A stretch of 64,000 nt of DNA from Gemmatimonas phototrophica. GTDB lineage: Bacteria; Gemmatimonadota; Gemmatimonadetes; Gemmatimonadales; Gemmatimonadaceae. Both the position numbers and the translations under genes were made by a program. The stretch covers positions 3,596,001 to 3,660,000 of the forward strand of contig NZ_CP011454.1 in the NCBI RefSeq assembly GCF_000695095.2, read 5' to 3'. Below the pieces are notes generated by a model. It saw nothing but the letters and a program-made list of their open reading frames with translations. It was not told where the DNA came from and did not search any database. Shown here in pieces: positions 1 through 64,000 of the stretch (position 1 is the first letter of the stretch; each line of letters begins with the position of its first letter).

Positions 1-231
1 GCCGTGGCTCCACTGGCCGACGCGTTCGTCACCAGCCGCACCGGCAGCTACGGCCCCACGGCCACGTGGAACGCCTTCAAGGCCATCGAAGCGAATCGGC
101 GCATCGATTACATCCTGGTCTCGCCCTCCGTTGCGGTAGAACAGCACGCCATTCTCCCCGACATGTGGGATGGCCGATTCCCGTCGGACCATTTACCGGT
201 GATCGCGGCGATCACCGGCATCTGCCGCTGA
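1..231 (+). CDS. Endonuclease/exonuclease/phosphatase family protein, C-terminal end (truncated by window)
   Basis: This is the last ~76 residues of a protein whose start lies before the window; the frame is open from base 1. Two C-terminal signatures of the EEP (DNase I-like) superfamily are visible: RRIDYILVSP and, about 25 residues later, FPSDHLPVIA, whose Asp-His pair is the catalytic SDH motif. Such proteins hydrolyse phosphodiester or phosphomonoester bonds in nucleic acids, phosphoinositides or sphingomyelin; the substrate cannot be told from this fragment. It converges on the glycosyltransferase gene, with an imperfect palindrome at 248-267 in the 39-bp gap. Confidence 0.8.
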   Translation, partial: AVAPLADAFVTSRTGSYGPTATWNAFKAIEANRRIDYILVSPSVAVEQHAILPDMWDGRFPSDHLPVIAAITGICR

Positions 232-247
232 CTTCGGCAACGCTCAC

Positions 248-267
248 GCCACTCGACGTCGGGTGGC
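248..267. terminator. Short palindrome between convergent genes
   Basis: A 20-nt palindrome without loop (GCCACTCGAC facing GTCGGGTGGC, one G-T pair) lies between the stop codons of the convergent exonuclease and glycosyltransferase genes. There is no T tract, so a role as bidirectional terminator is only suggested by position. Confidence 0.3.
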
Positions 268-270
268 GGG

Positions 271-1497
271 CTATCGGGTGAGCAGTTGCTGTTCGATGGC
301 GCTAACCGCCGCTGGTGCGCCGCCGGCCTCACGAAACGCCGTCGCCACGCGCATGGCACCGGCCTTCCGTGCCATGGCCTCACGAACCGCCGCCCGCAAC
401 CGATCCGGTCGCAGTGCGGACGCGGGAAGTCGTGTACCAGCGCCGCAGATCTCCACGCGCCGGGCGACTTCCAACTGATCGCGCCCAAACGGGACCGCGC
501 ACACCGGCACGCCGTGGGCGAGCGCCTTTTGTGTGGCGCCCATCCCCCCGTGCGTAATGGCGCACACGGCTCGTGGCAGCAGTTGCGAGTGCGGTACGAA
601 AGGCACCACCGTCGCGTTGGCTGGTACGGTGAACTGTATGGGATCGCCCGCCGGCACCGTGGCCACGACATGGACCGGTTCGTCACGCAGTGCTTCAAGG
701 GCCACCGCCACCAATCGTCCGTCGTCCTGGTATTCGGAACTGGTGGTCACGAGCACGATAGGCCGTGAGATCTGCGCCAACCAGTCCGGCGTCGCCGATG
801 GGGGTTCCCAGGCGCAGGGGCCAATCATGACGACATTGCCGGGCCAGTCGTGGCGCGGATACTCGAACGGTTCGGCCGTCATGTACAGCAACAGCGGGGG
901 GCGCAGAAAGAGGTCGTCGGGGCTGCTGAACGGTGCCAAGCCAACTGACGCGCGTACGGTGTTACACGCCGGCACGATGATGCGCGACACCGCGCCAACC
1001 ACCACTGGCCGCAACAGGGCATCACGCACACGTCCCAACGGACCGCGGGCGGGTGGCAACCCAGGCCCGAAGGGCGGTACATCCCGGGAGCGCAGCGCCA
1101 GCGGATACGGACTGAAGGTGGCCCATGGACCGCCCCAGGCTTCTGCGGCCGCCATCGCGCCCCAGCAATTGATATCCACCACCACCATATCCGGACGCAC
1201 GTCGGCAATGGCCCGCTGCAGATCGGCGGCATCATGAGGCGCCCGGTCACAGAAGGTGCGCACGGCCAACGAGAGCGCCTGCTGTGGAGAGCGGGCCCGC
1301 CAGTCGCCCATGACGCAGGCCTCAATGCGCGCATCGATTGCCGCCGTCTGCACACCGCGCGTATTCATGCGTGGCACTTCACTCGCCAACGTGCGCAGGT
1401 GTACCTCATGGCCGCGCTCCACCAACGCGTCCAGAATGGGCGTGAGTGGAAACAGATGCCCTTTGGCGGGCGATGTGTAGGCGAGTATGCGGGGCAT
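271..1497 (-). CDS. GT1-family (MGT/UGT-like) glycosyltransferase
   Basis: A 408-residue glycosyltransferase of the GT-B fold, family 1, the kind that transfers a sugar from a nucleotide sugar to a small hydrophobic acceptor such as a macrolide, carotenoid or flavonoid. The N-terminus has the acceptor-side motif SPAKGHLFP. The C-terminal donor site is clear: THGGMGATQKALAHGVP followed by PFGRDQLEVARRV. The frame is open for 86 codons upstream, but the ATG at 1497 begins the conserved MPRILAYTS strand and lies 23 bp after the GGT stop, so it was chosen. It is probably the last gene of a Rieske oxygenase-GGT-GT operon. The acceptor is unknown. Confidence 0.85.
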   Translation of the reverse strand: MPRILAYTSPAKGHLFPLTPILDALVERGHEVHLRTLASEVPRMNTRGVQTAAIDARIEACVMGDWRARSPQQALSLAVRTFCDRAPHDAADLQRAIADVRPDMVVVDINCWGAMAAAEAWGGPWATFSPYPLALRSRDVPPFGPGLPPARGPLGRVRDALLRPVVVGAVSRIIVPACNTVRASVGLAPFSSPDDLFLRPPLLLYMTAEPFEYPRHDWPGNVVMIGPCAWEPPSATPDWLAQISRPIVLVTTSSEYQDDGRLVAVALEALRDEPVHVVATVPAGDPIQFTVPANATVVPFVPHSQLLPRAVCAITHGGMGATQKALAHGVPVCAVPFGRDQLEVARRVEICGAGTRLPASALRPDRLRAAVREAMARKAGAMRVATAFREAGGAPAAVSAIEQQLLTR

Positions 1498-1520
1498 GAC
1501 GCGACCGATCTTCGGCGCCG

Positions 1521-3260
1521 CTACTTCCGCCGAGGCGTCACGCGCGTGACCGGTAACAGCTCCGACACTGCCGCGCCGTCCTTGCGGGGGTCGCTCGCGC
1601 CGGCGTTGAGACCGGTGGTGAAGTTGCGATACACCGCCTGCCCCGAGCCCATGCGCGTGCTGGAATAGTCGCCCCGCATGACAATCTCGTGCCCCATGGC
1701 GGCCAGTGAATCGCGGGTGCTCTTCGCAATGCGCGACTCGAAGTTCACATCGCACCCCGGAAAGGTTTCCTTGGAGAACCGCGGCGCATCAATGGCGCCC
1801 TGAATGTTCAACCCGAAATCCACGATGTTCGACACGAACTGCGCATGGGCCTGCGACTGATTCCAACCGCCCATGATGCCAAAGGCAATTTTCTCGTCCC
1901 CCTTTTCCATGAAGCCGGGAATGATGGTGTGCAACGGGCGCTTGCGACCGGCCACCACATTGGGGCTCTGGTCGTCGAGCGTGAAACCACCGCCGCGGTT
2001 GTGCCAGACAAACCCGGTGCCGGCGGCAACGAGGCCGGCACCAAAGCCCACCGTGGAGTAATTGCTCTGAATGAAGGAGACCATGTTTCCCTCCTTGTCC
2101 ACTGCGCTCAGATACGTGGTGCCATTGTCCGTCCCCTCGGGCGTGCCATACGACAAATCACAGGTCGCCCGCGTGGCCTTGATGAGCTGGGCCCGCTGAG
2201 TGGCATACGCCTTGGAGAGAAGAGCGGTCACCGGCACCTTGGCAAAGCGCGGGTCGCCGTTGTACCGCTGCATGTCGAGGTACGCCAGCTTCTTCGCCTC
2301 GATCATGTAGTGCAAGGCCGGCACCGTGTTGTGCCCCATACTGGCCAGCGGGAACTGCTCCATGATGTTGAGCATCTCCAGCGCCGCAATGCCCTGCCCG
2401 TTGGGCGGCAGTTCGTACACGGTCCACCCACGATACGTGGTGGAAATTGGCGTCACCCACTCGGCCTCGAATTCCGCCAAGTCGGCGGCGGTCATCACGC
2501 CACCGTGTTGGCGCTGGCTGGCCAACAGCTTCTGCGCAATGGCGCCCTGATAAAACGCCTTTGCACCGGCGGTGGAAATCTGCTTGTAGCTCCACGCGAG
2601 ATCCGGGTTGCGAAACACATCACCAATGGCCGGCAACTTGCCGTTGATCAGATACGTGCGCGCCGTGGCGCTATCGGCCCGCAACGCCTTTTCACTGTCC
2701 GACCAGTATACACTGACCACTTCGCCCACCGGAAAGCCCTGCTCGGCGTACTGAATTGCCGGCTGCAGAATATCCGCCATGGAGAGGCGCCCAAACCGGT
2801 TGCGCAATACTTCCCAGCCCTTCACGGCCCCCGGTACGGTCGCCGCATCAATACCGCGCGAAGGCATGCGCGTATGTCCCTTGCCACGCAGGTAGGCCGG
2901 CGTCATGGCCTTGGGTGCCCACCCCGACGCATTCACTCCGTACAGCTGTTTGCTTTTGGCATCGTACACGATGGCGAACATGTCGCCACCAATGCCGTCG
3001 TTCATGGGCGCCACCAGCCCCATCATGGCGTTCATGGCAATGGCGGCGTCAATGGCATTGCCACCACGCTCGAGCACCTGAGCGCCCACCTGCGACGCCA
3101 GCACGCTTTCGCTGGCCACCACGCCCTGAGTGGATTGCACCATGGACCGTGATTGCGATCGGTCCTGGGCGCCGGCGGTTACCGCTGGGAGCACCAGCAG
3201 AGCAAGGACAGAAGCGACTGACGATCGCATGATTGGACGGAAAGAAGTGAAGACACGCAT
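1521..3260 (-). CDS. ggt: Gamma-glutamyltransferase (GGT), exported
   Basis: A 579-residue Ntn-hydrolase precursor. GGTs cleave the gamma-glutamyl bond of glutathione and related amides in the periplasm and self-process into two chains. A Sec signal ends near residue 31 (TAGAQ). The N-terminal motif RGGNAIDAAIAMN is typical, and the autocatalytic site is DNGTTYLSAVD with the nucleophile near Thr381. A Tyr follows the Thr pair where many GGTs have His. The product of cleavage would be a large chain of ~350 residues and a small one of ~199. Its start codon overlaps the stop of the upstream Rieske oxygenase (TGATG), so the two are translationally coupled. A second GGT lies at 28077-30029. Confidence 0.93.
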   Translation of the reverse strand: MRVFTSFRPIMRSSVASVLALLVLPAVTAGAQDRSQSRSMVQSTQGVVASESVLASQVGAQVLERGGNAIDAAIAMNAMMGLVAPMNDGIGGDMFAIVYDAKSKQLYGVNASGWAPKAMTPAYLRGKGHTRMPSRGIDAATVPGAVKGWEVLRNRFGRLSMADILQPAIQYAEQGFPVGEVVSVYWSDSEKALRADSATARTYLINGKLPAIGDVFRNPDLAWSYKQISTAGAKAFYQGAIAQKLLASQRQHGGVMTAADLAEFEAEWVTPISTTYRGWTVYELPPNGQGIAALEMLNIMEQFPLASMGHNTVPALHYMIEAKKLAYLDMQRYNGDPRFAKVPVTALLSKAYATQRAQLIKATRATCDLSYGTPEGTDNGTTYLSAVDKEGNMVSFIQSNYSTVGFGAGLVAAGTGFVWHNRGGGFTLDDQSPNVVAGRKRPLHTIIPGFMEKGDEKIAFGIMGGWNQSQAHAQFVSNIVDFGLNIQGAIDAPRFSKETFPGCDVNFESRIAKSTRDSLAAMGHEIVMRGDYSSTRMGSGQAVYRNFTTGLNAGASDPRKDGAAVSELLPVTRVTPRRK

Positions 3261-4345
3261 CAGACGAGGAACTCGTGCAGGAGCGAGTGAAAGTGATGCA
3301 CCCCGTTTTCATGGGCCGCCGAGTAGCGCCCCCGATCGTAAATGCGGGATCGGAGATTACGCTGTACCACTTCACAGATCTCAATGTCTTCGTCCTGCAC
3401 CTCGGCACTGAACGCCATCAGCTTCACCCACTCCGGATCGATGGCCGCGTTGGCCGGCGGGTTGATGGCATACCAATCGAACACCACGCGGCAGCGATCG
3501 TGTCCCAGCGGGATGACCACGTTGGTCTGCATCTGCCCGAGGTACACGTTCAGCATGGTGTTGGGAAACATCCAGACGTACACCGCCTCTGGCGTGGCGG
3601 TCTTGGACGGGTCATAGAGCCGGTTGCTGTTGCCGCCGTGCACCGGACGTAGCGGTGCGTGCTGCACCGAGAAGTACCGGTGCGGCTCCACGCGATAGGC
3701 GTCCATGTCGAGCTCCTTGTGCAATCCCGGATGCACGACGGGGACATGGTACCCTTCGAGGTAGTTGTCCACGTACACCTTCCAGTTGCACGCAATATCC
3801 CAGGAGCGTGTCGTGACATACTGCATCTGCTCACACTGGAACGGGGCCACCCTGGTGGGAATGTCTTCCATCACGTCGGTGAGCGGTGGGGCCTTGCCGT
3901 CGAGATTCACGAAGACAAGTGGCCCCCACGTAGTCACGGCTACAGGCACCAGTCGCATATCCTCAGGACGGAACCGCTCCACCCCCTGCATTCCGGGTGT
4001 GGTACGCAGCGACCCGTCCAGGGAATACGTCCAGCCATGGTACCGGCACTGCAGCGTGTTCCGCTTGCCGCATCCGGTTGCGACCGGCCCGGCGCGATGC
4101 AGGCAGACGTTGTAGTAGCCACGCAACTGCTCGCCATCGCGCAGAATGACCACACTGTTCGGCCCAACGTTGGCCGTAAAATACTGACCGTGCTCGGCTA
4201 CCTGATCTACGCGCCCAACCAATTGCCACGTGCGAGCGAAGACCCGTTCCATCTCCAGTTCGAGATAGACGGGATCGTTGTACAGGCGCGCGGGGACCGT
4301 CTCGGCGCGAGCGATATTCGGGTCAAATGGGAAGACGAGTGACAT
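3260..4345 (-). CDS. Rieske-type aromatic ring-hydroxylating oxygenase, alpha subunit
   Basis: A 361-residue oxygenase with an N-terminal Rieske [2Fe-2S] domain (CLHRAGP then CRYHGW, the C-x-H and C-x-x-H ligand pairs) and a C-terminal mononuclear iron domain with DNYLEGYHVPVVH supplying the bridging Asp and the two His ligands. Length and motifs fit the Rieske non-heme oxygenase family that includes choline, carnitine and stachydrine monooxygenases as well as aromatic dioxygenases. No beta subunit or reductase gene is adjacent, so electron supply must come from elsewhere, as in the single-component alpha3 group. It is first in an operon with GGT and a glycosyltransferase. The substrate cannot be assigned. 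Confidence 0.88.
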   Translation of the reverse strand: MSLVFPFDPNIARAETVPARLYNDPVYLELEMERVFARTWQLVGRVDQVAEHGQYFTANVGPNSVVILRDGEQLRGYYNVCLHRAGPVATGCGKRNTLQCRYHGWTYSLDGSLRTTPGMQGVERFRPEDMRLVPVAVTTWGPLVFVNLDGKAPPLTDVMEDIPTRVAPFQCEQMQYVTTRSWDIACNWKVYVDNYLEGYHVPVVHPGLHKELDMDAYRVEPHRYFSVQHAPLRPVHGGNSNRLYDPSKTATPEAVYVWMFPNTMLNVYLGQMQTNVVIPLGHDRCRVVFDWYAINPPANAAIDPEWVKLMAFSAEVQDEDIEICEVVQRNLRSRIYDRGRYSAAHENGVHHFHSLLHEFLV

Positions 4346-4439
4346 GCCCCAACCTTGTGCCCCCCTGCCGGAAGAGCAAGCGTGACGTGATCTTTAATGG
4401 TGGTGTTGCAGACGTCATTTTCCCTGCACCGTGTGCGCC

Positions 4440-6008
4440 ATGCGTGTTGTTCTGCGGAGGACCGCCCTGCTGCTGGCCACGTCCCTGTGGACGATCTGGT
4501 CTCCGTCGCCGTTGCCTGCCCAGGAGCGTCCGGCAGTTCAGCTGTTTCTGGACTCGCTGGTACGATACGGGGCGACTGCCAACCGGCCGCTGTTTCGGGC
4601 ACTGCGGCGCGTGTACGCCGATCAGGCGTTCGCCCCCCTCTGGCTGGATCGGGGTGCGTGGTCCCCTCGTGGGCGTGAGGTGCAGGACCGCCTGTCACGG
4701 GCCGCCGACGATGGGCTGGAAGCGCCGCACTATCCCGTGCCTTCGCTCGACGATGCCACTCCCGCAGCCCGCGCCCGCGCCGATGTGCGCCTGTCGCTCA
4801 GCATCATCCGCTATGCCCAGGACGTTGGCTGGGGGCTGACCGTCCCGGGGGCCGTGCACCGCAGCGCGCACTTCGTGCCCCGGCCGTTTCACGGCGACAG
4901 TGTGCTGGCGCGTGTGGTTGCAGCGCCGTCTCCCGGCAGCGTCCTCGACAGTTTGGCCCCTCAAACGATTGGCTATCGCAGCCTGCGCCGCGCTCTGGCT
5001 TCGCTGACCCGCGCCCAAGCCAGCGGTGGGTGGTCGGCACCTGCGACCGGGGGAACCCTGCGGCTTGGAGACCGCGGCGTCCGCGTGCAGGAACTCCGGA
5101 CCCTCCTCCGGGAACGTGGAGATCTGCCCATCCCCTCTTCGAGCGACACGCCGGACGCTCGTGACTTGTTTGATCTCCACCTCGCCGCAGCGGTGGCGCG
5201 CTTTCAGTCCCGTCACGGGCTGGCACCCGACTCCGTGTTCGGCCCGGCGACCAGACGCGAACTGGCCGTTCCGTTGCAGAGGCGGCGTGAACAGGTGGCC
5301 CTGGGAATGGAGCGCATACGCTGGCTCCCTCCCACGCCCCCCGGCCGTTGGATTGCGGTGAATCTGGCCGACTATCAGGCCTTTCTGTTCGAAGATTCCA
5401 CGCCGGTCTTCACCTCCCGGGTGGTGGTGGGGGCGACCAATCACCAGACGCCGATGTTCATCGACACGATGACCAACGTGGTGTTGAATCCGTGGTGGAA
5501 CGTGCCACCCAGCATTGAGCGGGCGGAGATTCGACCCGCCATTCGGCGCACGCCTGACTACCTGGTGCGCAATCACATGATTCGCGTTGACGGCGGCATC
5601 CGGCAGCTCCCAGGCCCGTGGAATGCGCTCGGCCAGGTTGCCTTCATGTTCCCGAATGCCCACAACGTGTACATGCACGACACACCGGCCAAAGCGCTCT
5701 TTGCGCTGCCCGATCGTGCGCATTCTCATGGCTGCATTCGTGTCGCACGCCCGCGTGAACTGGCCGAAATACTGCTTGCTCCTGAAGGATGGTCCGCGGC
5801 ACGCATCGATTCAGTGATCGCCAGCGGGACACGGACCGTGGTACCTCTGCGTCAGGGAATTCCGGTGCGCATCTCGTATGCCACCGCCTTTCCGGGGGCG
5901 GACGGCGCGGTGCACTTCCGACGTGATGTCTATGGCCGAGATGCGGCGTTGCGTCGAGCGATCGCGCAATACCATGCGCACGATGGAGATCCGCGCGAGG
6001 AGTTCTGA
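4440..6008 (+). CDS. L,D-transpeptidase (YcbB-like) with peptidoglycan-binding domain
   Basis: A 522-residue exported protein. L,D-transpeptidases form 3-3 peptide cross-links in murein or attach proteins to it. The signal peptide spans about residues 1-29 (cleavage near PLPAQE). A PG_binding_1-like segment lies mid-protein (LRLGDRGVRVQELRTLLRERG and DLHLAAAVARFQSRHG). The YkuD catalytic domain follows, with WWNVPPSI as in the YcbB group and the active-site motif HSHGCIRVARP near the C-terminus, whose Cys is the nucleophile. A GTG three codons upstream is possible, but the ATG at 4440 directly precedes a positively charged signal peptide and is preferred. It is divergent from the Rieske oxygenase gene. 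Confidence 0.92.
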   Translation: MRVVLRRTALLLATSLWTIWSPSPLPAQERPAVQLFLDSLVRYGATANRPLFRALRRVYADQAFAPLWLDRGAWSPRGREVQDRLSRAADDGLEAPHYPVPSLDDATPAARARADVRLSLSIIRYAQDVGWGLTVPGAVHRSAHFVPRPFHGDSVLARVVAAPSPGSVLDSLAPQTIGYRSLRRALASLTRAQASGGWSAPATGGTLRLGDRGVRVQELRTLLRERGDLPIPSSSDTPDARDLFDLHLAAAVARFQSRHGLAPDSVFGPATRRELAVPLQRRREQVALGMERIRWLPPTPPGRWIAVNLADYQAFLFEDSTPVFTSRVVVGATNHQTPMFIDTMTNVVLNPWWNVPPSIERAEIRPAIRRTPDYLVRNHMIRVDGGIRQLPGPWNALGQVAFMFPNAHNVYMHDTPAKALFALPDRAHSHGCIRVARPRELAEILLAPEGWSAARIDSVIASGTRTVVPLRQGIPVRISYATAFPGADGAVHFRRDVYGRDAALRRAIAQYHAHDGDPREEF

Positions 6009-6106
6009 AGGACGGAGGCGGGTGAGGGCACCGTGAGCCAACGCCCCTCGAATTCCCGCCTTTCAGGGGAGAGCCTCGTTCCGTCTCCCTCCATCCTCCC
6101 CGCCTG

Positions 6107-7273
6107 ATGATCGCCTCGTCTTCCTCAATGCAGACCTCGGTGTTGTCTGATGAGCTGCTGATCCGGTGCCATGAGCGCGTCCCGCTCTTTGACCGGGAGA
6201 ACCGCTTTGGCATGGAGGACTTCGAGGAGTTGCAGCAGGCGGGATACCTGCGTCTTCCCATTCCCACGGCGTTTGGCGGTCTGGGGCTGAGCCTGAGCGA
6301 TCTGGTACGGGAGCAACGACGCCTGGCCTATTTCGCCGCCCCGACAGCCGAAGCCGTTACCATGCATTTTGCATGGGTTGGCGTGGCGGCCAGTCTTTGG
6401 CAGAAGGGCGATCGGTCACTGCAATGGGTCCTGGAAGAGGCCGCGCGTGGGCGCATCTTTTCGGCGGGACACGCCGAAAGTGGCCACGATGTACCGCTCA
6501 CCAGTTCCACCACGCGTGCCGAGCGGGTGCAGGGTGGCTATCGGATTACCGGGCACAAGTCATTTGGCGCGCTGGGACCCGTGTGGGATTACATGGGACT
6601 GCACGCGCTTGACGATTCCGACCCGATGGCCCCCGTCATCGTGCATGTCTTCATGCCCCGCAACACGGAGGGGTATGCGCGTCGTGACGGCGCGGAATCG
6701 TTGGGAATGCGGGCCACGCGTCGGGATGAGACTCTGCTCGACGGGGCATTCATTCCCGATCGTTATATCGCGCGGATGGTGCCGGCCGGCTCACGAGGGC
6801 TCGAGGCCTTTGTCGTAACGCTGATGGCGTGGCAATTGCTTGGTGCCGCGGCGGTATCGGCGGGCATGGCGCGGCGCGCCCTGGATCTCACCATGGAAAC
6901 ACTCCGTACGTCCAGCCATGCGGCGTCCGGACTGGCCATGGCGCAGCACGCCGGCGTGCAGCAGCGGGTGGCCGATATGGGGCTGGAACTGGAGGCCATC
7001 GAGCCCCACCTCCAACACACGGCCGCCGAGTGGTCGAACGGTGTGTTGCACGGTGCGCGCTGGCCCATGAAACTGTTGGCCGCCAAACATCACGCGGCAG
7101 AAGGCGCGTTCCGGGTAATTGATACGGCCTTGGATCTGGCCGGCGGGATGGGGATCTCGCGGCGGGCCGGTCTTGAGCAGCTGTTTCGCGATGCGCGACT
7201 GAGCCGGGTGCATCCGGGCAACGCCCTCTACGTACACGACGTGGTAGGCAGGACGCTGCTCGGGCTCAACTGA
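6107..7273 (+). CDS. Acyl-CoA dehydrogenase family flavoprotein
   Basis: A 388-residue protein with the ACAD layout: an all-alpha N-terminal domain with the helix LQQAGYLRLPIPTAFGGLGLS, a beta domain with SAGHAESGHDVPLTSS and GYRITGHKSFGALGP (the flavin-contacting strand), and a C-terminal helical domain with DLAGGMGISRRAGLEQLFRDAR. Such enzymes oxidise acyl-CoA thioesters or, in divergent members, act as flavin monooxygenase-like desulfurising or hydroxylating enzymes. The typical acidic base is not obvious, so the substrate is open. The start could also be the internal ATG at 6128. A strong hairpin follows the stop. Confidence 0.85.
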   Translation: MIASSSSMQTSVLSDELLIRCHERVPLFDRENRFGMEDFEELQQAGYLRLPIPTAFGGLGLSLSDLVREQRRLAYFAAPTAEAVTMHFAWVGVAASLWQKGDRSLQWVLEEAARGRIFSAGHAESGHDVPLTSSTTRAERVQGGYRITGHKSFGALGPVWDYMGLHALDDSDPMAPVIVHVFMPRNTEGYARRDGAESLGMRATRRDETLLDGAFIPDRYIARMVPAGSRGLEAFVVTLMAWQLLGAAAVSAGMARRALDLTMETLRTSSHAASGLAMAQHAGVQQRVADMGLELEAIEPHLQHTAAEWSNGVLHGARWPMKLLAAKHHAAEGAFRVIDTALDLAGGMGISRRAGLEQLFRDARLSRVHPGNALYVHDVVGRTLLGLN

Positions 7274-7294
7274 ACGGTAGTGATGTAACGCAAC

Positions 7295-7320
7295 AGGGCC
7301 CGTGCGTCAGCACGGGCCCT
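7295..7320. terminator. Bidirectional hairpin between convergent genes
   Basis: A perfect 11-bp GC-rich stem (AGGGCCCGTGC) with a 4-nt loop (GTCA) lies between the convergent acyl-CoA dehydrogenase and DUF4242 genes. No T tract follows on either strand. Confidence 0.65.
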
Positions 7321-7343
7321 GACTGCCTGGCGTCCTGCCAGTC

Positions 7344-7610
7344 CTACACGAACATCGCCGGGTTGATTTCGAGCGACACCTCGGAGATGCGATGGGCGGG
7401 GATGCCGCTCCGCCGGGCGTGCTCAAGTACCGCCTCGGGATTAGGCGCGATGTACTCGCAATAAATTTTCCCTTCGGCGTCCGACACATAGCTCTTGACC
7501 CACACCACCTCCGGCATGTCGCTCAGCACCTGATTGGAGGTGCGTCCGGCAGCCTGCAACTGTTCGGGGGTCAGCTGTCCAACGTTACGCTCAATGATGT
7601 AGTGCGGCAT
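7344..7610 (-). CDS. DUF4242 (SCO4226-like) small protein
   Basis: An 88-residue protein starting MPHYIIERNVGQLTPEQL, matching the DUF4242 pattern of a small ferredoxin-like fold: an N-terminal beta strand with Tyr/Ile alternation, a helix, then VVWVKSYVSDAEGKIYCEYIAP and a final helix (EAVLEHARRSGIP). One characterised relative, SCO4226 of Streptomyces, binds nickel, but the role of the family is otherwise unclear. It lies 28 bp after the kinase/TPR gene on the same strand reading away from it, so it may be the last gene of the ECF-kinase operon. The ATG at 7610 is the only reasonable start. Confidence 0.8.
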   Translation of the reverse strand: MPHYIIERNVGQLTPEQLQAAGRTSNQVLSDMPEVVWVKSYVSDAEGKIYCEYIAPNPEAVLEHARRSGIPAHRISEVSLEINPAMFV

Positions 7611-7637
7611 GTGAAGGAATCCGTGATGAAGTGTGAA

Positions 7638-10600
7638 CTACGCGACCGGCGTTGCGGCCGCTGACGATTGACTGACAAGGTCGTGCTGGAGCCGCTCCAC
7701 TGCCGCCGCTATGGTATCGTCGTGCAGGGTGCCAACGAGATTGCGCGCCTGGGCAAGCACGGACAGCGCCGATTCGCGCGCGGCCGTCGCCATGAACGCC
7801 CGCGTGAGGGTGAGCAAGGCGTGCACCTGCAACGTGTGTTCACCGCACTCCATGGTGACTTCGATGCTCCGTTGCAGAATGGGGATGGCCCGCGCGGGCT
7901 GCTGCAGGCGCAGCAGGGTCGCTGCGACACTGTTGCGCATCAGCCCCTCGTGTACACGGTCCGATGTCTCCTCACAGAGGCGGAGTCCGGCCTCAAAATG
8001 GCTCAACGCCTCGTCAAAGGCCCCTCGCTGCCAGCATTGGATGCCCGCCGCATTGTGCGTCCCCAGCTGCGCGCGCGACAAACCATCCGTGGCCTCCGCC
8101 TCGTTGAGCGGGGCCCCTGCCCGTACGTACACGAGCACCTGATTCCACGCCGCCGTGGCGTCGTCAAACTGCCGCAGGGTCTCGTGCGCCATCGCCAGAC
8201 GACGCCACATCAACGCTTCGTTTTCGTGGTCCTCAAGCTGACGGAACAGGGCGGCCGCATCGCGCAGATATGGGACCGCCTCGGCATCGCGTTTCAGCCC
8301 GACCAGGACTTCCCCCAACGAACGACAGGCATGAGCGGATCCATCAGCGTATCGGATCTTCTTGTTGAGGGCTACCGCTTCGCGATACGTGGAAAGTGCG
8401 TCCTCGACATGCCCCTGCTGTAACTGCACGAAGGCAATGCCGGGCAGCGAGAAGGACGCGTATACGGAATTGCTCAGCAGACCTGCCGTTTGCCGATAAT
8501 AGTCCAACGCCTGATCGTATAGACCGAGATCACGATATACGGTGGCCATGACGTTGAGCAGCGCGCCGTAGCGAAGCGAGTGCACATCGACGTGTCCGCT
8601 GGCGATAGCCCCCGTAATCGTATCAAGGGCTCGCTGATGCTGACCAAGGGCGCGCAGAATATTGGCCATGGTCGCGAGGTCACCGGCCTCAGCCCGCGGG
8701 TCGCCCAGTGCGTGCCCCATGGCGATCACCTGCTGAATGGTTTCCAGCGCTTCCTCGTGGCGCGCTTCATGTGAACGCAGCAGCGCGAGGCTGCGCAGCG
8801 CATTCCGTCGGCTCGCGGTATTCCCGAGGGCGTCGGCCACGCTGAGGGAGTTGCGGAGCGCCTCTTCAGCTTCGCTGTACCGTCGTAGCAGGGTGTAGGC
8901 ATCACCCTGTCGCAGATACGCTTGTGCCAGCCGTTCAGAGGGCCCACCGGGCACCAACCGCGAAACCAGTGTTGCGACAATGCCCATTTGGCGCATCCGC
9001 AAGCCAAGCGCCTCGCAGATGCGTTCCTGGCGCAGCAGAAGATCCGTCTCGAGATCCTCCTTCTCCCCACCGTCCGCGAGGAATGTCAACCACTCCTGCA
9101 CCTTCTCCAGCGTGGCCATCGCATCGGCATACTGGTTCAGCACCGCCGCACGGTCGGCCGATTGCATGCCATAACGCACGGCTTTCACCCACGATTCTGC
9201 GCGGCTGAAGTGATGGACCAGACGCTCCACCTGCTCTTCCAACTGTCCGGTATACCGCGCTTCAATCGCGGCACCTACGCGGTCATGCAGTGCATGGCGC
9301 TGGTGCTCCAACAGACTGTCGTAGGCGACTTCCTCGGTGAGGGCATGCTTGAAGCGATACACGGCCTCCGGCACCACGCGCATTTGCTGGACCAGGCCAG
9401 ACTGCTTGAGTCGGTCCAAGGCACGCGTGAGCGACACGTTGCTTTCCACGACGTCTTCCAACACCCCACGGGAAAACTCCCGACCAACAACAGACGCCAC
9501 GCGCAACACGTCGCGTGCCTCCGCATCGAGGCGATCCATGCGGGTACGCAGAACCCCCTGAATGGTTTCCGGAACGTGTAGTGCGCCCGTGTCGTCGGGG
9601 AGCACGGCAAGACCATCGCGCAACAGCACCGCGCCTTCCTCGCGCAGGGCTTCGCACACCTCCTCGAGGAAAAACGGGTTTCCGCCAGTGCGCTCGTGAA
9701 GTCGGGCGACGAGTTCCGTGGATACCCTGTCTGCGCCCAATACCGCGCACGCAATGGCTTCCGAGGCGCTGGTATCCAGGGGGGGCAGATGCAGCACCGT
9801 GTGATGCTCACTGCTTCCCCAGTCGAGCGACATATCGGGACGGGAGGTCACCACGATGCACAAGGGAACGGCCGATACGACTTCGACCATCTGGCGCAGC
9901 GCTGCCCGCGATCCTTCGTCGGCCCAATGCCAATCTTCCAGCAACAGCACCGCGGGCGCCGATTGTGCCCCTGTGGTGAACAAGGCAGCGACGGCCGAGA
10001 GCATGGCCACCTGAAACAACTCGCCCTTGAGATGATCCGGGACCGGATGTGCGTCACTGGGAATGGAGAGCAGCGCCAGATAGAGCGGAAGGAACTCGTC
10101 AAGTGACCGATCGAGTGCGCGCACCGCCAGCACGACCGTGTCATGCCGTTCGGCGCTGTTGGTGCGACGGTCCAGCTGCAACAGCTCCTGGGCCGCCTCA
10201 ACAAAGGGGAGGAATGGCGTGCCACTCCCATAGGCATCACAGCGGCCGGCGAGCATGCGGGCGCCGTCAGCCGTGGCCGACTCCCGAAGCTCGTGCAGCA
10301 GCCGGCTCTTCCCCGCACCGGCCTCGCCCACCAGCACCACCATGCGTCCCGCCCCGTCACGTGCATGCTGCCATTGCTGTGCCAGCAATGCCCGTTCCTG
10401 TTCGCGGCCGACAAACGGCGTGAGCGCGGTGGTAATGCCTTCAAAGCGCGAGCGTACATCCGACGAGCCGAGTACCCGGTGCGGCATGACCGTACCGGTT
10501 TGTCCACCCAGATGCAGCGCGGGAGCTTCCCCGGTAAAGATGAACGGGGCGACGAGACGTCGCGTCTCCGGGCTCATCAGAATCGCGTCGTCTTGAGCAT

Positions 10601-12179
10601 GCGCCGACAGTCGCGACGCAAGCTCTGACGGGGGGCCGCTAATGCGATAGCGGCGATCGCCCTGTCGCAAGCGCTGCGCGACGACCAGTCCGGTGTGGAT
10701 GCCGGAGCGCAGGCGCAATTGGGAGGACCATCTGGCCTCCAGCTCCGCGGCAATCTCCGTCATCCGCGTATGCATGGCGAGCGCGGCGCGCACGCCGCGT
10801 ACCGCGTCGTCTTCATGGGCGGTTGGGACACCAAAGAGCACCACGAACTGATCGGCGCCGAAATGATTCACAATACCGCCAAACTGCGTGGCAACTTCGT
10901 GGGCCGCGTCGCGGATACGCGCCATTACCGCGTCTGCCCGTTCAGGGGACAATCGTTCCACCAGCAGGTCGTGTCCGGCCACCGTACTCGCCACCAGCGT
11001 GACCTGCCGACGTTCCCCTGCATGCGCCAGGGTGCTATCGCCAGGGTCGTTTTCACGGACTGGACCGGTGCCCCCTTTCGAATCGACCAGGGCGTGCCCC
11101 CCCACCAATGCCGCCGGCGTTATGGTGGTGGGGCACGCGAGTACTGCTTGCATCATGGCGATGGCGTTCTCGAAGCGCTCCGACGGCTGCTTGGCCAGCG
11201 CCCGGCGAATGAGCACGTCCATCTCCGGTGGCAGTTCCGGACGGTGGACGCGCACACTTTCCGGATCGGAGGTAAGTGCAGCCACCAGCAGGGACTGTTC
11301 CCCCGGGCCACGGAATGGCCGGAGCCCTGTGAGCATTTCGTACAACACCACCCCGAGTGACCACACGTCGGTCCGGTGGTCCACCTGCTCGCCGAACGCC
11401 TGCTCGGGGCTCATGTAGGCCAGTGTCCCGATGGCGCCTACCGTGTGGGTCACATTCACCCCCGACAGCTTGGCAATGCCGAAGTCGAGGATCTTTACCA
11501 GGCCATCGTGCGTGACCATCACATTGGCGGGCTTGATATCGCGGTGCACAATGCCGCGCTCATGCGCCTTCGCCAATCCGCGTGCCACTTCGGCGGTGAC
11601 CCGCATGGCCTCGGCCACGTCGAGTGGCGCCCGGGCAATGCGACGGTCCAGCGTCTCCCCATCGTAGCAGGCCATCACGATGTACAACTGTCCATCAGCC
11701 GTATCACCGATTTCGTGCACCGTGCAGATATTGGGGTGCTCCAACGCGGCGGCGGCGCGGGCCTCCACCAGAAAGCGCGTCTTGGCGCCATGATCAGCGC
11801 TGAGATGCGGCGGCAGAAATTTCATCGCCACGTCACGCTCAAGGCGCGTATCTCTGGCGCGGTACACCACGCCCATGCCGCCCCCGCCCAGCCGCTCAAT
11901 GATGCGATACCGATCGTGCCCGCTCAGCGCCTCTTCGGGAGCCGACGGCAGTGCCTTGGGCGTCAGGAGCGGCTGCATGACGCTATCCGCCAACTGGTCA
12001 ATCGGGCCGCGGGTATCGTGCGCGGCGAGCAAGGCCTCCACTTCACGGCGAAGTGCCACGTCGGGACACGCTCCCCGGAGAAAGGCCGCCCGCTCTTCCG
12101 GTGGCTGCTCCAATGCCCGATGGAGCAGCGCCTCCAGCGCCACCCAATGGGCCTCGTTCGCCGCCGGCGTTTCGCTCAC
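7638..12179 (-). CDS. Giant Ser/Thr protein kinase with cyclase-like, AAA ATPase and TPR domains
   Basis: About 1,513 residues in four parts. (1) A Hanks-type kinase at about residues 90-360, with GGGGMGVVYRARD, the VAMKF lysine, HRDIKPANV and DFGIAK, all intact. (2) A class III nucleotide-cyclase homology domain at about 395-570 that looks degenerate: the first metal-binding Asp position reads VASTVAG and the usual D-x-x-N pair is replaced by GPPSELASRL. (3) An ATPase with Walker A GEAGAGKSRLL and Walker B VLLLEDWHWAD. (4) A C-terminal TPR array. The GTG at 12179 overlaps the stop of the upstream sigma gene as GTGA and has GGGAA upstream; the frame continues to another GTG at 12203. It probably senses a signal and controls the coupled sigma factor by phosphorylation or binding. 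Confidence 0.9.
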   Translation of the reverse strand: MSETPAANEAHWVALEALLHRALEQPPEERAAFLRGACPDVALRREVEALLAAHDTRGPIDQLADSVMQPLLTPKALPSAPEEALSGHDRYRIIERLGGGGMGVVYRARDTRLERDVAMKFLPPHLSADHGAKTRFLVEARAAAALEHPNICTVHEIGDTADGQLYIVMACYDGETLDRRIARAPLDVAEAMRVTAEVARGLAKAHERGIVHRDIKPANVMVTHDGLVKILDFGIAKLSGVNVTHTVGAIGTLAYMSPEQAFGEQVDHRTDVWSLGVVLYEMLTGLRPFRGPGEQSLLVAALTSDPESVRVHRPELPPEMDVLIRRALAKQPSERFENAIAMMQAVLACPTTITPAALVGGHALVDSKGGTGPVRENDPGDSTLAHAGERRQVTLVASTVAGHDLLVERLSPERADAVMARIRDAAHEVATQFGGIVNHFGADQFVVLFGVPTAHEDDAVRGVRAALAMHTRMTEIAAELEARWSSQLRLRSGIHTGLVVAQRLRQGDRRYRISGPPSELASRLSAHAQDDAILMSPETRRLVAPFIFTGEAPALHLGGQTGTVMPHRVLGSSDVRSRFEGITTALTPFVGREQERALLAQQWQHARDGAGRMVVLVGEAGAGKSRLLHELRESATADGARMLAGRCDAYGSGTPFLPFVEAAQELLQLDRRTNSAERHDTVVLAVRALDRSLDEFLPLYLALLSIPSDAHPVPDHLKGELFQVAMLSAVAALFTTGAQSAPAVLLLEDWHWADEGSRAALRQMVEVVSAVPLCIVVTSRPDMSLDWGSSEHHTVLHLPPLDTSASEAIACAVLGADRVSTELVARLHERTGGNPFFLEEVCEALREEGAVLLRDGLAVLPDDTGALHVPETIQGVLRTRMDRLDAEARDVLRVASVVGREFSRGVLEDVVESNVSLTRALDRLKQSGLVQQMRVVPEAVYRFKHALTEEVAYDSLLEHQRHALHDRVGAAIEARYTGQLEEQVERLVHHFSRAESWVKAVRYGMQSADRAAVLNQYADAMATLEKVQEWLTFLADGGEKEDLETDLLLRQERICEALGLRMRQMGIVATLVSRLVPGGPSERLAQAYLRQGDAYTLLRRYSEAEEALRNSLSVADALGNTASRRNALRSLALLRSHEARHEEALETIQQVIAMGHALGDPRAEAGDLATMANILRALGQHQRALDTITGAIASGHVDVHSLRYGALLNVMATVYRDLGLYDQALDYYRQTAGLLSNSVYASFSLPGIAFVQLQQGHVEDALSTYREAVALNKKIRYADGSAHACRSLGEVLVGLKRDAEAVPYLRDAAALFRQLEDHENEALMWRRLAMAHETLRQFDDATAAWNQVLVYVRAGAPLNEAEATDGLSRAQLGTHNAAGIQCWQRGAFDEALSHFEAGLRLCEETSDRVHEGLMRNSVAATLLRLQQPARAIPILQRSIEVTMECGEHTLQVHALLTLTRAFMATAARESALSVLAQARNLVGTLHDDTIAAAVERLQHDLVSQSSAAATPVA

Positions 12180-12760
12180 GACGACAGTTCCCGGTTCAGC
12201 CACGCTCTGGCCGTCGTCCAGTCGCGCTTCACCGTGGCCGGTGAGAGATCGAGCGCTTCGGCCGTCTCTTCAATGCTGAGTCCCACGAAGAATCGACACT
12301 CTACGACCTGCCCGAGCCGCGGATTGAACTGGGCGAGTCGTTCCAGTGCCTCGTCCAGCGCGTGCAGTTCGTCCGCGTGACGATCAATAACGGCACCGGC
12401 GGCATCGGCCTCTTCCAGGGGGAGCGGCAGATCGCCACTGCCCCGCTTATGGGCCCGACGCTGCTCGGCGTAGTCGATGAGCACCCGACGCATGGTCTTG
12501 GCGGCCATGGCCAACACATGTTGCCGGTCACGCCAATGCATGCGATCGATCCCCGCCAGCCGCAGGTAGGCCTCGTGCACGAGCCCGTCCGTTTCGAGGG
12601 TGTGTCCCTCTCCTTCGTTGGCCAGCTGGCGGTGCGCAATGCCGCGCAGTCTGTCGTGCAGCATGCCCAGCACCTGCTGCAAGGCCCCGGCCTCCCCCTC
12701 GCTGGCGCGCTGGAGCAGGCGGGTCACCTCTCCCTGGGTATTGGTGGCGGACTCAGACAT
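12176..12760 (-). CDS. ECF RNA polymerase sigma factor, kinase-linked (TIGR02999-like)
   Basis: A 194-residue ECF sigma factor. Region 2 includes DGLVHEAYLRLAG and the DNA-melting helix FxxxAAKTMRRVLIDYAEQRRAHKRG, a form typical of the TIGR02999 group. Region 4 carries the helix-turn-helix GLSIEETAEALDLSPATVKRDWTTARAWL. Members of this group often sit beside a Ser/Thr kinase instead of an anti-sigma factor. Here the next gene is a giant kinase whose GTG start overlaps this gene's TGA by 4 nt, which supports regulation by phosphorylation. The regulon is unknown. Confidence 0.93.
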   Translation of the reverse strand: MSESATNTQGEVTRLLQRASEGEAGALQQVLGMLHDRLRGIAHRQLANEGEGHTLETDGLVHEAYLRLAGIDRMHWRDRQHVLAMAAKTMRRVLIDYAEQRRAHKRGSGDLPLPLEEADAAGAVIDRHADELHALDEALERLAQFNPRLGQVVECRFFVGLSIEETAEALDLSPATVKRDWTTARAWLNRELSS

Positions 12761-12865
12761 GCGCGGGATTACCGGTAACGTTCAAGGGTGCGGACTCTGC
12801 CCAACCTGCCGTGTGATCAACCAGATAGCCAGCACACAGTGGGCCCCCACATGAAGGCCGGAAAT

Positions 12866-14098
12866 TCAGGGCAAACGGCTCACCATCAGCCGATCCAGCC
12901 CGTGAAAGTGCCACGAGTCCAGCACCGACGGCTCTTCGGCGAGCGCCAGCTGCGGGCATCTGGTAAAGAGCACCCGCAGGGCGCACTGCAACTCGAGACG
13001 GGCGAGTGGCGCCCCCACGCAAAAGTGAATCCCGGCCCCGAAACTGGTGTGGGCACATGCAGAGCGGGCAGGGTCAAAGTGCTCGGGGTGGGCATTCACC
13101 CGCGGGTCCCGGCCGGTGGCCCCCAGCACCAGAGCGATTTGCCCCCCTTGCTTGAGCCGAATGCCCTGTACCTCGAGATCCTGCAAGGCGTACCGCTTGA
13201 ACAGGTGCAGCGGGGGCGTGAAACGCAGCGCCTCCTCCACCAGCTGAGCCATTGCCTCGTCGCCTGCGAGCGCCTCGCGAAGGTCCACCTGGTGACGCAG
13301 CACGACATGGACCGCATTGCCCAGCGCGTGCACTGTCGCCTCGTGTCCGGCGTTGAGCAGGAGAATGGCGGTACTCACCAATTCCGCTTCGGATAGTCGG
13401 TCCCCTTGCTCTTCCGCCTCAATGAGCGCTGAGAGCAGGTCGTTTCCGGGCGCCAGTCGTCGCGCCGCCACCGTGGCGCGAATGAAATCGCCAAACTCGG
13501 CCGCGGCTTCATTCGCCTGAACTTCCACTGCGAATGTCCGGCCCACGCCGTACATGGCCACCATGGCGTGGGACCACTGCAGTAGCTGTGGGGCCATGGA
13601 TTCGGGGACCCCCAGCATCTGGGCAATCAGACGGACGGGGATGGGTGTGGCGTAGTGGGCAATGAGATCAAAGGGCTCGTCAGGAAATGTGTCAATAAGA
13701 GTATGTGCCATGCGCTCAATGGCCGGGCGCAGCGCCTCCACACGTCGCGAAACAAAGGCCCGACTCACCAGCCCCCGCAGTCGCGTGTGCACCGGCGGCT
13801 CACGCTCAAGCATGGAGTGTGCGTCAATGGCGTCGAAGTCCCGTGTGTGTGGTGCAGGGGATGGCCACCCCAACTGCTCGCGTGACGCAACGTGCAGAAT
13901 TTCACGACCAAACCGCCGGTCGCGCAGCAGCTGATTCACCTCATCGTGTGCAAAGAAACACCAGAGGCCGAGTTCTTCCCAGAACACGACCGGACACTCC
14001 GCCAGAATTCGGGCATACGCGCCGTAGGGATCCTGATAGAACTGCGGATCCCGCGGGTTTAGCGACAGCCGGCGGGTTACCGGGTCAAGGCGCAGCAT
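12866..14098 (-). CDS. Cytochrome P450
   Basis: A 410-residue soluble bacterial-type P450 monooxygenase. The heme-thiolate loop FGAGIHFCVGAPLAR places the axial Cys at residue 360. The I-helix oxygen-activation motif is AGHEAT (250-255), and the K-helix E-x-x-R is at 289-292. Length and motifs match class I bacterial P450s that take electrons from a ferredoxin; the ferredoxin gene at 53097 is one candidate, with no linkage. The start is only 3 nt from the stop of the upstream aldehyde dehydrogenase, so the genes form one operon and the substrate may be an alcohol, aldehyde or their precursor. Confidence 0.94.
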   Translation of the reverse strand: MLRLDPVTRRLSLNPRDPQFYQDPYGAYARILAECPVVFWEELGLWCFFAHDEVNQLLRDRRFGREILHVASREQLGWPSPAPHTRDFDAIDAHSMLEREPPVHTRLRGLVSRAFVSRRVEALRPAIERMAHTLIDTFPDEPFDLIAHYATPIPVRLIAQMLGVPESMAPQLLQWSHAMVAMYGVGRTFAVEVQANEAAAEFGDFIRATVAARRLAPGNDLLSALIEAEEQGDRLSEAELVSTAILLLNAGHEATVHALGNAVHVVLRHQVDLREALAGDEAMAQLVEEALRFTPPLHLFKRYALQDLEVQGIRLKQGGQIALVLGATGRDPRVNAHPEHFDPARSACAHTSFGAGIHFCVGAPLARLELQCALRVLFTRCPQLALAEEPSVLDSWHFHGLDRLMVSRLP

Positions 14099-14101
14099 GA
14101 G

Positions 14102-15541
14102 TCAGACGCCACCGAAACACAGGTACTTCGTTTCGAGATACGCGTCGAGTCCCTGTCGCGATCCCTCACGCCCCATGCCCGATTCCTTGACGCCACCAAA
14201 CGGCGCGAGCTCCGTGGAGATCAGCCCCTCATTGATGCCGACCATGCCGAATTCCAGCGCCTCTGCCACACGCCAACAGCGACCCACATCGCGACTGTAG
14301 AAATACGCCGCCAACCCGTACACCGTGTTGTTGGCCAGCGCGATGGCCTCCGCTTCCGTTTCGAAGCGAAACACGGGCGCCACCGGTCCAAATACTTCTT
14401 CGCCGGCCACACGCATATCGGAGGTCACATTTCCAAGTACGGTGGGCTCGAAGAACAAGCCATCGCGCACGCGGCCCCCGTGCAAGACCGCGGCCCCGTG
14501 CTGCACGGCGTCCTCCACCAGCCCCTGCACTTTCCCCAGCGCCTTGAGACTGATGAGCGGACCAACCTGCACCGACGGGTCCAGAACATCGCCGCTGCGC
14601 AGCGACGCCACGGCGTCCGTGAATCGCGCCACAAAGGCGTCGTACACTCCGCGCTGTACGAGCAGCCGGTTCGCACACACACACGTCTGTCCGTTATGCC
14701 GGAACTTGGACTGAATAGCCCCCTGAACAGCGGCGTCGAGATCCGCATCGTCGAAGACAATGAACGGAGCGTTCCCTCCGAGCTCGAGCGAAAGCTTCGT
14801 GAGTGTTGGCGCACACTGCGCCATGAGTTGCTTACCAACCGCTGTGGATCCGGTAAACGATAGCTTCCTCACGGTCGGATTCTCACACAATTCACGTCCC
14901 ACCTCGTCACTACGCGTCGAGGTGACCGTGTTGTAGACCCCTGCGGGCACACCGGCTGCTTCGGCCAGCACCGCAAGCGCCAACGCGGTGCACGGCGTTT
15001 CGGCCGGCGGCTTGATGACCACCGGACATCCCGCGGCCAGCGCGGGCGCCACCTTTCGCGTGATCATGGCCAACGGGAAGTTCCATGGCGAGATGGCCGC
15101 AACCACGCCAATGCCCTGCCTGATCACCACCAGACGGCGGTCCCGCGTGTGCGGCGGAATAACGTCACCGTAGGCACGCTTGCCCTCTTCGGCAAACCAC
15201 TCCACAAAGGCCGCGCCGTAGGTCACTTCACCAAGGCTTTCGCTGATGACCTTGCCGCTCTCACATGACATGAGATGCGCCAGCGCATCACGATGCTCCA
15301 TGATGAGCGAGAACCACCGACGCAGCACCACCGCACGTTCTTTCGCGGTCAGGGCGCGCCAGGCCGGCCAGGCCTGCTGCGCGGCGGCGATGGCGTCGCG
15401 CGTATCGTTGCGCCCCATATCCGGAACCGTGCCAACCAACGCGCCGGTAGACGGATTGTGTACATCGAACGTGCGCCGGTCCTTCGCCTGCACCCAGGCA
15501 CCGTTCACATAGGCATCGTGCCGCAACAGATGGAGTGACAT
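14102..15541 (-). CDS. gabD: NAD(P)-dependent succinate-semialdehyde-type aldehyde dehydrogenase
   Basis: A 479-residue aldehyde dehydrogenase. The conserved Lys is near 177 (VVIKPPAETP), the general-base Glu is at 253 (SLELGGNAPF), and the nucleophile is Cys287 in GQTCVCANR, a context typical of succinate-semialdehyde dehydrogenases with a second Cys two residues on. The cofactor motif FTGSTAVGK lies at about 229-237. It oxidises an aldehyde to an acid. The ATG at 15541 is 7 bp after the alcohol dehydrogenase stop, fitting an ADH-ALDH-P450 operon; the frame runs 21 codons further upstream without need. The specific substrate in this context remains open. Confidence 0.88.
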   Translation of the reverse strand: MSLHLLRHDAYVNGAWVQAKDRRTFDVHNPSTGALVGTVPDMGRNDTRDAIAAAQQAWPAWRALTAKERAVVLRRWFSLIMEHRDALAHLMSCESGKVISESLGEVTYGAAFVEWFAEEGKRAYGDVIPPHTRDRRLVVIRQGIGVVAAISPWNFPLAMITRKVAPALAAGCPVVIKPPAETPCTALALAVLAEAAGVPAGVYNTVTSTRSDEVGRELCENPTVRKLSFTGSTAVGKQLMAQCAPTLTKLSLELGGNAPFIVFDDADLDAAVQGAIQSKFRHNGQTCVCANRLLVQRGVYDAFVARFTDAVASLRSGDVLDPSVQVGPLISLKALGKVQGLVEDAVQHGAAVLHGGRVRDGLFFEPTVLGNVTSDMRVAGEEVFGPVAPVFRFETEAEAIALANNTVYGLAAYFYSRDVGRCWRVAEALEFGMVGINEGLISTELAPFGGVKESGMGREGSRQGLDAYLETKYLCFGGV

Positions 15542-15548
15542 GGAGGCC

Positions 15549-16685
15549 TTAGAAGCGGATGATCTGTCGGATGGCGTTGCCCTGCGCCATGCGCTCGAAT
15601 CCATGATTGATGTCGTCGAGCGTCATGACATGCGTGAGCAGACGATCCACAGGTAAGCGCCCGGTTTGATACAGGGCGAGATACGCCGGAATGTCGCGTG
15701 CCGGTACGCTGCTCCCCAGATAGCTGCCGAGCAGCGCACGTTCTTCGGCCACCAGCTGCACCGGCGCCAGCGCGAGTCGCTGATCAGGATGGGGCAGCCC
15801 CACCGTGACAGTGCGCCCGCCACGTTTGGTGGCGCGATAGGTGAAGTCCAGGGCGGACACCACGCCCGCACACTCAAGGCCAATGTCGGCGCCGCCGTGC
15901 GTCGCGTCCTGCACCATCTCGAGGGCCGTAGGGGCGTTCACCTGGACGGTCAGGTGCGCACCAAGCGCGCTGGCCTGGGCCAGCTTCTGTTCGTTGATAT
16001 CAGCGACCACCACCGTACTGGCTCCGGCCGCCAGCGCACCGAGCAGCGCCGCGAAGCCGATCCCCCCTAGGCCGGTAATCAGCACCGTCTCCCCGAGTCG
16101 GACGCGGGCGGTATTGGCAATGGCCCCAACACCCGTCATCACCGCACAGCCGAACAGCGCCGCCACTTCGGGCGCGACGGTCCGATCAATACGCACCAGA
16201 GAGCGACGCGAGACCACCGCGTACTCTGCGAATGCGGAAACGCCAAGGTGATGATAGACCGGCGTGCCGTGCGCATCCCGCAGGCGGATCCCGCCGCCAA
16301 GCAGTGTTCCCGTGCTGTTGGCGTGCGCCCCCGCCTCACAGAGTGGCGGCCGACCGGTCATGCACGGCAGGCAGTGTCCACACGACGGCACGAAGGCGAA
16401 CACGACGTGATCGCCGAGGGCGAGATCGTGCACACCGGCACCGAGTTCCACGACTTCGCCCGTGGCCTCATGCCCCAACAGCATGGGTAGCGGACGGGGG
16501 CGACTCCCCTCAATGACCGAGAGATCGGAGTGACAGAGCCCGGCCGCCGTGATTCGCACAGCAACTTCCATGGAGCCCGGTGGAGCCAATGACACCGTCT
16601 CGATCGCCAGCGGCGCCGACACCGGATATGGTCGTGCCGCGCCAGTGTGGCGCAGCACGGCGGCGCGTACGGCCTGTGAACTCAT
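15549..16685 (-). CDS. Zinc-dependent alcohol dehydrogenase (MDR family)
   Basis: A 378-residue medium-chain dehydrogenase/reductase. The catalytic zinc ligands lie in GLCHSDLSVIEG and LLGHEATGEVVELG, and the four-Cys structural zinc lobe is CGHCLPCMTGRPPLC. The nucleotide-binding turn is GLGGIGFAALLGA. The layout resembles the NAD-dependent class III/aryl-alcohol dehydrogenase group. It oxidises an alcohol to the aldehyde that the next gene product could use. The start at 16685 begins MSSQAVRAAVLR; 99 further open codons upstream overlap the divergent NTPase gene and were rejected. Confidence 0.9.
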   Translation of the reverse strand: MSSQAVRAAVLRHTGAARPYPVSAPLAIETVSLAPPGSMEVAVRITAAGLCHSDLSVIEGSRPRPLPMLLGHEATGEVVELGAGVHDLALGDHVVFAFVPSCGHCLPCMTGRPPLCEAGAHANSTGTLLGGGIRLRDAHGTPVYHHLGVSAFAEYAVVSRRSLVRIDRTVAPEVAALFGCAVMTGVGAIANTARVRLGETVLITGLGGIGFAALLGALAAGASTVVVADINEQKLAQASALGAHLTVQVNAPTALEMVQDATHGGADIGLECAGVVSALDFTYRATKRGGRTVTVGLPHPDQRLALAPVQLVAEERALLGSYLGSSVPARDIPAYLALYQTGRLPVDRLLTHVMTLDDINHGFERMAQGNAIRQIIRF

Positions 16686-16754
16686 GGTGCGGGACGGGAG
16701 GAGGAGGAGGATCGGGAGGTGCAGTCCGGCGGGTGGATCGATTAGCATGAACTT

Positions 16755-17369
16755 ATGTCTGCGTCGTCCGTGTTGCTTCCCCTTGATGGTCTGGGGCGCC
16801 ACCGCCTCAAGGTGGCCTTTGTTGGCACCCACGGCGTGGGTAAGACGACCCTTTGCTTTGATCTGGCAGCACAGCTCAAGCGACTGGATCTTGGCGTGGA
16901 CCTCGTGAAGGAAGTCGCGCGCCGTTGCCCGCTGCCGATCAACGAAGACACGACGCTCGACGCGCAGGCGTGGATTCTGCACACGCAGATCGCCGAGGAG
17001 ATTGCGGCGGCGTCGCAGAACGAGGTGGTGGTATGCGACCGCTCGGTGCTGGACAACTACGCGTATCTGGTGGCAAGCGCGGGACGCCAGAGCTCACTGG
17101 AGCCGCTCGTGCTGCAATGGGTACGCAGCTACCACGCGCTCTTCAAAGTGCCCGTAACCGGCGCCCCCACCTTCGACGGCAAACGGGCCGTCAGCCCCAC
17201 CTTTCAGCAGCAGATTGATCACCTGATCGACGATCTGGTGGAGGAGCTGGGAGTGCCCGTCCATCATCTCGATCCCGGCGATCGTGCTGGCTGGACCGCA
17301 GCGGCCCTGGAGCATCTGGGGTTAGCCACCACACCGCCACAGATCGACCTCTTTGCCGCGCGGGAGTAG
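16755..17369 (+). CDS. P-loop NTPase, NadR/AAA_28-like
   Basis: A 204-residue protein with an N-terminal Walker A motif (FVGTHGVGKTTL, about residues 24-35) and a Walker B-like strand (EVVVCDRSVLDNYAY) typical of the nucleoside/NadR kinase-like AAA_28 group. It is compact and has no extra domain. Function is probably phosphorylation of a small molecule or a nucleotide-dependent switch; no specific substrate can be given. It stands alone between the alcohol dehydrogenase gene and the copper operon, divergent from the former and convergent with the latter. Confidence 0.75.
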   Translation: MSASSVLLPLDGLGRHRLKVAFVGTHGVGKTTLCFDLAAQLKRLDLGVDLVKEVARRCPLPINEDTTLDAQAWILHTQIAEEIAAASQNEVVVCDRSVLDNYAYLVASAGRQSSLEPLVLQWVRSYHALFKVPVTGAPTFDGKRAVSPTFQQQIDHLIDDLVEELGVPVHHLDPGDRAGWTAAALEHLGLATTPPQIDLFAARE

Positions 17370-17401
17370 GCGCGTCGCGAGGCCGGTCTGCGTGAGAGCT
17401 G

Positions 17402-17806
17402 TCAGCGCGAGTGACGGTACATCATCTCCACGAGTTCGTCGTACATGGCCTCGGCTTCCACCGGGCCCTGTTGAATGGCGGCGGCGGCACAGTGCTTGAG
17501 ATGGTTGCGCATGAGTTCCCGCCCAACGGCGCGCAGCGCTTCGTGCACGCTGGCAATCTGGGTGAGAATGTCGGCGCAATAGCGATCATCGTCCACCATT
17601 TTCTGCAGACCGCGCACTTGCCCCTCAATGCGACGCAGGCGTTTCTGATTGCGCTCCTTGGCATCGCGGTCCACCGCGACGGCCTTGCGTCCATCAGCGG
17701 GAGTCTCGCCGTCTGCGGGCTGCGCGCCGCAGCCGCACCCCACCGTCCGGACGTCGAGTACAGAGGGAGCTTTGGCAATCTTGGGAGTGACGACTCGTGT
17801 GGGCAT
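17402..17806 (-). CDS. csoR: CsoR-family copper-sensing repressor with N-terminal Cys extension
   Basis: A 134-residue member of the CsoR/RcnR/FrmR family of all-helical metal-sensing repressors. The Cu(I) fingerprint is complete: Cys77 (RYCADIL), His102 and Cys106 (HLKHC), with the spacing of Mycobacterium CsoR (25 and 4 residues). The DNA-facing helix reads RLRRIEGQVRGLQKM. An extra ~45 residues precede the core and include VGCGCG (Cys24, Cys26), which is unusual. It lies 17 bp after copA in the same operon, and a CsoR-type operator lies in the operon promoter, so autoregulation is likely: copper binding releases the repressor. Confidence 0.92.
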   Translation of the reverse strand: MPTRVVTPKIAKAPSVLDVRTVGCGCGAQPADGETPADGRKAVAVDRDAKERNQKRLRRIEGQVRGLQKMVDDDRYCADILTQIASVHEALRAVGRELMRNHLKHCAAAAIQQGPVEAEAMYDELVEMMYRHSR

Positions 17807-17823
17807 GGCGCGCGAAGGAAACC

Positions 17824-20178
17824 TCAGTCGAAGGTGGCGCGACGGAGTCGCAGGGAATTGGTCACGACACTCACCGAGCTGAACGCCATCGCGGCGCTGG
17901 CCAGAATGGGACTGAGTTGCAGACCGAACGCCGGATACAGCGCGCCCGCCGCAACGGGGATGCCGATCACGTTGTAGACAAAGGCCCAGAAGAGATTCTG
18001 CCGCATCGTGCGCATGGTACGACGCGACAAGGCTATGGCACGGACCACGCCCTGCAGGTCGCCGCGCATCAGGACAATGTCTCCCGCTTCAACCGCGACA
18101 TCCGTCCCGCTGCCAATCGCCATCCCGACGTCCGCCTGCGCCAGCGCGGGGGCATCGTTGATGCCGTCACCCACCATGGCCACCACGGTCCCCTGCGCCT
18201 GAATTCGCTTGACCTCGGCCACCTTGCCGTCGGGGAGCACGCCCGCGACGACCCGGTCCACCCTTGCCGCTCGTCCAATGGCTTGTGCGGTGCGTTCATT
18301 GTCCCCCGTGAGCATGACCACCTGCAGCCCCATGGCATGCAAACGGGCAATAGCGGCGGTGGATGAGGCGCGGATCGGATCGGCCACGGCGATGAGGCCG
18401 ACCAGCTGACCGTCCATGGCCACGAACATGGGTGTCTTTCCATCATCGCTCAGACGCAACGCCTGATCCGCAAGTGGCGAAGTGCTCACACCCCAATCGG
18501 CCAAAAAGGCCGCGTTGCCCACGACCAGCGCGGCGTCACGGACGACGCCCTGTGCGCCACGTCCGGTTACCGAGGTGAACGACTCCGGTTCGTCCAGCAC
18601 CAGCGCACGAGTGGCCGCTTCACGCACAATGGCATCCGCCAGCGGATGCTCACTGGACCGCTCAAGACTCGCCACACGTTGCAGCAGCACATCCGCAGTG
18701 ACCTCAACGCCGGGCGCCAGGAGCACATCGGTCACGACGGGCTTGCCTTCGGTAATGGTGCCAGTCTTGTCGAGCACCACCGTGCCGATGTCGCCGGCTC
18801 GCTGCAGCGCTTCGCCGCCCTTGATGAGCACCCCCATTTCGGCGCCCTTACCACTGGCCACCATTACCGCGGTTGGCACCGCCAGTCCCATGGCACACGG
18901 GCAGGCGATGATCAACACGGCCACCGCCGCCGCAAACGCCCGCACCAGGGGTGCCGTATCGGCGGCCACGTACCAGACGCCAAAGGTGAGGACGGCCAGC
19001 AGCAGCACCACCGGCACAAACACGGCACTGATGCGATCGGCCAGATGCTGGATGGGCGCGCGGGTCCCCTGCGCATCGCGCATGAGCTTCACGATCTGCG
19101 CCAGCACGCTGCTGGCCCCGAGTGTGGTGGCGCGGTAGCGGAACGCGCCGGTGCGATTGATGGTCCCGCCAATCACCCGGTCGCCCGGATGCTTGCTCAC
19201 GGGCATGGATTCCCCGGTGAGCATGCTTTCGTCCACGGCGCTGTCTCCCTGCACCACTTCACCGTCCGTGGGGATGCGTTCACCGGGGCGCACGATGATG
19301 ACTTCATCAGGCTCCACGGTATCCACAGGCGCATCCACCTCCTCACCAAAGCGCGCCACGCGTGCCGTCTTCGGTTGGAGCGCCACCAAGGAGCGCAGGG
19401 CCGCCGAGGTACGCATTTTGGCGCGGGCCTCGAACATGTTGCCGGTGAGAATCAAGGCGATGATGATGATCACCGCCTCGTAGTACACATCGGGCATCAC
19501 GCCACGCGAAGTGAAGAAGACGGGCGACACCGTGGCCATGAGCGAATAGACAAACGCCGCGAGGGTGCCCACGCTGACCAGCGTATTCATGTCGGCCGCC
19601 CCATGACGCAGTGCCGCCCAGGCGCGCGTGTAGAAGTGCCGACCAGCCCACAGCATGACCAGCAACGTGGCGGCCAGCAACGCCAGCGTGAGCGCGCGCG
19701 CGGGGATGGCATACAGCCACGGCAGGACGGCCCGCAGGGTTGGATCGAGTGCGCTCATGCTCCAGCGCATGAACGGATCGGCCACGACCGCGTGCTGGTG
19801 TTCGCCGGCGAGGCTGCCCATGAGCGGCATGCTCACCAGCATCGCCAGGACACCAATCCCGCCGCTTACGAGCGCCTTTCGGCGCAGCGACTCATACTCG
19901 GCGGCCTGCGCGCGCTCGCGCGCTTCCTGTTCCTCGAACGCGGTTTGATCGGCGTCGGCCAGTGCCGCGCCATAGCCCGCGTCGCGAATGACATCGAGTA
20001 ACGCATCCGGCGTGATCGCGCCCGGATCGAAGGTGACCGTGGCGCTCTTCATCATGAGATTCACGGCGGCGTCGCTCACGCCGGGCGACTTCTGCAACGA
20101 GCGTTGCACGCGCGATGAACAAGCGGCGCACGTCATCCCGGTGACCGGGATGCGGAGTGTGGCTGTCGCTGATGTCAT
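17824..20178 (-). CDS. copA: Copper-translocating P-type ATPase
   Basis: A 784-residue P1B-type ATPase that exports Cu(I) from the cytoplasm. One N-terminal heavy-metal-associated domain carries GMTCAACSS. The membrane ion site is CPC in [13 protein letters not shown], the phosphorylation site is [11 protein letters not shown], and the hinge is [10 protein letters not shown]. Six to eight membrane segments are visible by hydrophobicity. The N-terminal linker carries a short charged insert ([15 protein letters not shown]). It is the middle gene of a copZ-copA-csoR operon, 46 bp after copZ and 17 bp before csoR, and should be induced by copper through the CsoR-type site at 20471-20487. Confidence 0.97.
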
Positions 20179-20224
20179 GGAACCACCTCGTGGTCCTGTA
20201 CGCGAGGATGCGCTGGCGGGAGCG

Positions 20225-20434
20225 TCAGCGCGTCGCGACCACGGCGTAGCCCGCGTCGTCGATGGCCTGTGCGATCTGCGCGGGGGTGGTCTGCGCCGGA
20301 TCGAATGCCACGGTGGCGGTTCCGATGGCGACGGCTTCTACGGTGACGCCCGAGGTCTGCTGCAGGGCCTTGTCCACCGCCTTGACGCAGTGACCGCAGG
20401 ACATCCCGGTGATTTCAAAAGTGGCGTGCTGCAT
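20225..20434 (-). CDS. copZ: Copper chaperone, HMA domain
   Basis: A 69-residue single heavy-metal-associated domain. [15 protein letters not shown] supplies the CxxC copper site at the start of the first helix, and the fold is completed by [17 protein letters not shown] and a second helix. It delivers Cu(I) to CopA, encoded immediately downstream. The start is supported by AGGAG six bases upstream of the ATG. The gene is transcribed from the promoter at 20462-20490, whose spacer holds a CsoR-type palindrome. Confidence 0.95.
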
Positions 20435-20440
20435 GACATG

Positions 20441-20445
20441 CTCCT
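20441..20445 (-). promoter_or_regulatory. Ribosome binding site of copZ
   Basis: AGGAG on the minus strand, six bases before the copZ ATG. It is one of the few clear Shine-Dalgarno sites in the window and fixes the copZ start. Confidence 0.7.
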
Positions 20446-20461
20446 GATAGGGTGTGGGGGT

Positions 20462-20490
20462 ATATTACCAATACCCCTCCCGGGTATCAA
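20462..20490 (-). promoter_or_regulatory. Sigma-70-type promoter of the cop operon
   Basis: On the minus strand TTGATA (20485-20490) is followed after exactly 17 bp by TAATAT (20462-20467). Transcription would start near 20455, about 20 bases before copZ. The CsoR-like palindrome fills the spacer between the two boxes, so bound repressor would block RNA polymerase. Confidence 0.7.
20471..20487. promoter_or_regulatory. CsoR-type operator
   Basis: The palindrome ATACCC-CTCCC-GGGTAT matches the pseudo-palindromic TACCC...GGGTA pattern of known CsoR operators such as that of Bacillus copZA. A second, longer inverted repeat (GGGGTAT, 7-nt gap, ATACCCC, 20457-20477) shares one arm with it. Location between -35 and -10 of the copZ promoter and presence of csoR in the operon support the call. 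Confidence 0.75.
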
Positions 20491-20513
20491 GGAGTTGCCT
20501 CCAGCCGGTTGGG

Positions 20514-21434
20514 TCAGCCCACGCCGCCGCGAATGCGGAGCGGCGTCCCCCAGGGATCGCGGACCAGCTCTTCCTGCACTGCGAATCCTGCGCCACCGAG
20601 TGCAGCCAGCACATCGCCGGGCGATGGGACCACGATACTCCACTCGAGCAGTTGGGCATCGTGGGCGCCAGAGGCCGGGGCCGCTTCGGCCCAGGTATTG
20701 GTGCCCAGATGATGGTGGTATCCGCCGGCGCCAAGGAAGAGTGCCCCCGGATACCGCCAGACCATGCGATCGAACCCGAGCGCGTGGTGGTAGAAGGTGG
20801 CCGCGTGTGGGAGATCGCCGACGTGGAGATGGAGGTGCCCCATGACCGTGCCAGGTGGCATCCCTGTCCACGGATCACCCGCGGCGGATGCCACGACAGC
20901 CGGGAAATCCAACGGATCGGTGGCCATCATGAGCTCCTGACCGATACGCTGCCATGCCGCCCGCGGACGGTCGCGGTAGACCTCGATCCCCAACCCATCG
21001 GGGTCCTGGAGATAGACCGCCTCACTGACCAGATGGTCGCTGGCCCCCGCCCGCACACCCAGCCTGGCCAGATGCTGCACGAAGCGCCCCAGCGATGGCC
21101 GGTCGGGGAGCAGGATGGCAAAGTGATACAGCCCGAGCCGCGATCCCGGACGGACTGGCGTCGTGCCCGGTCGCCACTCCAGAACGACCAGCGGTTCGGA
21201 GGCACCGTTGACGCCGAGCTGCACCACATCGGCGGTGCGCGAGAGCTCCGTGAGCCCGAGCACCTGCTGGTACCACTGCTGCGAGCGCTCCAGGTGACTG
21301 ACCTGGAGACGAACCGGCCCCAGCCGCAGCTGCTGGGGCAACCGATACCCACGTGGCGCATCGCCGTAGCTGCCGGGGTGCGCGGGCTGCGCCACGGGCG
21401 CGCCGCCGAACATGTCGTGACTGGAAACTCCCAT
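20514..21434 (-). CDS. VOC-superfamily protein, CatE-like (ring-cleavage dioxygenase or glyoxalase fold)
   Basis: A 306-residue protein with two VOC modules (about residues 38-150 and 190-300). The first reads LGPVRLQVSHLERSQQWY, LYHFAILLP and DPDGLGIEVYRDRP; the second GHLHLHVGDLPHAATFYHHALG, then HHHLGTN. Two tandem VOC modules with His and Glu metal ligands are the layout of extradiol (catechol 2,3-) dioxygenases of the Bacillus CatE type. Those enzymes open catecholic rings and are often controlled by MarR or thiol-stress repressors. The upstream region has a strong promoter placed so that the transcript would start at the ATG, plus an 11-bp palindrome. Function beyond the fold is inferred. 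Confidence 0.82.
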   Translation of the reverse strand: MGVSSHDMFGGAPVAQPAHPGSYGDAPRGYRLPQQLRLGPVRLQVSHLERSQQWYQQVLGLTELSRTADVVQLGVNGASEPLVVLEWRPGTTPVRPGSRLGLYHFAILLPDRPSLGRFVQHLARLGVRAGASDHLVSEAVYLQDPDGLGIEVYRDRPRAAWQRIGQELMMATDPLDFPAVVASAAGDPWTGMPPGTVMGHLHLHVGDLPHAATFYHHALGFDRMVWRYPGALFLGAGGYHHHLGTNTWAEAAPASGAHDAQLLEWSIVVPSPGDVLAALGGAGFAVQEELVRDPWGTPLRIRGGVG

Positions 21435-21441
21435 ACATCGA

Positions 21442-21470
21442 ATTATTTCCGTTTACACAATCATTGTCAA
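21442..21470 (-). promoter_or_regulatory. Promoter of the VOC gene (leaderless layout) with palindrome
   Basis: On the minus strand TTGACA (21465-21470), 17 bp, then AATAAT (21442-21447). Only 7 bases separate the -10 box from the ATG at 21434, so the mRNA would begin at or next to the start codon. The perfect palindrome ACAAT-C-ATTGT (21457-21467) overlaps the -35 box and spacer and resembles MarR-type operators. Confidence 0.55.
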
Positions 21471-21598
21471 GCTAATCATGTTCGTTTCGTCCATAAGGTG
21501 TTGATGAATGCTGGGGTGAGTCGGCACCCCGGCGTCACAGGACGCATTGAGCGAGGGTAGAATGAATTTGAGGTCCATATCGAACCCCCGGAGGGCGC

Positions 21599-22090
21599 AT
21601 GCGTTCTGTACGCTGGTTCAGCCGCCGTAGCCGCACCACCGTGATTGGTGCGGCACTCGTAATGCCGTTCGTCGCGGGCGCGTGTGCGCGACAGTCGAAA
21701 CCCACCGCTGCCCCGACACCGGAGAGCAGTGGCTCCGGCCGGACCGCTCCTACCATGGAGTCAATCAATTCCGTGGAGGAGGGGGCGTTTGGCCAACAGC
21801 CGGTTTCCCGGGTGGAAGAGTTGTTCGTTGGCCGGTTTCCAGGTGTTCAGGTGCTGAACGTCAACGGTCAGGTGCAAGTCCGCATCCGCGGGGCCTCCTC
21901 GTTCAACGCCAATACCGAACCACTCATTCTGGTCGATGGGCAGCAGATGACGCAGGGATCGGGCGGCCTGATCGGCCTCAACCCTCGCGACATCCATAAG
22001 ATCGAGGTGCTCAAGGATGCCGTCTCGATGGCGGAGTTCGGAGTTCGGGGCAGCAATGGCGTCATCCGCATCACGACGAAACGTCAGTAA
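21599..22090 (+). CDS. Lipoprotein-like protein with an isolated TonB-receptor plug domain
   Basis: A 163-residue exported protein. Residues 1-29 form a signal with RRSR and a hydrophobic core ending VAGAC, a weak lipobox. After a Ser/Pro-rich linker, residues ~70-163 match the plug domain of SusC/TonB-dependent receptors: VQVRIRGASSF, PLILVDGQ, LNPRDIHKIEVLKDA, EFGVRGSNGVIRITTK. No beta-barrel follows; the gene ends right after the plug. A full receptor has a ~600-residue barrel after this point, so this is either a free plug-like adaptor or a decayed receptor. GGAGGG lies just upstream of the ATG. Function is unknown. Confidence 0.8.
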   Translation: MRSVRWFSRRSRTTVIGAALVMPFVAGACARQSKPTAAPTPESSGSGRTAPTMESINSVEEGAFGQQPVSRVEELFVGRFPGVQVLNVNGQVQVRIRGASSFNANTEPLILVDGQQMTQGSGGLIGLNPRDIHKIEVLKDAVSMAEFGVRGSNGVIRITTKRQ

Positions 22091-22142
22091 GCGTCATCAC
22101 CAAGCCCGCCGTTTCCCGTATCTTTCGGGATATGGAGACCCT

Positions 22143-22709
22143 ATGAGAACGTTTATCCGTGCTTTCCATTTGGTCGTGGTGTTGGCGTGCAGCGCGGCGG
22201 CAGCCCACGCCCAGCACCCGGCCGATGTGTCGTTCATGCAGGGGATGATTGGCCATCACGCGCAGGCGGTGCAGATGACCGCGCTCGTCGAAGTGCGCAC
22301 GCGCACTCCGGAGCTGCGCCTGCTCGCCGAGCGCATCACGGTGTCGCAGCGCGACGAAATTGACATCATGTCGCGCTGGCTCAACGAACAGAAACAGCCG
22401 ATCCCACCATCGGATCCGCATGCCATGCACCCCATGGCTCCAGGCCACGGGGCGCACGCCATGCCCGGCATGTTGTCGTCCGCCCAGATGGACAGCCTGA
22501 CCGCGGCCCGTGGTGTCTCGTTTGACACCCTCTTCCTGCAGTACATGATTCAGCATCACGAAGGAGCGCTGGTCATGGTCGCCGACCTGCTGCAGGTGAA
22601 TGGCGCCGCGCGCGACCCGCAGATCTTTCAGTTTGCGTCTGATGTGGATACCGATCAGCGCGCCGAAATTCGCCGCATGCGCACCCTGCTGAACACCTTG
22701 AAGCGGTAG
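22143..22709 (+). CDS. DUF305 protein, exported
   Basis: A 188-residue protein with a signal peptide (about residues 1-23, ending AAAHAQ). DUF305 has a ferritin-like helical fold with paired motifs, here FMQGMIGHHAQAVQM and LQYMIQHHEGALVM, each with a His-His pair that may bind metal. A His/Met-rich linker (HAMHPMAPGHGAHAMPGM) suggests copper or another soft metal, which is an inference. GGAG lies six bases before the ATG at 22143. It directly precedes the LVIVD-repeat gene and may be co-transcribed with it, an arrangement seen with secreted metal proteins. Confidence 0.87.
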   Translation: MRTFIRAFHLVVVLACSAAAAHAQHPADVSFMQGMIGHHAQAVQMTALVEVRTRTPELRLLAERITVSQRDEIDIMSRWLNEQKQPIPPSDPHAMHPMAPGHGAHAMPGMLSSAQMDSLTAARGVSFDTLFLQYMIQHHEGALVMVADLLQVNGAARDPQIFQFASDVDTDQRAEIRRMRTLLNTLKR

Positions 22710-22734
22710 TAGCGCGTCCGTGTTGTTTCGCAGC

Positions 22735-24507
22735 ATGTTGTCCCCTTCCCTTTCTCCTGCCCAGATGTCTCCTCTCGTCTTTTCTTCGCCGCGGCGCCGT
22801 CTGGCCGGGGCGGCGTTTTCGCTCGCCGTACTGGCCGGAACGGCCGGTGCCCAGGACCCTCGTGTTGGCCTCAAAGCGGGTCTCAACGACGCCGGCCAAG
22901 CCATCAAGAACGTGGAGTTGGTGTCGCACACTCCCAAGCGCGATGGGTGGTTCAATCCCAAGGCGCTGGGTGATTTCGGCTTTGCCAACTCCGACCTCGC
23001 CTTCCAGAAAAACCTCGTCTTCCAGGGCGGGTGGCATGGCTGGCAAGCGTGGGATATCAGCAACCCCAAGGCGCCGGTGCTCCGAAAGTCGTTTGTCTGC
23101 CAGGGTGGACAAGGGGATCTCTCCGTACACGGCACGCTGCTGTTCATGTCGGTGGAGGATCTGGTGGGACGCGTGGATTGCGGCACACAGGGCGTGACGG
23201 ACACCGTCAGCACCGACCGCTTTCGCGGCGTGCGCATCTTCGACATCAGCGATATCGACAACCCGAAGCAGGTCGCAGCCGTGCAGACGTGCCGAGGGTC
23301 GCACACGCACACGCTGGTCACCGACAAGAACGACAAGGCCAACGTCTACGTGTATGTGCAGGGCACCGGCCCGGTGCGGTCGCCCAACGAATTGGCCGGG
23401 TGCAACGCTTCACCCAATGACTCCACCACGTCGTACTTCCGCATCGAAGTGATCAAGGTGCCGTTGGCCGCGCCGCAGTCGGCCCAGATCGTGAACATGC
23501 CCCGCATTTTTGCCGATGCGCAGGGGAACGTGGCCGGCCTGTGGAAGGGTGGCAGCCATGGCACTGGGACGCAAAACACCGGCACCACCGACCAATGCCA
23601 CGACATCACCGCGTATCCAGAGATTGGCCTCGCCGCGGGCGCCTGCTCGGGGAACGGCATCCTGCTGGACATCAGCAATCCGGCCAATCCACGCCGCATT
23701 GACGAGGTCATCGACCCGAACTTTGCGTACTGGCACTCGGCCACCTTCAACAACGCCGGGTCCACGGTGCTGTTCACCGATGAATGGGGCGGCGGCACCT
23801 CACCGCGCTGCCGGGACACGGACAAGCCCACCTGGGGAGCCGACGCACTGTTTTCGCTGGGCGCTGACCGCAAACTGAAAGCCGCCGGGTACTTCAAGAT
23901 TCCCGCTGCGCAGGGTGCCAACGAAAACTGCGTCGCGCACAACGGCTCGCTCATTCCCGTACCGGGACGCGACATCATGGTGCAGGCGTGGTATCAGGGT
24001 GGCATGTCCATCTTCGATTTCACCAACGCCGCCAAGGTGCAGGAAATTGCGTACTTCGATCGTGGCCCCATTGCCGAGCAGCTTACGTTGGCCGGCTACT
24101 GGAGCACGTACTGGTACAACGGACACATTGTCGGCTCGGAGATTGGCCGCGGGCTGGACATTTTCTCACTCACCCCGAGCGAGTTTCTGTCGCAGAACGA
24201 AATTGACGCGGCCAAGCTGGTCCAGTACGACGAAGTCAATCCGCAGCTCCAGACGCGCATCACGTGGCCGGCGGCATTCCCGGTGGCGCGCGCGTACGTC
24301 GATCAGCTGGCACGCAGCAACGGCCTGCCCGCCGCTCGCCTTGCGGCGGTGGACAAGACCCTCGATGCAGCACAGAAGGCCGCTCCCGCCGCACGCAAGC
24401 AGGCGCTGGGATTGCTCGCGTCTCAACTGGCGGGAGATGCGGCCAAGTCCAGCGACGCCGCCAAGGTTCGCCTGCTGCAGGATGTGGTGAAACAGCTGGC
24501 GAAGTAG
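22735..24507 (+). CDS. LVIVD-repeat secreted protein
   Basis: A 590-residue exported protein. The signal sequence ends near AGTAGAQDP. Repeats of the type GGWHGWQAWDISNPKAP, RGVRIFDISDIDNPKQV, GILLDISNPANPRRI and GGMSIFDFTNAAKV mark LVIVD/beta-propeller blades. The C-terminal ~90 residues are a helical, Ala-rich tail (DKTLDAAQKAAPAARKQALGL). Such proteins are surface or periplasmic propellers of unknown function. The frame has a GTG at 22720, an ATG at 22735 and an ATG at 22765; none has a good ribosome site and 22735 is a compromise. A strong hairpin follows the stop. Confidence 0.82.
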   Translation: MLSPSLSPAQMSPLVFSSPRRRLAGAAFSLAVLAGTAGAQDPRVGLKAGLNDAGQAIKNVELVSHTPKRDGWFNPKALGDFGFANSDLAFQKNLVFQGGWHGWQAWDISNPKAPVLRKSFVCQGGQGDLSVHGTLLFMSVEDLVGRVDCGTQGVTDTVSTDRFRGVRIFDISDIDNPKQVAAVQTCRGSHTHTLVTDKNDKANVYVYVQGTGPVRSPNELAGCNASPNDSTTSYFRIEVIKVPLAAPQSAQIVNMPRIFADAQGNVAGLWKGGSHGTGTQNTGTTDQCHDITAYPEIGLAAGACSGNGILLDISNPANPRRIDEVIDPNFAYWHSATFNNAGSTVLFTDEWGGGTSPRCRDTDKPTWGADALFSLGADRKLKAAGYFKIPAAQGANENCVAHNGSLIPVPGRDIMVQAWYQGGMSIFDFTNAAKVQEIAYFDRGPIAEQLTLAGYWSTYWYNGHIVGSEIGRGLDIFSLTPSEFLSQNEIDAAKLVQYDEVNPQLQTRITWPAAFPVARAYVDQLARSNGLPAARLAAVDKTLDAAQKAAPAARKQALGLLASQLAGDAAKSSDAAKVRLLQDVVKQLAK

Positions 24508-24559
24508 GCACACCACTCCCAGCGCCACTCCCCGCGCGGGATCCATGCGGGTTGAATGC

Positions 24560-24584
24560 GGGGCACCAGCACAGCTGGTGCCCC
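24560..24584. terminator. Hairpin between convergent genes
   Basis: A perfect 11-bp stem (GGGGCACCAGC) with loop ACA lies between the LVIVD gene and the convergent flavin monooxygenase gene. No T tract follows. Confidence 0.65.
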
Positions 24585-24591
24585 GTTGCCG

Positions 24592-25620
24592 TTACCCCAA
24601 CGCCTTGCGTACCGCCGGCGCGACCACCGTGCCGTACAGTTCAATACAGCGCAGCACATCCGCGTGCGGCATGGGGCCCACGGTGAACTGGATCATCATG
24701 CGGTTGTGATGAAACAGTTCGTGCTCGAAGAGAATCTTGTCGATCACTTCCTGTGGGCTCCCCAGCAGCATGGCGCCACGTGGTGACCGTTCAAAATCAA
24801 ACTGCTGTCGCGTTGGCATGGGCCAGCCACGCTCACGCCCAATGCGCCCCATGGTATCGATATACGGCGGGAATACCAACTCGGCCGCGCGGTCCACGCT
24901 ATCGGCAATGAATCCGTGGGAATTGATGCTCACCGGCAACGTATCGGGATGGTGACCGGCCTCGGCGGCAGCACTGCGATACAGGTCCACCAGCGGCACA
25001 AAACGCTCCGGCATGCCGCCAATAATGGCCACGGCCAACGGCAGGCCGAGTGTGGCGGCACGCACCACGGACTGCGGTGTTCCGCCCACGGCAATCCACA
25101 CGGGCAAAGGCTGTTGCACGGGGCGCGGATACACACCGCGATCGTGAATCGGCGCCCGATGTGTACCCTGCCAGGTCACCCGTTCGCTGTCGCGGAGCGC
25201 GAGGAGCAGCTCGAGCTTCTCCGAGAACAGCTCGTTGTAGTCGTCCAGACTCTGCCCGAACAACGGATACGACTCAATGAAGCTGCCGCGACCGGCGGTG
25301 ATCTCCGCCCGGCCATTGGACAATTGATCCAGCGTGGCAAACTGCTGAAAGACGCGCACAGGGTCGTCCGAGCTGAGCACCGTAACCGCGCTGGTCAGCT
25401 TGAGACGTGACGTGCGAGCCGCCGCGGCGGCCAGAATCATGGCTGGGGCCGACACGGCATAGTCGGGGCGATGATGCTCCCCCACCCCGAAGACATCGAG
25501 CCCCACCTGATCGGCGAGCACAATCTCTTCCAGGAGCTGGCGGGTACGCAGCGCAGCGGCGGTAGGGTCGCCTACACGGCGAGGATCGGTCTCGCCGAAC
25601 GAATATATGCCGAGTTCCAT
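24592..25620 (-). CDS. LLM-class flavin-dependent oxidoreductase (luciferase-like)
   Basis: A 342-residue bacterial luciferase-like TIM-barrel flavoprotein. Characteristic segments are [14 protein letters not shown] at the N-terminus, [19 protein letters not shown] (the conserved His pair), [20 protein letters not shown], and [20 protein letters not shown]. These enzymes use FMNH2 or F420 to oxidise diverse small molecules; family members of this type are annotated as CE1758-like FMN monooxygenases. The ATG at 25620 begins the first strand of the barrel; 34 open codons before it overlap the divergent kinase region and are not conserved-looking. Confidence 0.88.
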
Positions 25621-25764
25621 GGGAGGAAACTTGCGATTGGCGCAAGAAAAGGGCACCAGCCGCGACTTGAGCGGGCCCAATCGGACGTCTTGGTGATGTA
25701 CATCACGGTTGCACGGTCTCAATCCAACGGCCTACAGCAGAGCTGCGTGGCTCAGCGTACAATT

Positions 25765-26805
25765 ATGGTTGTGAGCCACTCTTCATCCGCCACCGATGCG
25801 GCCTTGCGCGAGCGCCTTCAGCGGCAGCTGGGAGACGCGTACGTGATTAGCCGTGAACTTGGCGGTGGGGGCTCCTCGCGGGTTTTTCTTGCGACTGAGA
25901 CCGCTCTGGACCGCCCGGTGGTGCTCAAGGTACTGCCTCCCGAGCTCACCGACGGTGTGGACAGCGCCCGCTTTCGTCGGGAGGTGCTCATTGCGGCCCG
26001 TCTGCAGCATCCCCATCTGGTGCCGCTACTCACGGCGGACGAAGGGGTAGCGTCCAACGAGGACAACGCGCTACGCTGGTTCACCATGCCCTATGTGGAG
26101 GGGCAGTCACTCCGGGAATGGCTGAACAAGCGTGGGGCTTTCCCCATTCCCGATGCCTCCCGCTTGCTCCGGGAGCTGGCCACCGCACTCGCCTACGCCC
26201 ACGCCAAGGGAGTGATTCACCGGGATATCAAGCCGGAGAACATCCTGATGTGTGAAGGGGTGTCGATGATCTCCGATTTTGGCGTCGCCAAGGCCCTCGA
26301 CGATGCCAGTGCCGATGCGGTGAGCACGGGTCGTCGCGTTACAACGGTGAGTATGACACTTGGCACGCCTGCCTACATGGCACCGGAGCAGGTGAACAAT
26401 GCCAAGGTCGTGGATCACAAGGCCGATCTGTACGCCTTTGCCTGCGTGGCCTACGAGGTGCTCACCGGCGCGCCCCCATTCGTGCGCCCGTCGTTGCGCG
26501 CAACGCTGGCGGCACAGCTTCGCGACCTGCCGGTTCCGCTCGCTGAACGTCGCCCCGAGATCCCCGCGCCACTGGCCGATATCCTGATGCGCTGCCTGGC
26601 CAAGGATCCGCTGCAACGACCACACTCCGCCACCGCCATCATCAAGGTGCTGGACACGTTGTCCGCATCACCTGCAGTTCCTGCCCCCGCACCGGCGCCG
26701 CCACCCACCAGGGCGCGGTCGACCGCGCCCGGATTGACCAAGACCATGATCGTGGTGGCGGTACTGCTGGTTGCCGTGGTGGCGTGGTGGGTGTTTGGCC
26801 TGTAG
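25765..26805 (+). CDS. Membrane-anchored Ser/Thr protein kinase
   Basis: A 346-residue Hanks-type kinase. The Gly-rich loop is GGGGSSRVFLATE, the catalytic Lys is in VVLKVLPPE, the catalytic loop HRDIKPENIL, the Mg-binding DFGVAK and the activation segment ends GTPAYMAPEQ. After the kinase domain (about residues 20-290) a Pro/Ala-rich linker leads to one C-terminal membrane segment (MIVVAVLLVAVVAWWVFGL) with almost nothing outside, so there is no sensor domain. This truncated PknB-like layout is common in Gemmatimonadota and Acidobacteriota. It may be reversed by the PP2C phosphatase at 34720, which is unlinked. Confidence 0.92.
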   Translation: MVVSHSSSATDAALRERLQRQLGDAYVISRELGGGGSSRVFLATETALDRPVVLKVLPPELTDGVDSARFRREVLIAARLQHPHLVPLLTADEGVASNEDNALRWFTMPYVEGQSLREWLNKRGAFPIPDASRLLRELATALAYAHAKGVIHRDIKPENILMCEGVSMISDFGVAKALDDASADAVSTGRRVTTVSMTLGTPAYMAPEQVNNAKVVDHKADLYAFACVAYEVLTGAPPFVRPSLRATLAAQLRDLPVPLAERRPEIPAPLADILMRCLAKDPLQRPHSATAIIKVLDTLSASPAVPAPAPAPPPTRARSTAPGLTKTMIVVAVLLVAVVAWWVFGL

Positions 26806-26817
26806 GCCGACCCTGCG

Positions 26818-27993
26818 TCAGCCCACCACCGGTTTGATGCGCAGCACACGTCCATTGCTGCTGTCGGTCACGATGTACACAAACCCATCAGGGCCCACGG
26901 CCACATCGCGAATTCGCTCGCCCAGTTCACCGAGGTAGCGCACTTCGCGCGTCACGCGACCGTTGGTGAGCTCAAGGCGCACCAGCGCCCCCGGGCTGAG
27001 TGAGCCGATCAAGATGCTGCCCTGCCATCCTGGAATGGCGCTCGCGGTGTAGAACGCCATACCGGATGGCGCGATGACGGGATCCCAGTAGTACACCGGC
27101 TGTTCCAGTCCGGCCTTGGCGCTGCCTTCTCCGATTCGCGCGCCGGAGTAATCCACGCCGTAGGTAATGACCGGCCACCCATAGTTCCTGGCGCGTTCCG
27201 GATGGTTGAGTTCATCTCCCCCTCGCGCGCCGTGCTCCACGGTCCAGAGTTGCCCCGTGGTCGGGTGCAGCGCGGCCGCCTGCACGTTGCGATGTCCGTA
27301 CGACCAGATCTCCGCACGAGCATCGGTGCGATTCACAAACGGGTTGTCGGCGGGCACCGTCCCGTTGGTGGCGATACGCATGATCTTGCCCTGTCCCATG
27401 GAAAGATCCTGCGCCCGCTCCTTCCAGTTCATGCGATCACCCTGCGTGATGAACAGCTGACCATCACGGGCGAAGACGAGACGTGAACCATAGTGGCCGC
27501 CGCCGTTGAGCTTGGGCTCCTGCCGGTAGATCACCTGCACGTTCACCAGCGCGGCGCCGCTGAGTTGGGCGCGGGCGACTGCCGTGCCGGAGCCACCAGC
27601 GCCGGCTTCGGCGTAGGACAGATAGATCATCTGGTTTTGCGCGAACTGCGGGTCGATGGCCACATCGAGCAATCCCCCTTGCCCTTGTGCGAAAACCGAC
27701 GGGACCCCCGTCAGTGGCGCCGACAGCTGGCCGCTGGTCGAGAGCATACGCAGTCGCCCCGGTCGCTCGGTGACCAGCGCCCGACCATCGGGGAGAAACT
27801 CAATGGCCCACGGGTTCACGAGTCCGGTGGCTACGACCTCCGAAGTCACCACGCCCCTGGTACTGGACGGCGTGGGCGATCGGTCGGCCAGTTGCTGCGA
27901 TGCCGGAACCTCAGTGGATGGCTCGTCCGCCGGTGACGACGCCGACGGCGAGGAGCAGCCGGCCAGCACGAGAAACGTGAGGAATGCACGCAT
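26818..27993 (-). CDS. PQQ-dependent aldose sugar dehydrogenase-like lipoprotein
   Basis: A 391-residue six-blade propeller of the soluble glucose/sorbosone dehydrogenase family. The signal has a clear lipobox (LVLAGC, Cys13), so it should be lipid-anchored. Conserved parts include NPWAIEFLPDGRALVTERPGRL, DVAIDPQFAQNQMIYLSYAE, the calcium/PQQ region NGGGHYGSRLVFARDGQLFITQGD and GWPVITYGVDYSG. The family oxidises sugars such as glucose with pyrroloquinoline quinone, feeding the respiratory chain. The ATG at 27993 gives the lipoprotein signal; the open frame runs 33 codons further upstream. It is divergent from the second GGT gene. Confidence 0.9.
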   Translation of the reverse strand: MRAFLTFLVLAGCSSPSASSPADEPSTEVPASQQLADRSPTPSSTRGVVTSEVVATGLVNPWAIEFLPDGRALVTERPGRLRMLSTSGQLSAPLTGVPSVFAQGQGGLLDVAIDPQFAQNQMIYLSYAEAGAGGSGTAVARAQLSGAALVNVQVIYRQEPKLNGGGHYGSRLVFARDGQLFITQGDRMNWKERAQDLSMGQGKIMRIATNGTVPADNPFVNRTDARAEIWSYGHRNVQAAALHPTTGQLWTVEHGARGGDELNHPERARNYGWPVITYGVDYSGARIGEGSAKAGLEQPVYYWDPVIAPSGMAFYTASAIPGWQGSILIGSLSPGALVRLELTNGRVTREVRYLGELGERIRDVAVGPDGFVYIVTDSSNGRVLRIKPVVG

Positions 27994-28076
27994 TGGCGTT
28001 ACCGTGAAGCGTGGAACAAACGCGGTACCGTGAAGCGGTACGGGAAGACCCCTGTCATCCAAACCCCCGCCCTCCC

Positions 28077-30029
28077 ATGTCGTTCCCTTCATTTCGCTCG
28101 CTGCTGGCCAGCCTGGTCACCGCCTCGGCCCTCGTTGCCCCCGGGTTGCTGGCCCAACGCGCCGCCACGGGACAGCCGGTTGGGCCGGTAGATCCCCGTC
28201 GGGCCACGACGCAAAAGCCGCCGCTGCACGGCAAGCATTGGATGGCCATCACGGGAAAGCCGTTGGGGGCGACCGCGGGAGCCATGATGTTCCAGAAGGG
28301 GGGGAACGCGGTGGATGCGGCCGCCGCCATGCTGGCCGCGACCTGTACCATGTGGGACACGCTGCACTGCGGCGGGGAAACCCAGGCGCTCATTTACCAC
28401 CCCCAGCTCAAGAAGGTCATTGGCATCAATGCCCTCGGAGTGGCGCCCACCGGCGCCACGGCGGAGTTCTACCGCAGCAAGGGCTACGATCATCCTCCCG
28501 AGTTTGGGCCGCTGGCAGCCATTACGCCGGGTACACCGGGCGGCCTCATGGTAATGCTCGCCGAGTACGGTACGCTGTCGCTCAAGGACGTGCTGGGCCC
28601 CGCCATTCAGATGGCTGACGGCTATCCGGTGGAAGCGCAGCTGGCCAACAACATTGAACGGCAGAAAGACTGGATCAAGAAGTGGAAGTATGCGCCGGCC
28701 GTCATGCTGCCGCACGCGGGCAGCGGCGGGCGTGAAGCCCCCGAGGCGGGCGAACTGTTTGTGCAGAAGGATCTCGCCGCCACCTTCCGCAAACTGGTGG
28801 CGACGGAACAAGCGGCACGAAAGGCCGGCAAAACGCGCAAGCAGGCCATCATGGCGGCGTATGACCGCTTTTACAAAGGCGACATTGCGCAGGAACTCGT
28901 GCGTGGCATGCGTGAAGACGGCGGGCTCTTCACCATGGCAGACCTGGCCAACTGGCGCGTGAAGATTGAAGAGCCGCTGTGCACCAACTACAAGGGCATT
29001 GACGTGTGCAAGCTGCAGCAATGGCAGCAGGGCCCGGCCATGCTGCAGGCGCTCAACATTCTGGAGAACGCCGATCTCAAGGCGATGGAGTACAACTCGC
29101 CGCAGTACGTACACACGGTATATCAGTCCATAAGCATGGCGTTTGCCGATCGCGATTTTTACTACGGCGATCCGGCCTTCGCGCCGGAAGAGCCCATGAA
29201 GGGGTTGCTGTCGAAGGAATATGCGAAAGCACGCTGGAACAGCATGAACCGCAGTCGGAACGACGCGGGAATCAAGCCGGGCGATCCGTACCCGTTTCAG
29301 CAGGGGGTGAACCCGTTCACGGGGCTGTTGGCGCAGTGGGACAACGCAAAGTTTCTGCCACGTGACACCACGAAGCAGAGTGGCCAGCAGGATCGGCCCG
29401 TGCGTCCCGATACCATGTTCGACGCGCAGCTGCGTGAAGCCTTCCACGGCGGCACGACCAGCATTGAAGCCGCCGACAGCGCGGGGTGGGTAGTGAGCAT
29501 CACCCCCAGCGGCGGCTGGGTACCGGCGGTGATTGCCGGGCGCACCGGTATCGGACTCAGTCAGCGTGGGCAGAGCTTCGTGACGCGCCCCCAGGATGGT
29601 CCCTTCAACGTGATTGAACCCGGGAAGCGGCCGCGGGTGACCCTCACCCCCACGATGGCGCTGAAAGACGGGGCGCCGTTCCTTGCCTTTGCCGTGCAGG
29701 GCGGCGACACGCAGGACCAGAATCTGCTGCAGTTCTTTTTGAACATGGTGGAGTTTGGCATGACCGTGCAGCAGGCCGTGGAGGCACCGAACATCAACTC
29801 GTACCAGATGCGCAATTCGTTCGGCTTCCACGAAACGCAGCCGGGGCTCATGGAAATTGCCACGAGCATGCCGGAAGCCAACCGCTCGGCGCTCACGGCC
29901 ATGGGCTATCGGCTTCGCCCCCTTGAGCGCACGTCTGGCCCCATCACGGCCATCTGGTTCGACCGCAAGCACCGCACCATGTGGGGCGGGGTGTCAAACC
30001 ACGGGGAAGACCACGGGATTGCGTGGTAG
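28077..30029 (+). CDS. ggt: Second gamma-glutamyltransferase family protein, exported
   Basis: A 650-residue exported GGT-family protein, longer than typical GGTs (~580). The signal ends near residue 26 (PGLLAQ). KGGNAVDAAAAMLAA is the N-terminal motif, and the predicted autoprocessing site FHGGTTSIEAADSAG puts the nucleophile at Thr460. The residues after the Thr pair (Ser-Ile-Glu) differ from classic GGTs, and the large chain is about 460 residues, so the substrate may be a gamma-glutamyl compound other than glutathione, or an acylated beta-lactam-like amide. It is paralogous to but clearly distinct from the GGT at 1521-3260. An ACTGATCAGT hairpin follows 30 bp after the stop. Confidence 0.88.
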   Translation: MSFPSFRSLLASLVTASALVAPGLLAQRAATGQPVGPVDPRRATTQKPPLHGKHWMAITGKPLGATAGAMMFQKGGNAVDAAAAMLAATCTMWDTLHCGGETQALIYHPQLKKVIGINALGVAPTGATAEFYRSKGYDHPPEFGPLAAITPGTPGGLMVMLAEYGTLSLKDVLGPAIQMADGYPVEAQLANNIERQKDWIKKWKYAPAVMLPHAGSGGREAPEAGELFVQKDLAATFRKLVATEQAARKAGKTRKQAIMAAYDRFYKGDIAQELVRGMREDGGLFTMADLANWRVKIEEPLCTNYKGIDVCKLQQWQQGPAMLQALNILENADLKAMEYNSPQYVHTVYQSISMAFADRDFYYGDPAFAPEEPMKGLLSKEYAKARWNSMNRSRNDAGIKPGDPYPFQQGVNPFTGLLAQWDNAKFLPRDTTKQSGQQDRPVRPDTMFDAQLREAFHGGTTSIEAADSAGWVVSITPSGGWVPAVIAGRTGIGLSQRGQSFVTRPQDGPFNVIEPGKRPRVTLTPTMALKDGAPFLAFAVQGGDTQDQNLLQFFLNMVEFGMTVQQAVEAPNINSYQMRNSFGFHETQPGLMEIATSMPEANRSALTAMGYRLRPLERTSGPITAIWFDRKHRTMWGGVSNHGEDHGIAW

Positions 30030-30035
30030 GTCGCG

Positions 30036-30110
30036 ACTGACAACTCAGGACCCGAACCCCCGACCCGGAACTGATCAGTTCCGGGTTGGGGGGTTGAGTT
30101 TGGGGTCATG
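30036..30110. repeat. Intergenic palindrome, ACTGATCAGT family
   Basis: The perfect palindrome at 30064-30085 is centred on GGAACTGATCAGTTCC; imperfect pairing of C-rich and G-rich flanks (AACCCCCGACCC against GGGTTGGGGGGTT) extends it. It begins with ACTGACAACTC, a word shared with the ACTGACAACTGA family. It separates GGT from the IorA gene. Confidence 0.75.
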
Positions 30111-30193
30111 GGTTGACCGTAACTGGACTCACAGCCCCCACAGAGCGAAATTCAAGGGGGTGTTCCTTCCTTTCCCCCGACGCTACGGGTCCC

Positions 30194-30703
30194 ATGCCGA
30201 TCACGCTCAAGGTCAACGGCAAAACGCGCACAGTTGACGTGCCCGCAGATATGCCCCTGTTGTGGGTGCTGCGCGATGAACTCGATCTGAAAGGCACCAA
30301 GTTTGGTTGCGGCGCCAACCGGTGCGGCGCCTGCACGGTGCACGTGAACGGCGTGGCCCAGCGCACCTGCACGATGCCCGTGTCGCGGGCGGCCGGCGCT
30401 GACATCACCACCATCGAGGGGCTCTCGCCCGATGGGACGCACGCGGTGCAGCAGGCATGGGAAGAGCTGGACGTGCCGCAATGCGGCTACTGCCAGGCCG
30501 GCCAGATGATGGCCACCGCCTCGCTGCTGGCCAAGACGCCCAAGCCTACTGACGCGGACATCGATGCGGCGCTCAACACCAATCTGTGCCGCTGTGCTAC
30601 CTACCTGCGCATTCGCGCGGCGGTGCACCGCGCCGCCGAGATCAAGGCCGGCGGCGCCGCCGTCGGTTCCAGTGGCGCATCCAAGAATACCAAGGAGGAC
30701 TGA
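30194..30703 (+). CDS. iorA: (2Fe-2S) subunit of a xanthine dehydrogenase-family enzyme (IorA-like)
   Basis: A 169-residue two-domain iron-sulfur protein. The N-terminal plant-type [2Fe-2S] domain has [16 protein letters not shown] followed by the fourth Cys in TCTMPVS, and the C-terminal [2Fe-2S] helix domain has [11 protein letters not shown] and [13 protein letters not shown]. This is the small electron-transfer subunit that partners a molybdopterin subunit, as in isoquinoline 1-oxidoreductase and quinaldine-type aldehyde dehydrogenases. The next gene, 3 bp downstream, encodes the molybdopterin subunit. The ATG at 30194 is followed by the first strand [11 protein letters not shown]. Confidence 0.93.
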
Positions 30704-30706
30704 CCC

Positions 30707-34625
<3,919 letters not shown>

Positions 34626-34641
34626 CGACTCACGACTCAGT

Positions 34642-34691
34642 ACTCAAACGCACCACCCGAAACTGATCAGTTCCGGGTGGTGCGTTTGAGT
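34642..34691. terminator. 50-bp near-perfect hairpin, ACTGATCAGT family
   Basis: An uninterrupted inverted repeat centred between 34666 and 34667. The outer 18 bp of each arm pair perfectly (ACTCAAACGCACCACCCG), then the AACTGA|TCAGTT centre with one mismatch. It lies between convergent pgm and PP2C genes, where it should act as a bidirectional terminator. It is the cleanest member of the family also seen at 30064, 36970, 60672 and 60752. Confidence 0.8.
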
Positions 34692-34719
34692 AAAGAGTTG
34701 TGGGTTTCTGCGTTTCGCC

Positions 34720-35595
34720 CTACCCCTGCGGCAACGCCCGCCCGACCACCACCGTGACGTTGTCGCTGCCGCCGCGCTCGAGGGCGAGATCCACCAGTTC
34801 GCGACAGAGTTGCTCGGATGACATGAGCCGCCCGCACGCATCGGCGATTTCGGCATCAGTGACATGCTTCGTGAGTCCGTCGCTGCACACCAGCGTGATG
34901 CTGCCACGCTTGCTCACGTCAATGCGTGAGATTTCCGGGACAGCATCGTCAGCGCCAATGGCGCTCGATAGCACGTGATTGAGCGGCGAGTTGTGCGCGC
35001 GCTCCGGGGTGAGCGCACCGCGATCAATCATCTCCTGGGCCAGCGTCTGATCGCGGGTGAGCTGACGGAGTTCGCCGTCCTGAAAGTGATAGCAGCGGCT
35101 GTCGCCCACCTGCACCACATAGAGCCACGGCCACACCACGATGCCGATTGACAACGTGGTGGCCATCTTGCGCCCTTCCATCTGCACCGCCGCCTGCTCC
35201 TTGACGCGACGATGCGCTTCAATGGCCGACTCACGCAGCGCGGCCGTGAACTCGTTTTCGCTGGCTGAACCCGCCGCATGCCAACACTTCATGGCCGAGG
35301 CGAAGTACTCCGTTACCGCGATCGTGGCCAGTCGACTGGCTTCGCTGCCATCGGCGCTACCGCCAACACCATCAGCGACCAGCATGATGGTGGCGACCCG
35401 CTCTCCACGCAGCGTGATGGCCGAGGTGTCGGCGAGACTGGTGCCATGCACCACAACCTGCGGGTGCACGGTGCACAGCAGAAACTGATCCTGATTTGAC
35501 GTCCGCACACGACCAGTGTGCGTGAGCCCGAAGAGATCGAGCTCGTCGTCGCGAGGGCGAACCACGGGGGGGCTTACATCTTGAACAGACACCAT
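34720..35595 (-). CDS. PP2C-family Ser/Thr protein phosphatase
   Basis: A 291-residue metal-dependent (PPM) phosphatase. The conserved acidic motifs are visible in order: TSNQDQFLL, VADGVGGSADGSEAS (DGxGG), MATTLSIG, VQVGDSRCYHF, VLSSAIGAD, VCSDGLTKHV (the DG pair) and ERGGSDNVTVVV. It removes phosphate from Ser/Thr, most likely from targets of PknB-like kinases such as those encoded at 7638 and 25765. The ATG at 35595 begins MVSVQDV; the frame continues upstream for 161 codons, antisense to the LPOR gene, without protein-like composition. It is divergent from the LPOR gene with 184 bp between the starts. Confidence 0.93.
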   Translation of the reverse strand: MVSVQDVSPPVVRPRDDELDLFGLTHTGRVRTSNQDQFLLCTVHPQVVVHGTSLADTSAITLRGERVATIMLVADGVGGSADGSEASRLATIAVTEYFASAMKCWHAAGSASENEFTAALRESAIEAHRRVKEQAAVQMEGRKMATTLSIGIVVWPWLYVVQVGDSRCYHFQDGELRQLTRDQTLAQEMIDRGALTPERAHNSPLNHVLSSAIGADDAVPEISRIDVSKRGSITLVCSDGLTKHVTDAEIADACGRLMSSEQLCRELVDLALERGGSDNVTVVVGRALPQG

Positions 35596-35608
35596 ACCCC
35601 CACAATGA

Positions 35609-36748
<1,140 letters not shown>

Positions 36749-36754
36749 ACGGAT

Positions 36755-36850
36755 GGCTGACAACTCGGACTGAGAACTCCGCGCGGTTGGCGGGGGAGTT
36801 CTCAGTTTCAGTTGAAGTCGTCAGTCATCAGTTGGAGTTTTCAGTTGTGA
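36755..36850. repeat. Intergenic palindrome, ACTGACAACTGA family
   Basis: Runs of ACTGA/GAACT words (GGCTGACAACTCGGACTGAGAACTCC) face their reverse complements (GGAGTTCTCAGTTTCAG and so on) across a GC-rich centre. The same words occur at 57500-57620 and 59712-59840. It lies just after the LPOR gene. Confidence 0.7.
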
Positions 36851-36924
36851 GTCATAGCCCCTGCTACCCCTCGGCGCCTCATGCGCCTGCAGCCACGTCC
36901 ACTCGGCGTCTGTGTAGAGCCGCG

Positions 36925-37010
36925 ACAGCACGAACGAACTCAAACCAAAAACGCGAACCCACATCCCGGAACTGATCAGTTGTGGGTGGTGGGTCGGGAT
37001 TTTGCGTTCC
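36925..37010. repeat. Intergenic palindrome, ACTGATCAGT family
   Basis: A hairpin centred on GGAACTGATCAGTT, with arms AACGCGAACCCACATCCC against GGGATTTTGCGTT that pair imperfectly. It lies between the convergent LPOR and PepSY genes, as at 34642. Confidence 0.65.
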
Positions 37011-37017
37011 GGTTGGA

Positions 37018-38193
37018 CTACGCCGTGGTCGCGGCAGGCACCGTGTTCGCCCGCCGCCGCCAGGCCAAGAACCGGCGCAGCGAGAGGTAGAGACCTGTGT
37101 AGACCAAAACGGCGGCGCCCAGCGACACGAGCCCCGCCAAGGTCTGCCCCCAAAAGCCAAGCACTTCACCGGTGTGCGCAAATCGCATGATGGAGCGAGC
37201 ACGCCGCCCTTCACTTTGCGACGAAAACGGCTGCCACTTGGCAGGCTCGCCGGTGCGCGAGACGGTGAGTGTCGCACGCTTGTGGGGTTCCCCGCCCATT
37301 CCACGGTCGAGCGTGTAGACCAACGGAGCCTCGGCGTTCTTGGGCCATGCCAGCGACACCGTGCGCCAGTCGGGCATGCGCTCCGTTGCGAGGGCGGCGA
37401 CATCACCGACAAGGGGTACGACGGCCCCTCCCTCCGTGCCCAAGGCTGGCCGACCCGCCGCCGCCCCTCCGACCGGCGCCCCTTCGGGCGCCCGCGCTGG
37501 CGGCGTGTCCCCCACCGCGCGATACACCAGATCACTCGCCCACGGGAAGGAGATCACCGCCGCACTGGCAACGATGATGGCCAGCGGAATGGCGCTCCAA
37601 ATGCCAATCACATTGTGCCAGTTGAAGTCGCGCGCTTTGGGAGACAGTCCGCGGCGGAACCACAGTACCTGGCGCAGCGCGCTCCACTTCACCACACGGG
37701 GCCACCACAGCACGATGCCGGTGAGCACCAACACAAGAAACGCGAGGTTCGACCAGCCGGTGACCAAACGCCCCGTTTTGCGGGACTCATCGCTCGTGGC
37801 CAGCCAGCGGTGCCAGTCGGTCGCCACGCTGAACAGCTTGCGCATGGAGGCGCTACCCGTGCCCACGACGGTGCCGGTGTAGGCATTGAGATATTGGCGC
37901 CCGGCCCGGCCGAACTGCACTTCCACGGGCATAGCGGCACCCTGACGCCATACCACGGTGGTGGGTGTCTTGCTCTCGCGGGAAGCGACCAGCCGCAACA
38001 GCGAATCGGCGCTGAGCCTGGTAGCTCCGGGCGTCGGCGGCCCGGCCTGCACCCCCCGGAGGTCGGCCCACAGTGTCATCTGCTTTTGGTAGGTGAGCAG
38101 CACGCCCGTGACCGACATGATGAGCACCACCACGCCGGAGAGGAGACCGGCCATGAGATGGGTCCAGAAGAGCAACGGGCGGAGACGGCGCAT
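37018..38193 (-). CDS. PepSY-associated TM protein (iron-regulated membrane protein, PiuB-like)
   Basis: A 391-residue inner-membrane protein with four predicted membrane segments: the N-terminal one (LLSGVVVLIMSVTGVLL), two in the middle (LAFLVLVLTGIVLWWP; IPLAIIVASAAVISFP) and a C-terminal one (LAGLVSLGAAVLVYTGLYLSL), and periplasmic PepSY-like regions. The His-bearing helices (FWTHLMAG, TDWHRWL, FNWHNVIG, FAHTGEVLG) suggest heme binding. Such proteins are often induced by iron limitation and serve siderophore-iron reduction. A Fur-like site lies 31 bp upstream of the start. It converges on the LPOR gene across two palindromic repeats. Confidence 0.9.
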   Translation of the reverse strand: MRRLRPLLFWTHLMAGLLSGVVVLIMSVTGVLLTYQKQMTLWADLRGVQAGPPTPGATRLSADSLLRLVASRESKTPTTVVWRQGAAMPVEVQFGRAGRQYLNAYTGTVVGTGSASMRKLFSVATDWHRWLATSDESRKTGRLVTGWSNLAFLVLVLTGIVLWWPRVVKWSALRQVLWFRRGLSPKARDFNWHNVIGIWSAIPLAIIVASAAVISFPWASDLVYRAVGDTPPARAPEGAPVGGAAAGRPALGTEGGAVVPLVGDVAALATERMPDWRTVSLAWPKNAEAPLVYTLDRGMGGEPHKRATLTVSRTGEPAKWQPFSSQSEGRRARSIMRFAHTGEVLGFWGQTLAGLVSLGAAVLVYTGLYLSLRRFLAWRRRANTVPAATTA

Positions 38194-38223
38194 AGCGGGC
38201 GGAGTGAACGGGTGACTCTTAGT

Positions 38224-38238
38224 TGAGAACGACTATCA
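38224..38238. promoter_or_regulatory. Possible Fur box
   Basis: TGAGAAC-G-ACTATCA fits the 7-1-7 Fur pattern (TGATAATnATTATCA) at 11 of 14 positions. It lies 31 bp before the PepSY membrane-protein start, a class often under Fur control. Confidence 0.4.
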
Positions 38239-38343
38239 AATACCGTGCACGCATCCTAACCCTGCATACCCGAATCAGTCAATCGGGATTGGTTCGCAAC
38301 TACGGGCCACCGCTGCCCTTGATCCGCTGGTGACATTGCGAGC

Positions 38344-39408
38344 ATGTCGCGATCTGTCCTGACACTGCGCGCCGGCCCGACGGCGCTCGCCCTGCTGCGC
38401 GAACGCGGGCTGCGCCCCGACGATGTGGATGTGGTGCCCGGCGCCTCCGGCGGCGCCAAATGGCTGGGGATTGCCGGTCTGGATCGCTACCTCTTTGGCA
38501 CATTTCTCCAGGCGCCACGCACCCGCCCCTTGCATGGCATTGGCAGTTCCATTGGCAGCTGGCGCATGGCCTGCCTGGCCCAACGGGACCCCCTGGCGGC
38601 GCTCGCCCGTGGACATGAGGCGTACACCCACCATCAGGTGTACAGCAAAAATCCGAGCCCGCGCGAAGTCACTGAGGTGCTCACCCGGTGCCTCGATCAT
38701 CTGCTGGGGCCTACCGGCGTGGAGGAGATGGTTCATCACCCCACCGTGCGCGTGCACATCATTACCGCTGAGGCCCGCGGCGCCGCTGCCAGCGAGAAAC
38801 GACTGGTTCTGGCCACGGCCATGGCCTTTGCCGCTGCGGCCAATCTGATTTCGCGGCGCACCCTCGCGTTGCAGGTCCGTCGTACAATCTTTCACGCCGC
38901 CGCCGACGAGTCGCCGTTCCTGCACCTGCGGGATCTGCCCACGGTGCACCGCACCCTCACCGAGCAGAATGCGCGAGCTGCGCTGCTTGCCTCAGGCTCC
39001 ATTCCCCTCCTGCTGGACGGCGTGCGTATCCCGGACACCCCCGGTGTCCACTGGGATGGCGGGGTCACCGACTACCATCTCGACCTCGACTTCGGCGACG
39101 GCGACGGGCTGGTGCTCTTCCCGCACTTCTTCGAACACGTGGTGCCGGGGTGGTTCGACAAGTCCCTCCCGTGGCGACGGGCCGGTGCCCGCAACTTTTC
39201 CCGCACGCTGCTCATAGCACCCAGCCCGGCGTTCATTGCGCAGCTGCCGGGTGGCAAGATTCCCGATCGCCGCGATTTCTATGCGCTTACCGACCGAGAG
39301 CGGTTTGCCCGCTGGGACCGCGTGAACGCCATGACCAGTGTGCTTGGCGAAGCGCTGCACGAACTGATTGCCACGGGGCGACTCATCGATCAGGTACGGC
39401 CGTGGTAA
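38344..39408 (+). CDS. Patatin-like phospholipase family protein
   Basis: A 354-residue alpha/beta hydrolase of the patatin type with a Ser-Asp dyad. The nucleophile motif is GASGGAKW (Ser35, the G-x-S-x-G elbow) and the dyad Asp lies in HWDGGVTDYH (Asp238). There is no signal peptide, so the enzyme is cytoplasmic. Family members hydrolyse phospholipids or other acyl esters. The gene is divergent from the PepSY gene. The following S9 peptidase gene starts 25 bp after the stop. Confidence 0.85.
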   Translation: MSRSVLTLRAGPTALALLRERGLRPDDVDVVPGASGGAKWLGIAGLDRYLFGTFLQAPRTRPLHGIGSSIGSWRMACLAQRDPLAALARGHEAYTHHQVYSKNPSPREVTEVLTRCLDHLLGPTGVEEMVHHPTVRVHIITAEARGAAASEKRLVLATAMAFAAAANLISRRTLALQVRRTIFHAAADESPFLHLRDLPTVHRTLTEQNARAALLASGSIPLLLDGVRIPDTPGVHWDGGVTDYHLDLDFGDGDGLVLFPHFFEHVVPGWFDKSLPWRRAGARNFSRTLLIAPSPAFIAQLPGGKIPDRRDFYALTDRERFARWDRVNAMTSVLGEALHELIATGRLIDQVRPW

Positions 39409-39433
39409 AGGGGTGACTCGGCGGCGGTGCGGT

Positions 39434-41614
39434 ATGCATCTTTGGCCCATGCGTACCCCACACCTTTCCGTTGCAGCGTATGCCGTGCTGCTGTCGCTCG
39501 GCGCGCCGGTGGCCGCCGCCCAACCGCTCACGCTCGACCAGGTCGTCCAGTCGGGGGCCATTACCGGCTCCACGCCCGGCGCGGTGACATGGTCGCCCGA
39601 CAGCCGCACACTGGCCTTCACCTGGGACAGCACCGGCGCCGGGAATCGTGCGCTGTGGCTGGTGCAACACGATGGCACGCGCCGCCGAGTGATTGCGAAC
39701 CTTGGAGGTGCCGCCATTCGCGAAGTGTCGTGGCGACCGGATGCCCGTGCATTGTACGCGCTACAGGGCGACGCGCTGGTGCAACTGACGCTGGCGACCA
39801 ACGCGCTGGACACGCTCGCCATGGTTGGACGCGAGGCCCACGATTTCACGCTGTCGCCAGTGGGTGGGCAAGCAGCGTATCTGCGCGATGGTGACGTCTG
39901 GATGGTACGTCTTGACGCCCCCGGCACGGCGCCGCGCCGTCTCACGACCGTATCCGTCCCCTCTATTGCGACGGTTCCACTGGGCACCTACGCGCGACTC
40001 GACCGGGAGATTGGCCCTGGCACCTGGAGCAGTGCCGCGCCCTCGTTTGCCTTTGCGCCAGACGGGCGAACGCTGGCGGTGCACGTGGTGGATCGGCGCG
40101 CGGTGCGGACGGTCCCGTTCCCGTACTACCTCGGCGCCGAAACACAGGTGAATTTGCTGCGCCGTTCTTACCCCGGGGATGCCAACGAATCGCGGCAGAT
40201 GGCGCTAGTGGATGTGGCGTCGGGCACCATGACGGTCCTGCCCTTTGAACAACCCACCGCCGTGCAGGTGCTCAACTTCGCGTGGTCACCGCAGGGCGTG
40301 CTGATGGTGGATCGTGAAGCCGACGACGCCACCGAGCGATGGGTGCACGTGATGCAACCGGGCGCGGCGCCGCGTGTGGTGTATCACGACCAACGCGCCT
40401 CGCGCATTTACACCGAGCACGCATCGGCGTGGTCGCACAACGGCACCTCGCTGTTGCTCACCACCGATCGTGACGATCGCTATCGCGTGTACTCCGTGTC
40501 GTTGACCGACAGCACACCGGTGCCGCTCACGCCGGCTACCAGTGATGTCCAGGGGGAGGCGATGGCGCTGCCCGATGGCAATGTGGCCTGGCTTTCCGCT
40601 GCACCTTCTGTGTCGCAGCGTCAGTTGTGGCGCGCGGCGCGTGGCCAGTCGCCGGTACAGGTTACGCGCCGGGCAGGGACGCACCGCGTGATGATCTCGC
40701 CGGATGGGCGCACCGTGGCCAGTCTGGTGAGTGACGACATCACGCCACCGCATCTGGTTCTGGTACCGATGCGCGGTGGCGTCGAGCAGGTGGTCACGGC
40801 ACCGGGCGGACCCGGACTTGGCAGTGCCCAACTCGTGGCGCCGCGTTACGTGACGATGGCTGGTCCCGGTGATGTGGCAGGGGCCGACAGCTTGCGGGCC
40901 AAGGTGTGGCTTCCCGCCGCCGCGCAGCGTGGTGAGCGGGTGCCGGTGGTCTTTGGCCCCATCTATTCCAACACGGTGCGCAATCGCTGGGGCGGCACCT
41001 ACGGCCTGTTGCAGCAGTTGCTGGTACAGCGTGGCTATGCGGTCATTCAAGTGGACGTGCGTGGCTCCACGGGATACGGGCGGGCATTTCGGGAAGCCTT
41101 CCTCGCCGAATGGGGCGGACGGGATCTCGACGACCTCGCCGCCGCCAAGCAGTGGCTGGGCGCACAGTCGTGGGCCGACACCTCGCGTACGGGGATCTTT
41201 GGTTCGTCGTACGGCGGACTCATTACCGTGTATTCGCTGTTCAAGCGCCCGGGGCTCTTCAAAGCCGGTGTGGCCGGCGCGTCGGCCACCGATCCGCGTT
41301 TCTTTGGCAGTGACGACGTCGCCATTGCGCGCCGCCCCCTCACCCATCCCGACATCTTCAAGCGCGGCGCCCTCCAGTACGCCGGTGGATTGCGTGATCA
41401 TCTCATGCTCATTCACGGTCTGATGGACGACGTTGTCCCCTTCAAGACCACCGCCGATCTGGCCGAAGAGCTGATGCGGCAGGGAAAGGATTTTGATCTG
41501 GTCATTGCGCCGTCCGCCACGCACGGCTGGACTGCGCGACCGCAACATGCCCGATATCTGCTGGGGAAGTTGGTGCAGCATTTTGACAGATACATTCTCC
41601 CGAAAGGGCGTTGA
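39434..41614 (+). CDS. Prolyl oligopeptidase (S9) family peptidase, exported
   Basis: A 726-residue serine peptidase. A Sec signal ends near VAAAQP. The N-terminal beta-propeller carries WSPDSRTLAF and similar blades. The C-terminal alpha/beta hydrolase domain has the DPP-IV/S9 nucleophile motif GSSYGGLITVYS, the Asp in GLMDDVVPF and the His in ATHGW. Family members remove dipeptides from peptides or cleave after Pro. The ATG at 39434 (MHLWPMRT) and that at 39449 are both possible; neither has a good ribosome site. A ~340-bp composite palindromic element follows the stop immediately. Confidence 0.92.
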   Translation: MHLWPMRTPHLSVAAYAVLLSLGAPVAAAQPLTLDQVVQSGAITGSTPGAVTWSPDSRTLAFTWDSTGAGNRALWLVQHDGTRRRVIANLGGAAIREVSWRPDARALYALQGDALVQLTLATNALDTLAMVGREAHDFTLSPVGGQAAYLRDGDVWMVRLDAPGTAPRRLTTVSVPSIATVPLGTYARLDREIGPGTWSSAAPSFAFAPDGRTLAVHVVDRRAVRTVPFPYYLGAETQVNLLRRSYPGDANESRQMALVDVASGTMTVLPFEQPTAVQVLNFAWSPQGVLMVDREADDATERWVHVMQPGAAPRVVYHDQRASRIYTEHASAWSHNGTSLLLTTDRDDRYRVYSVSLTDSTPVPLTPATSDVQGEAMALPDGNVAWLSAAPSVSQRQLWRAARGQSPVQVTRRAGTHRVMISPDGRTVASLVSDDITPPHLVLVPMRGGVEQVVTAPGGPGLGSAQLVAPRYVTMAGPGDVAGADSLRAKVWLPAAAQRGERVPVVFGPIYSNTVRNRWGGTYGLLQQLLVQRGYAVIQVDVRGSTGYGRAFREAFLAEWGGRDLDDLAAAKQWLGAQSWADTSRTGIFGSSYGGLITVYSLFKRPGLFKAGVAGASATDPRFFGSDDVAIARRPLTHPDIFKRGALQYAGGLRDHLMLIHGLMDDVVPFKTTADLAEELMRQGKDFDLVIAPSATHGWTARPQHARYLLGKLVQHFDRYILPKGR

Positions 41615-41615
41615 A

Positions 41616-41950
41616 CGGCCACTGCGGTTCGGGTGTGGACCTGCCACTGCGGAATTGGAAGACCGCTGCGGTTCTGGACTGCCACTGCAGTTGAGGAACA
41701 CGGCGGTTTGGGTGGACATGGAAGCGCCCGCCGGCTTCGCCGGGCGGGCGCATTCCTTGGTGGTTGTCTCACCGAAACTGCGGTGGCGGTTGCATTCACC
41801 ACCAAAAACGTGCCGCCACGGCGAAGCCGGGCGGCACTTTCCGCAGCGACCCAAACGGCACGGTTCCTCAACCGCAGTGGTGGTCCTGAACTGCAGTGGT
41901 AGTCCAGAACCGCGGTAGCAGGTCCAAGCCTGAACCGCAGTTGCAGGTCA
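41616..41950. repeat. Composite palindromic element, copy 1 (GCAGTGGTCCAGAACCGCAGT family)
   Basis: This fills most of the 432-bp gap between the S9 peptidase and matrixin genes. Outer arms of ~100 bp made of degenerate ~20-bp words (CTGCGGTTCTGGACTGCC) face their reverse complements. Inside are two GC hairpins (near 41727-41754 and 41811-41840), each bordered on its inner side by TTGGTGGTTG or the complement CACCACCAA. The last ~96 bp before the matrixin gene show nothing I can name. A second copy lies at 52737. Confidence 0.8.
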
Positions 41951-42046
41951 CCCCACCTGCACCAAAAGTGACCGCCCCGCCATCCGCTCGTCGTCAATGG
42001 ACCGTCCGCCCTTGGGCGGCCTCCCGCTTCCTGACGTCGCGCCTTC

Positions 42047-42859
42047 ATGAAGACCGCCGAAACTCTGTTGGCCTGTTGCGTGGTGGGCCTGGCCTGTTTC
42101 ATTGGCGGCCAGACCGTTGGTGCGCGGGGGTCCTCGGTACTGATCGAATCGAGTGGCACGATTGCCACGCGCCCGGCGCGTGTCGGCCCGCTGGACTCAA
42201 CGGCCGCCCCGACGGCCAAACGCCTGTCCACGGCCCATGGGGAAGAACGGCTGGTGACCAGCAATGCGCCCGCCGAACGGCCGCGTCGCGATGTGGACGA
42301 CGCGCGGCGCCGCATTGCCATGGGCATGGACGGCACCTACATCCACGAGCTGCTGACAGCCCGCGATTCGGCAATCGCCCGCTGGCCCGACCGCCTGTCC
42401 CGGCCATTGCGCGTGCATGTGCGGGAGAGCGAAGAGCTGGAGTCCTGGAACCCCGATTTCACGCCCGCTGTGCGTGATGCCTTTGACACTTGGGTGCAGT
42501 CGGGCATTCCGGTGCGTTTCACCTTCGTGCGTGACTCGGCCACAGCCGACATTCACGTCCGCTTCGTGAGCAGCTTCGCCAACGGCATCAGCGGCAAAAC
42601 GGTGTGGAGCCGCGATGGACTACACTGGCTGCTCTCGAGTGACATTCAGCTCGCGGTGACCCATCCCAATGGCGGATCCATCACGCCGCCACAGATGCGG
42701 GCCATTGCGCTGCACGAAGTGGGGCACCTGCTCGGACTTGATCACACCAGCGATCCCGACAACATCATGTCGGCGCGGATTCGCGTGCGAGAATTGAGTG
42801 AGGCGGATCGTGCTACCGTACGCCTCGTGTATTCTGTGCCGGCGGGGTCGCTGAAGTAG
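42047..42859 (+). CDS. Matrixin-family zinc metalloprotease
   Basis: A 270-residue exported protease. The N-terminus is a signal or membrane anchor (TLLACCVVGLACFIGG). The catalytic domain (about residues 130-265) contains the metzincin zinc motif HEVGHLLGLDH (His223, His227, His233) and the Met-turn sequence DNIMSARI. A linker rich in Ala, Thr and Arg lies between. Matrixins cleave extracellular or periplasmic proteins. The gene is downstream of the composite repeat and convergent with the PDZ gene, 11 bp apart. Confidence 0.92.
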   Translation: MKTAETLLACCVVGLACFIGGQTVGARGSSVLIESSGTIATRPARVGPLDSTAAPTAKRLSTAHGEERLVTSNAPAERPRRDVDDARRRIAMGMDGTYIHELLTARDSAIARWPDRLSRPLRVHVRESEELESWNPDFTPAVRDAFDTWVQSGIPVRFTFVRDSATADIHVRFVSSFANGISGKTVWSRDGLHWLLSSDIQLAVTHPNGGSITPPQMRAIALHEVGHLLGLDHTSDPDNIMSARIRVRELSEADRATVRLVYSVPAGSLK

Positions 42860-42870
42860 AGCGCGTGGTT

Positions 42871-44133
42871 CTACCGCAGCTCCAGCACCACGGTGCGCGA
42901 CGCGCCACTCTTGTTCTGCACCAGCAGCCGTGCCTCGCGCGCGGAGTAAAACGTCCGCCGCAGTGACGTGACGTCACGCACCGGCGTCCCGTTCACCGAC
43001 CGCACCACTTCACCCGAGCGCAGCCCCGCATCAGCCGCGGGCGTACCCGCCGGCACACGCAACACCAGCACCCCGGGCTCCAGGCCAAGGCTCTCGGCGA
43101 ATTCGTCGTCGATGGTCGCAAACTGTGCCCCCGCAATCACCACCACCCCGCTGCCGCTGAACATGTTCATGGGTGGGGGCGTGGGCGACGACGGCGGCAG
43201 GGGGGCCTGCGGAGCGCGTACAAAGACCATGGCGCGTTCCTCCTTGCGCGCCCCCACCGTCACGGGCACCTCGCGTGGCTTGCCCGCGCGCCGTACCCGG
43301 ATACGAACCGTATTGCCGGCCGTGATGAGCTCCGCATAGTTCACGGCGCTCTGCATGACATCGCGCCCGTTGTACGCCACCAGCGTATCGCCCGCCGTGA
43401 GACCGGCACGGGCCGCCGGCGAACCGAGATCAACCGTTTCCACCAGCGGATACTCGCAGTGGCTCGTCATGACACCGTCCGGCGTGACAATGCGGATCTG
43501 TGCCCCCGACAACGACAGCCCCATGTACCCCGACGGTGCCGTCACCCCGTTGGGCAGCGCCGACTCGGCTTCGAACGCGAACGCGGCCACCTGGGGTTGC
43601 AGCGAGCGAATGAACCGGCTGATGCTCGGTGCTCCCGTACGCATGGTGCTATCGATGGCGATGAACAGACCACGCGAATCATCAAGCGGCCTCATGGTGA
43701 CGCGCACACTGTCAAAAGGCCGCGCGCCACCACGGCCGTCGCTGCGGCGCACGAAGACATTCCCGCCCTGCTCATCCTGCGTGAAACGCACGACGATCTG
43801 CATGAGCGAATCCATGCCGCGCTGCACCTGCGAGATGCGCTGCACCTGCGCCCCTTCCAGCTGACGCTGCTGCTCAAGCGTGAGCGCTGCGCTTTCGAGC
43901 TCCCGCTTGAGACGCAAGAGCGCGAGCCCCTCCGGCGCATTCACCAGCGCCGACGGCGACGACTCCAACTCCATGCAGACGTTGTTGCTGGTAGGCAGTC
44001 GTTTGACCGACGCGCGTTGGCGTGTCGTGGAGACCGGTGTTTGCGCCTCAACCGCCGAGGCCAGCACTCCGGCGGCCAGCACACCCACTGCGGAATACCG
44101 CCAGTGTGCCCCTGTCATGATCCGTGCCTGCAT
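42871..44133 (-). CDS. Exported protein with two PDZ domains
   Basis: A 420-residue protein with a signal peptide (ending SAVEAQTP). The first PDZ domain contains GYMGLSLSG, DLGSPAARAGLTAGDTLVAYNGRDV; the second has LGLEPGVLVLRVPAGTPAADAGLRSGEVVRSVNGTPV. Between them lies a Pro-rich segment. A helical, Gln/Glu-rich region precedes the first domain (ESAALTLEQQRQLEGAQVQRISQ). There is no protease motif, so this is a PDZ-only binding protein, perhaps guiding a periplasmic protease. It follows an ECF sigma/anti-sigma pair with only 3 bp between stop and start, so envelope-stress control is plausible. Confidence 0.87.
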   Translation of the reverse strand: MQARIMTGAHWRYSAVGVLAAGVLASAVEAQTPVSTTRQRASVKRLPTSNNVCMELESSPSALVNAPEGLALLRLKRELESAALTLEQQRQLEGAQVQRISQVQRGMDSLMQIVVRFTQDEQGGNVFVRRSDGRGGARPFDSVRVTMRPLDDSRGLFIAIDSTMRTGAPSISRFIRSLQPQVAAFAFEAESALPNGVTAPSGYMGLSLSGAQIRIVTPDGVMTSHCEYPLVETVDLGSPAARAGLTAGDTLVAYNGRDVMQSAVNYAELITAGNTVRIRVRRAGKPREVPVTVGARKEERAMVFVRAPQAPLPPSSPTPPPMNMFSGSGVVVIAGAQFATIDDEFAESLGLEPGVLVLRVPAGTPAADAGLRSGEVVRSVNGTPVRDVTSLRRTFYSAREARLLVQNKSGASRTVVLELR

Positions 44134-44136
44134 CGT

Positions 44137-44934
44137 TCAGTACCGTTCAATGATCTTGTCCACCGGCAGCGCGCCACCGAGCGCCTGCAACGTGGCCTCA
44201 CGCGCCGTGTAGGCCGCAAGGTAGTAGTGATTCAGCACCGGATCCTGCGGAGCATCACGCAGCGCGGCACGCGACGCTTCCATCATCTGATCCAGCGCGG
44301 CCAGCCGTGTGCGATACACTTCCGAATCGCGCAGCGTGGTATCGTTGGACGCCAGCCACAGTGATGCCCGTTCGTAGTCGCGCTGCGCACGGAACAACAC
44401 ACCCGTGGCTTCGTCCACACTGCCGAAGTCCTTCTCGTTGCCAAACGCGACCGGGCGCACCGCAACACCCGCCGCATCCAGCGACTCGGCCACCGCGCCA
44501 AGCGAGGCATCGGCCAGCGAGGCACCGGACGCGCGCGCAGCGGACATCGTTCCAGTCAGGCGACCCACTACAGCGCCGCCAGCGACGAGCAGGAGCGCTG
44601 CAGCCGCCTGTCGGAACAGCGGCGCCCAATGGCGACGCGCCGGGGCCGCTGCGCGTACGGGCGCGGACACCACCGGCGTATCGCCACGCAGGCCGGCCGC
44701 AATCTGCTCCCACTCCACCAACCGCGGCGCCTGCGCATCACTCTCGCGCTGCCCGAGTGCACCAGCCAACCCGACCAATGCGGCGACGGCATCCCGTTCA
44801 GCACGGCACGCCTCACAGCCGGCAAGGTGCGCCAGCTCCTCGGCGGTGAACGGCTCGTGGTCGAACGCCGCCACGCGTTCGGTGGTGAGGTGCGGATTAC
44901 TGGGCTGCATATCCACCTGCGTATCCACCTGCAT
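44137..44934 (-). CDS. Anti-sigma factor with zinc-finger (zf-HC2-like) and single membrane segment
   Basis: A 265-residue protein. The N-terminal segment HLAGCEACRAERDAV is a short H-x3-C-x2-C anti-sigma zinc motif. One membrane helix follows (QAAAALLLVAGGAVVG). The periplasmic part is helical (SEVYRTRLAALDQMMEASRAAL). It is encoded immediately after an ECF sigma factor, overlapping its end, and should hold that factor at the membrane. The start may be the ATG at 44934 or 44910; both lie within the sigma gene's tail, which supports translational coupling. Confidence 0.85.
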   Translation of the reverse strand: MQVDTQVDMQPSNPHLTTERVAAFDHEPFTAEELAHLAGCEACRAERDAVAALVGLAGALGQRESDAQAPRLVEWEQIAAGLRGDTPVVSAPVRAAAPARRHWAPLFRQAAAALLLVAGGAVVGRLTGTMSAARASGASLADASLGAVAESLDAAGVAVRPVAFGNEKDFGSVDEATGVLFRAQRDYERASLWLASNDTTLRDSEVYRTRLAALDQMMEASRAALRDAPQDPVLNHYYLAAYTAREATLQALGGALPVDKIIERY

Positions 44935-45496
44935 AGCTCCGATCCTGACCGGTTTGGAACGACATCGATTCCACCAGCGGGGCAAGCAACCGGCGCAGCT
45001 TTGCCCTGGCCTTGAACAGCTGTGATTTGGAGCCGCCGGGGGTGATCCCCAGCTCCACCGCGATTTCTTCGTGGGTATAGCCTTCCACGTCGTGCAGCAG
45101 AAATACCGTGCGCGCCCCCGGAGAGAGCTGGCGCGCGGCGTCCTCGATGGACTGCGCGAGCATGCTGCGCTCGGCGTCCTGCTCCACCACGGCGGAATCC
45201 TCTTCAATTGCCGTTTCGGCCGCAGCAACCCGCTTCACGCTGCGGAGGGCGTTGAGCGTGCGATTGATGGCCACCCGATGAATCCAGGTGCTGAACTTCG
45301 CGTCCCCCCGCCATGACGGGAGGGCACGAAAAATCTGGATCCAGACCTCCTGCGCGATATCCTCGGCAAGGTCGGGATCTCCGGCGAGTCGGCGGACCAC
45401 CGCGTCCACGTGCGGGGCATGCTGATTCCACAGCAGCCGCATGGCGCGCTCGTCCCCGTCGATCGCCCGTCTCACAATGGCGGCGTCAGTCTCCAT
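44897..45496 (-). CDS. ECF RNA polymerase sigma factor (RpoE-like)
   Basis: A 199-residue ECF sigma factor. Region 2 has AEDIAQEVWIQIFRALPSWRGDAKFSTWIHRVAINRTLNALR, and region 4 the helix-turn-helix VEGYTHEEIAVELGITPGGSKSQLFKARAKLRRLL. A short Gly/Tyr-rich tail (YAGGYAGGYAAQ) follows. The adjacent downstream gene, overlapping by ~38 nt, encodes its anti-sigma factor, and a PDZ gene completes the operon. The ATG at 45496 is preferred over the GTG at 45517. The upstream gap is full of palindromic repeats. Confidence 0.92.
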   Translation of the reverse strand: METDAAIVRRAIDGDERAMRLLWNQHAPHVDAVVRRLAGDPDLAEDIAQEVWIQIFRALPSWRGDAKFSTWIHRVAINRTLNALRSVKRVAAAETAIEEDSAVVEQDAERSMLAQSIEDAARQLSPGARTVFLLHDVEGYTHEEIAVELGITPGGSKSQLFKARAKLRRLLAPLVESMSFQTGQDRSYAGGYAGGYAAQ

Positions 45497-45540
45497 GGGG
45501 TTCGAATAATCTGTCACCGGGGCAACCCGAAGGGTTGCCT

Positions 45541-45735
45541 ACGGCGGACAACTGCGTAAAAGCGTTATGGGTCATGGGTTACCGGGTAACGGCGGAACAG
45601 CGTAACGGCGTTATGGGTCATGGGTTACCAGGTGACCGAGTAACAGCGGGAAAAGCGACGGAGTGGTCTCATCCCGCTATTACGCGGTGACCCGATAACC
45701 CATAACCCATGACGCCGTTACATGGTTTTCCCGTT
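45541..45735. repeat. Intergenic inverted/direct repeat, ATGGGTTACC family
   Basis: This occupies half of the 377-bp gap before the serine hydrolase. The words GCGTTATGGGTCATGGGTTA occur as two direct copies (45572, 45608), and the right arm (45673-45720) carries their reverse complement (GATAACCCATAACCCATGAC), so a hairpin of ~48-bp arms can form. I found no coding frame in it. The remainder of the gap holds a possible promoter at 45766-45794 and otherwise nothing clear. Confidence 0.75.
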
Positions 45736-45765
45736 GCCTTGCTCTCATTGAGGGCGTCCGGGGTA

Positions 45766-45794
45766 TTGACGGGCATGATTGGTCGCCTTAGATG
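45766..45794 (+). promoter_or_regulatory. Possible promoter for the serine hydrolase gene
   Basis: TTGACG at 45766-45771, 17-bp spacer, TAGATG at 45789-45794. The -10 box is weak; the nearest downstream start is 80 bp away. Confidence 0.3.
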
Positions 45795-45873
45795 ACTTAA
45801 GGACAGTTACACCGTCGGCACGGATTGCTGACGGGGTCTGCACTCGCGCGATACCCTACGGCCGGTTTCTCTG

Positions 45874-47397
45874 GTGTTCCTACTCACTGCGCTTGTCATT
45901 GCCGCTGCTGATGTCACGCGCGTGGCGATGCCCATGTCGGCCGGACTCCCCGAGCGGGAGCCCGCGGCCGTAGGCATGTCGGCGGAGCGACTGGGGACTA
46001 TTGATCGGGTGGTGCAGCGCGGTGTTGAGGCCGGGGGCTACCCTGGGGCGTCTGTCGTGGTTGGACGCAAAGGGTACTCCGTGTTCTCCCGGGGCATTGG
46101 AACGCTCGACTGGACGCGGAAGATGCGCGTCTCGGCGCAGGAGAGCATTTACGATCTCGCGTCGCTTACCAAAGTGGTGGCCACCACGACCGCCCTTATG
46201 GTGCTCTACGACCGCGGGCAGGTGGATCTCGACGCCAAGGTCTCAACGTACCTGCCGACGTTCAGCGGTGGCCTCAAGGATCAGGTGACGGTACGCCACC
46301 TCCTCACTCATCGTGCCGGCCTGTCGGCAGGACGGGAGCTATGGCGCATTGCGGATTCTCCGGCTGAAGCCCGGGCTGCGGTGCTGTCATCACCGGTCAA
46401 CTGCACGCCGGGCGCCTGCTACGAGTACTCCGATCTGGGCGCCGACCTGCTGGGGTTCATTGCCGAAGTCGTCAGTGGCCAGTCGCTAGATGTCTTTTTG
46501 CAGCAGGCCGTCTTTCAGAAGTTGGGGATGAATGACACCCAGTTCCGGGTGTCAGAGCTGGACATGCTGCGTACCGCCCCCACCGAAATTGCCCCGCCCC
46601 GTGGCTACCCGCTGCGTGGCGAAGTGCACGATGAAAACGCCTTTGCGTTGGGAGGCATTGCCGGTCACGCCGGTCTGTTCAGCACCGCGTCCGATTTGTC
46701 GGTGTTTGCCCAGATGCTGCTGGACGGCGGCCAGTACAATGGCGTGCGGGTCATCGCCGACAGTACGGTGCAGCTGTTCACGAAGCGGGCGGCCGGCCAC
46801 CGTGCTCTGGGTTGGGATACCTGCGACGGCGGGGCTGGCTGTGGGCAGTTCATGTCGGAGCGGGCCTTTGGCCACACCGGCTTCACGGGAACGTCGCTCT
46901 GGATTGACCCCGACCGGCAGATGTTCGTGGTGCTGCTCACCAATCGGGTGCACGCCGCCCGTGCCCGCCGTCCCAGCAAGGTCATAGCAGACGTGCGGAA
47001 CGACCTGGCAGACGCCGCCGTGCTGGCCGTCATGGATGATCCCGAAGGGGTCCGGGCCATGCCCGCCAGCTTCCGGGCCGATCTGGCCCAGGACTGGAAC
47101 CGCCCGCTCCGCTCGCGGCGTGCCAGCAGTGCGGCCGCCCGTCGCCGAGCCGCCGCAGCCAAGCGCGCCGCCACCCGTAAAGCGGTCGTCAAGAAGAAAA
47201 GTTCTGGCTCGGTCAAGACATCGCCGACGAGGAAAGCCAGCGCCACCAAAGCCACCGCCAAGAAAGCCACGGTGAAGAAAGCCACGGTGAAGAAGGCCAC
47301 GGTGAAGAAGGCCACGGCCAAGAAGGCGACCGTCAAGAAATCGCCCCCCAAGAAGTCGGGGACCAGCAAGACGACCAAAACAAAGGCCCGGAGCTGA
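45874..47397 (+). CDS. Beta-lactamase-fold serine hydrolase with Lys-rich histone H1-like tail
   Basis: A 507-residue protein. The serine hydrolase domain covers about residues 30-400, with SLTK (Ser97, Lys100) as the SxxK motif and Tyr185 in YSD as the YxN-like motif; the HTG motif is in AFGHTGFTGTS. Family members are esterases or peptidases of the class C beta-lactamase/DD-peptidase type. The N-terminus looks like a short export signal. After about residue 415 the chain becomes Arg/Lys/Ala-rich and ends with six ATVKK/ATAKK pentads and further Lys/Ser words, like the tails of AlgP or histone H1. Such a tail binds nucleic acid or polyanions and is odd on a hydrolase. The start is GTG at 45874. 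The stop lies in the loop of a terminator. Confidence 0.85.
   Translation: MFLLTALVIAAADVTRVAMPMSAGLPEREPAAVGMSAERLGTIDRVVQRGVEAGGYPGASVVVGRKGYSVFSRGIGTLDWTRKMRVSAQESIYDLASLTKVVATTTALMVLYDRGQVDLDAKVSTYLPTFSGGLKDQVTVRHLLTHRAGLSAGRELWRIADSPAEARAAVLSSPVNCTPGACYEYSDLGADLLGFIAEVVSGQSLDVFLQQAVFQKLGMNDTQFRVSELDMLRTAPTEIAPPRGYPLRGEVHDENAFALGGIAGHAGLFSTASDLSVFAQMLLDGGQYNGVRVIADSTVQLFTKRAAGHRALGWDTCDGGAGCGQFMSERAFGHTGFTGTSLWIDPDRQMFVVLLTNRVHAARARRPSKVIADVRNDLADAAVLAVMDDPEGVRAMPASFRADLAQDWNRPLRSRRASSAAARRRAAAAKRAATRKAVVKKKSSGSVKTSPTRKASATKATAKKATVKKATVKKATVKKATAKKATVKKSPPKKSGTSKTTKTKARS
47251..47340 (+). repeat. Six tandem 15-bp units encoding ATxKK
   Basis: Six in-frame 15-bp repeats encode ATAKK or ATVKK at the C-terminus of the serine hydrolase. 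Length variation by slippage is likely between strains. Confidence 0.85.
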
Positions 47398-47409
47398 TCC
47401 GGGCCTTTG
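47381..47409 (+). terminator. Rho-independent terminator overlapping the hydrolase stop codon
   Basis: A perfect 12-bp stem (CAAAGGCCCGGA) with loop GCTGA followed by TTTTGG. The TGA stop codon of the serine hydrolase is in the loop. Confidence 0.8.
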
Positions 47410-47470
47410 TTTTGGCTGGGAATAATCCCGAGTAGGGAACTACCCATTGCCCCCATCGCTATAGTTCTGC

Positions 47471-47854
47471 ATGGACTCCGCCACGGACTACGTCATGGAC
47501 GAACAGACTGAAGCGACGCCGAGCGATGTGGACGCCAGCACCATCCAAAGTGGTGGGGTGGTGTCAGCCGATCAGGCGCGGTTGGTGTTACGTCGGGTCA
47601 AAGACCCCGAACTCAACCTCAACATCGTGGATCTCGGGCTCGTGTACGACATCACGGTCGAAGACTCCGTGGTGCGCGTGGACATGAGCCTGACCTCTCC
47701 CGGCTGTCCCTCCGGCCCCGAAATCATGGGCGAGGCGGAGCAGCAGCTGCGCACGCTGCCCGGCGTAACCGATGTGCAGATGAATCTCATCTGGTCGCCG
47801 CCCTGGACGCCCGAGCGCATCGAACCGCGCGTTCGTGCCTACATGGGTTTCTAG
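47471..47854 (+). CDS. sufT: Metal-sulfur cluster assembly factor (DUF59/MIP18, SufT-like)
   Basis: A 127-residue protein. After an acidic N-terminal tail the DUF59 domain reads VKDPELNLNIVDLGLVYDI, then MSLTSPGCPSGPEIM with the conserved Cys, and LPGVTDVQMNLIWSPPWTPERI. These proteins help mature Fe-S proteins together with the Suf system, whose main operon lies 8 kb downstream. The start at 47471 is an ATG preceded by no clear ribosome site. The strong hairpin at 47881 follows the stop. Confidence 0.85.
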   Translation: MDSATDYVMDEQTEATPSDVDASTIQSGGVVSADQARLVLRRVKDPELNLNIVDLGLVYDITVEDSVVRVDMSLTSPGCPSGPEIMGEAEQQLRTLPGVTDVQMNLIWSPPWTPERIEPRVRAYMGF

Positions 47855-47880
47855 CACCCGGAACGACATCAGGAAAGACA

Positions 47881-47916
47881 AAAACGGGGACCGTGCCTGA
47901 GCGCGGTCCCCGTTTT
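47881..47916. terminator. Strong hairpin between convergent sufT and lspA
   Basis: A perfect 13-bp stem (AAAACGGGGACCG) with a 10-nt loop and A/T runs on both sides, so it can work in both directions between convergent genes. Confidence 0.85.
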
Positions 47917-47934
47917 GTTTTCGTTCGCCGGCGC

Positions 47935-48510
47935 TCAAGCCAATTCGATATCCACCGGCATCGCACGGGGGGCCATGCGCTGGGCCCGCTCCGCGCGGGC
48001 CAAGCGCACCAGCTTCGCCCCAACGGGGGCGAGCATCAGCGATCCAGCCCACAGAAAGAAGTCGGCGACATTGGCCACCATGGTGGTATCGGCGGTAAGG
48101 CGAATTCCAATGAAATCCGCGACGCCGAAAGGCCCCGCCATAATGCTGAGCAGGTTGCCCACCGCACCACCGCTCACCAGCCCGAGCGCCATCGTGGCCC
48201 GCGGGTCGACAGCAGCCATCTGGCGCACGACCGAAAGCACCAGTCCGAGCGCCAGCACCGTGACCACAACGTTGATGAGCCAGGTGTAGGGGCCCATGGA
48301 GACGCCGCCCGCCGCGCCGGTATTCCAGACAAGCGTGAGCGACAGCCGCTCCGTCAGCGAGACGACCCCGTGGTCGCCCAACACGCGGACCGCCACTTCC
48401 TTGGTGAGCAGGTCAACCATACAGGCGGCGCCCGCGATGCCGAGATAGCGGCGGGTCACGGGATCCCGAAGGAACTTCGCACTGGGTACGGATGGGCGGG
48501 AAAGTCGCAT
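47935..48510 (-). CDS. lspA: Signal peptidase II (LspA) family protein, divergent
   Basis: A 191-residue membrane protein with four hydrophobic segments. LspA motifs are ACMVDLLTKEVAV near residue 30, VWNTGAAGG (61-69), GGAVGNLLSIMAGPFGVADFI (catalytic Asp132) and ANVADFFLWAG (catalytic Asp150). It would cleave prolipoprotein signals in the inner membrane. The usual Asp-Arg after GNL (GNxxDR) is replaced by GNLLSI, so the protein is a divergent member and may not be the main LspA of the cell. The ATG at 48510 was taken. Upstream are 262 bp to RNase D in which I see no gene. Confidence 0.8.
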   Translation of the reverse strand: MRLSRPSVPSAKFLRDPVTRRYLGIAGAACMVDLLTKEVAVRVLGDHGVVSLTERLSLTLVWNTGAAGGVSMGPYTWLINVVVTVLALGLVLSVVRQMAAVDPRATMALGLVSGGAVGNLLSIMAGPFGVADFIGIRLTADTTMVANVADFFLWAGSLMLAPVGAKLVRLARAERAQRMAPRAMPVDIELA

Positions 48511-48772
48511 GCGTCAGGCAACCGGAAGGGGACAACTGCGCTTTGCCTTCCCTCACGCACCTAACATGCCGCTCCATACCCCTCGCATGGCTCAGCTCGC
48601 CAAGCCATCGGGAAACTCCTAAGCAACTGCAATACAATAACTTACGAGACAATCGCCAGATGAATCATCATTCACCTGAAATACAGCCGTGGGATTGCTG
48701 CCACATGATCGGCAAATCCCGGGCGACACGGCGTGGCGCGTACGCCACAGCCGATATCACCGTGGAGGAAGG

Positions 48773-49942
48773 TCAGCCCGGCTTGTAGGGCGAATCGTCG
48801 GCCGGGAAGCTGGCCAGTGCTTTGACGAACTCCTCACCCAGCACTTCGATTTGCCATTTGCGGAGTTCCGGGATGCTTTCCAGGTCATCCACATGGCGGG
48901 GCTTGCGGCGCGCCACCGCTTCCATGCGATCACGGGAGCAGAGCACTCCGGGGTCGAGATCAAGCCGAGCGGCGGCCACGTCGCGCACGTTTTTGAGGCG
49001 CCCCACGCGATCATCGAAATCGGGTTCCTTATCCCAGCGAGCGCTTTTGGGAAAGCGGGGCAACTCGGAATCGGGCACGGCGTTGCCACGAACGACCGCC
49101 TGCAGCGCGTCAGTGGCGCGCGCGTCGTTCATGCCGCGCGGGAATCCCTTGACGTTGAAAAGAGCATCGCGCGTGGTGGGCGCCAGACGTGCAAGATCGA
49201 GCAGGACTTCATTGCCGGCGACGCGGAAGGTGGCGCGATCGAGTTCAGCGGCAATGGTATCACGCCACTTCACCAGTTCACGCAAGCGCGCGAGTTCACG
49301 TCGCGTGAGATCGCGCGCGCCTTTGAGTCGAAGGAAGGCCTGGTCGGCACCATCGGTGTCCCACTTCGTGCCTTCGGCGCGAGTGAACTCTTCCTTTGCC
49401 CAGTGCCAACGCCCTTTCTTTTCGAGCTCGCGGTGCAAACGATCACGCAGCCCCAACAAGTGGCGTGTGTCTTGCGCGGCATAGTCCAGCATGTCGGCCG
49501 TGAGCGGTCGCATGCTCCAGTCGGCGCGCTGGTGTTTCTTGTCGAGCTTGAGTCCGAAGAACTGTTCCAGAAGTGCGGCCAACCCAAACGCCTTGATCCC
49601 CAGCAACTGCGCCGCCACACGCGTGTCGAACAGATGCGTGACCCGCCATCCGTAATCCTGATGCAACAACCGCAGATCGTAATCCGCGTCATGCAGCACC
49701 ACTTCCACGTTGCGATCTTCCAGCAGGGCGCCGAGCTGCAGTGGCGTGCCAATGGGCAACGGATCGATCACCGCTTCGTGATGTTCCGTGGAAAGTTGCA
49801 GCAGATAAATCCGATCGACAAAGCGATGGAAGCTCGCGCCTTCCGTATCGAGCGCGAGCGTGCGCACGCCGGTGAGACCGGAGAGAAAGCGATCAACGGC
49901 GTCGGCCGTGTCGAGATAGAGTGGTGCGGGAGGCAAAGACAT
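48773..49942 (-). CDS. rnd: Ribonuclease D
   Basis: A 389-residue 3'-5' exoribonuclease that trims tRNA and other stable RNA precursors. The DEDDy active site is complete: LALDTEGASFHRF (Asp and Glu), VLHDADYDLRLL (Asp), and LDYAAQDTRHLLGL (Tyr and Asp). HRDC-like segments follow at the C-terminus (FNVKGFPRGM, LESIPELRKWQIEVLGEEFVKAL). The ATG at 49942 is 39 bp from the divergent AI-2E transporter start. Length matches bacterial RNase D (~375). Confidence 0.94.
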   Translation of the reverse strand: MSLPPAPLYLDTADAVDRFLSGLTGVRTLALDTEGASFHRFVDRIYLLQLSTEHHEAVIDPLPIGTPLQLGALLEDRNVEVVLHDADYDLRLLHQDYGWRVTHLFDTRVAAQLLGIKAFGLAALLEQFFGLKLDKKHQRADWSMRPLTADMLDYAAQDTRHLLGLRDRLHRELEKKGRWHWAKEEFTRAEGTKWDTDGADQAFLRLKGARDLTRRELARLRELVKWRDTIAAELDRATFRVAGNEVLLDLARLAPTTRDALFNVKGFPRGMNDARATDALQAVVRGNAVPDSELPRFPKSARWDKEPDFDDRVGRLKNVRDVAAARLDLDPGVLCSRDRMEAVARRKPRHVDDLESIPELRKWQIEVLGEEFVKALASFPADDSPYKPG

Positions 49943-49981
49943 GTCTCCCTGTAAGCTACAACGGCGGGTAGTTTCGGGACC

Positions 49982-51334
49982 ATGACCAGTATTGACGAGA
50001 CCTTACTTCCCGAGCCCCTCGCGCCGGAGCGCCGGGGCTGGCGTACCGCCGACCTGACCCGGGCGGCCTTCACGATCCTGGCGGTCTGGTTCGGCCTGCA
50101 GCTGCTCTGGTCGGTCCGGTCGCTGGCCATCCTGGTGTTCCTGGCCGCCCTCTTCGGGATTTCGGTAGCCCGGGGGGTGGACATCCTGGAGCGCTACCGC
50201 ATTCGCCGAGGGATTGCGTCGGCGCTGTTGGTCCTGGGGACGCTGGGGGCGATTGGCGGCGTCCTGGCGCTCACTGCCCCGACGCTCATTGAGCAGGGGC
50301 AGGAGCTGCGCCGGGAGTTTCCGGCTGCCGTGACCAAGGTCCAGACTTGGATCGACAGCCGGAAAGGGGGGCTGCTGGGTTCCCTGATTTCGTCGGCGGC
50401 CGGTACTGCGCAGACGCTGGATTCCGCCACCTCGGCGGCGTTGGCGCCTACCGAGCCGGCAGGTGGCGCGGGGACGGCAGGGACGGCGATCGGGCGGGCG
50501 GGGGCGCAAACGGCCCCGCCAGTGGCGACGGCGCCGGAATCGGCCACCGAGGCCATCAAGCGTCGGCTCACCGATGGCATCGGGAGCGCCACCAAGTACC
50601 TCTTTTCCTTCGTCTCCAACACGTTGGCCGCGTTTGCCGCCTTCGTGCTGCTGATCTTCCTAGCCATGTATATCGGGGCCGAACCGGAGGTCTATCGCGG
50701 CTGGATGCTGGCGATGGTGCCGGCCACGTCGCGGGCGCAAGTGCGCATTGTCCTGGACGAGATTTCCACGGTGCTCCGTAAGTGGCTGGTGACACAGCTC
50801 ATTGCCATGGTGGTCATTGGGACGGTGTCATTCACGGTGCTGATGCTGCTGGGGGTGAAGGCGGCCTTTGCGCTGGGGTTCATTGCGGGGTTGATGGAGT
50901 TCATTCCCACGGTGGGTCCCATCCTGAGCGCGGTACCGGCCATCCTGATGGGCTTCGTGGATTCCCCGGAGAAGGCGCTGGCGGTGGGGCTGGCGTACTG
51001 GGGCATCCAGTTTGTGGAGAACAACCTGCTCATCCCGTATCTGATGCGGGGCGAAATGGACCTGCCGCCGGCCATTACGATTGTCGCGCAGACGCTCATG
51101 ACGCTGGTTTTCGGCTTTTTGGGGCTGATGGTGGCCGTGCCGTTGACGGCGGCGGTGCTGGTCCCGCTGCGCATGATGGCCGAGCGGGAGAACGCGCGGG
51201 AAAAGGCGCTGGTCAAGCAGCACAAAAGCCAACGGGATCTGATGCACGCCGATGTAAAGCCTGACGAGGTCATGGAAGTCGCCAACAGTGGGCCCGACGA
51301 GCCGTCGCGGCCGGAGGGGGGGGGGCACCCATGA
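49982..51334 (+). CDS. AI-2E family transporter-like membrane protein (PerM/YdiK)
   Basis: A 450-residue integral membrane protein with about eight predicted helices in the usual pattern: two near the N-terminus (residues 33-80), a long soluble stretch rich in Ala/Gly/Thr (about 100-190), then hydrophobic helices including LPLGVKAAFALG-like LLGVKAAFALGFIAGLMEFIPTVGP, the conserved EFIPxxGP motif. The C-terminal tail (about 40 residues) is charged and cytoplasmic. Family members export AI-2 or Na+/H+ or remain uncharacterised. Its last bases overlap the next start (ATGA), so it is co-translated with the hydrolase and methyltransferase genes. Confidence 0.9.
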   Translation: MTSIDETLLPEPLAPERRGWRTADLTRAAFTILAVWFGLQLLWSVRSLAILVFLAALFGISVARGVDILERYRIRRGIASALLVLGTLGAIGGVLALTAPTLIEQGQELRREFPAAVTKVQTWIDSRKGGLLGSLISSAAGTAQTLDSATSAALAPTEPAGGAGTAGTAIGRAGAQTAPPVATAPESATEAIKRRLTDGIGSATKYLFSFVSNTLAAFAAFVLLIFLAMYIGAEPEVYRGWMLAMVPATSRAQVRIVLDEISTVLRKWLVTQLIAMVVIGTVSFTVLMLLGVKAAFALGFIAGLMEFIPTVGPILSAVPAILMGFVDSPEKALAVGLAYWGIQFVENNLLIPYLMRGEMDLPPAITIVAQTLMTLVFGFLGLMVAVPLTAAVLVPLRMMAERENAREKALVKQHKSQRDLMHADVKPDEVMEVANSGPDEPSRPEGGGHP

Positions 51335-52128
51335 TTGCGCAGCTGCCCGGCTTTCAGATTGGCTACGACGATCAGGGGGATGGCCTGCCGGTGGTGTTTC
51401 TCCATGGCTTCCCCCACGACCGCACGCTTTGGGCGGCGCAGCGGCTGGCGCTGGCGCCCCAGGCGCGGTGCATTGTGCCGGATGTGCGTGGCTTTGGGGA
51501 TTCGTCCACCCACGGGCCCTATTCCATGGACCAATACGCGGACGATCTCGCGGCACTGCTGGACTGGCTGCAGATCGAGCGGGCGGTGGTGTGCGGACTC
51601 TCCATGGGGGGGTACATCGCCATGGCCATGTGGCGTCGTCATCCGGACCGGGTGCGGGCCTTTGTCTTCTGCGACACGAAGGCAGCGGCGGATACCGACG
51701 ACGGGAAGGCCAAGCGTGAGGCGCTGATGGCGCTGGTGAAGCGCGACGGGACGCGGGTGATTGCCGACGCGCAGATCGGCGGCATGGTTGGACCGGCGAC
51801 CCGGGAGAAGCGCCCCGAAGTAGTAGCGACGCTGCGGGCGATGATGGGGCGGCAGTCGGCCGCGGGAGTGGCAGGGGCGCTGCAGGCGTTGCGGGACCGC
51901 CCTGACTCACGCGCCACACTGCAATCGATTAGCGTTCCGTCCCTGGTGATCGTGGGGGAAGACGATGTGTTGACCCCTATCAAAGAGGCGCGGGCGATCG
52001 CGGAGGCATTACCTTCCGCAGCGCGCGTGCGACTTGAGATTATCGCCGGCGCCGGTCATGTGCCCTGCCTCGAACGGCCTGCCGCCACCACGCACGCCCT
52101 CTCTGACTTCTTCGCCACGCTGGCATGA
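51331..52128 (+). CDS. Alpha/beta-fold hydrolase
   Basis: A 265-residue hydrolase. The oxyanion-hole segment is LHGFPHDRTLW (25-34), the nucleophile elbow is CGLSMGGYIA with Ser91, and the His lies in AGAGHVPCLERP near residue 248. No signal peptide, so it is cytoplasmic. Substrates in this broad family include esters, lactones and epoxides. It overlaps its upstream neighbour and downstream methyltransferase by 4 nt each (ATGA), showing a tight operon. Confidence 0.9.
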   Translation: MIAQLPGFQIGYDDQGDGLPVVFLHGFPHDRTLWAAQRLALAPQARCIVPDVRGFGDSSTHGPYSMDQYADDLAALLDWLQIERAVVCGLSMGGYIAMAMWRRHPDRVRAFVFCDTKAAADTDDGKAKREALMALVKRDGTRVIADAQIGGMVGPATREKRPEVVATLRAMMGRQSAAGVAGALQALRDRPDSRATLQSISVPSLVIVGEDDVLTPIKEARAIAEALPSAARVRLEIIAGAGHVPCLERPAATTHALSDFFATLA

Positions 52129-52736
52129 CCCAGAACGCTGCAGCACCCACCATTTCCGAAGCCGAACGCTCCAGCGCCGCCCGTATCGGGCAGGTGCTCT
52201 TCAAGAATCGCGGCTGGCTGCCGGTCCCTTTTCTGGCGGTGCCGCTCCTGCTGCCGGGGGTGCAGACGGCCACCACGTGGATCGTGGGGCTCGTGATCGT
52301 GGCCATTGGCGAAATGATCCGCACCGCGGGCGTGGCCGCCGCCGGCACGGTGACGCGCCGTCGCTCGCGTGACGTACAGCGACTGGTGACGTACGGCGCC
52401 TTTGCCTGGTGCCGCAACCCACTCTACGTGGGGAATTTTCTCGCCTGGATCGGCTTTACGGTGGTGAGCGGCGTGTTCTGGTTCATTCCGGTGGCGATCG
52501 TGATTTTCGCCATCGAGTACACGCTCATCGTGCGCTACGAAGAAGGGGTGCTGGAATCGATCTTCGGGCAGGAATACCTGGACTACAAGGCCCGCACCCC
52601 ACGCTGGTTTGGCCGCCCGCCCGCCGGTGCGACGCAGGGGCAGCACGACTGGAAGGAAGCGATCTGGAGCGAGCGGTCCACGATCCTGCAGTATGTCGTC
52701 TTGATTGGGGCGTTCTGGTACAAGGGAACGCTCTAA
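52125..52736 (+). CDS. Isoprenylcysteine carboxyl methyltransferase-like membrane protein
   Basis: A 203-residue membrane protein of the ICMT/PEMT/NnrU group. It has four to five hydrophobic segments; the conserved SAM- and lipid-binding region reads CRNPLYVGNFLAWIG, followed by a helix IVIFAIEYTLIVRYEE and LDYKARTPRWFGRPP near the C-terminus. It methylates a lipid or isoprenoid-linked substrate, unknown here. It is the third gene of an ATGA-coupled operon; the composite repeat follows directly after its stop. Confidence 0.83.
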   Translation: MTQNAAAPTISEAERSSAARIGQVLFKNRGWLPVPFLAVPLLLPGVQTATTWIVGLVIVAIGEMIRTAGVAAAGTVTRRRSRDVQRLVTYGAFAWCRNPLYVGNFLAWIGFTVVSGVFWFIPVAIVIFAIEYTLIVRYEEGVLESIFGQEYLDYKARTPRWFGRPPAGATQGQHDWKEAIWSERSTILQYVVLIGAFWYKGTL

Positions 52737-53090
52737 CTGCAACTGCGGTTTTGGACCGCGACTGCGGTTCGGGTTTGGAACCGCTGCGGCAGTTCTGGAC
52801 TGCTACTGCGGTTCTGGACTGCCACGGCGGTTGAGGTGCACGGCAGTTGGGGTGGAAGTGGGAGAGCCGCCACGGCTGCGCCGTGGCGGCTCTTTCTTGG
52901 TGGTTGATGAAACTGCGAACTGCAGTTGAGGTGGGACGACCACCAAAAGAATGCGCCCGCCGGCTAAGCCGGCGGGCGCTTCCATTTCCACCCGAACTGC
53001 GGTGCACCTCAACCGCAGTAGTGGTCCAGAACCGCAGTGGCAGTCCAGAACTGCAGTAGTGGTTCTAAACCCGAACCGCAGTTGCAGTCC
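52737..53090. repeat. Composite palindromic element, copy 2 (GCAGTGGTCCAGAACCGCAGT family)
   Basis: This fills the whole 360-bp gap between the convergent methyltransferase and ferredoxin genes. Outer arms: TGCAACTGCGGTT at the left end pairs with AACCGCAGTTGCA at the right end, and ~20-bp degenerate words repeat inside each arm. In the core, hairpin 1 (52863-52893, 14-bp stem, then TTTCTTGGTGGTTG) reads as a plus-strand terminator. Hairpin 2 (52953-52979, 12-bp stem) is preceded by CGACCACCAAAAGAAT, a minus-strand terminator. The architecture matches copy 1 at 41616 with the two hairpin sequences swapped. Confidence 0.85.
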
Positions 53091-53096
53091 CTGCCC

Positions 53097-53360
<264 letters not shown>

Positions 53361-53462
53361 GTGGCGAAGCTCGGGTCAGACCGACCGAAATGGATGTGAC
53401 TGTCGAAGTCGGGAAGATACTACGGGGGGAACGTGCGACAAGCGGGAAAGGTGCCGAACTAC

Positions 53463-53771
53463 TCAGCGGCGCCACGGGGGTAGGTCGCCTTTCTTCTTGA
53501 GCTCCGGGTTTTCCCGGTACAGGGTGAAGGTTCGGCCAATGACCTGCACCACTTCAGCGCCCATCTGCTCGGCGGCTTCGTTGGCGGCCTCCTTGGCCGT
53601 GAGCTCCCCGGCCTTGGCCACCTGCACCTTGACCAGCTCCTTGGTGCGCAGCACGTCGTCGAGGCTCGTCAGGAGCGTCGGCGTGAGCCCCGCGTGGCCA
53701 ATGTGCACGAGCACATCAAGATGATGTGCCTCGGAGCGCAGTTCCGCGCGCTCCTTGCCGGTCATACTCAT
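53463..53771 (-). CDS. yhbY: YhbY/CRS1-type RNA-binding protein
   Basis: A 102-residue protein with the CRM domain: ERAELRSEAHHLDVLVHIGHAGLTPTLLTSLDD, the ELVKVQVAKAGE strand, and MGAEVVQVIGRTFTLYR, including GxxG-like IGHAG. YhbY binds 23S rRNA/50S precursor ribosomes. The ATG at 53771 overlaps the M23 peptidase stop as ATGA, which fixes the start; an ATG two codons later (53765) is also possible. Confidence 0.92.
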   Translation of the reverse strand: MSMTGKERAELRSEAHHLDVLVHIGHAGLTPTLLTSLDDVLRTKELVKVQVAKAGELTAKEAANEAAEQMGAEVVQVIGRTFTLYRENPELKKKGDLPPWRR

Positions 53772-54418
53772 GGACGAACCCCGTCGAGTGCGAAAAACGA
53801 ATACGGATTGATCGGGGGCCCGTCCCACCAGGCGCGCCCGCGCCCCCGTTTCATCACCTGAAAATGCAGATGCGGGGCGTTCGGTGGTGCGTTCCCCGTG
53901 GTTCCAACGTAGCCAATCACCGATCCCTTGGCGACTCGGTCCCCGATGGCCAACCCTCGGCGGTACCGTTCCAGGTGGGCATAGTAATACACGAACTGCC
54001 CGTCCTCGTCATAGGCGTAAATGACAATCCCGCCCACCGGGCCCTCGAACAGCCGCCCAATGACGTGGTCCGCCGCCGCCAGCACCGGCGTGGAGCGGGG
54101 GGCCAGGATGTCGAGCGCCCCGTGAATCTTCCCCGCCCCGCGGCCGGCCGTGTAGTTGTCGCGCAGCATGCGGGGGGTGAACCCCTCCACCGGCACCATC
54201 AGCTGGCGCTCCCACAGCCGCGCCAGATCCTCATCGGTTACGGCCGCACCACGCGGTCCGGCGTGGGTGGGTACCGGGCCAAGCGGCGCCCGAACCGCTG
54301 GTGCCGTTGGTTCGGCAACGGGTGCCGGTTGAACTTCTGGCCTGTTTCTCGAACACGCAGAAGACAGTAATAAAACACCAAAGAGCCATACTGGTAAAAA
54401 ACGACGAAACAGCACCAC
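53768..54418 (-). CDS. M23-family peptidase, lipoprotein-like
   Basis: A peptidase of the LytM/M23 zinc type, 216 residues from the GTG chosen here. The export signal is short (MVLFRRFLPVWLFGVLLLSSAC), with a weak lipobox at Cys22. The domain shows HGALDILAPRSTPVLAAADHVIG, the His/Asp zinc region, and PHLHFQV, the HxH motif. The enzyme would cut or bind peptide bonds of murein near the outer membrane. The frame stays open to an ATG at 54490, but that stretch is the palindromic repeat at 54408-54513, so the GTG at 54418 is preferred. It is coupled to yhbY. Confidence 0.85.
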   Translation of the reverse strand: MVLFRRFLPVWLFGVLLLSSACSRNRPEVQPAPVAEPTAPAVRAPLGPVPTHAGPRGAAVTDEDLARLWERQLMVPVEGFTPRMLRDNYTAGRGAGKIHGALDILAPRSTPVLAAADHVIGRLFEGPVGGIVIYAYDEDGQFVYYYAHLERYRRGLAIGDRVAKGSVIGYVGTTGNAPPNAPHLHFQVMKRGRGRAWWDGPPINPYSFFALDGVRP

Positions 54419-54513
54419 GGATAAAAACTGATGGGTCACGGAGTGCACACGGATACACCCTGCTTGATCCGCGTTCAATCCGTGACCCATCTCTTCCTAT
54501 CCGTGGTGCTGTT
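54408..54513. repeat. Palindrome of CACGGAT words at the start of the M23 gene
   Basis: CAGCACCACGGATA (54410-54423) pairs with TATCCGTGGTGCTG (54496-54509), and GATGGGTCACGG pairs with CCGTGACCCATC further in. It overlaps the 5' end of the M23 reading frame and may supply codons or its translation start. Confidence 0.7.
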
Positions 54514-54560
54514 CACGCCGTTCAAGCGGTTCAGGCTGATCAAGCGGTTCGCGCCGACCG

Positions 54561-55022
54561 TCACCCCTTAACCACTTCCGGGCGGAAATACGGCTCCAGG
54601 AAGTGGAGCAGATCCTCGACGCTGCGGACGGCGGTCTTGAGGCCGTCGAGTTCGTGGGCCCGCGGCAGGCGGGCGCCGGCGCGGTCGGCAATCACCAGCA
54701 CGGCGTCTTCGAGGTCGAGATCCACCAGACCGTACTCGCGCTGGAGATCGTCCTGCGGATTCACGATGTAGTGCGGCTCCTGCGCCCCATGCCGTTCGGC
54801 GAGGTACCCGTAAACCTGCGCCAACAGGATCTCCGGGAATCGCCCCCGGAACGCATCGCGGAAACGCGACAGGCCGTCGCGCTCGATGGACGCACGATTC
54901 AACCGGCTTGCACGCGCCAGGGCGAACAATCCAAGCAGCAATACGACGATGGCTACTGAAACGGACAGACGCACTACCGCAGCACCCTCGGGAAATGGGG
55001 AGACGTGTGTCGCGGCCACCAT
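54561..55022 (-). CDS. Membrane-anchored protein with an acyl-carrier-like domain
   Basis: A 153-residue protein I cannot name. One N-terminal membrane helix (SVSVAIVVLLLGLFALA) is followed by a basic linker and a helical domain. The last ~60 residues (LQREYGLVDLDLEDAVLVI, LPRAHELDGLKTAVRSVEDLLHFLEPYF) resemble the helix pattern of acyl carrier proteins or DUF1493, but the phosphopantetheine Ser is absent (the LDLED segment instead of DSL). The start is uncertain: ATG 55022, GTG 55034 or GTG 54974. It precedes the M23 gene on the same strand, with a palindrome between. Confidence 0.55.
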   Translation of the reverse strand: MVAATHVSPFPEGAAVVRLSVSVAIVVLLLGLFALARASRLNRASIERDGLSRFRDAFRGRFPEILLAQVYGYLAERHGAQEPHYIVNPQDDLQREYGLVDLDLEDAVLVIADRAGARLPRAHELDGLKTAVRSVEDLLHFLEPYFRPEVVKG

Positions 55023-55286
55023 TGGCAGGCACACGTCCTGTCACACGAATGAACACCGCGGGGGACCGGACGTGACGGACTGCCGACGCACTCGGCATAC
55101 AGTACACCGGGACCGCGATACGCGAAACAGTCGGATCGCATGATTCGGGTACGAGTGGCGAAGGAATTCCGCTGAACCGCTGATCCTTTCGCCCCTTACC
55201 ACCACAAAGCTGCCACTGTTTGGTTGAGTCGACCACATGAAGTCTTGATCACCAACACCACCATCTCCGATTAGTGAACAGTTTCG
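55023..55286. other. Intergenic region before sufR, no gene found
   Basis: No reading frame with protein-like content, tRNA or strong hairpin is visible in these ~264 bp between the ACP-like gene and the sufR promoter. It may contain the divergent promoter of the ACP-like gene. Confidence 0.5.
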
Positions 55287-55294
55287 TTGACGAA
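55283..55294. promoter_or_regulatory. Possible SufR operator
   Basis: The palindrome TTCGT-TG-ACGAA overlaps the -35 box (TTGACG) of the sufR promoter. Position suggests autoregulation by SufR; the known cyanobacterial SufR sites differ in sequence, so this is an inference. Confidence 0.45.
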
Positions 55295-55316
55295 CACCAT
55301 AAAGCCGAGTTATACT
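55287..55316 (+). promoter_or_regulatory. Promoter of the suf operon (leaderless layout)
   Basis: TTGACG (55287-55292), an 18-bp spacer, and TATACT (55311-55316). Only six bases (GTCGGC) separate the -10 box from the sufR ATG at 55323, so the transcript should begin at the start codon, with no ribosome site. Confidence 0.7.
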
Positions 55317-55322
55317 GTCGGC

Positions 55323-56048
55323 ATGGAGGACGTCGTCGGGGCACTGGGTGGGTTTCGGGGGGTTCGAGCCGAGTTGCTGGTGGCGCTCAAAAAAGCGCAA
55401 CCACTGACGGCTCAGGAGCTTGGCGAGCAGTTCGGCCTCACGGCCAACGCCCTCCGCCGCCACTTGAAGGCCCTCGAGGAGGATGGTCTGGTACGCTACC
55501 AGCGCGATGTGCGCGGGGTGGGGGCACCGGTCTACGCCTTTTCGTTGACGCCGGCAGGTGAGGCACTCTTCCCCCGCTCGTACGTCCAGGTGCTTGCCAA
55601 TGCCCTCGACGCCCTGCGGTCCCAGACCGGCGATCAGGCAGTGGAAGCCGTGCTGGAGGCCGAATGGCGCCGCCTGGCCGATGAGGCCGGACCGGTGCTC
55701 GAGGCGCTGCCGTTGGATGAGCGGGTGCCGCTGGTCGCGGAGCTGTTGACCGCCAAGGGTTATATGGCCGAAGCCGTGCGTGTTGAGCGTGCGGTGGAGC
55801 AGGACGCGGGTGGTGTGGACATGCTCTCGGAAATTGAGGCAACTCCCACGCTCACTCTGCGCATTCATAACTGTGCAGTCCGGGAAATCGCCGAGCGCTT
55901 TCCCGAGGCCTGCGCAGTGGAAGCAAAGTTCGTTGAACGGCTGCTGGGTGTTCCGCTGGTGCGCAGTGCGCACCGGCTGGGCGGCTGCGGTCACTGTGAA
56001 TACGGCGTGTCAGGTCACCTTTCGACGGTGAAACAGGAGCAGGCATGA
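55323..56048 (+). CDS. sufR: SufR-family Fe-S transcriptional repressor of the suf operon
   Basis: A 241-residue regulator. The N-terminal winged helix-turn-helix reads [32 protein letters not shown]. The C-terminal half has the SufR cluster signature: [19 protein letters not shown] and [12 protein letters not shown], giving Cys184, Cys197, Cys222 and Cys225, which can hold a [4Fe-4S] cluster. In cyanobacteria and actinobacteria SufR represses suf genes until its cluster is lost. The ATG at 55323 lies six bases after the -10 box. The stop overlaps the sufB start as ATGA. Confidence 0.92.
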
Positions 56049-57478
56049 GTTCGACCATCGAGCAACTGGTCAATCGCGAGTACCAGTACGGCTTCAGCAC
56101 GGACATCGAGTCCGATACGCTGCCGCCCGGGCTGACCGAAGACACGGTCCGCTTCATTTCGGCCAAGAAGCAGGAGCCGGAATGGCTGCTCGACTGGCGC
56201 CTCAAGGCGTTCCGTCGCTGGCAGACCATGAAGGAGCCGCATTGGGCCAACGTCAATTATCCCCCCATCGACTATCAGGCCGCGTCGTACTATAGCGCGC
56301 CCAAGACGTCCAAGCCCCTCGGCTCCCTCGACGAGGTGGACCCCACGCTGCTCGAGACGTACAAGAAGCTCGGCATCTCCCTCACCGAGCAGAAGCGCCT
56401 CAACAACGTGGCCGTTGACGCGGTGTTCGATTCCGTGTCGGTGGGCACCACCTACAAGGAAGAGCTGGGCAAGCACGGCATCGTCTTCATGTCGTTCGGT
56501 GAAGCGGTGCGCGAGCATCCGGAACTCATCAAGAAGTACCTGGGCTCCGTGGTGCCGTACAGCGACAATTTCTTTGCGGCGCTCAACAGCGCGGTCTTTT
56601 CCGACGGCTCGTTCTGCTACATCCCCAAGGGGGTGAAGTGCCCCATGGAACTGTCCACCTATTTCCGCATCAATGCGGCGGAAACGGGACAGTTTGAGCG
56701 CACGCTCATTGTGGCGGACGAGGGCTCGCACGTGAGCTATCTCGAAGGGTGTACCGCGCCCAAGCGCGACACCAATCAGCTGCACGCCGCCGTCGTGGAA
56801 ATCGTGGCCCTCGACAACGCCACCGTGAAGTACAGCACCGTGCAGAACTGGTACGCCGGCGACGAAAATGGTCTTGGTGGCATTTACAACTTCGTCACCA
56901 AGCGCGCCAAGGCGATGACCAACGCCAAGGTGTCGTGGACGCAGGTGGAAACCGGCTCCGCCATCACGTGGAAATATCCCAGCGTGATTCTGCAGGGCGA
57001 CAACAGCGTCGGCGAGTTCTACTCGGTGGCCGTGGCCAGCAAGATGCAGCAGGCCGACACCGGCACGAAGATGATCCACATCGGGCGCAACACGAAGTCC
57101 ACGATTGTCTCCAAGGGCATCAGTGCCATGAAGGGGCAGAACAGCTATCGCGGCAAGGTGCAGATCCTGCCCAAGGCGGAGGGCGCGCGCAACTACACGC
57201 AGTGCGACTCGATGCTGGTGGGGAACGCCTGCGGTGCGCACACCTTCCCGTACGTGGAGGTGGGGAACAACAGCGCCACGCTGGAGCACGAGGCGTCCAC
57301 GTCGAAGATCGGTGAAGACCAGATCTTCTATCTCAAGGCGCGCGGTCTCGACGCCGAGCAGGCCGTGTCGATGATTGTGAGCGGCTTCTGCAAGGAAGTG
57401 TTCAAGGAGCTGCCCATGGAGTTCGCGCTCGAAGCGCAGCAGCTGCTGGGCATCACGCTTGAGGGGTCGGTGGGGTAA
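56045..57478 (+). CDS. sufB: Fe-S cluster scaffold protein SufB
   Basis: A 477-residue SufB of the SufBC2D scaffold complex. The start [17 protein letters not shown] and the strings [38 protein letters not shown] and [25 protein letters not shown], with its conserved Cys residues, and the C-terminal [24 protein letters not shown] are all typical. SufB binds and builds the nascent cluster with sulfur delivered by SufS/SufU. It is co-translated with sufR (ATGA). A palindromic repeat of 120 bp separates it from sufC. Confidence 0.97.
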
Positions 57479-57499
57479 AGCCCGCCTGATCGTCGCAGA

Positions 57500-57620
57500 A
57501 GTTTTCAGTGTTCAGTTGGGGTTGTCAGTTATCAGTTCGAGTTACCAGTAATCAGTTGAACTGACAACTGAGAACTCGAACTGACAACTGAAAACTCAAA
57601 CTGAAAACTCACCACTACTC
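57500..57620. repeat. Palindromic repeat between sufB and sufC, ACTGACAACTGA family
   Basis: Degenerate tandem words (CAGTTATCAGTTCGAGTTAC) on the left face ACTGACAACTGAAAACTC words on the right, with a centre near CAGTTGAACTG. It forms a long hairpin within the operon's mRNA. Confidence 0.75.
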
Positions 57621-57652
57621 CGCCTACACACTTCACTTTCCGTTCACGATAT

Positions 57653-58398
<746 letters not shown>

Positions 58399-58402
<4 letters not shown>

Positions 58403-59709
58403 CCACGGGACTCCGTTTCGCTGAGCAGGCCGTCGAGGCGTCCGCCGCCAACGCGCCCGGCTCCATCAAGGCATTGCGTGCAGAAGGCAGCGCCGCGTTT
58501 CAGACGCTGGGCTTCCCCACCACGCGCAACGAAGACTGGCACTACACCAACGTGTCGGCCATTTCGTCGGGGCAGTATCTGCCGGCCATCGACAGCCCGG
58601 TGGGTGCCATCAGCGCCGACGCGCTGGCGCCTTTCACCTTTGGCGCCGACTGGCCGCTGGTCGTGTTTGTGAATGGCCGCTTCGCCCCGGACCTGTCCAC
58701 GCTCAACACCCTGCCGGCCGGGATCCGGGTGCTGGACATGGCTACGGCCTCGGCGGAAGAGCCCGAGTTGCTGGGCAAGTACCTCGGGACGATTGCGCCC
58801 GCCACCCGCGACGGTTTCACGGCGCTGAATGCGGCGTTCGCCGGCGAAGGTACGTTCATTCACGTGGCCAAGGAGATGGTGATCGAGCATCCCATCCACC
58901 TCCTGCATGTCATGGACGAACAGGGGGCCAACATCATGAGCCACCCGCGCCACGTCATGGTGGTGGAGCGTCACGCCAAGGCGTCGGTGGTGGAGAGCTA
59001 CGTGAGTGTGGCCGACGTCCCGTATTTCACCAACGCGGTAGTGGAAGCGTTCGTGGAAGACGGGGCCACGCTGCAGGTCATTCGCATTCAGCGCGAGTCA
59101 CGCCAGGCCAACCATGTGGGCACGGTGGAAGCGCGCCAGGGTCGCGACAGCCATTTCCTCACGTTCACCTTTCAGACCGGCGCCAACCTGTCGCGCAGCA
59201 ATGTGTACACGGTGCTGGACGGCGAGGGATGCGGCTGCACGATCAACGGCCTCTACATGCTGGACGGCGAGCAGCACGGCGATCACCAGACGCGCGTGGA
59301 GCATGTGAAGGAGAATTGCTTCAGCCGCGAAGCCTACAAGGGGTTGATCGACGACAGCGCGCACGGTGTCTTCAACGGCAAGGTGTATGTGCACCCCGAA
59401 GCCCAGAAGACCGACGGCAAGCAGACCAACCACACGCTGCTGCTGTCCGAAAAGGCGCAGATCGACACCAAACCGCAGCTCGAGATCTTTGCCGACGATG
59501 TGAAGTGCACGCACGGGGCGACCGTGGGGCGCATGGACGAAACGGCACTGTTCTATCTCAAGAGCCGCGGGGTGGGCAAGACGCTCGCCAAGCAGCTGCT
59601 CATGTATGCCTTTGCCGCCGACGTGCTGGAAACGATCGACAACCCGGTGATCGTTGAAGCGCTCGAGACGCTGACCGTGGAGCGGTTCACGGGCAGTGCG
59701 CATCACTGA
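58399..59709 (+). CDS. sufD: Fe-S cluster assembly protein SufD
   Basis: A 436-residue SufD. The start MTTGLRFAEQAVEASAANAP is followed by the conserved FPTTRNEDWHYTNVS segment; the beta-helix core includes VEHVKENCFSREAYKGLIDD and VHPEAQKTDGKQTNHTLLLSEKAQIDTKPQLEIFADDVKCTHGATVG, the strongest SufD hallmark. SufD pairs with SufB; a conserved Cys and His help cluster assembly. The start is GTG overlapping the sufC stop. A 130-bp repeat separates it from sufU. Confidence 0.96.
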
Positions 59710-59711
59710 GC

Positions 59712-59840
59712 AACTGACAACTGACAACTCCAACTGACGACTGAAATCTCTGACTGACCACTGAGAACTTTCAGGGCCGTCGAGCTTTCAGTTTTCAGTC
59801 GGAGTCATCAGCTCTCAGTCGAAGTTTTCAGTCTTCAGCT
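59712..59840. repeat. Palindromic repeat between sufD and sufU, ACTGACAACTGA family
   Basis: ACTGACAACTGACAACTCC on the left faces TTTCAGTTTTCAGTCGGAG on the right around a GC-rich centre (GGGCCGTCGAGC). Words and layout match those at 57500-57620 and 36755-36850. Confidence 0.75.
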
Positions 59841-59849
59841 TGAAACGCC

Positions 59850-60302
59850 ATGACCGACCTCCAGGAGCTCTACCAATCCGTCATCCTCGACCACAACCGC
59901 AAGCCGCGCAATTTCGGTGAGCTGGCGGGGGCCAATCGTCACGCCGACGGCAAGAATCCGTTGTGTGGAGACGAAGTGCATGTGGCGCTGGTGGTCGAGC
60001 AGGACGTCATCACCGACGTGAAGTTCACGGGCCACGGCTGCGCCATTTCCAAGGCGTCGGCGTCGCTCATGACGGCGGCGGTGAAGGGGAAGTCGCGGGC
60101 TGATGTCGAGGCGCTTTTTCTGCGCTTCCATGCGCTCGTGTTGGGCCAGGATCCGGAGGGCGGGAAGGACCTCGGCCAGCTGGTGGTCTTTAGCGGCGTG
60201 TCCCGGTTTCCGGTGCGCGTGAAGTGTGCCTCGCTATCGTGGCACACGCTCAAGGCCGCGCTGGAAAGCGAAGGCGTGCTGGCGCCCGTCAGTACGGAAT
60301 GA
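59850..60302 (+). CDS. sufU: SufU-type Fe-S scaffold/sulfur-transfer protein
   Basis: A 150-residue IscU-fold protein. The three Cys ligands are present: Cys39 (LCGDEV, with Asp41), Cys64 (GHGCAISKASASLM) and Cys126 (VKCASLSWHTL). A ~20-residue insert between the second and third Cys (LRFHALVLGQDPEGGKDLGQ) is typical of SufU and distinguishes it from IscU. SufU uses zinc to accept sulfur from SufS. Its stop overlaps the next start (ATGA). Confidence 0.94.
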   Translation: MTDLQELYQSVILDHNRKPRNFGELAGANRHADGKNPLCGDEVHVALVVEQDVITDVKFTGHGCAISKASASLMTAAVKGKSRADVEALFLRFHALVLGQDPEGGKDLGQLVVFSGVSRFPVRVKCASLSWHTLKAALESEGVLAPVSTE

Positions 60303-60676
60303 GCCACGAGGGGAGTTCCACGTCGACGGGCACCTGGGAACAGGTCGCCCGCGCCGACGACGTACCCACCGATATTCCGCTGGCGGTCACGCTGGTCGAT
60401 GGTCGACGGATCTGCCTCGTGCGACTCCATGGCGAGGTGTTCGCGGTCGAAGACCGCTGTCCGCACCGCGATTTTCCGCTGTCCGGTGGCGACGTGGTGG
60501 CAGGACATCTCGAGTGTCCGTGGCACGGTGCCCGTTTCGACCTGCGCACCGGGCAGTGCTCACAGGGCCCCGCCGAAGGCGATGCCATTGCGACGTATCC
60601 GGTCATGCAGGTCAATGGGATTGTGCTCGTGGGGCCGGCAGCGGCCACGGGTATCGACAGCAGCAACAGTAACTGA
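60299..60676 (+). CDS. Rieske-type [2Fe-2S] ferredoxin in the suf operon
   Basis: A 125-residue protein with the Rieske pattern C-x-H (DRCPHRDFPL) and C-x-x-H (LECPWHGARF). It is soluble and resembles the ferredoxins of ring-hydroxylating oxygenases and the small Rieske gene often found in suf operons of actinobacteria and deinococci. It may deliver electrons for cluster assembly or use. The ATG overlaps sufU. Its stop codon TGA falls inside the palindrome AACTGATCAGT, so the repeat supplies the end of the gene. Confidence 0.9.
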   Translation: MSHEGSSTSTGTWEQVARADDVPTDIPLAVTLVDGRRICLVRLHGEVFAVEDRCPHRDFPLSGGDVVAGHLECPWHGARFDLRTGQCSQGPAEGDAIATYPVMQVNGIVLVGPAAATGIDSSNSN

Positions 60677-60784
60677 TCAGTCGTGGGTTGTGTGTTTGAG
60701 ATGTGCGTTCAAGGGATGCACCCAGAACTCGTAACCCGAACTCAGAACCCGGAACTGATCAGTTCAACTCAGGTACACGAACCA
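60672..60784. repeat. Two ACTGATCAGT palindrome cores between the Rieske gene and sufS
   Basis: ACTGATCAGT at 60672-60681 and GGAACTGATCAGTTC near 60751-60766 bound a ~70-bp segment whose words (GTGGGTTGTGTGTTTG and AACCCGAACTCAGAACCC) are partly complementary. The first core overlaps the stop codon of the Rieske gene. Confidence 0.7.
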
Positions 60785-62008
60785 ATGCGCCACAGCCTCG
60801 CCCCCCGCTCCGACTTTCCGCTCCTGGCGGCCACCCCCGGGTTGCACTACCTCGACTCCGCGGCCACGTCGCAGAAGCCGGCGGCCGTGCTGAACGCCAT
60901 TCGGGATTTCTACGAAACGGCCAATGCCAATCCGCATCGGGGCGCCTACGCCCTGAGCGCGAAGGCCACCGATCTCTACCACGACGCGCGCGCCACGATT
61001 GCCCGCTTTGTTGGGGTGGCCGATAGCGACTGCGTGGTGTTTACCCGCGGCACGACCGAGGCCATGAATCTGGTGGCCTCCAGCTGGGGGCGCACCAACG
61101 TGCAGGCGGGCGATGAGATTGTGGTCACCGCGCTTGAACACCACGCCAACTTTGTGCCGTGGCAGCAACTGGCGCTGCAGACTGGTGCCACGTTGCGCAT
61201 TGTGGAGCTCACGGCGCACCAGAGCATCGACCTCGATCAGTTGCGCGACGTGGTGAGCACCCGCACCAAACTGGTCGCCATCACGCACGTCTCCAATGCC
61301 GTGGGGGCCATTACGCCCCTGGCCGAGGCGGTGCACATCATTCGCGCGCGTTCGGCGGCGGTGATTGTGGTGGATGGCGCGCAGGCAGTGCCGCATCTGC
61401 CCGTTGCCTTTGATACGCTCGATATCGATTTCTACGCGTTCAGCGGCCACAAGCTGCTGGGCCCCATGGGGATCGGATGTCTGGTCGGTCGCCGCGCCAT
61501 TCTCGAAAAGATGCCGCCGTACCAGTTTGGTGGCGACATGATTGAATGGGTGCATGACTTCGACTGCACCTGGAACGTGCTGCCGCACAAGTTCGAGGCA
61601 GGCACCCCCAACGCGGCGGATGCCGTGGGTCTGGCGGCCGCGGTACGGTATCTGGAAGCGCTGGGCATGGATCAGGTACGCGCCCATGAGCTGTCGTTGC
61701 TGGAGAAGGCCGAGGCCGCCGTGCGGGCGTTGCCCGGTCTCACCGTGTACGGGCCGGCCGTGGCCCAGCGCAGCGGTGTGCTGAGCTTCTCGGTAGCGGA
61801 TGTGCATCCACACGATCTGGCCACCATTCTTGACCAGCACGGCGTGTGCATTCGCGCCGGACACCACTGCGCGCAGCCGCTCATGCGTCGACTCGGGGTG
61901 AGCGCCACCGCGCGCGCGAGCTTCTACGTGTACAGTGACGAGAGCGATGTCGAGGCCTTGGTCACGGCCCTCGTTGCGGCACAGCAGATTTTTGCCGCCG
62001 TTGACTGA
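60785..62008 (+). CDS. sufS: Cysteine desulfurase SufS
   Basis: A 407-residue PLP enzyme that takes sulfur from cysteine. GLHYLDSAATSQKP opens the fold, RGTTEAMNLVASSWG and LEHHANFVPWQQL are the PLP-contact segments, the PLP Lys223 is in FSGHKLLGPMGIG, and Cys362 in IRAGHHCAQPLMRR carries the persulfide. The sequence is of the SufS (group II) type. The ATG at 60785 follows the repeat. Confidence 0.96.
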   Translation: MRHSLAPRSDFPLLAATPGLHYLDSAATSQKPAAVLNAIRDFYETANANPHRGAYALSAKATDLYHDARATIARFVGVADSDCVVFTRGTTEAMNLVASSWGRTNVQAGDEIVVTALEHHANFVPWQQLALQTGATLRIVELTAHQSIDLDQLRDVVSTRTKLVAITHVSNAVGAITPLAEAVHIIRARSAAVIVVDGAQAVPHLPVAFDTLDIDFYAFSGHKLLGPMGIGCLVGRRAILEKMPPYQFGGDMIEWVHDFDCTWNVLPHKFEAGTPNAADAVGLAAAVRYLEALGMDQVRAHELSLLEKAEAAVRALPGLTVYGPAVAQRSGVLSFSVADVHPHDLATILDQHGVCIRAGHHCAQPLMRRLGVSATARASFYVYSDESDVEALVTALVAAQQIFAAVD

Positions 62009-62018
62009 GTCGCTGGCC

Positions 62019-62450
62019 ATGAGCGGGAAAGCCAGTGCCGCCTCAATGGCGGCCATGTACCAGGACGCTCTGCTCGCCCATCATCGGGCGCCGCACAACC
62101 GGCGCGAGATGGGCGACGCGACGGCGAGCGCAGTGCACAAGAACCCCGTGTGTGGTGACGAAATTCGCGTGATGGTACGCGTGGACGGCGACGAACTGGT
62201 GGATGTGTCCTTTACGGGCCGTGGCTGCTCCATTGCCACGGCGTCCGCCAGCATGATGACCGATGCCACGGTGGGGCAGTCCGTTGGTGATGCCGTAGCC
62301 TTGGCCGAGCAGGTGGAGCGGATGCTGACCGGCGCCGACGGTGCACTACCTGATGGGTTGGCACCATTGCGTGGCGTGGCGCCATTTGCCGGGCGTCACG
62401 GCTGCGCGCGCATGCCGTGGCAGGCGCTGCGGGAAGCCCTCAGCACGTAG
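62019..62450 (+). CDS. Second SufU-like protein
   Basis: A 143-residue IscU-fold paralog ending the operon, 10 bp after sufS. It too has all three Cys: Cys45 (VCGDEI, Asp47), Cys70 (GRGCSIATASASMM) and Cys129 (HGCARMPWQAL). It differs from the upstream SufU in the insert (LPDGLAPLRGVAPFAG) and N-terminus. Two three-Cys SufU copies in one suf operon is unusual; one may be a scaffold and the other the sulfur acceptor. Nothing obvious lies in the 224 bp that follow. Confidence 0.9.
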   Translation: MSGKASAASMAAMYQDALLAHHRAPHNRREMGDATASAVHKNPVCGDEIRVMVRVDGDELVDVSFTGRGCSIATASASMMTDATVGQSVGDAVALAEQVERMLTGADGALPDGLAPLRGVAPFAGRHGCARMPWQALREALST

Positions 62451-62674
62451 GCGTTTACGAACACCGTTGTTGCCGGCCGGCTTGGGTTGGAACTGTATTG
62501 CGAGGACTGCGCGGCTTGGGCGGACAGGACGTCCAAACGAGGACTGGCTCCGGCATGGGTAAGCGGCGTACTGCGGCGGCGAGCCCGATCACTTTTGATT
62601 TTCGGATCGAGAGGCGGTGGAGAGTGTCTGTAGCCCCAGCACTATTGCCAGCGACCGGCCATGCAGCGGCGGCG

Positions 62675-63634
62675 TTAACGAATCCGCACACTCGCCTGCC
62701 GCTCGGTATTGACGTGCAACTGCAGCACGTCGGGGCGGCCATAGTGGCCCGCCACATCAAAGTTCTGTCGCTCCTCGCGCACGCGGGTGTGGGCAATATC
62801 CACCACGAATAACCGTTCCTCGTGCGGCGTGGGCTCCACCAGCCAGGAAGCGTCGGGAGCCGCAATGGCGGTGCCCCCCTCGCTGATGATCTCGGGGAGC
62901 CGTTCGCGGAGCAGCTCGGCATGCGGCACGTGATCGCCAATATGTTCGCGGCGTAGCACGCCGCACACCGACATCACATACGAGCGCCCTTCGCGCGCCA
63001 GGAAGCGCGTAATGGCTTCGGTGTTGCGCACACTCCCGGGCCAGATGGCCACGTGCAGATCCTCGCCCTGCCCGTAGAGCGCCGCACGGGCCAGCGGCAG
63101 CCAGTTTTCCCAGCAATTCAAAGCGCCCAGTGTGAACGGTCCCACGGGGAAGGTGCGCAAACCGTGCCCATCACCCGGCGCCCAGCTGAGGCGTTCTTCG
63201 TAGGTGGGCATGAGCTTGCGGTGCACATTCACGATACCCTGCGAAGGCGTGATGGTCACACAGCTGGCGAATACGCTGTGCCCGCCACGATCGGCGGGGC
63301 GCTCGATAATGCCCAGCACCACGGTGATGCCGTGCGCGGCGACCGCCTGCACCACCGGCTCAAGATGCCCGGCCTCGATCTGAACGGCCTGATCGAGATA
63401 ATGCGCGTGCATGGTTTTCTGCATCACGCTGTCGAAACGCGCCCCATCCGTATGCTCAATCCAGAACGGATAGCCGGGCACGAACGCCTCGGGAAAGGCG
63501 AGCAATTGCACCTGCTGCTTGGCCGCATCGGCAATTGCCTGCACGACTTTGGCAATCGTGCCGTCGCGGTGCAGCCACACCGGCGCCAGCTGGGCACCGG
63601 CAATACGGAGCGTGTCAGCGATGTGGTCTGTCAT
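62675..63634 (-). CDS. Nitrilase-family carbon-nitrogen hydrolase
   Basis: A 319-residue nitrilase. The Glu-Lys-Cys triad is present: Glu49 in FPEAFVPGYPFW, Lys140 in HRKLMPTYEERL and Cys174 in LNCWENW. These contexts are those of true nitrilases and cyanide hydratases, converting nitriles to acids and ammonia, more than of amidases. No accessory gene is nearby. The ATG at 63634 was chosen. Confidence 0.93.
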   Translation of the reverse strand: MTDHIADTLRIAGAQLAPVWLHRDGTIAKVVQAIADAAKQQVQLLAFPEAFVPGYPFWIEHTDGARFDSVMQKTMHAHYLDQAVQIEAGHLEPVVQAVAAHGITVVLGIIERPADRGGHSVFASCVTITPSQGIVNVHRKLMPTYEERLSWAPGDGHGLRTFPVGPFTLGALNCWENWLPLARAALYGQGEDLHVAIWPGSVRNTEAITRFLAREGRSYVMSVCGVLRREHIGDHVPHAELLRERLPEIISEGGTAIAAPDASWLVEPTPHEERLFVVDIAHTRVREERQNFDVAGHYGRPDVLQLHVNTERQASVRIR

Positions 63635-63666
63635 GCGGCACGAAGTGGAAAGGGGTGATGGCCGTA

Positions 63667-64000
63667 CTACAGGCGGCTGCAGGACGCCTGCACCGCCAAC
63701 GCGTTGCCTACGGCCCGTTCGGTGGGATCAGAGGGCGTATTCACCACGCGCACCGTCCCGGTGGTCAAATCGCGCAGCACCAGCGCACTCGAACCGCCGC
63801 CGTCGAGATTCAGCGCCTGTGTGGCCCCGAGGGCGCGCAGCAGGTCGGCGGTCTGTCGCAAGGTGGTCCCCATCGTTACCCCAGGCTTGCGTCCGTCAAT
63901 GACGGCCAGCCACAAACGCTTCGTCCCCGGGTGCAGCCCCAGCGCCGATCGCGGATTGAGGCCACGAAAACCGGCGTTTCCTTCCGTCTCCACATCGTTC
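63667..64000 (-). CDS. Phosphodiester glycosidase (NAGPA-like) family protein, C-terminal part
   Basis: The last ~111 residues of a protein that continues beyond the window. The family motif ALNLDGGGSSALVL is followed by NTPSDPTERAVGNALAV, both typical of the NAGPA/DUF2233 catalytic domain, which removes covering sugar phosphodiesters in the periplasm or at the surface. It precedes the nitrilase gene on the same strand, 32 bp away. Confidence 0.82.
   Translation of the reverse strand, partial: NDVETEGNAGFRGLNPRSALGLHPGTKRLWLAVIDGRKPGVTMGTTLRQTADLLRALGATQALNLDGGGSSALVLRDLTTGTVRVVNTPSDPTERAVGNALAVQASCSRL

Follow-up and report, generated by a model that had tools for sequence, protein, structure and literature searches.

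Is a gene that codes for the plug domain of a SusC-type receptor and then stops a gene in its own right or what is left of a truncated receptor, and what could a plug do apart from its barrel? Both questions are raised by a plug-only gene for 163 amino acids, which was read as an open reading frame on the forward strand (21599–22090) of the window, i.e. of the whole 64-kb stretch of DNA analyzed here.

Anatomy of the plug-only gene

The locus comprises the following features (positions in the window):

20514–21434, reverse strand: divergent VOC/glyoxalase-family gene, adjoining the plug gene in 7 of 7 orthologous loci read
21534–21563, forward strand: weak sigma-70-like promoter match GTCACA-18-TAGAAT (9 of 12 bases; consensus match only)
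21590–21595, forward strand: Shine-Dalgarno-like GGAGGG, 3 bases ahead of the ATG (GGAGGA in the relatives L061–L063)
21599–22090, forward strand: gene for the predicted plug-only lipoprotein, 163 aa (sequence, Pfam and NCBIfam matches, orthologs)
21599–21682, forward strand: lipoprotein-type signal peptide, residues 1–28 (sequence; family lipobox rule)
21683–21685, forward strand: codon of Cys29, the predicted lipidated residue (sequence; position from the lipobox rule)
21686–21751, forward strand: fast-changing linker, residues 30–51, without Ton-box motif (ortholog comparison, motif scan)
21752–22084, forward strand: SusC/RagA-type plug domain, residues 52–162 (Pfam, NCBIfam, PDB relatives)
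22143–22709, forward strand: DUF305/CopM-like gene, downstream in 4 of 7 orthologous loci (L066, L067, L147, L148)

A signal peptide, a linker and a SusC-type plug followed by a stop had been the original prediction, and this order is borne out by the ORF and by the Pfam and NCBIfam matches. The Pfam Plug domain was found on residues 52–155 (E 5.9e-13; 49.7 bits against a cut-off of 23.9). From NCBIfam, the SusC/RagA model TIGR04056 matched with positions 95–205 of its 981 only (E 7.1e-29, under the whole-protein cut-off), and the SusC signature TIGR04057 reached 44.1 bits against a cut-off of 46.2. SusC homologs and RagA were also the PDB relatives of the single focal sequence, and a profile of the family described below matched Bt1763 (5t3r; E 4.7e-27) and RagA (6sli; E 1.1e-25) and, more weakly, the ColI receptor, PirA and BtuB. 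Two structure models from shallow alignments were poor (mean pLDDT 41 and 52); the best matches of the second weak model in the PDB by Foldseek, again SusC homologs and RagA, were given little weight. No known RNA families were found across 21300–22250.

The type of the signal had been left unnamed originally; the N-terminus has the features of bacterial lipoproteins, namely a charged start, a hydrophobic stretch and a lipobox with cysteine (MRSVRWFSRRSRTTVIGAALVMPFVAGA|C, with the lipobox ALVMPFVAGA|C at Cys29), scored here and below by the textbook lipobox rule. No Ton box (V-x-V-G-Y-G) was found in the linker ahead of the plug with a pattern that catches 42 of 56 receptors. The protein ends 8 residues past the Pfam Plug match and the DUF305 gene begins 52 bp after the stop, so there is no room for a barrel frame, as had been noted originally, and the C-terminal β-barrel by which SusC/RagA receptors are recognized is absent. 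No partner SusD gene adjoins the plug gene, whose direct neighbors are the VOC and DUF305 genes, and a second SusC-type plug frame was not found in the window. The protein shares with SusC/RagA receptors (TIGR04056; e.g. Bt1763 and RagA) the plug domain, but it has neither barrel nor PG loop nor Ton-box motif.

Copper-handling-like genes, recognized by eye, lie at 17402–20434 on the reverse strand (a CsoR-like repressor, a metal P-type ATPase and an HMA protein). The DUF305 protein is CopM-like, just below the NCBIfam cut-off, and several copper-type genes adjoin the plug gene in relatives as well.

Orthologs, selection and the barrels of the same genome

Orthologs of equal length had been proposed as a check on a recent truncation. 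Seven syntenic, equally barrel-less orthologs were found, each beside the VOC gene (L061, L062, L063, L066, L067, L147 and L148). L061–L063 are named MAGs, one of them a Gemmatimonas sp., which are mutually close and have other genes downstream of the plug gene; in L066, L067, L147 and L148, the DUF305 and choice-of-anchor-B genes then follow, about 3 kb on in L067 and L148. Within the genus of the window, at least five of nine genomes (G000, G022, G048, G105 and G115) carry the plug gene among the matches listed. At the loci of three further relatives the gene is absent, no plug match being obtained there at E up to 1, and it is therefore dispensable: in G201 the VOC and DUF305 genes are about 260 bp apart, in G110 other genes lie between them, and in G142 the VOC gene stands in an unrelated setting. 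In G193, no match to the VOC gene was obtained. A full-length receptor, which would have spoken against the original reading, was found in none of the ten relatives' loci (seven with the short gene, three without it).

Five of the seven syntenic orthologs were taken into a selection test. The focal plug is 85–89% identical to that of four orthologs (dN 0.07–0.11; dS 1.2–2.4) and 59% identical to that of L067 (dN 0.35; dS 1.85), values of dS near saturation which make the dN/dS ratio rough. Third codon positions are 39–53% identical, first and second positions 66–95%, and the N-terminal parts of the orthologs 23–44%. We judge that the focal plug is under purifying selection. A recent truncation or pseudogene was rejected on the grounds of this selection, the seven syntenic orthologs, the family tree described below and the lack of a full-length receptor in the ten loci.

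Receptor barrels without plugs, which had been suggested as a further check, were sought in the genome of the window (G000; 4.72 Mb, one contig) and not found. Among its 51 Plug matches, the focal one alone lies in a frame shorter than 460 aa (172 aa). Each of the 31 frames in which PF00593 detects a barrel (32 matches) has a Plug match too, as judged by eye from coordinates and frame lengths, a comparison which barrels missed by PF00593 would escape; frames with a SusC match above the curated cut-off have plugs as well. Since no plugless barrel was found, the focal gene is not half of a split receptor with separate plug and barrel genes, and this candidate was rejected for G000.

Two proteins of the same genome share with the focal one a plug without a barrel, namely L027 (829–2208; G000:C1:2778263) and L028 (835–2220; G000:C1:1086387), both of the architecture CarboxypepD_reg, Plug and TonB_C. 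They differ from it in length, at about 460 aa per frame, and in their TonB C-terminal domain. Other Plug frames of G000 with 489–681 aa may resemble them.

By its sequence, the product is conserved, consists of a lipoprotein-type signal, a linker and a single SusC/RagA-type plug, and is not a broken receptor; anatomy, conservation and the exclusion of a truncation, taken together, we regard as almost certain. Synteny, purifying selection and the family's lipobox thereby all speak for a free-standing plug with a predicted lipid anchor.

A family of barrel-less plugs

Judged from sequence comparison, the gene is a member of an old family of barrel-less plugs. In the taxonomic family of the window, barrel-less plug frames were counted by hand among the listed rows in 20 of 59 genomes and confirmed on fetched loci. 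Across Gemmatimonadota, at least 42 of 200 genomes have a short plug frame among the matches listed, as judged by eye from frame lengths, with barrel-less plugs in six family groups (f1, f2, f4, f5, f6 and f7), and in the phylum of Flagellimonas (Bacteroidota) at least 8 of 296 genomes do so among the matches listed; the search profile was built from barrel-less plugs and favors finding this kind. Six of the latter frames were read and have a lipobox by eye. Two Flagellimonas genomes gave 77 plug matches (E up to 1e-10), none of them barrel-less except one broken frame at a contig end, a verdict which leaves out frames of 569–637 aa. Plug-only lipoproteins were rarely seen in Bacteroidota. While the plug domain itself is well known, we found no conserved family of barrel-less plug lipoproteins named in the open-license literature searched, SusC in Gemmatimonadetes included. 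Spread by viruses gained no support: a single scan of viral contigs, made with one peptide pattern, yielded no confirmed relative.

A tree was calculated from 131 plugs, each identical plug entered once: 75 barrel-less (stop at most 60 residues past the plug) and 56 full (at least 300 residues beyond it, or running off the end); frames that continue for 60 to 300 residues past the plug were left out, as were those covering the plug profile incompletely. The labels change twice on this tree, against 42 times on average for shuffled labels. When the 75 barrel-less plugs were held as one clade, the likelihood was better by 8.4 lnL (p-AU 0.586), and one origin is therefore compatible with the data but not proved; L091, although barrel-less, stands beside a receptor in the free tree, and the alignment has only 120 columns.

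Barrel-less plugs and receptors differ in a loop and in the signal. The loop after GVxV has 6–9 residues in 70 of 72 barrel-less rows and at least 10 in 49 of 50 full rows, counting the rows which the pattern could measure. Among non-redundant rows (63 barrel-less, 49 full), three alignment columns are empty in every barrel-less one; one of these columns is P in 94% of receptors and is followed by a column with G in 96% of receptors against 19% of barrel-less plugs. An insert further on, present in some receptors, has no copy in the barrel-less plugs. With the whole upstream part searched, a strict lipobox was found in 65 of the 75 barrel-less rows but in only 1 of the 56 full-length ones, and in the barrel-less family this lipoprotein-type signal lies close to the plug. 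Within 75 residues of the plug, a span too short for a receptor's own signal, no full-length row (0 of 56) has a lipobox. The ten barrel-less rows that failed the strict rule have a cysteine after a hydrophobic stretch by eye. In a first set of 39 barrel-less frames, the scan placed the lipobox cysteine in 38; it misplaced that of L087 far upstream, although a fitting cysteine is visible closer to the plug, and L067, without lipobox by scan, has a cysteine behind a hydrophobic stretch by eye.

The plug core is about equally conserved in both groups: R97 is kept in 95% of barrel-less plugs and 100% of receptors, K139 in 89% and 94%, and G148 in 100% of both. R97 and K139, which we took to resemble the charged residues of the plug-barrel salt bridges of FhuA, were dropped as counterparts of these, the idea having no literature support and being inseparable from conservation of the fold.

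Members of the family lie near SusC-type genes more often than expected. Of 35 loci, 17 hold a longer SusC-type plug frame. The number of plug candidates in each genome would predict 5.3, and 0 of 200,000 simulations reached 17; the loci are not independent, several coming from one genome, and two of them are orthologs of the focal gene, both without SusC frame. The 35 loci had been chosen by their short frame regardless of neighbors; with a few at contig ends left aside, they take in nearly every row of this kind. A further 20 loci, chosen in part because SusC genes lie nearby, were excluded from this count. The order susC-susD-plug on one strand occurs in L131, L132, L133, L091, L076 and L149, and plug-susC-susD in L143; SusD was identified by Pfam in L131, L091, L149, L143 and L085 and in other loci by similarity only. 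The commoner arrangement is a SusC gene on the opposite strand, some kilobases off. A SusD-like neighbor cluster was found at 26 of 56 short-plug positions, in a set partly picked for nearby SusC genes and surveyed without six of the focal orthologs.

In four loci, a convergent PAP2-family gene adjoins the barrel-less plug gene, e.g. in L080 (4880–6274; Pfam on L080 only). In L152 and L153, from the phylum of Flagellimonas, the barrel-less plug precedes a longer SusC-type frame of the same strand by 130–290 bases; that frame runs beyond the stretch examined.

Possible roles of a putatively tethered plug

With a probability of roughly 40%, we read the protein as an accessory plug on a lipid anchor which works in trans on barrels of the SusC type, because of published work on SusC and FpvAI together with the anatomy. 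The protein would be exported, lipidated and placed in the outer membrane, where the tether would keep the plug near the membrane and let it act in trans on SusC-type barrels that retain their own plug. It could cap a barrel, as had been envisaged originally, or close it again from the periplasm during displacement of the barrel's own plug, by which the permeability barrier would be protected or transport tuned. Without the Ton-box motif, the focal subgroup would be a passive cap beyond the pull of TonB; members with a Ton-box motif such as L143, several of them beside susC and susD, could also be pulled by TonB.

In the available part of PMC10994204, a plugless barrel recovers part of its function when a soluble FpvAI plug is made separately and acts in trans, an example of a plug that works without a barrel of its own. 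That laboratory construct was engineered for a plugless barrel as partner, whereas the focal gene is natural, has a lipoprotein-type signal and finds no plugless barrel in its genome. The accessible text of PMC7782687 describes closed, empty SusC barrels that lack their plug in vitro, a state judged likely non-physiological but telling by the authors, and calls the reset mechanism of SusC unclear. According to an excerpt of PMC11658791, the isolated FepA plug behaved as unfolded.

The accessory plug is favored by the conservation of the gene, the family that is compatible with one clade, the lipobox, the SusC/SusD neighborhood of the family and the retained core residues of the plug. Against it stand the absence of another SusC-type plug frame from the window and the copper-type and VOC genes as neighbors of the focal gene. 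Core conservation can reflect the fold alone, and with the loss of the PG loop, near-universal in SusC plugs, barrel-less plugs may not occupy a barrel as SusC plugs normally do. A spare plug is also not obviously needed where every barrel found has a plug. The unfolded behavior of the isolated FepA plug, the dispensability of the gene and the poor quality of both structure models weigh against this reading as well. The lost PG loop and the copper-type neighborhood of the focal gene speak for caution.

The main rival, nearly as likely but tentative too, is a ligand-binding or scaffold lipoprotein likened to a surface glycan-binding protein, with the plug fold re-used outside the barrel for a glycan, a metal or a SusD/SusC surface. 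The SusD-like cluster and the five SusD neighbors by Pfam fit this reading, the loss of the PG loop and the absent receptor insert suit a life outside the barrel, and the isolated FepA plug binds ligand weakly in the same excerpt of PMC11658791. However, the core residues are kept nearly as in receptors, a binding site is not apparent, and there are no SusCD genes near the focal locus.

Small phage lipoproteins are known to block FhuA, e.g. Llp of phage T5, an outer-membrane lipoprotein that likewise acts on a TonB-dependent receptor but is phage-borne and is not known to be a plug domain. A role in capping SusC-type receptors against the phages or bacteriocins that exploit them would agree with a small lipoprotein which, among the matches listed, occurs in at least five of nine genomes of the genus, and with plug domains reported from viruses of Bacteroides and Alistipes in the available part of PMC8857322; given the syntenic inheritance and the outcome of the viral-contig scan, it is improbable. 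Even less is to be said for a TonB decoy or regulator, whose Ton box would compete with receptors for TonB. The motif stands at the SusC Ton-box place in 17 of 75 barrel-less and 42 of 56 full-length rows, and the Ton box of Bt1763 is given as DEVVVTG in the accessible text of PMC7782687, but the focal protein is among the 58 of 75 rows without it; as 14 of 56 receptors escape the pattern, divergent Ton boxes may in some cases be overlooked. Lacking the motif, the focal protein is unlikely to bind TonB through a Ton box, and the interaction with TonB that had been envisaged gains no support for it. A functionless remnant of a truncated SusC receptor is hardly credible: the sequence is clearly related to SusC plugs and the gene does not occur in every genome of the genus (at least five of nine among the matches listed), but few amino-acid changes stand against many silent ones in the plug, the seven orthologs are syntenic and barrel-less, and the family has its own signal type and its own loop.

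Returning to the accessory plug, a bolder and rather doubtful extension is that in bacteria rich in SusC receptors, spare plugs on a lipid tether are kept in reserve, which would slip into a barrel or cap it once its own plug has been withdrawn. If true, such spare plugs would be an undescribed guard of the outer-membrane barrier. A conserved plug with a predicted lipid tether, in some loci beside susC and susD, offers a natural reagent. The family also suggests that evolution has long used the plug as a module separate from its barrel, and that it would be a mistake to discount short 'plug domain' genes of these phyla as fragments.
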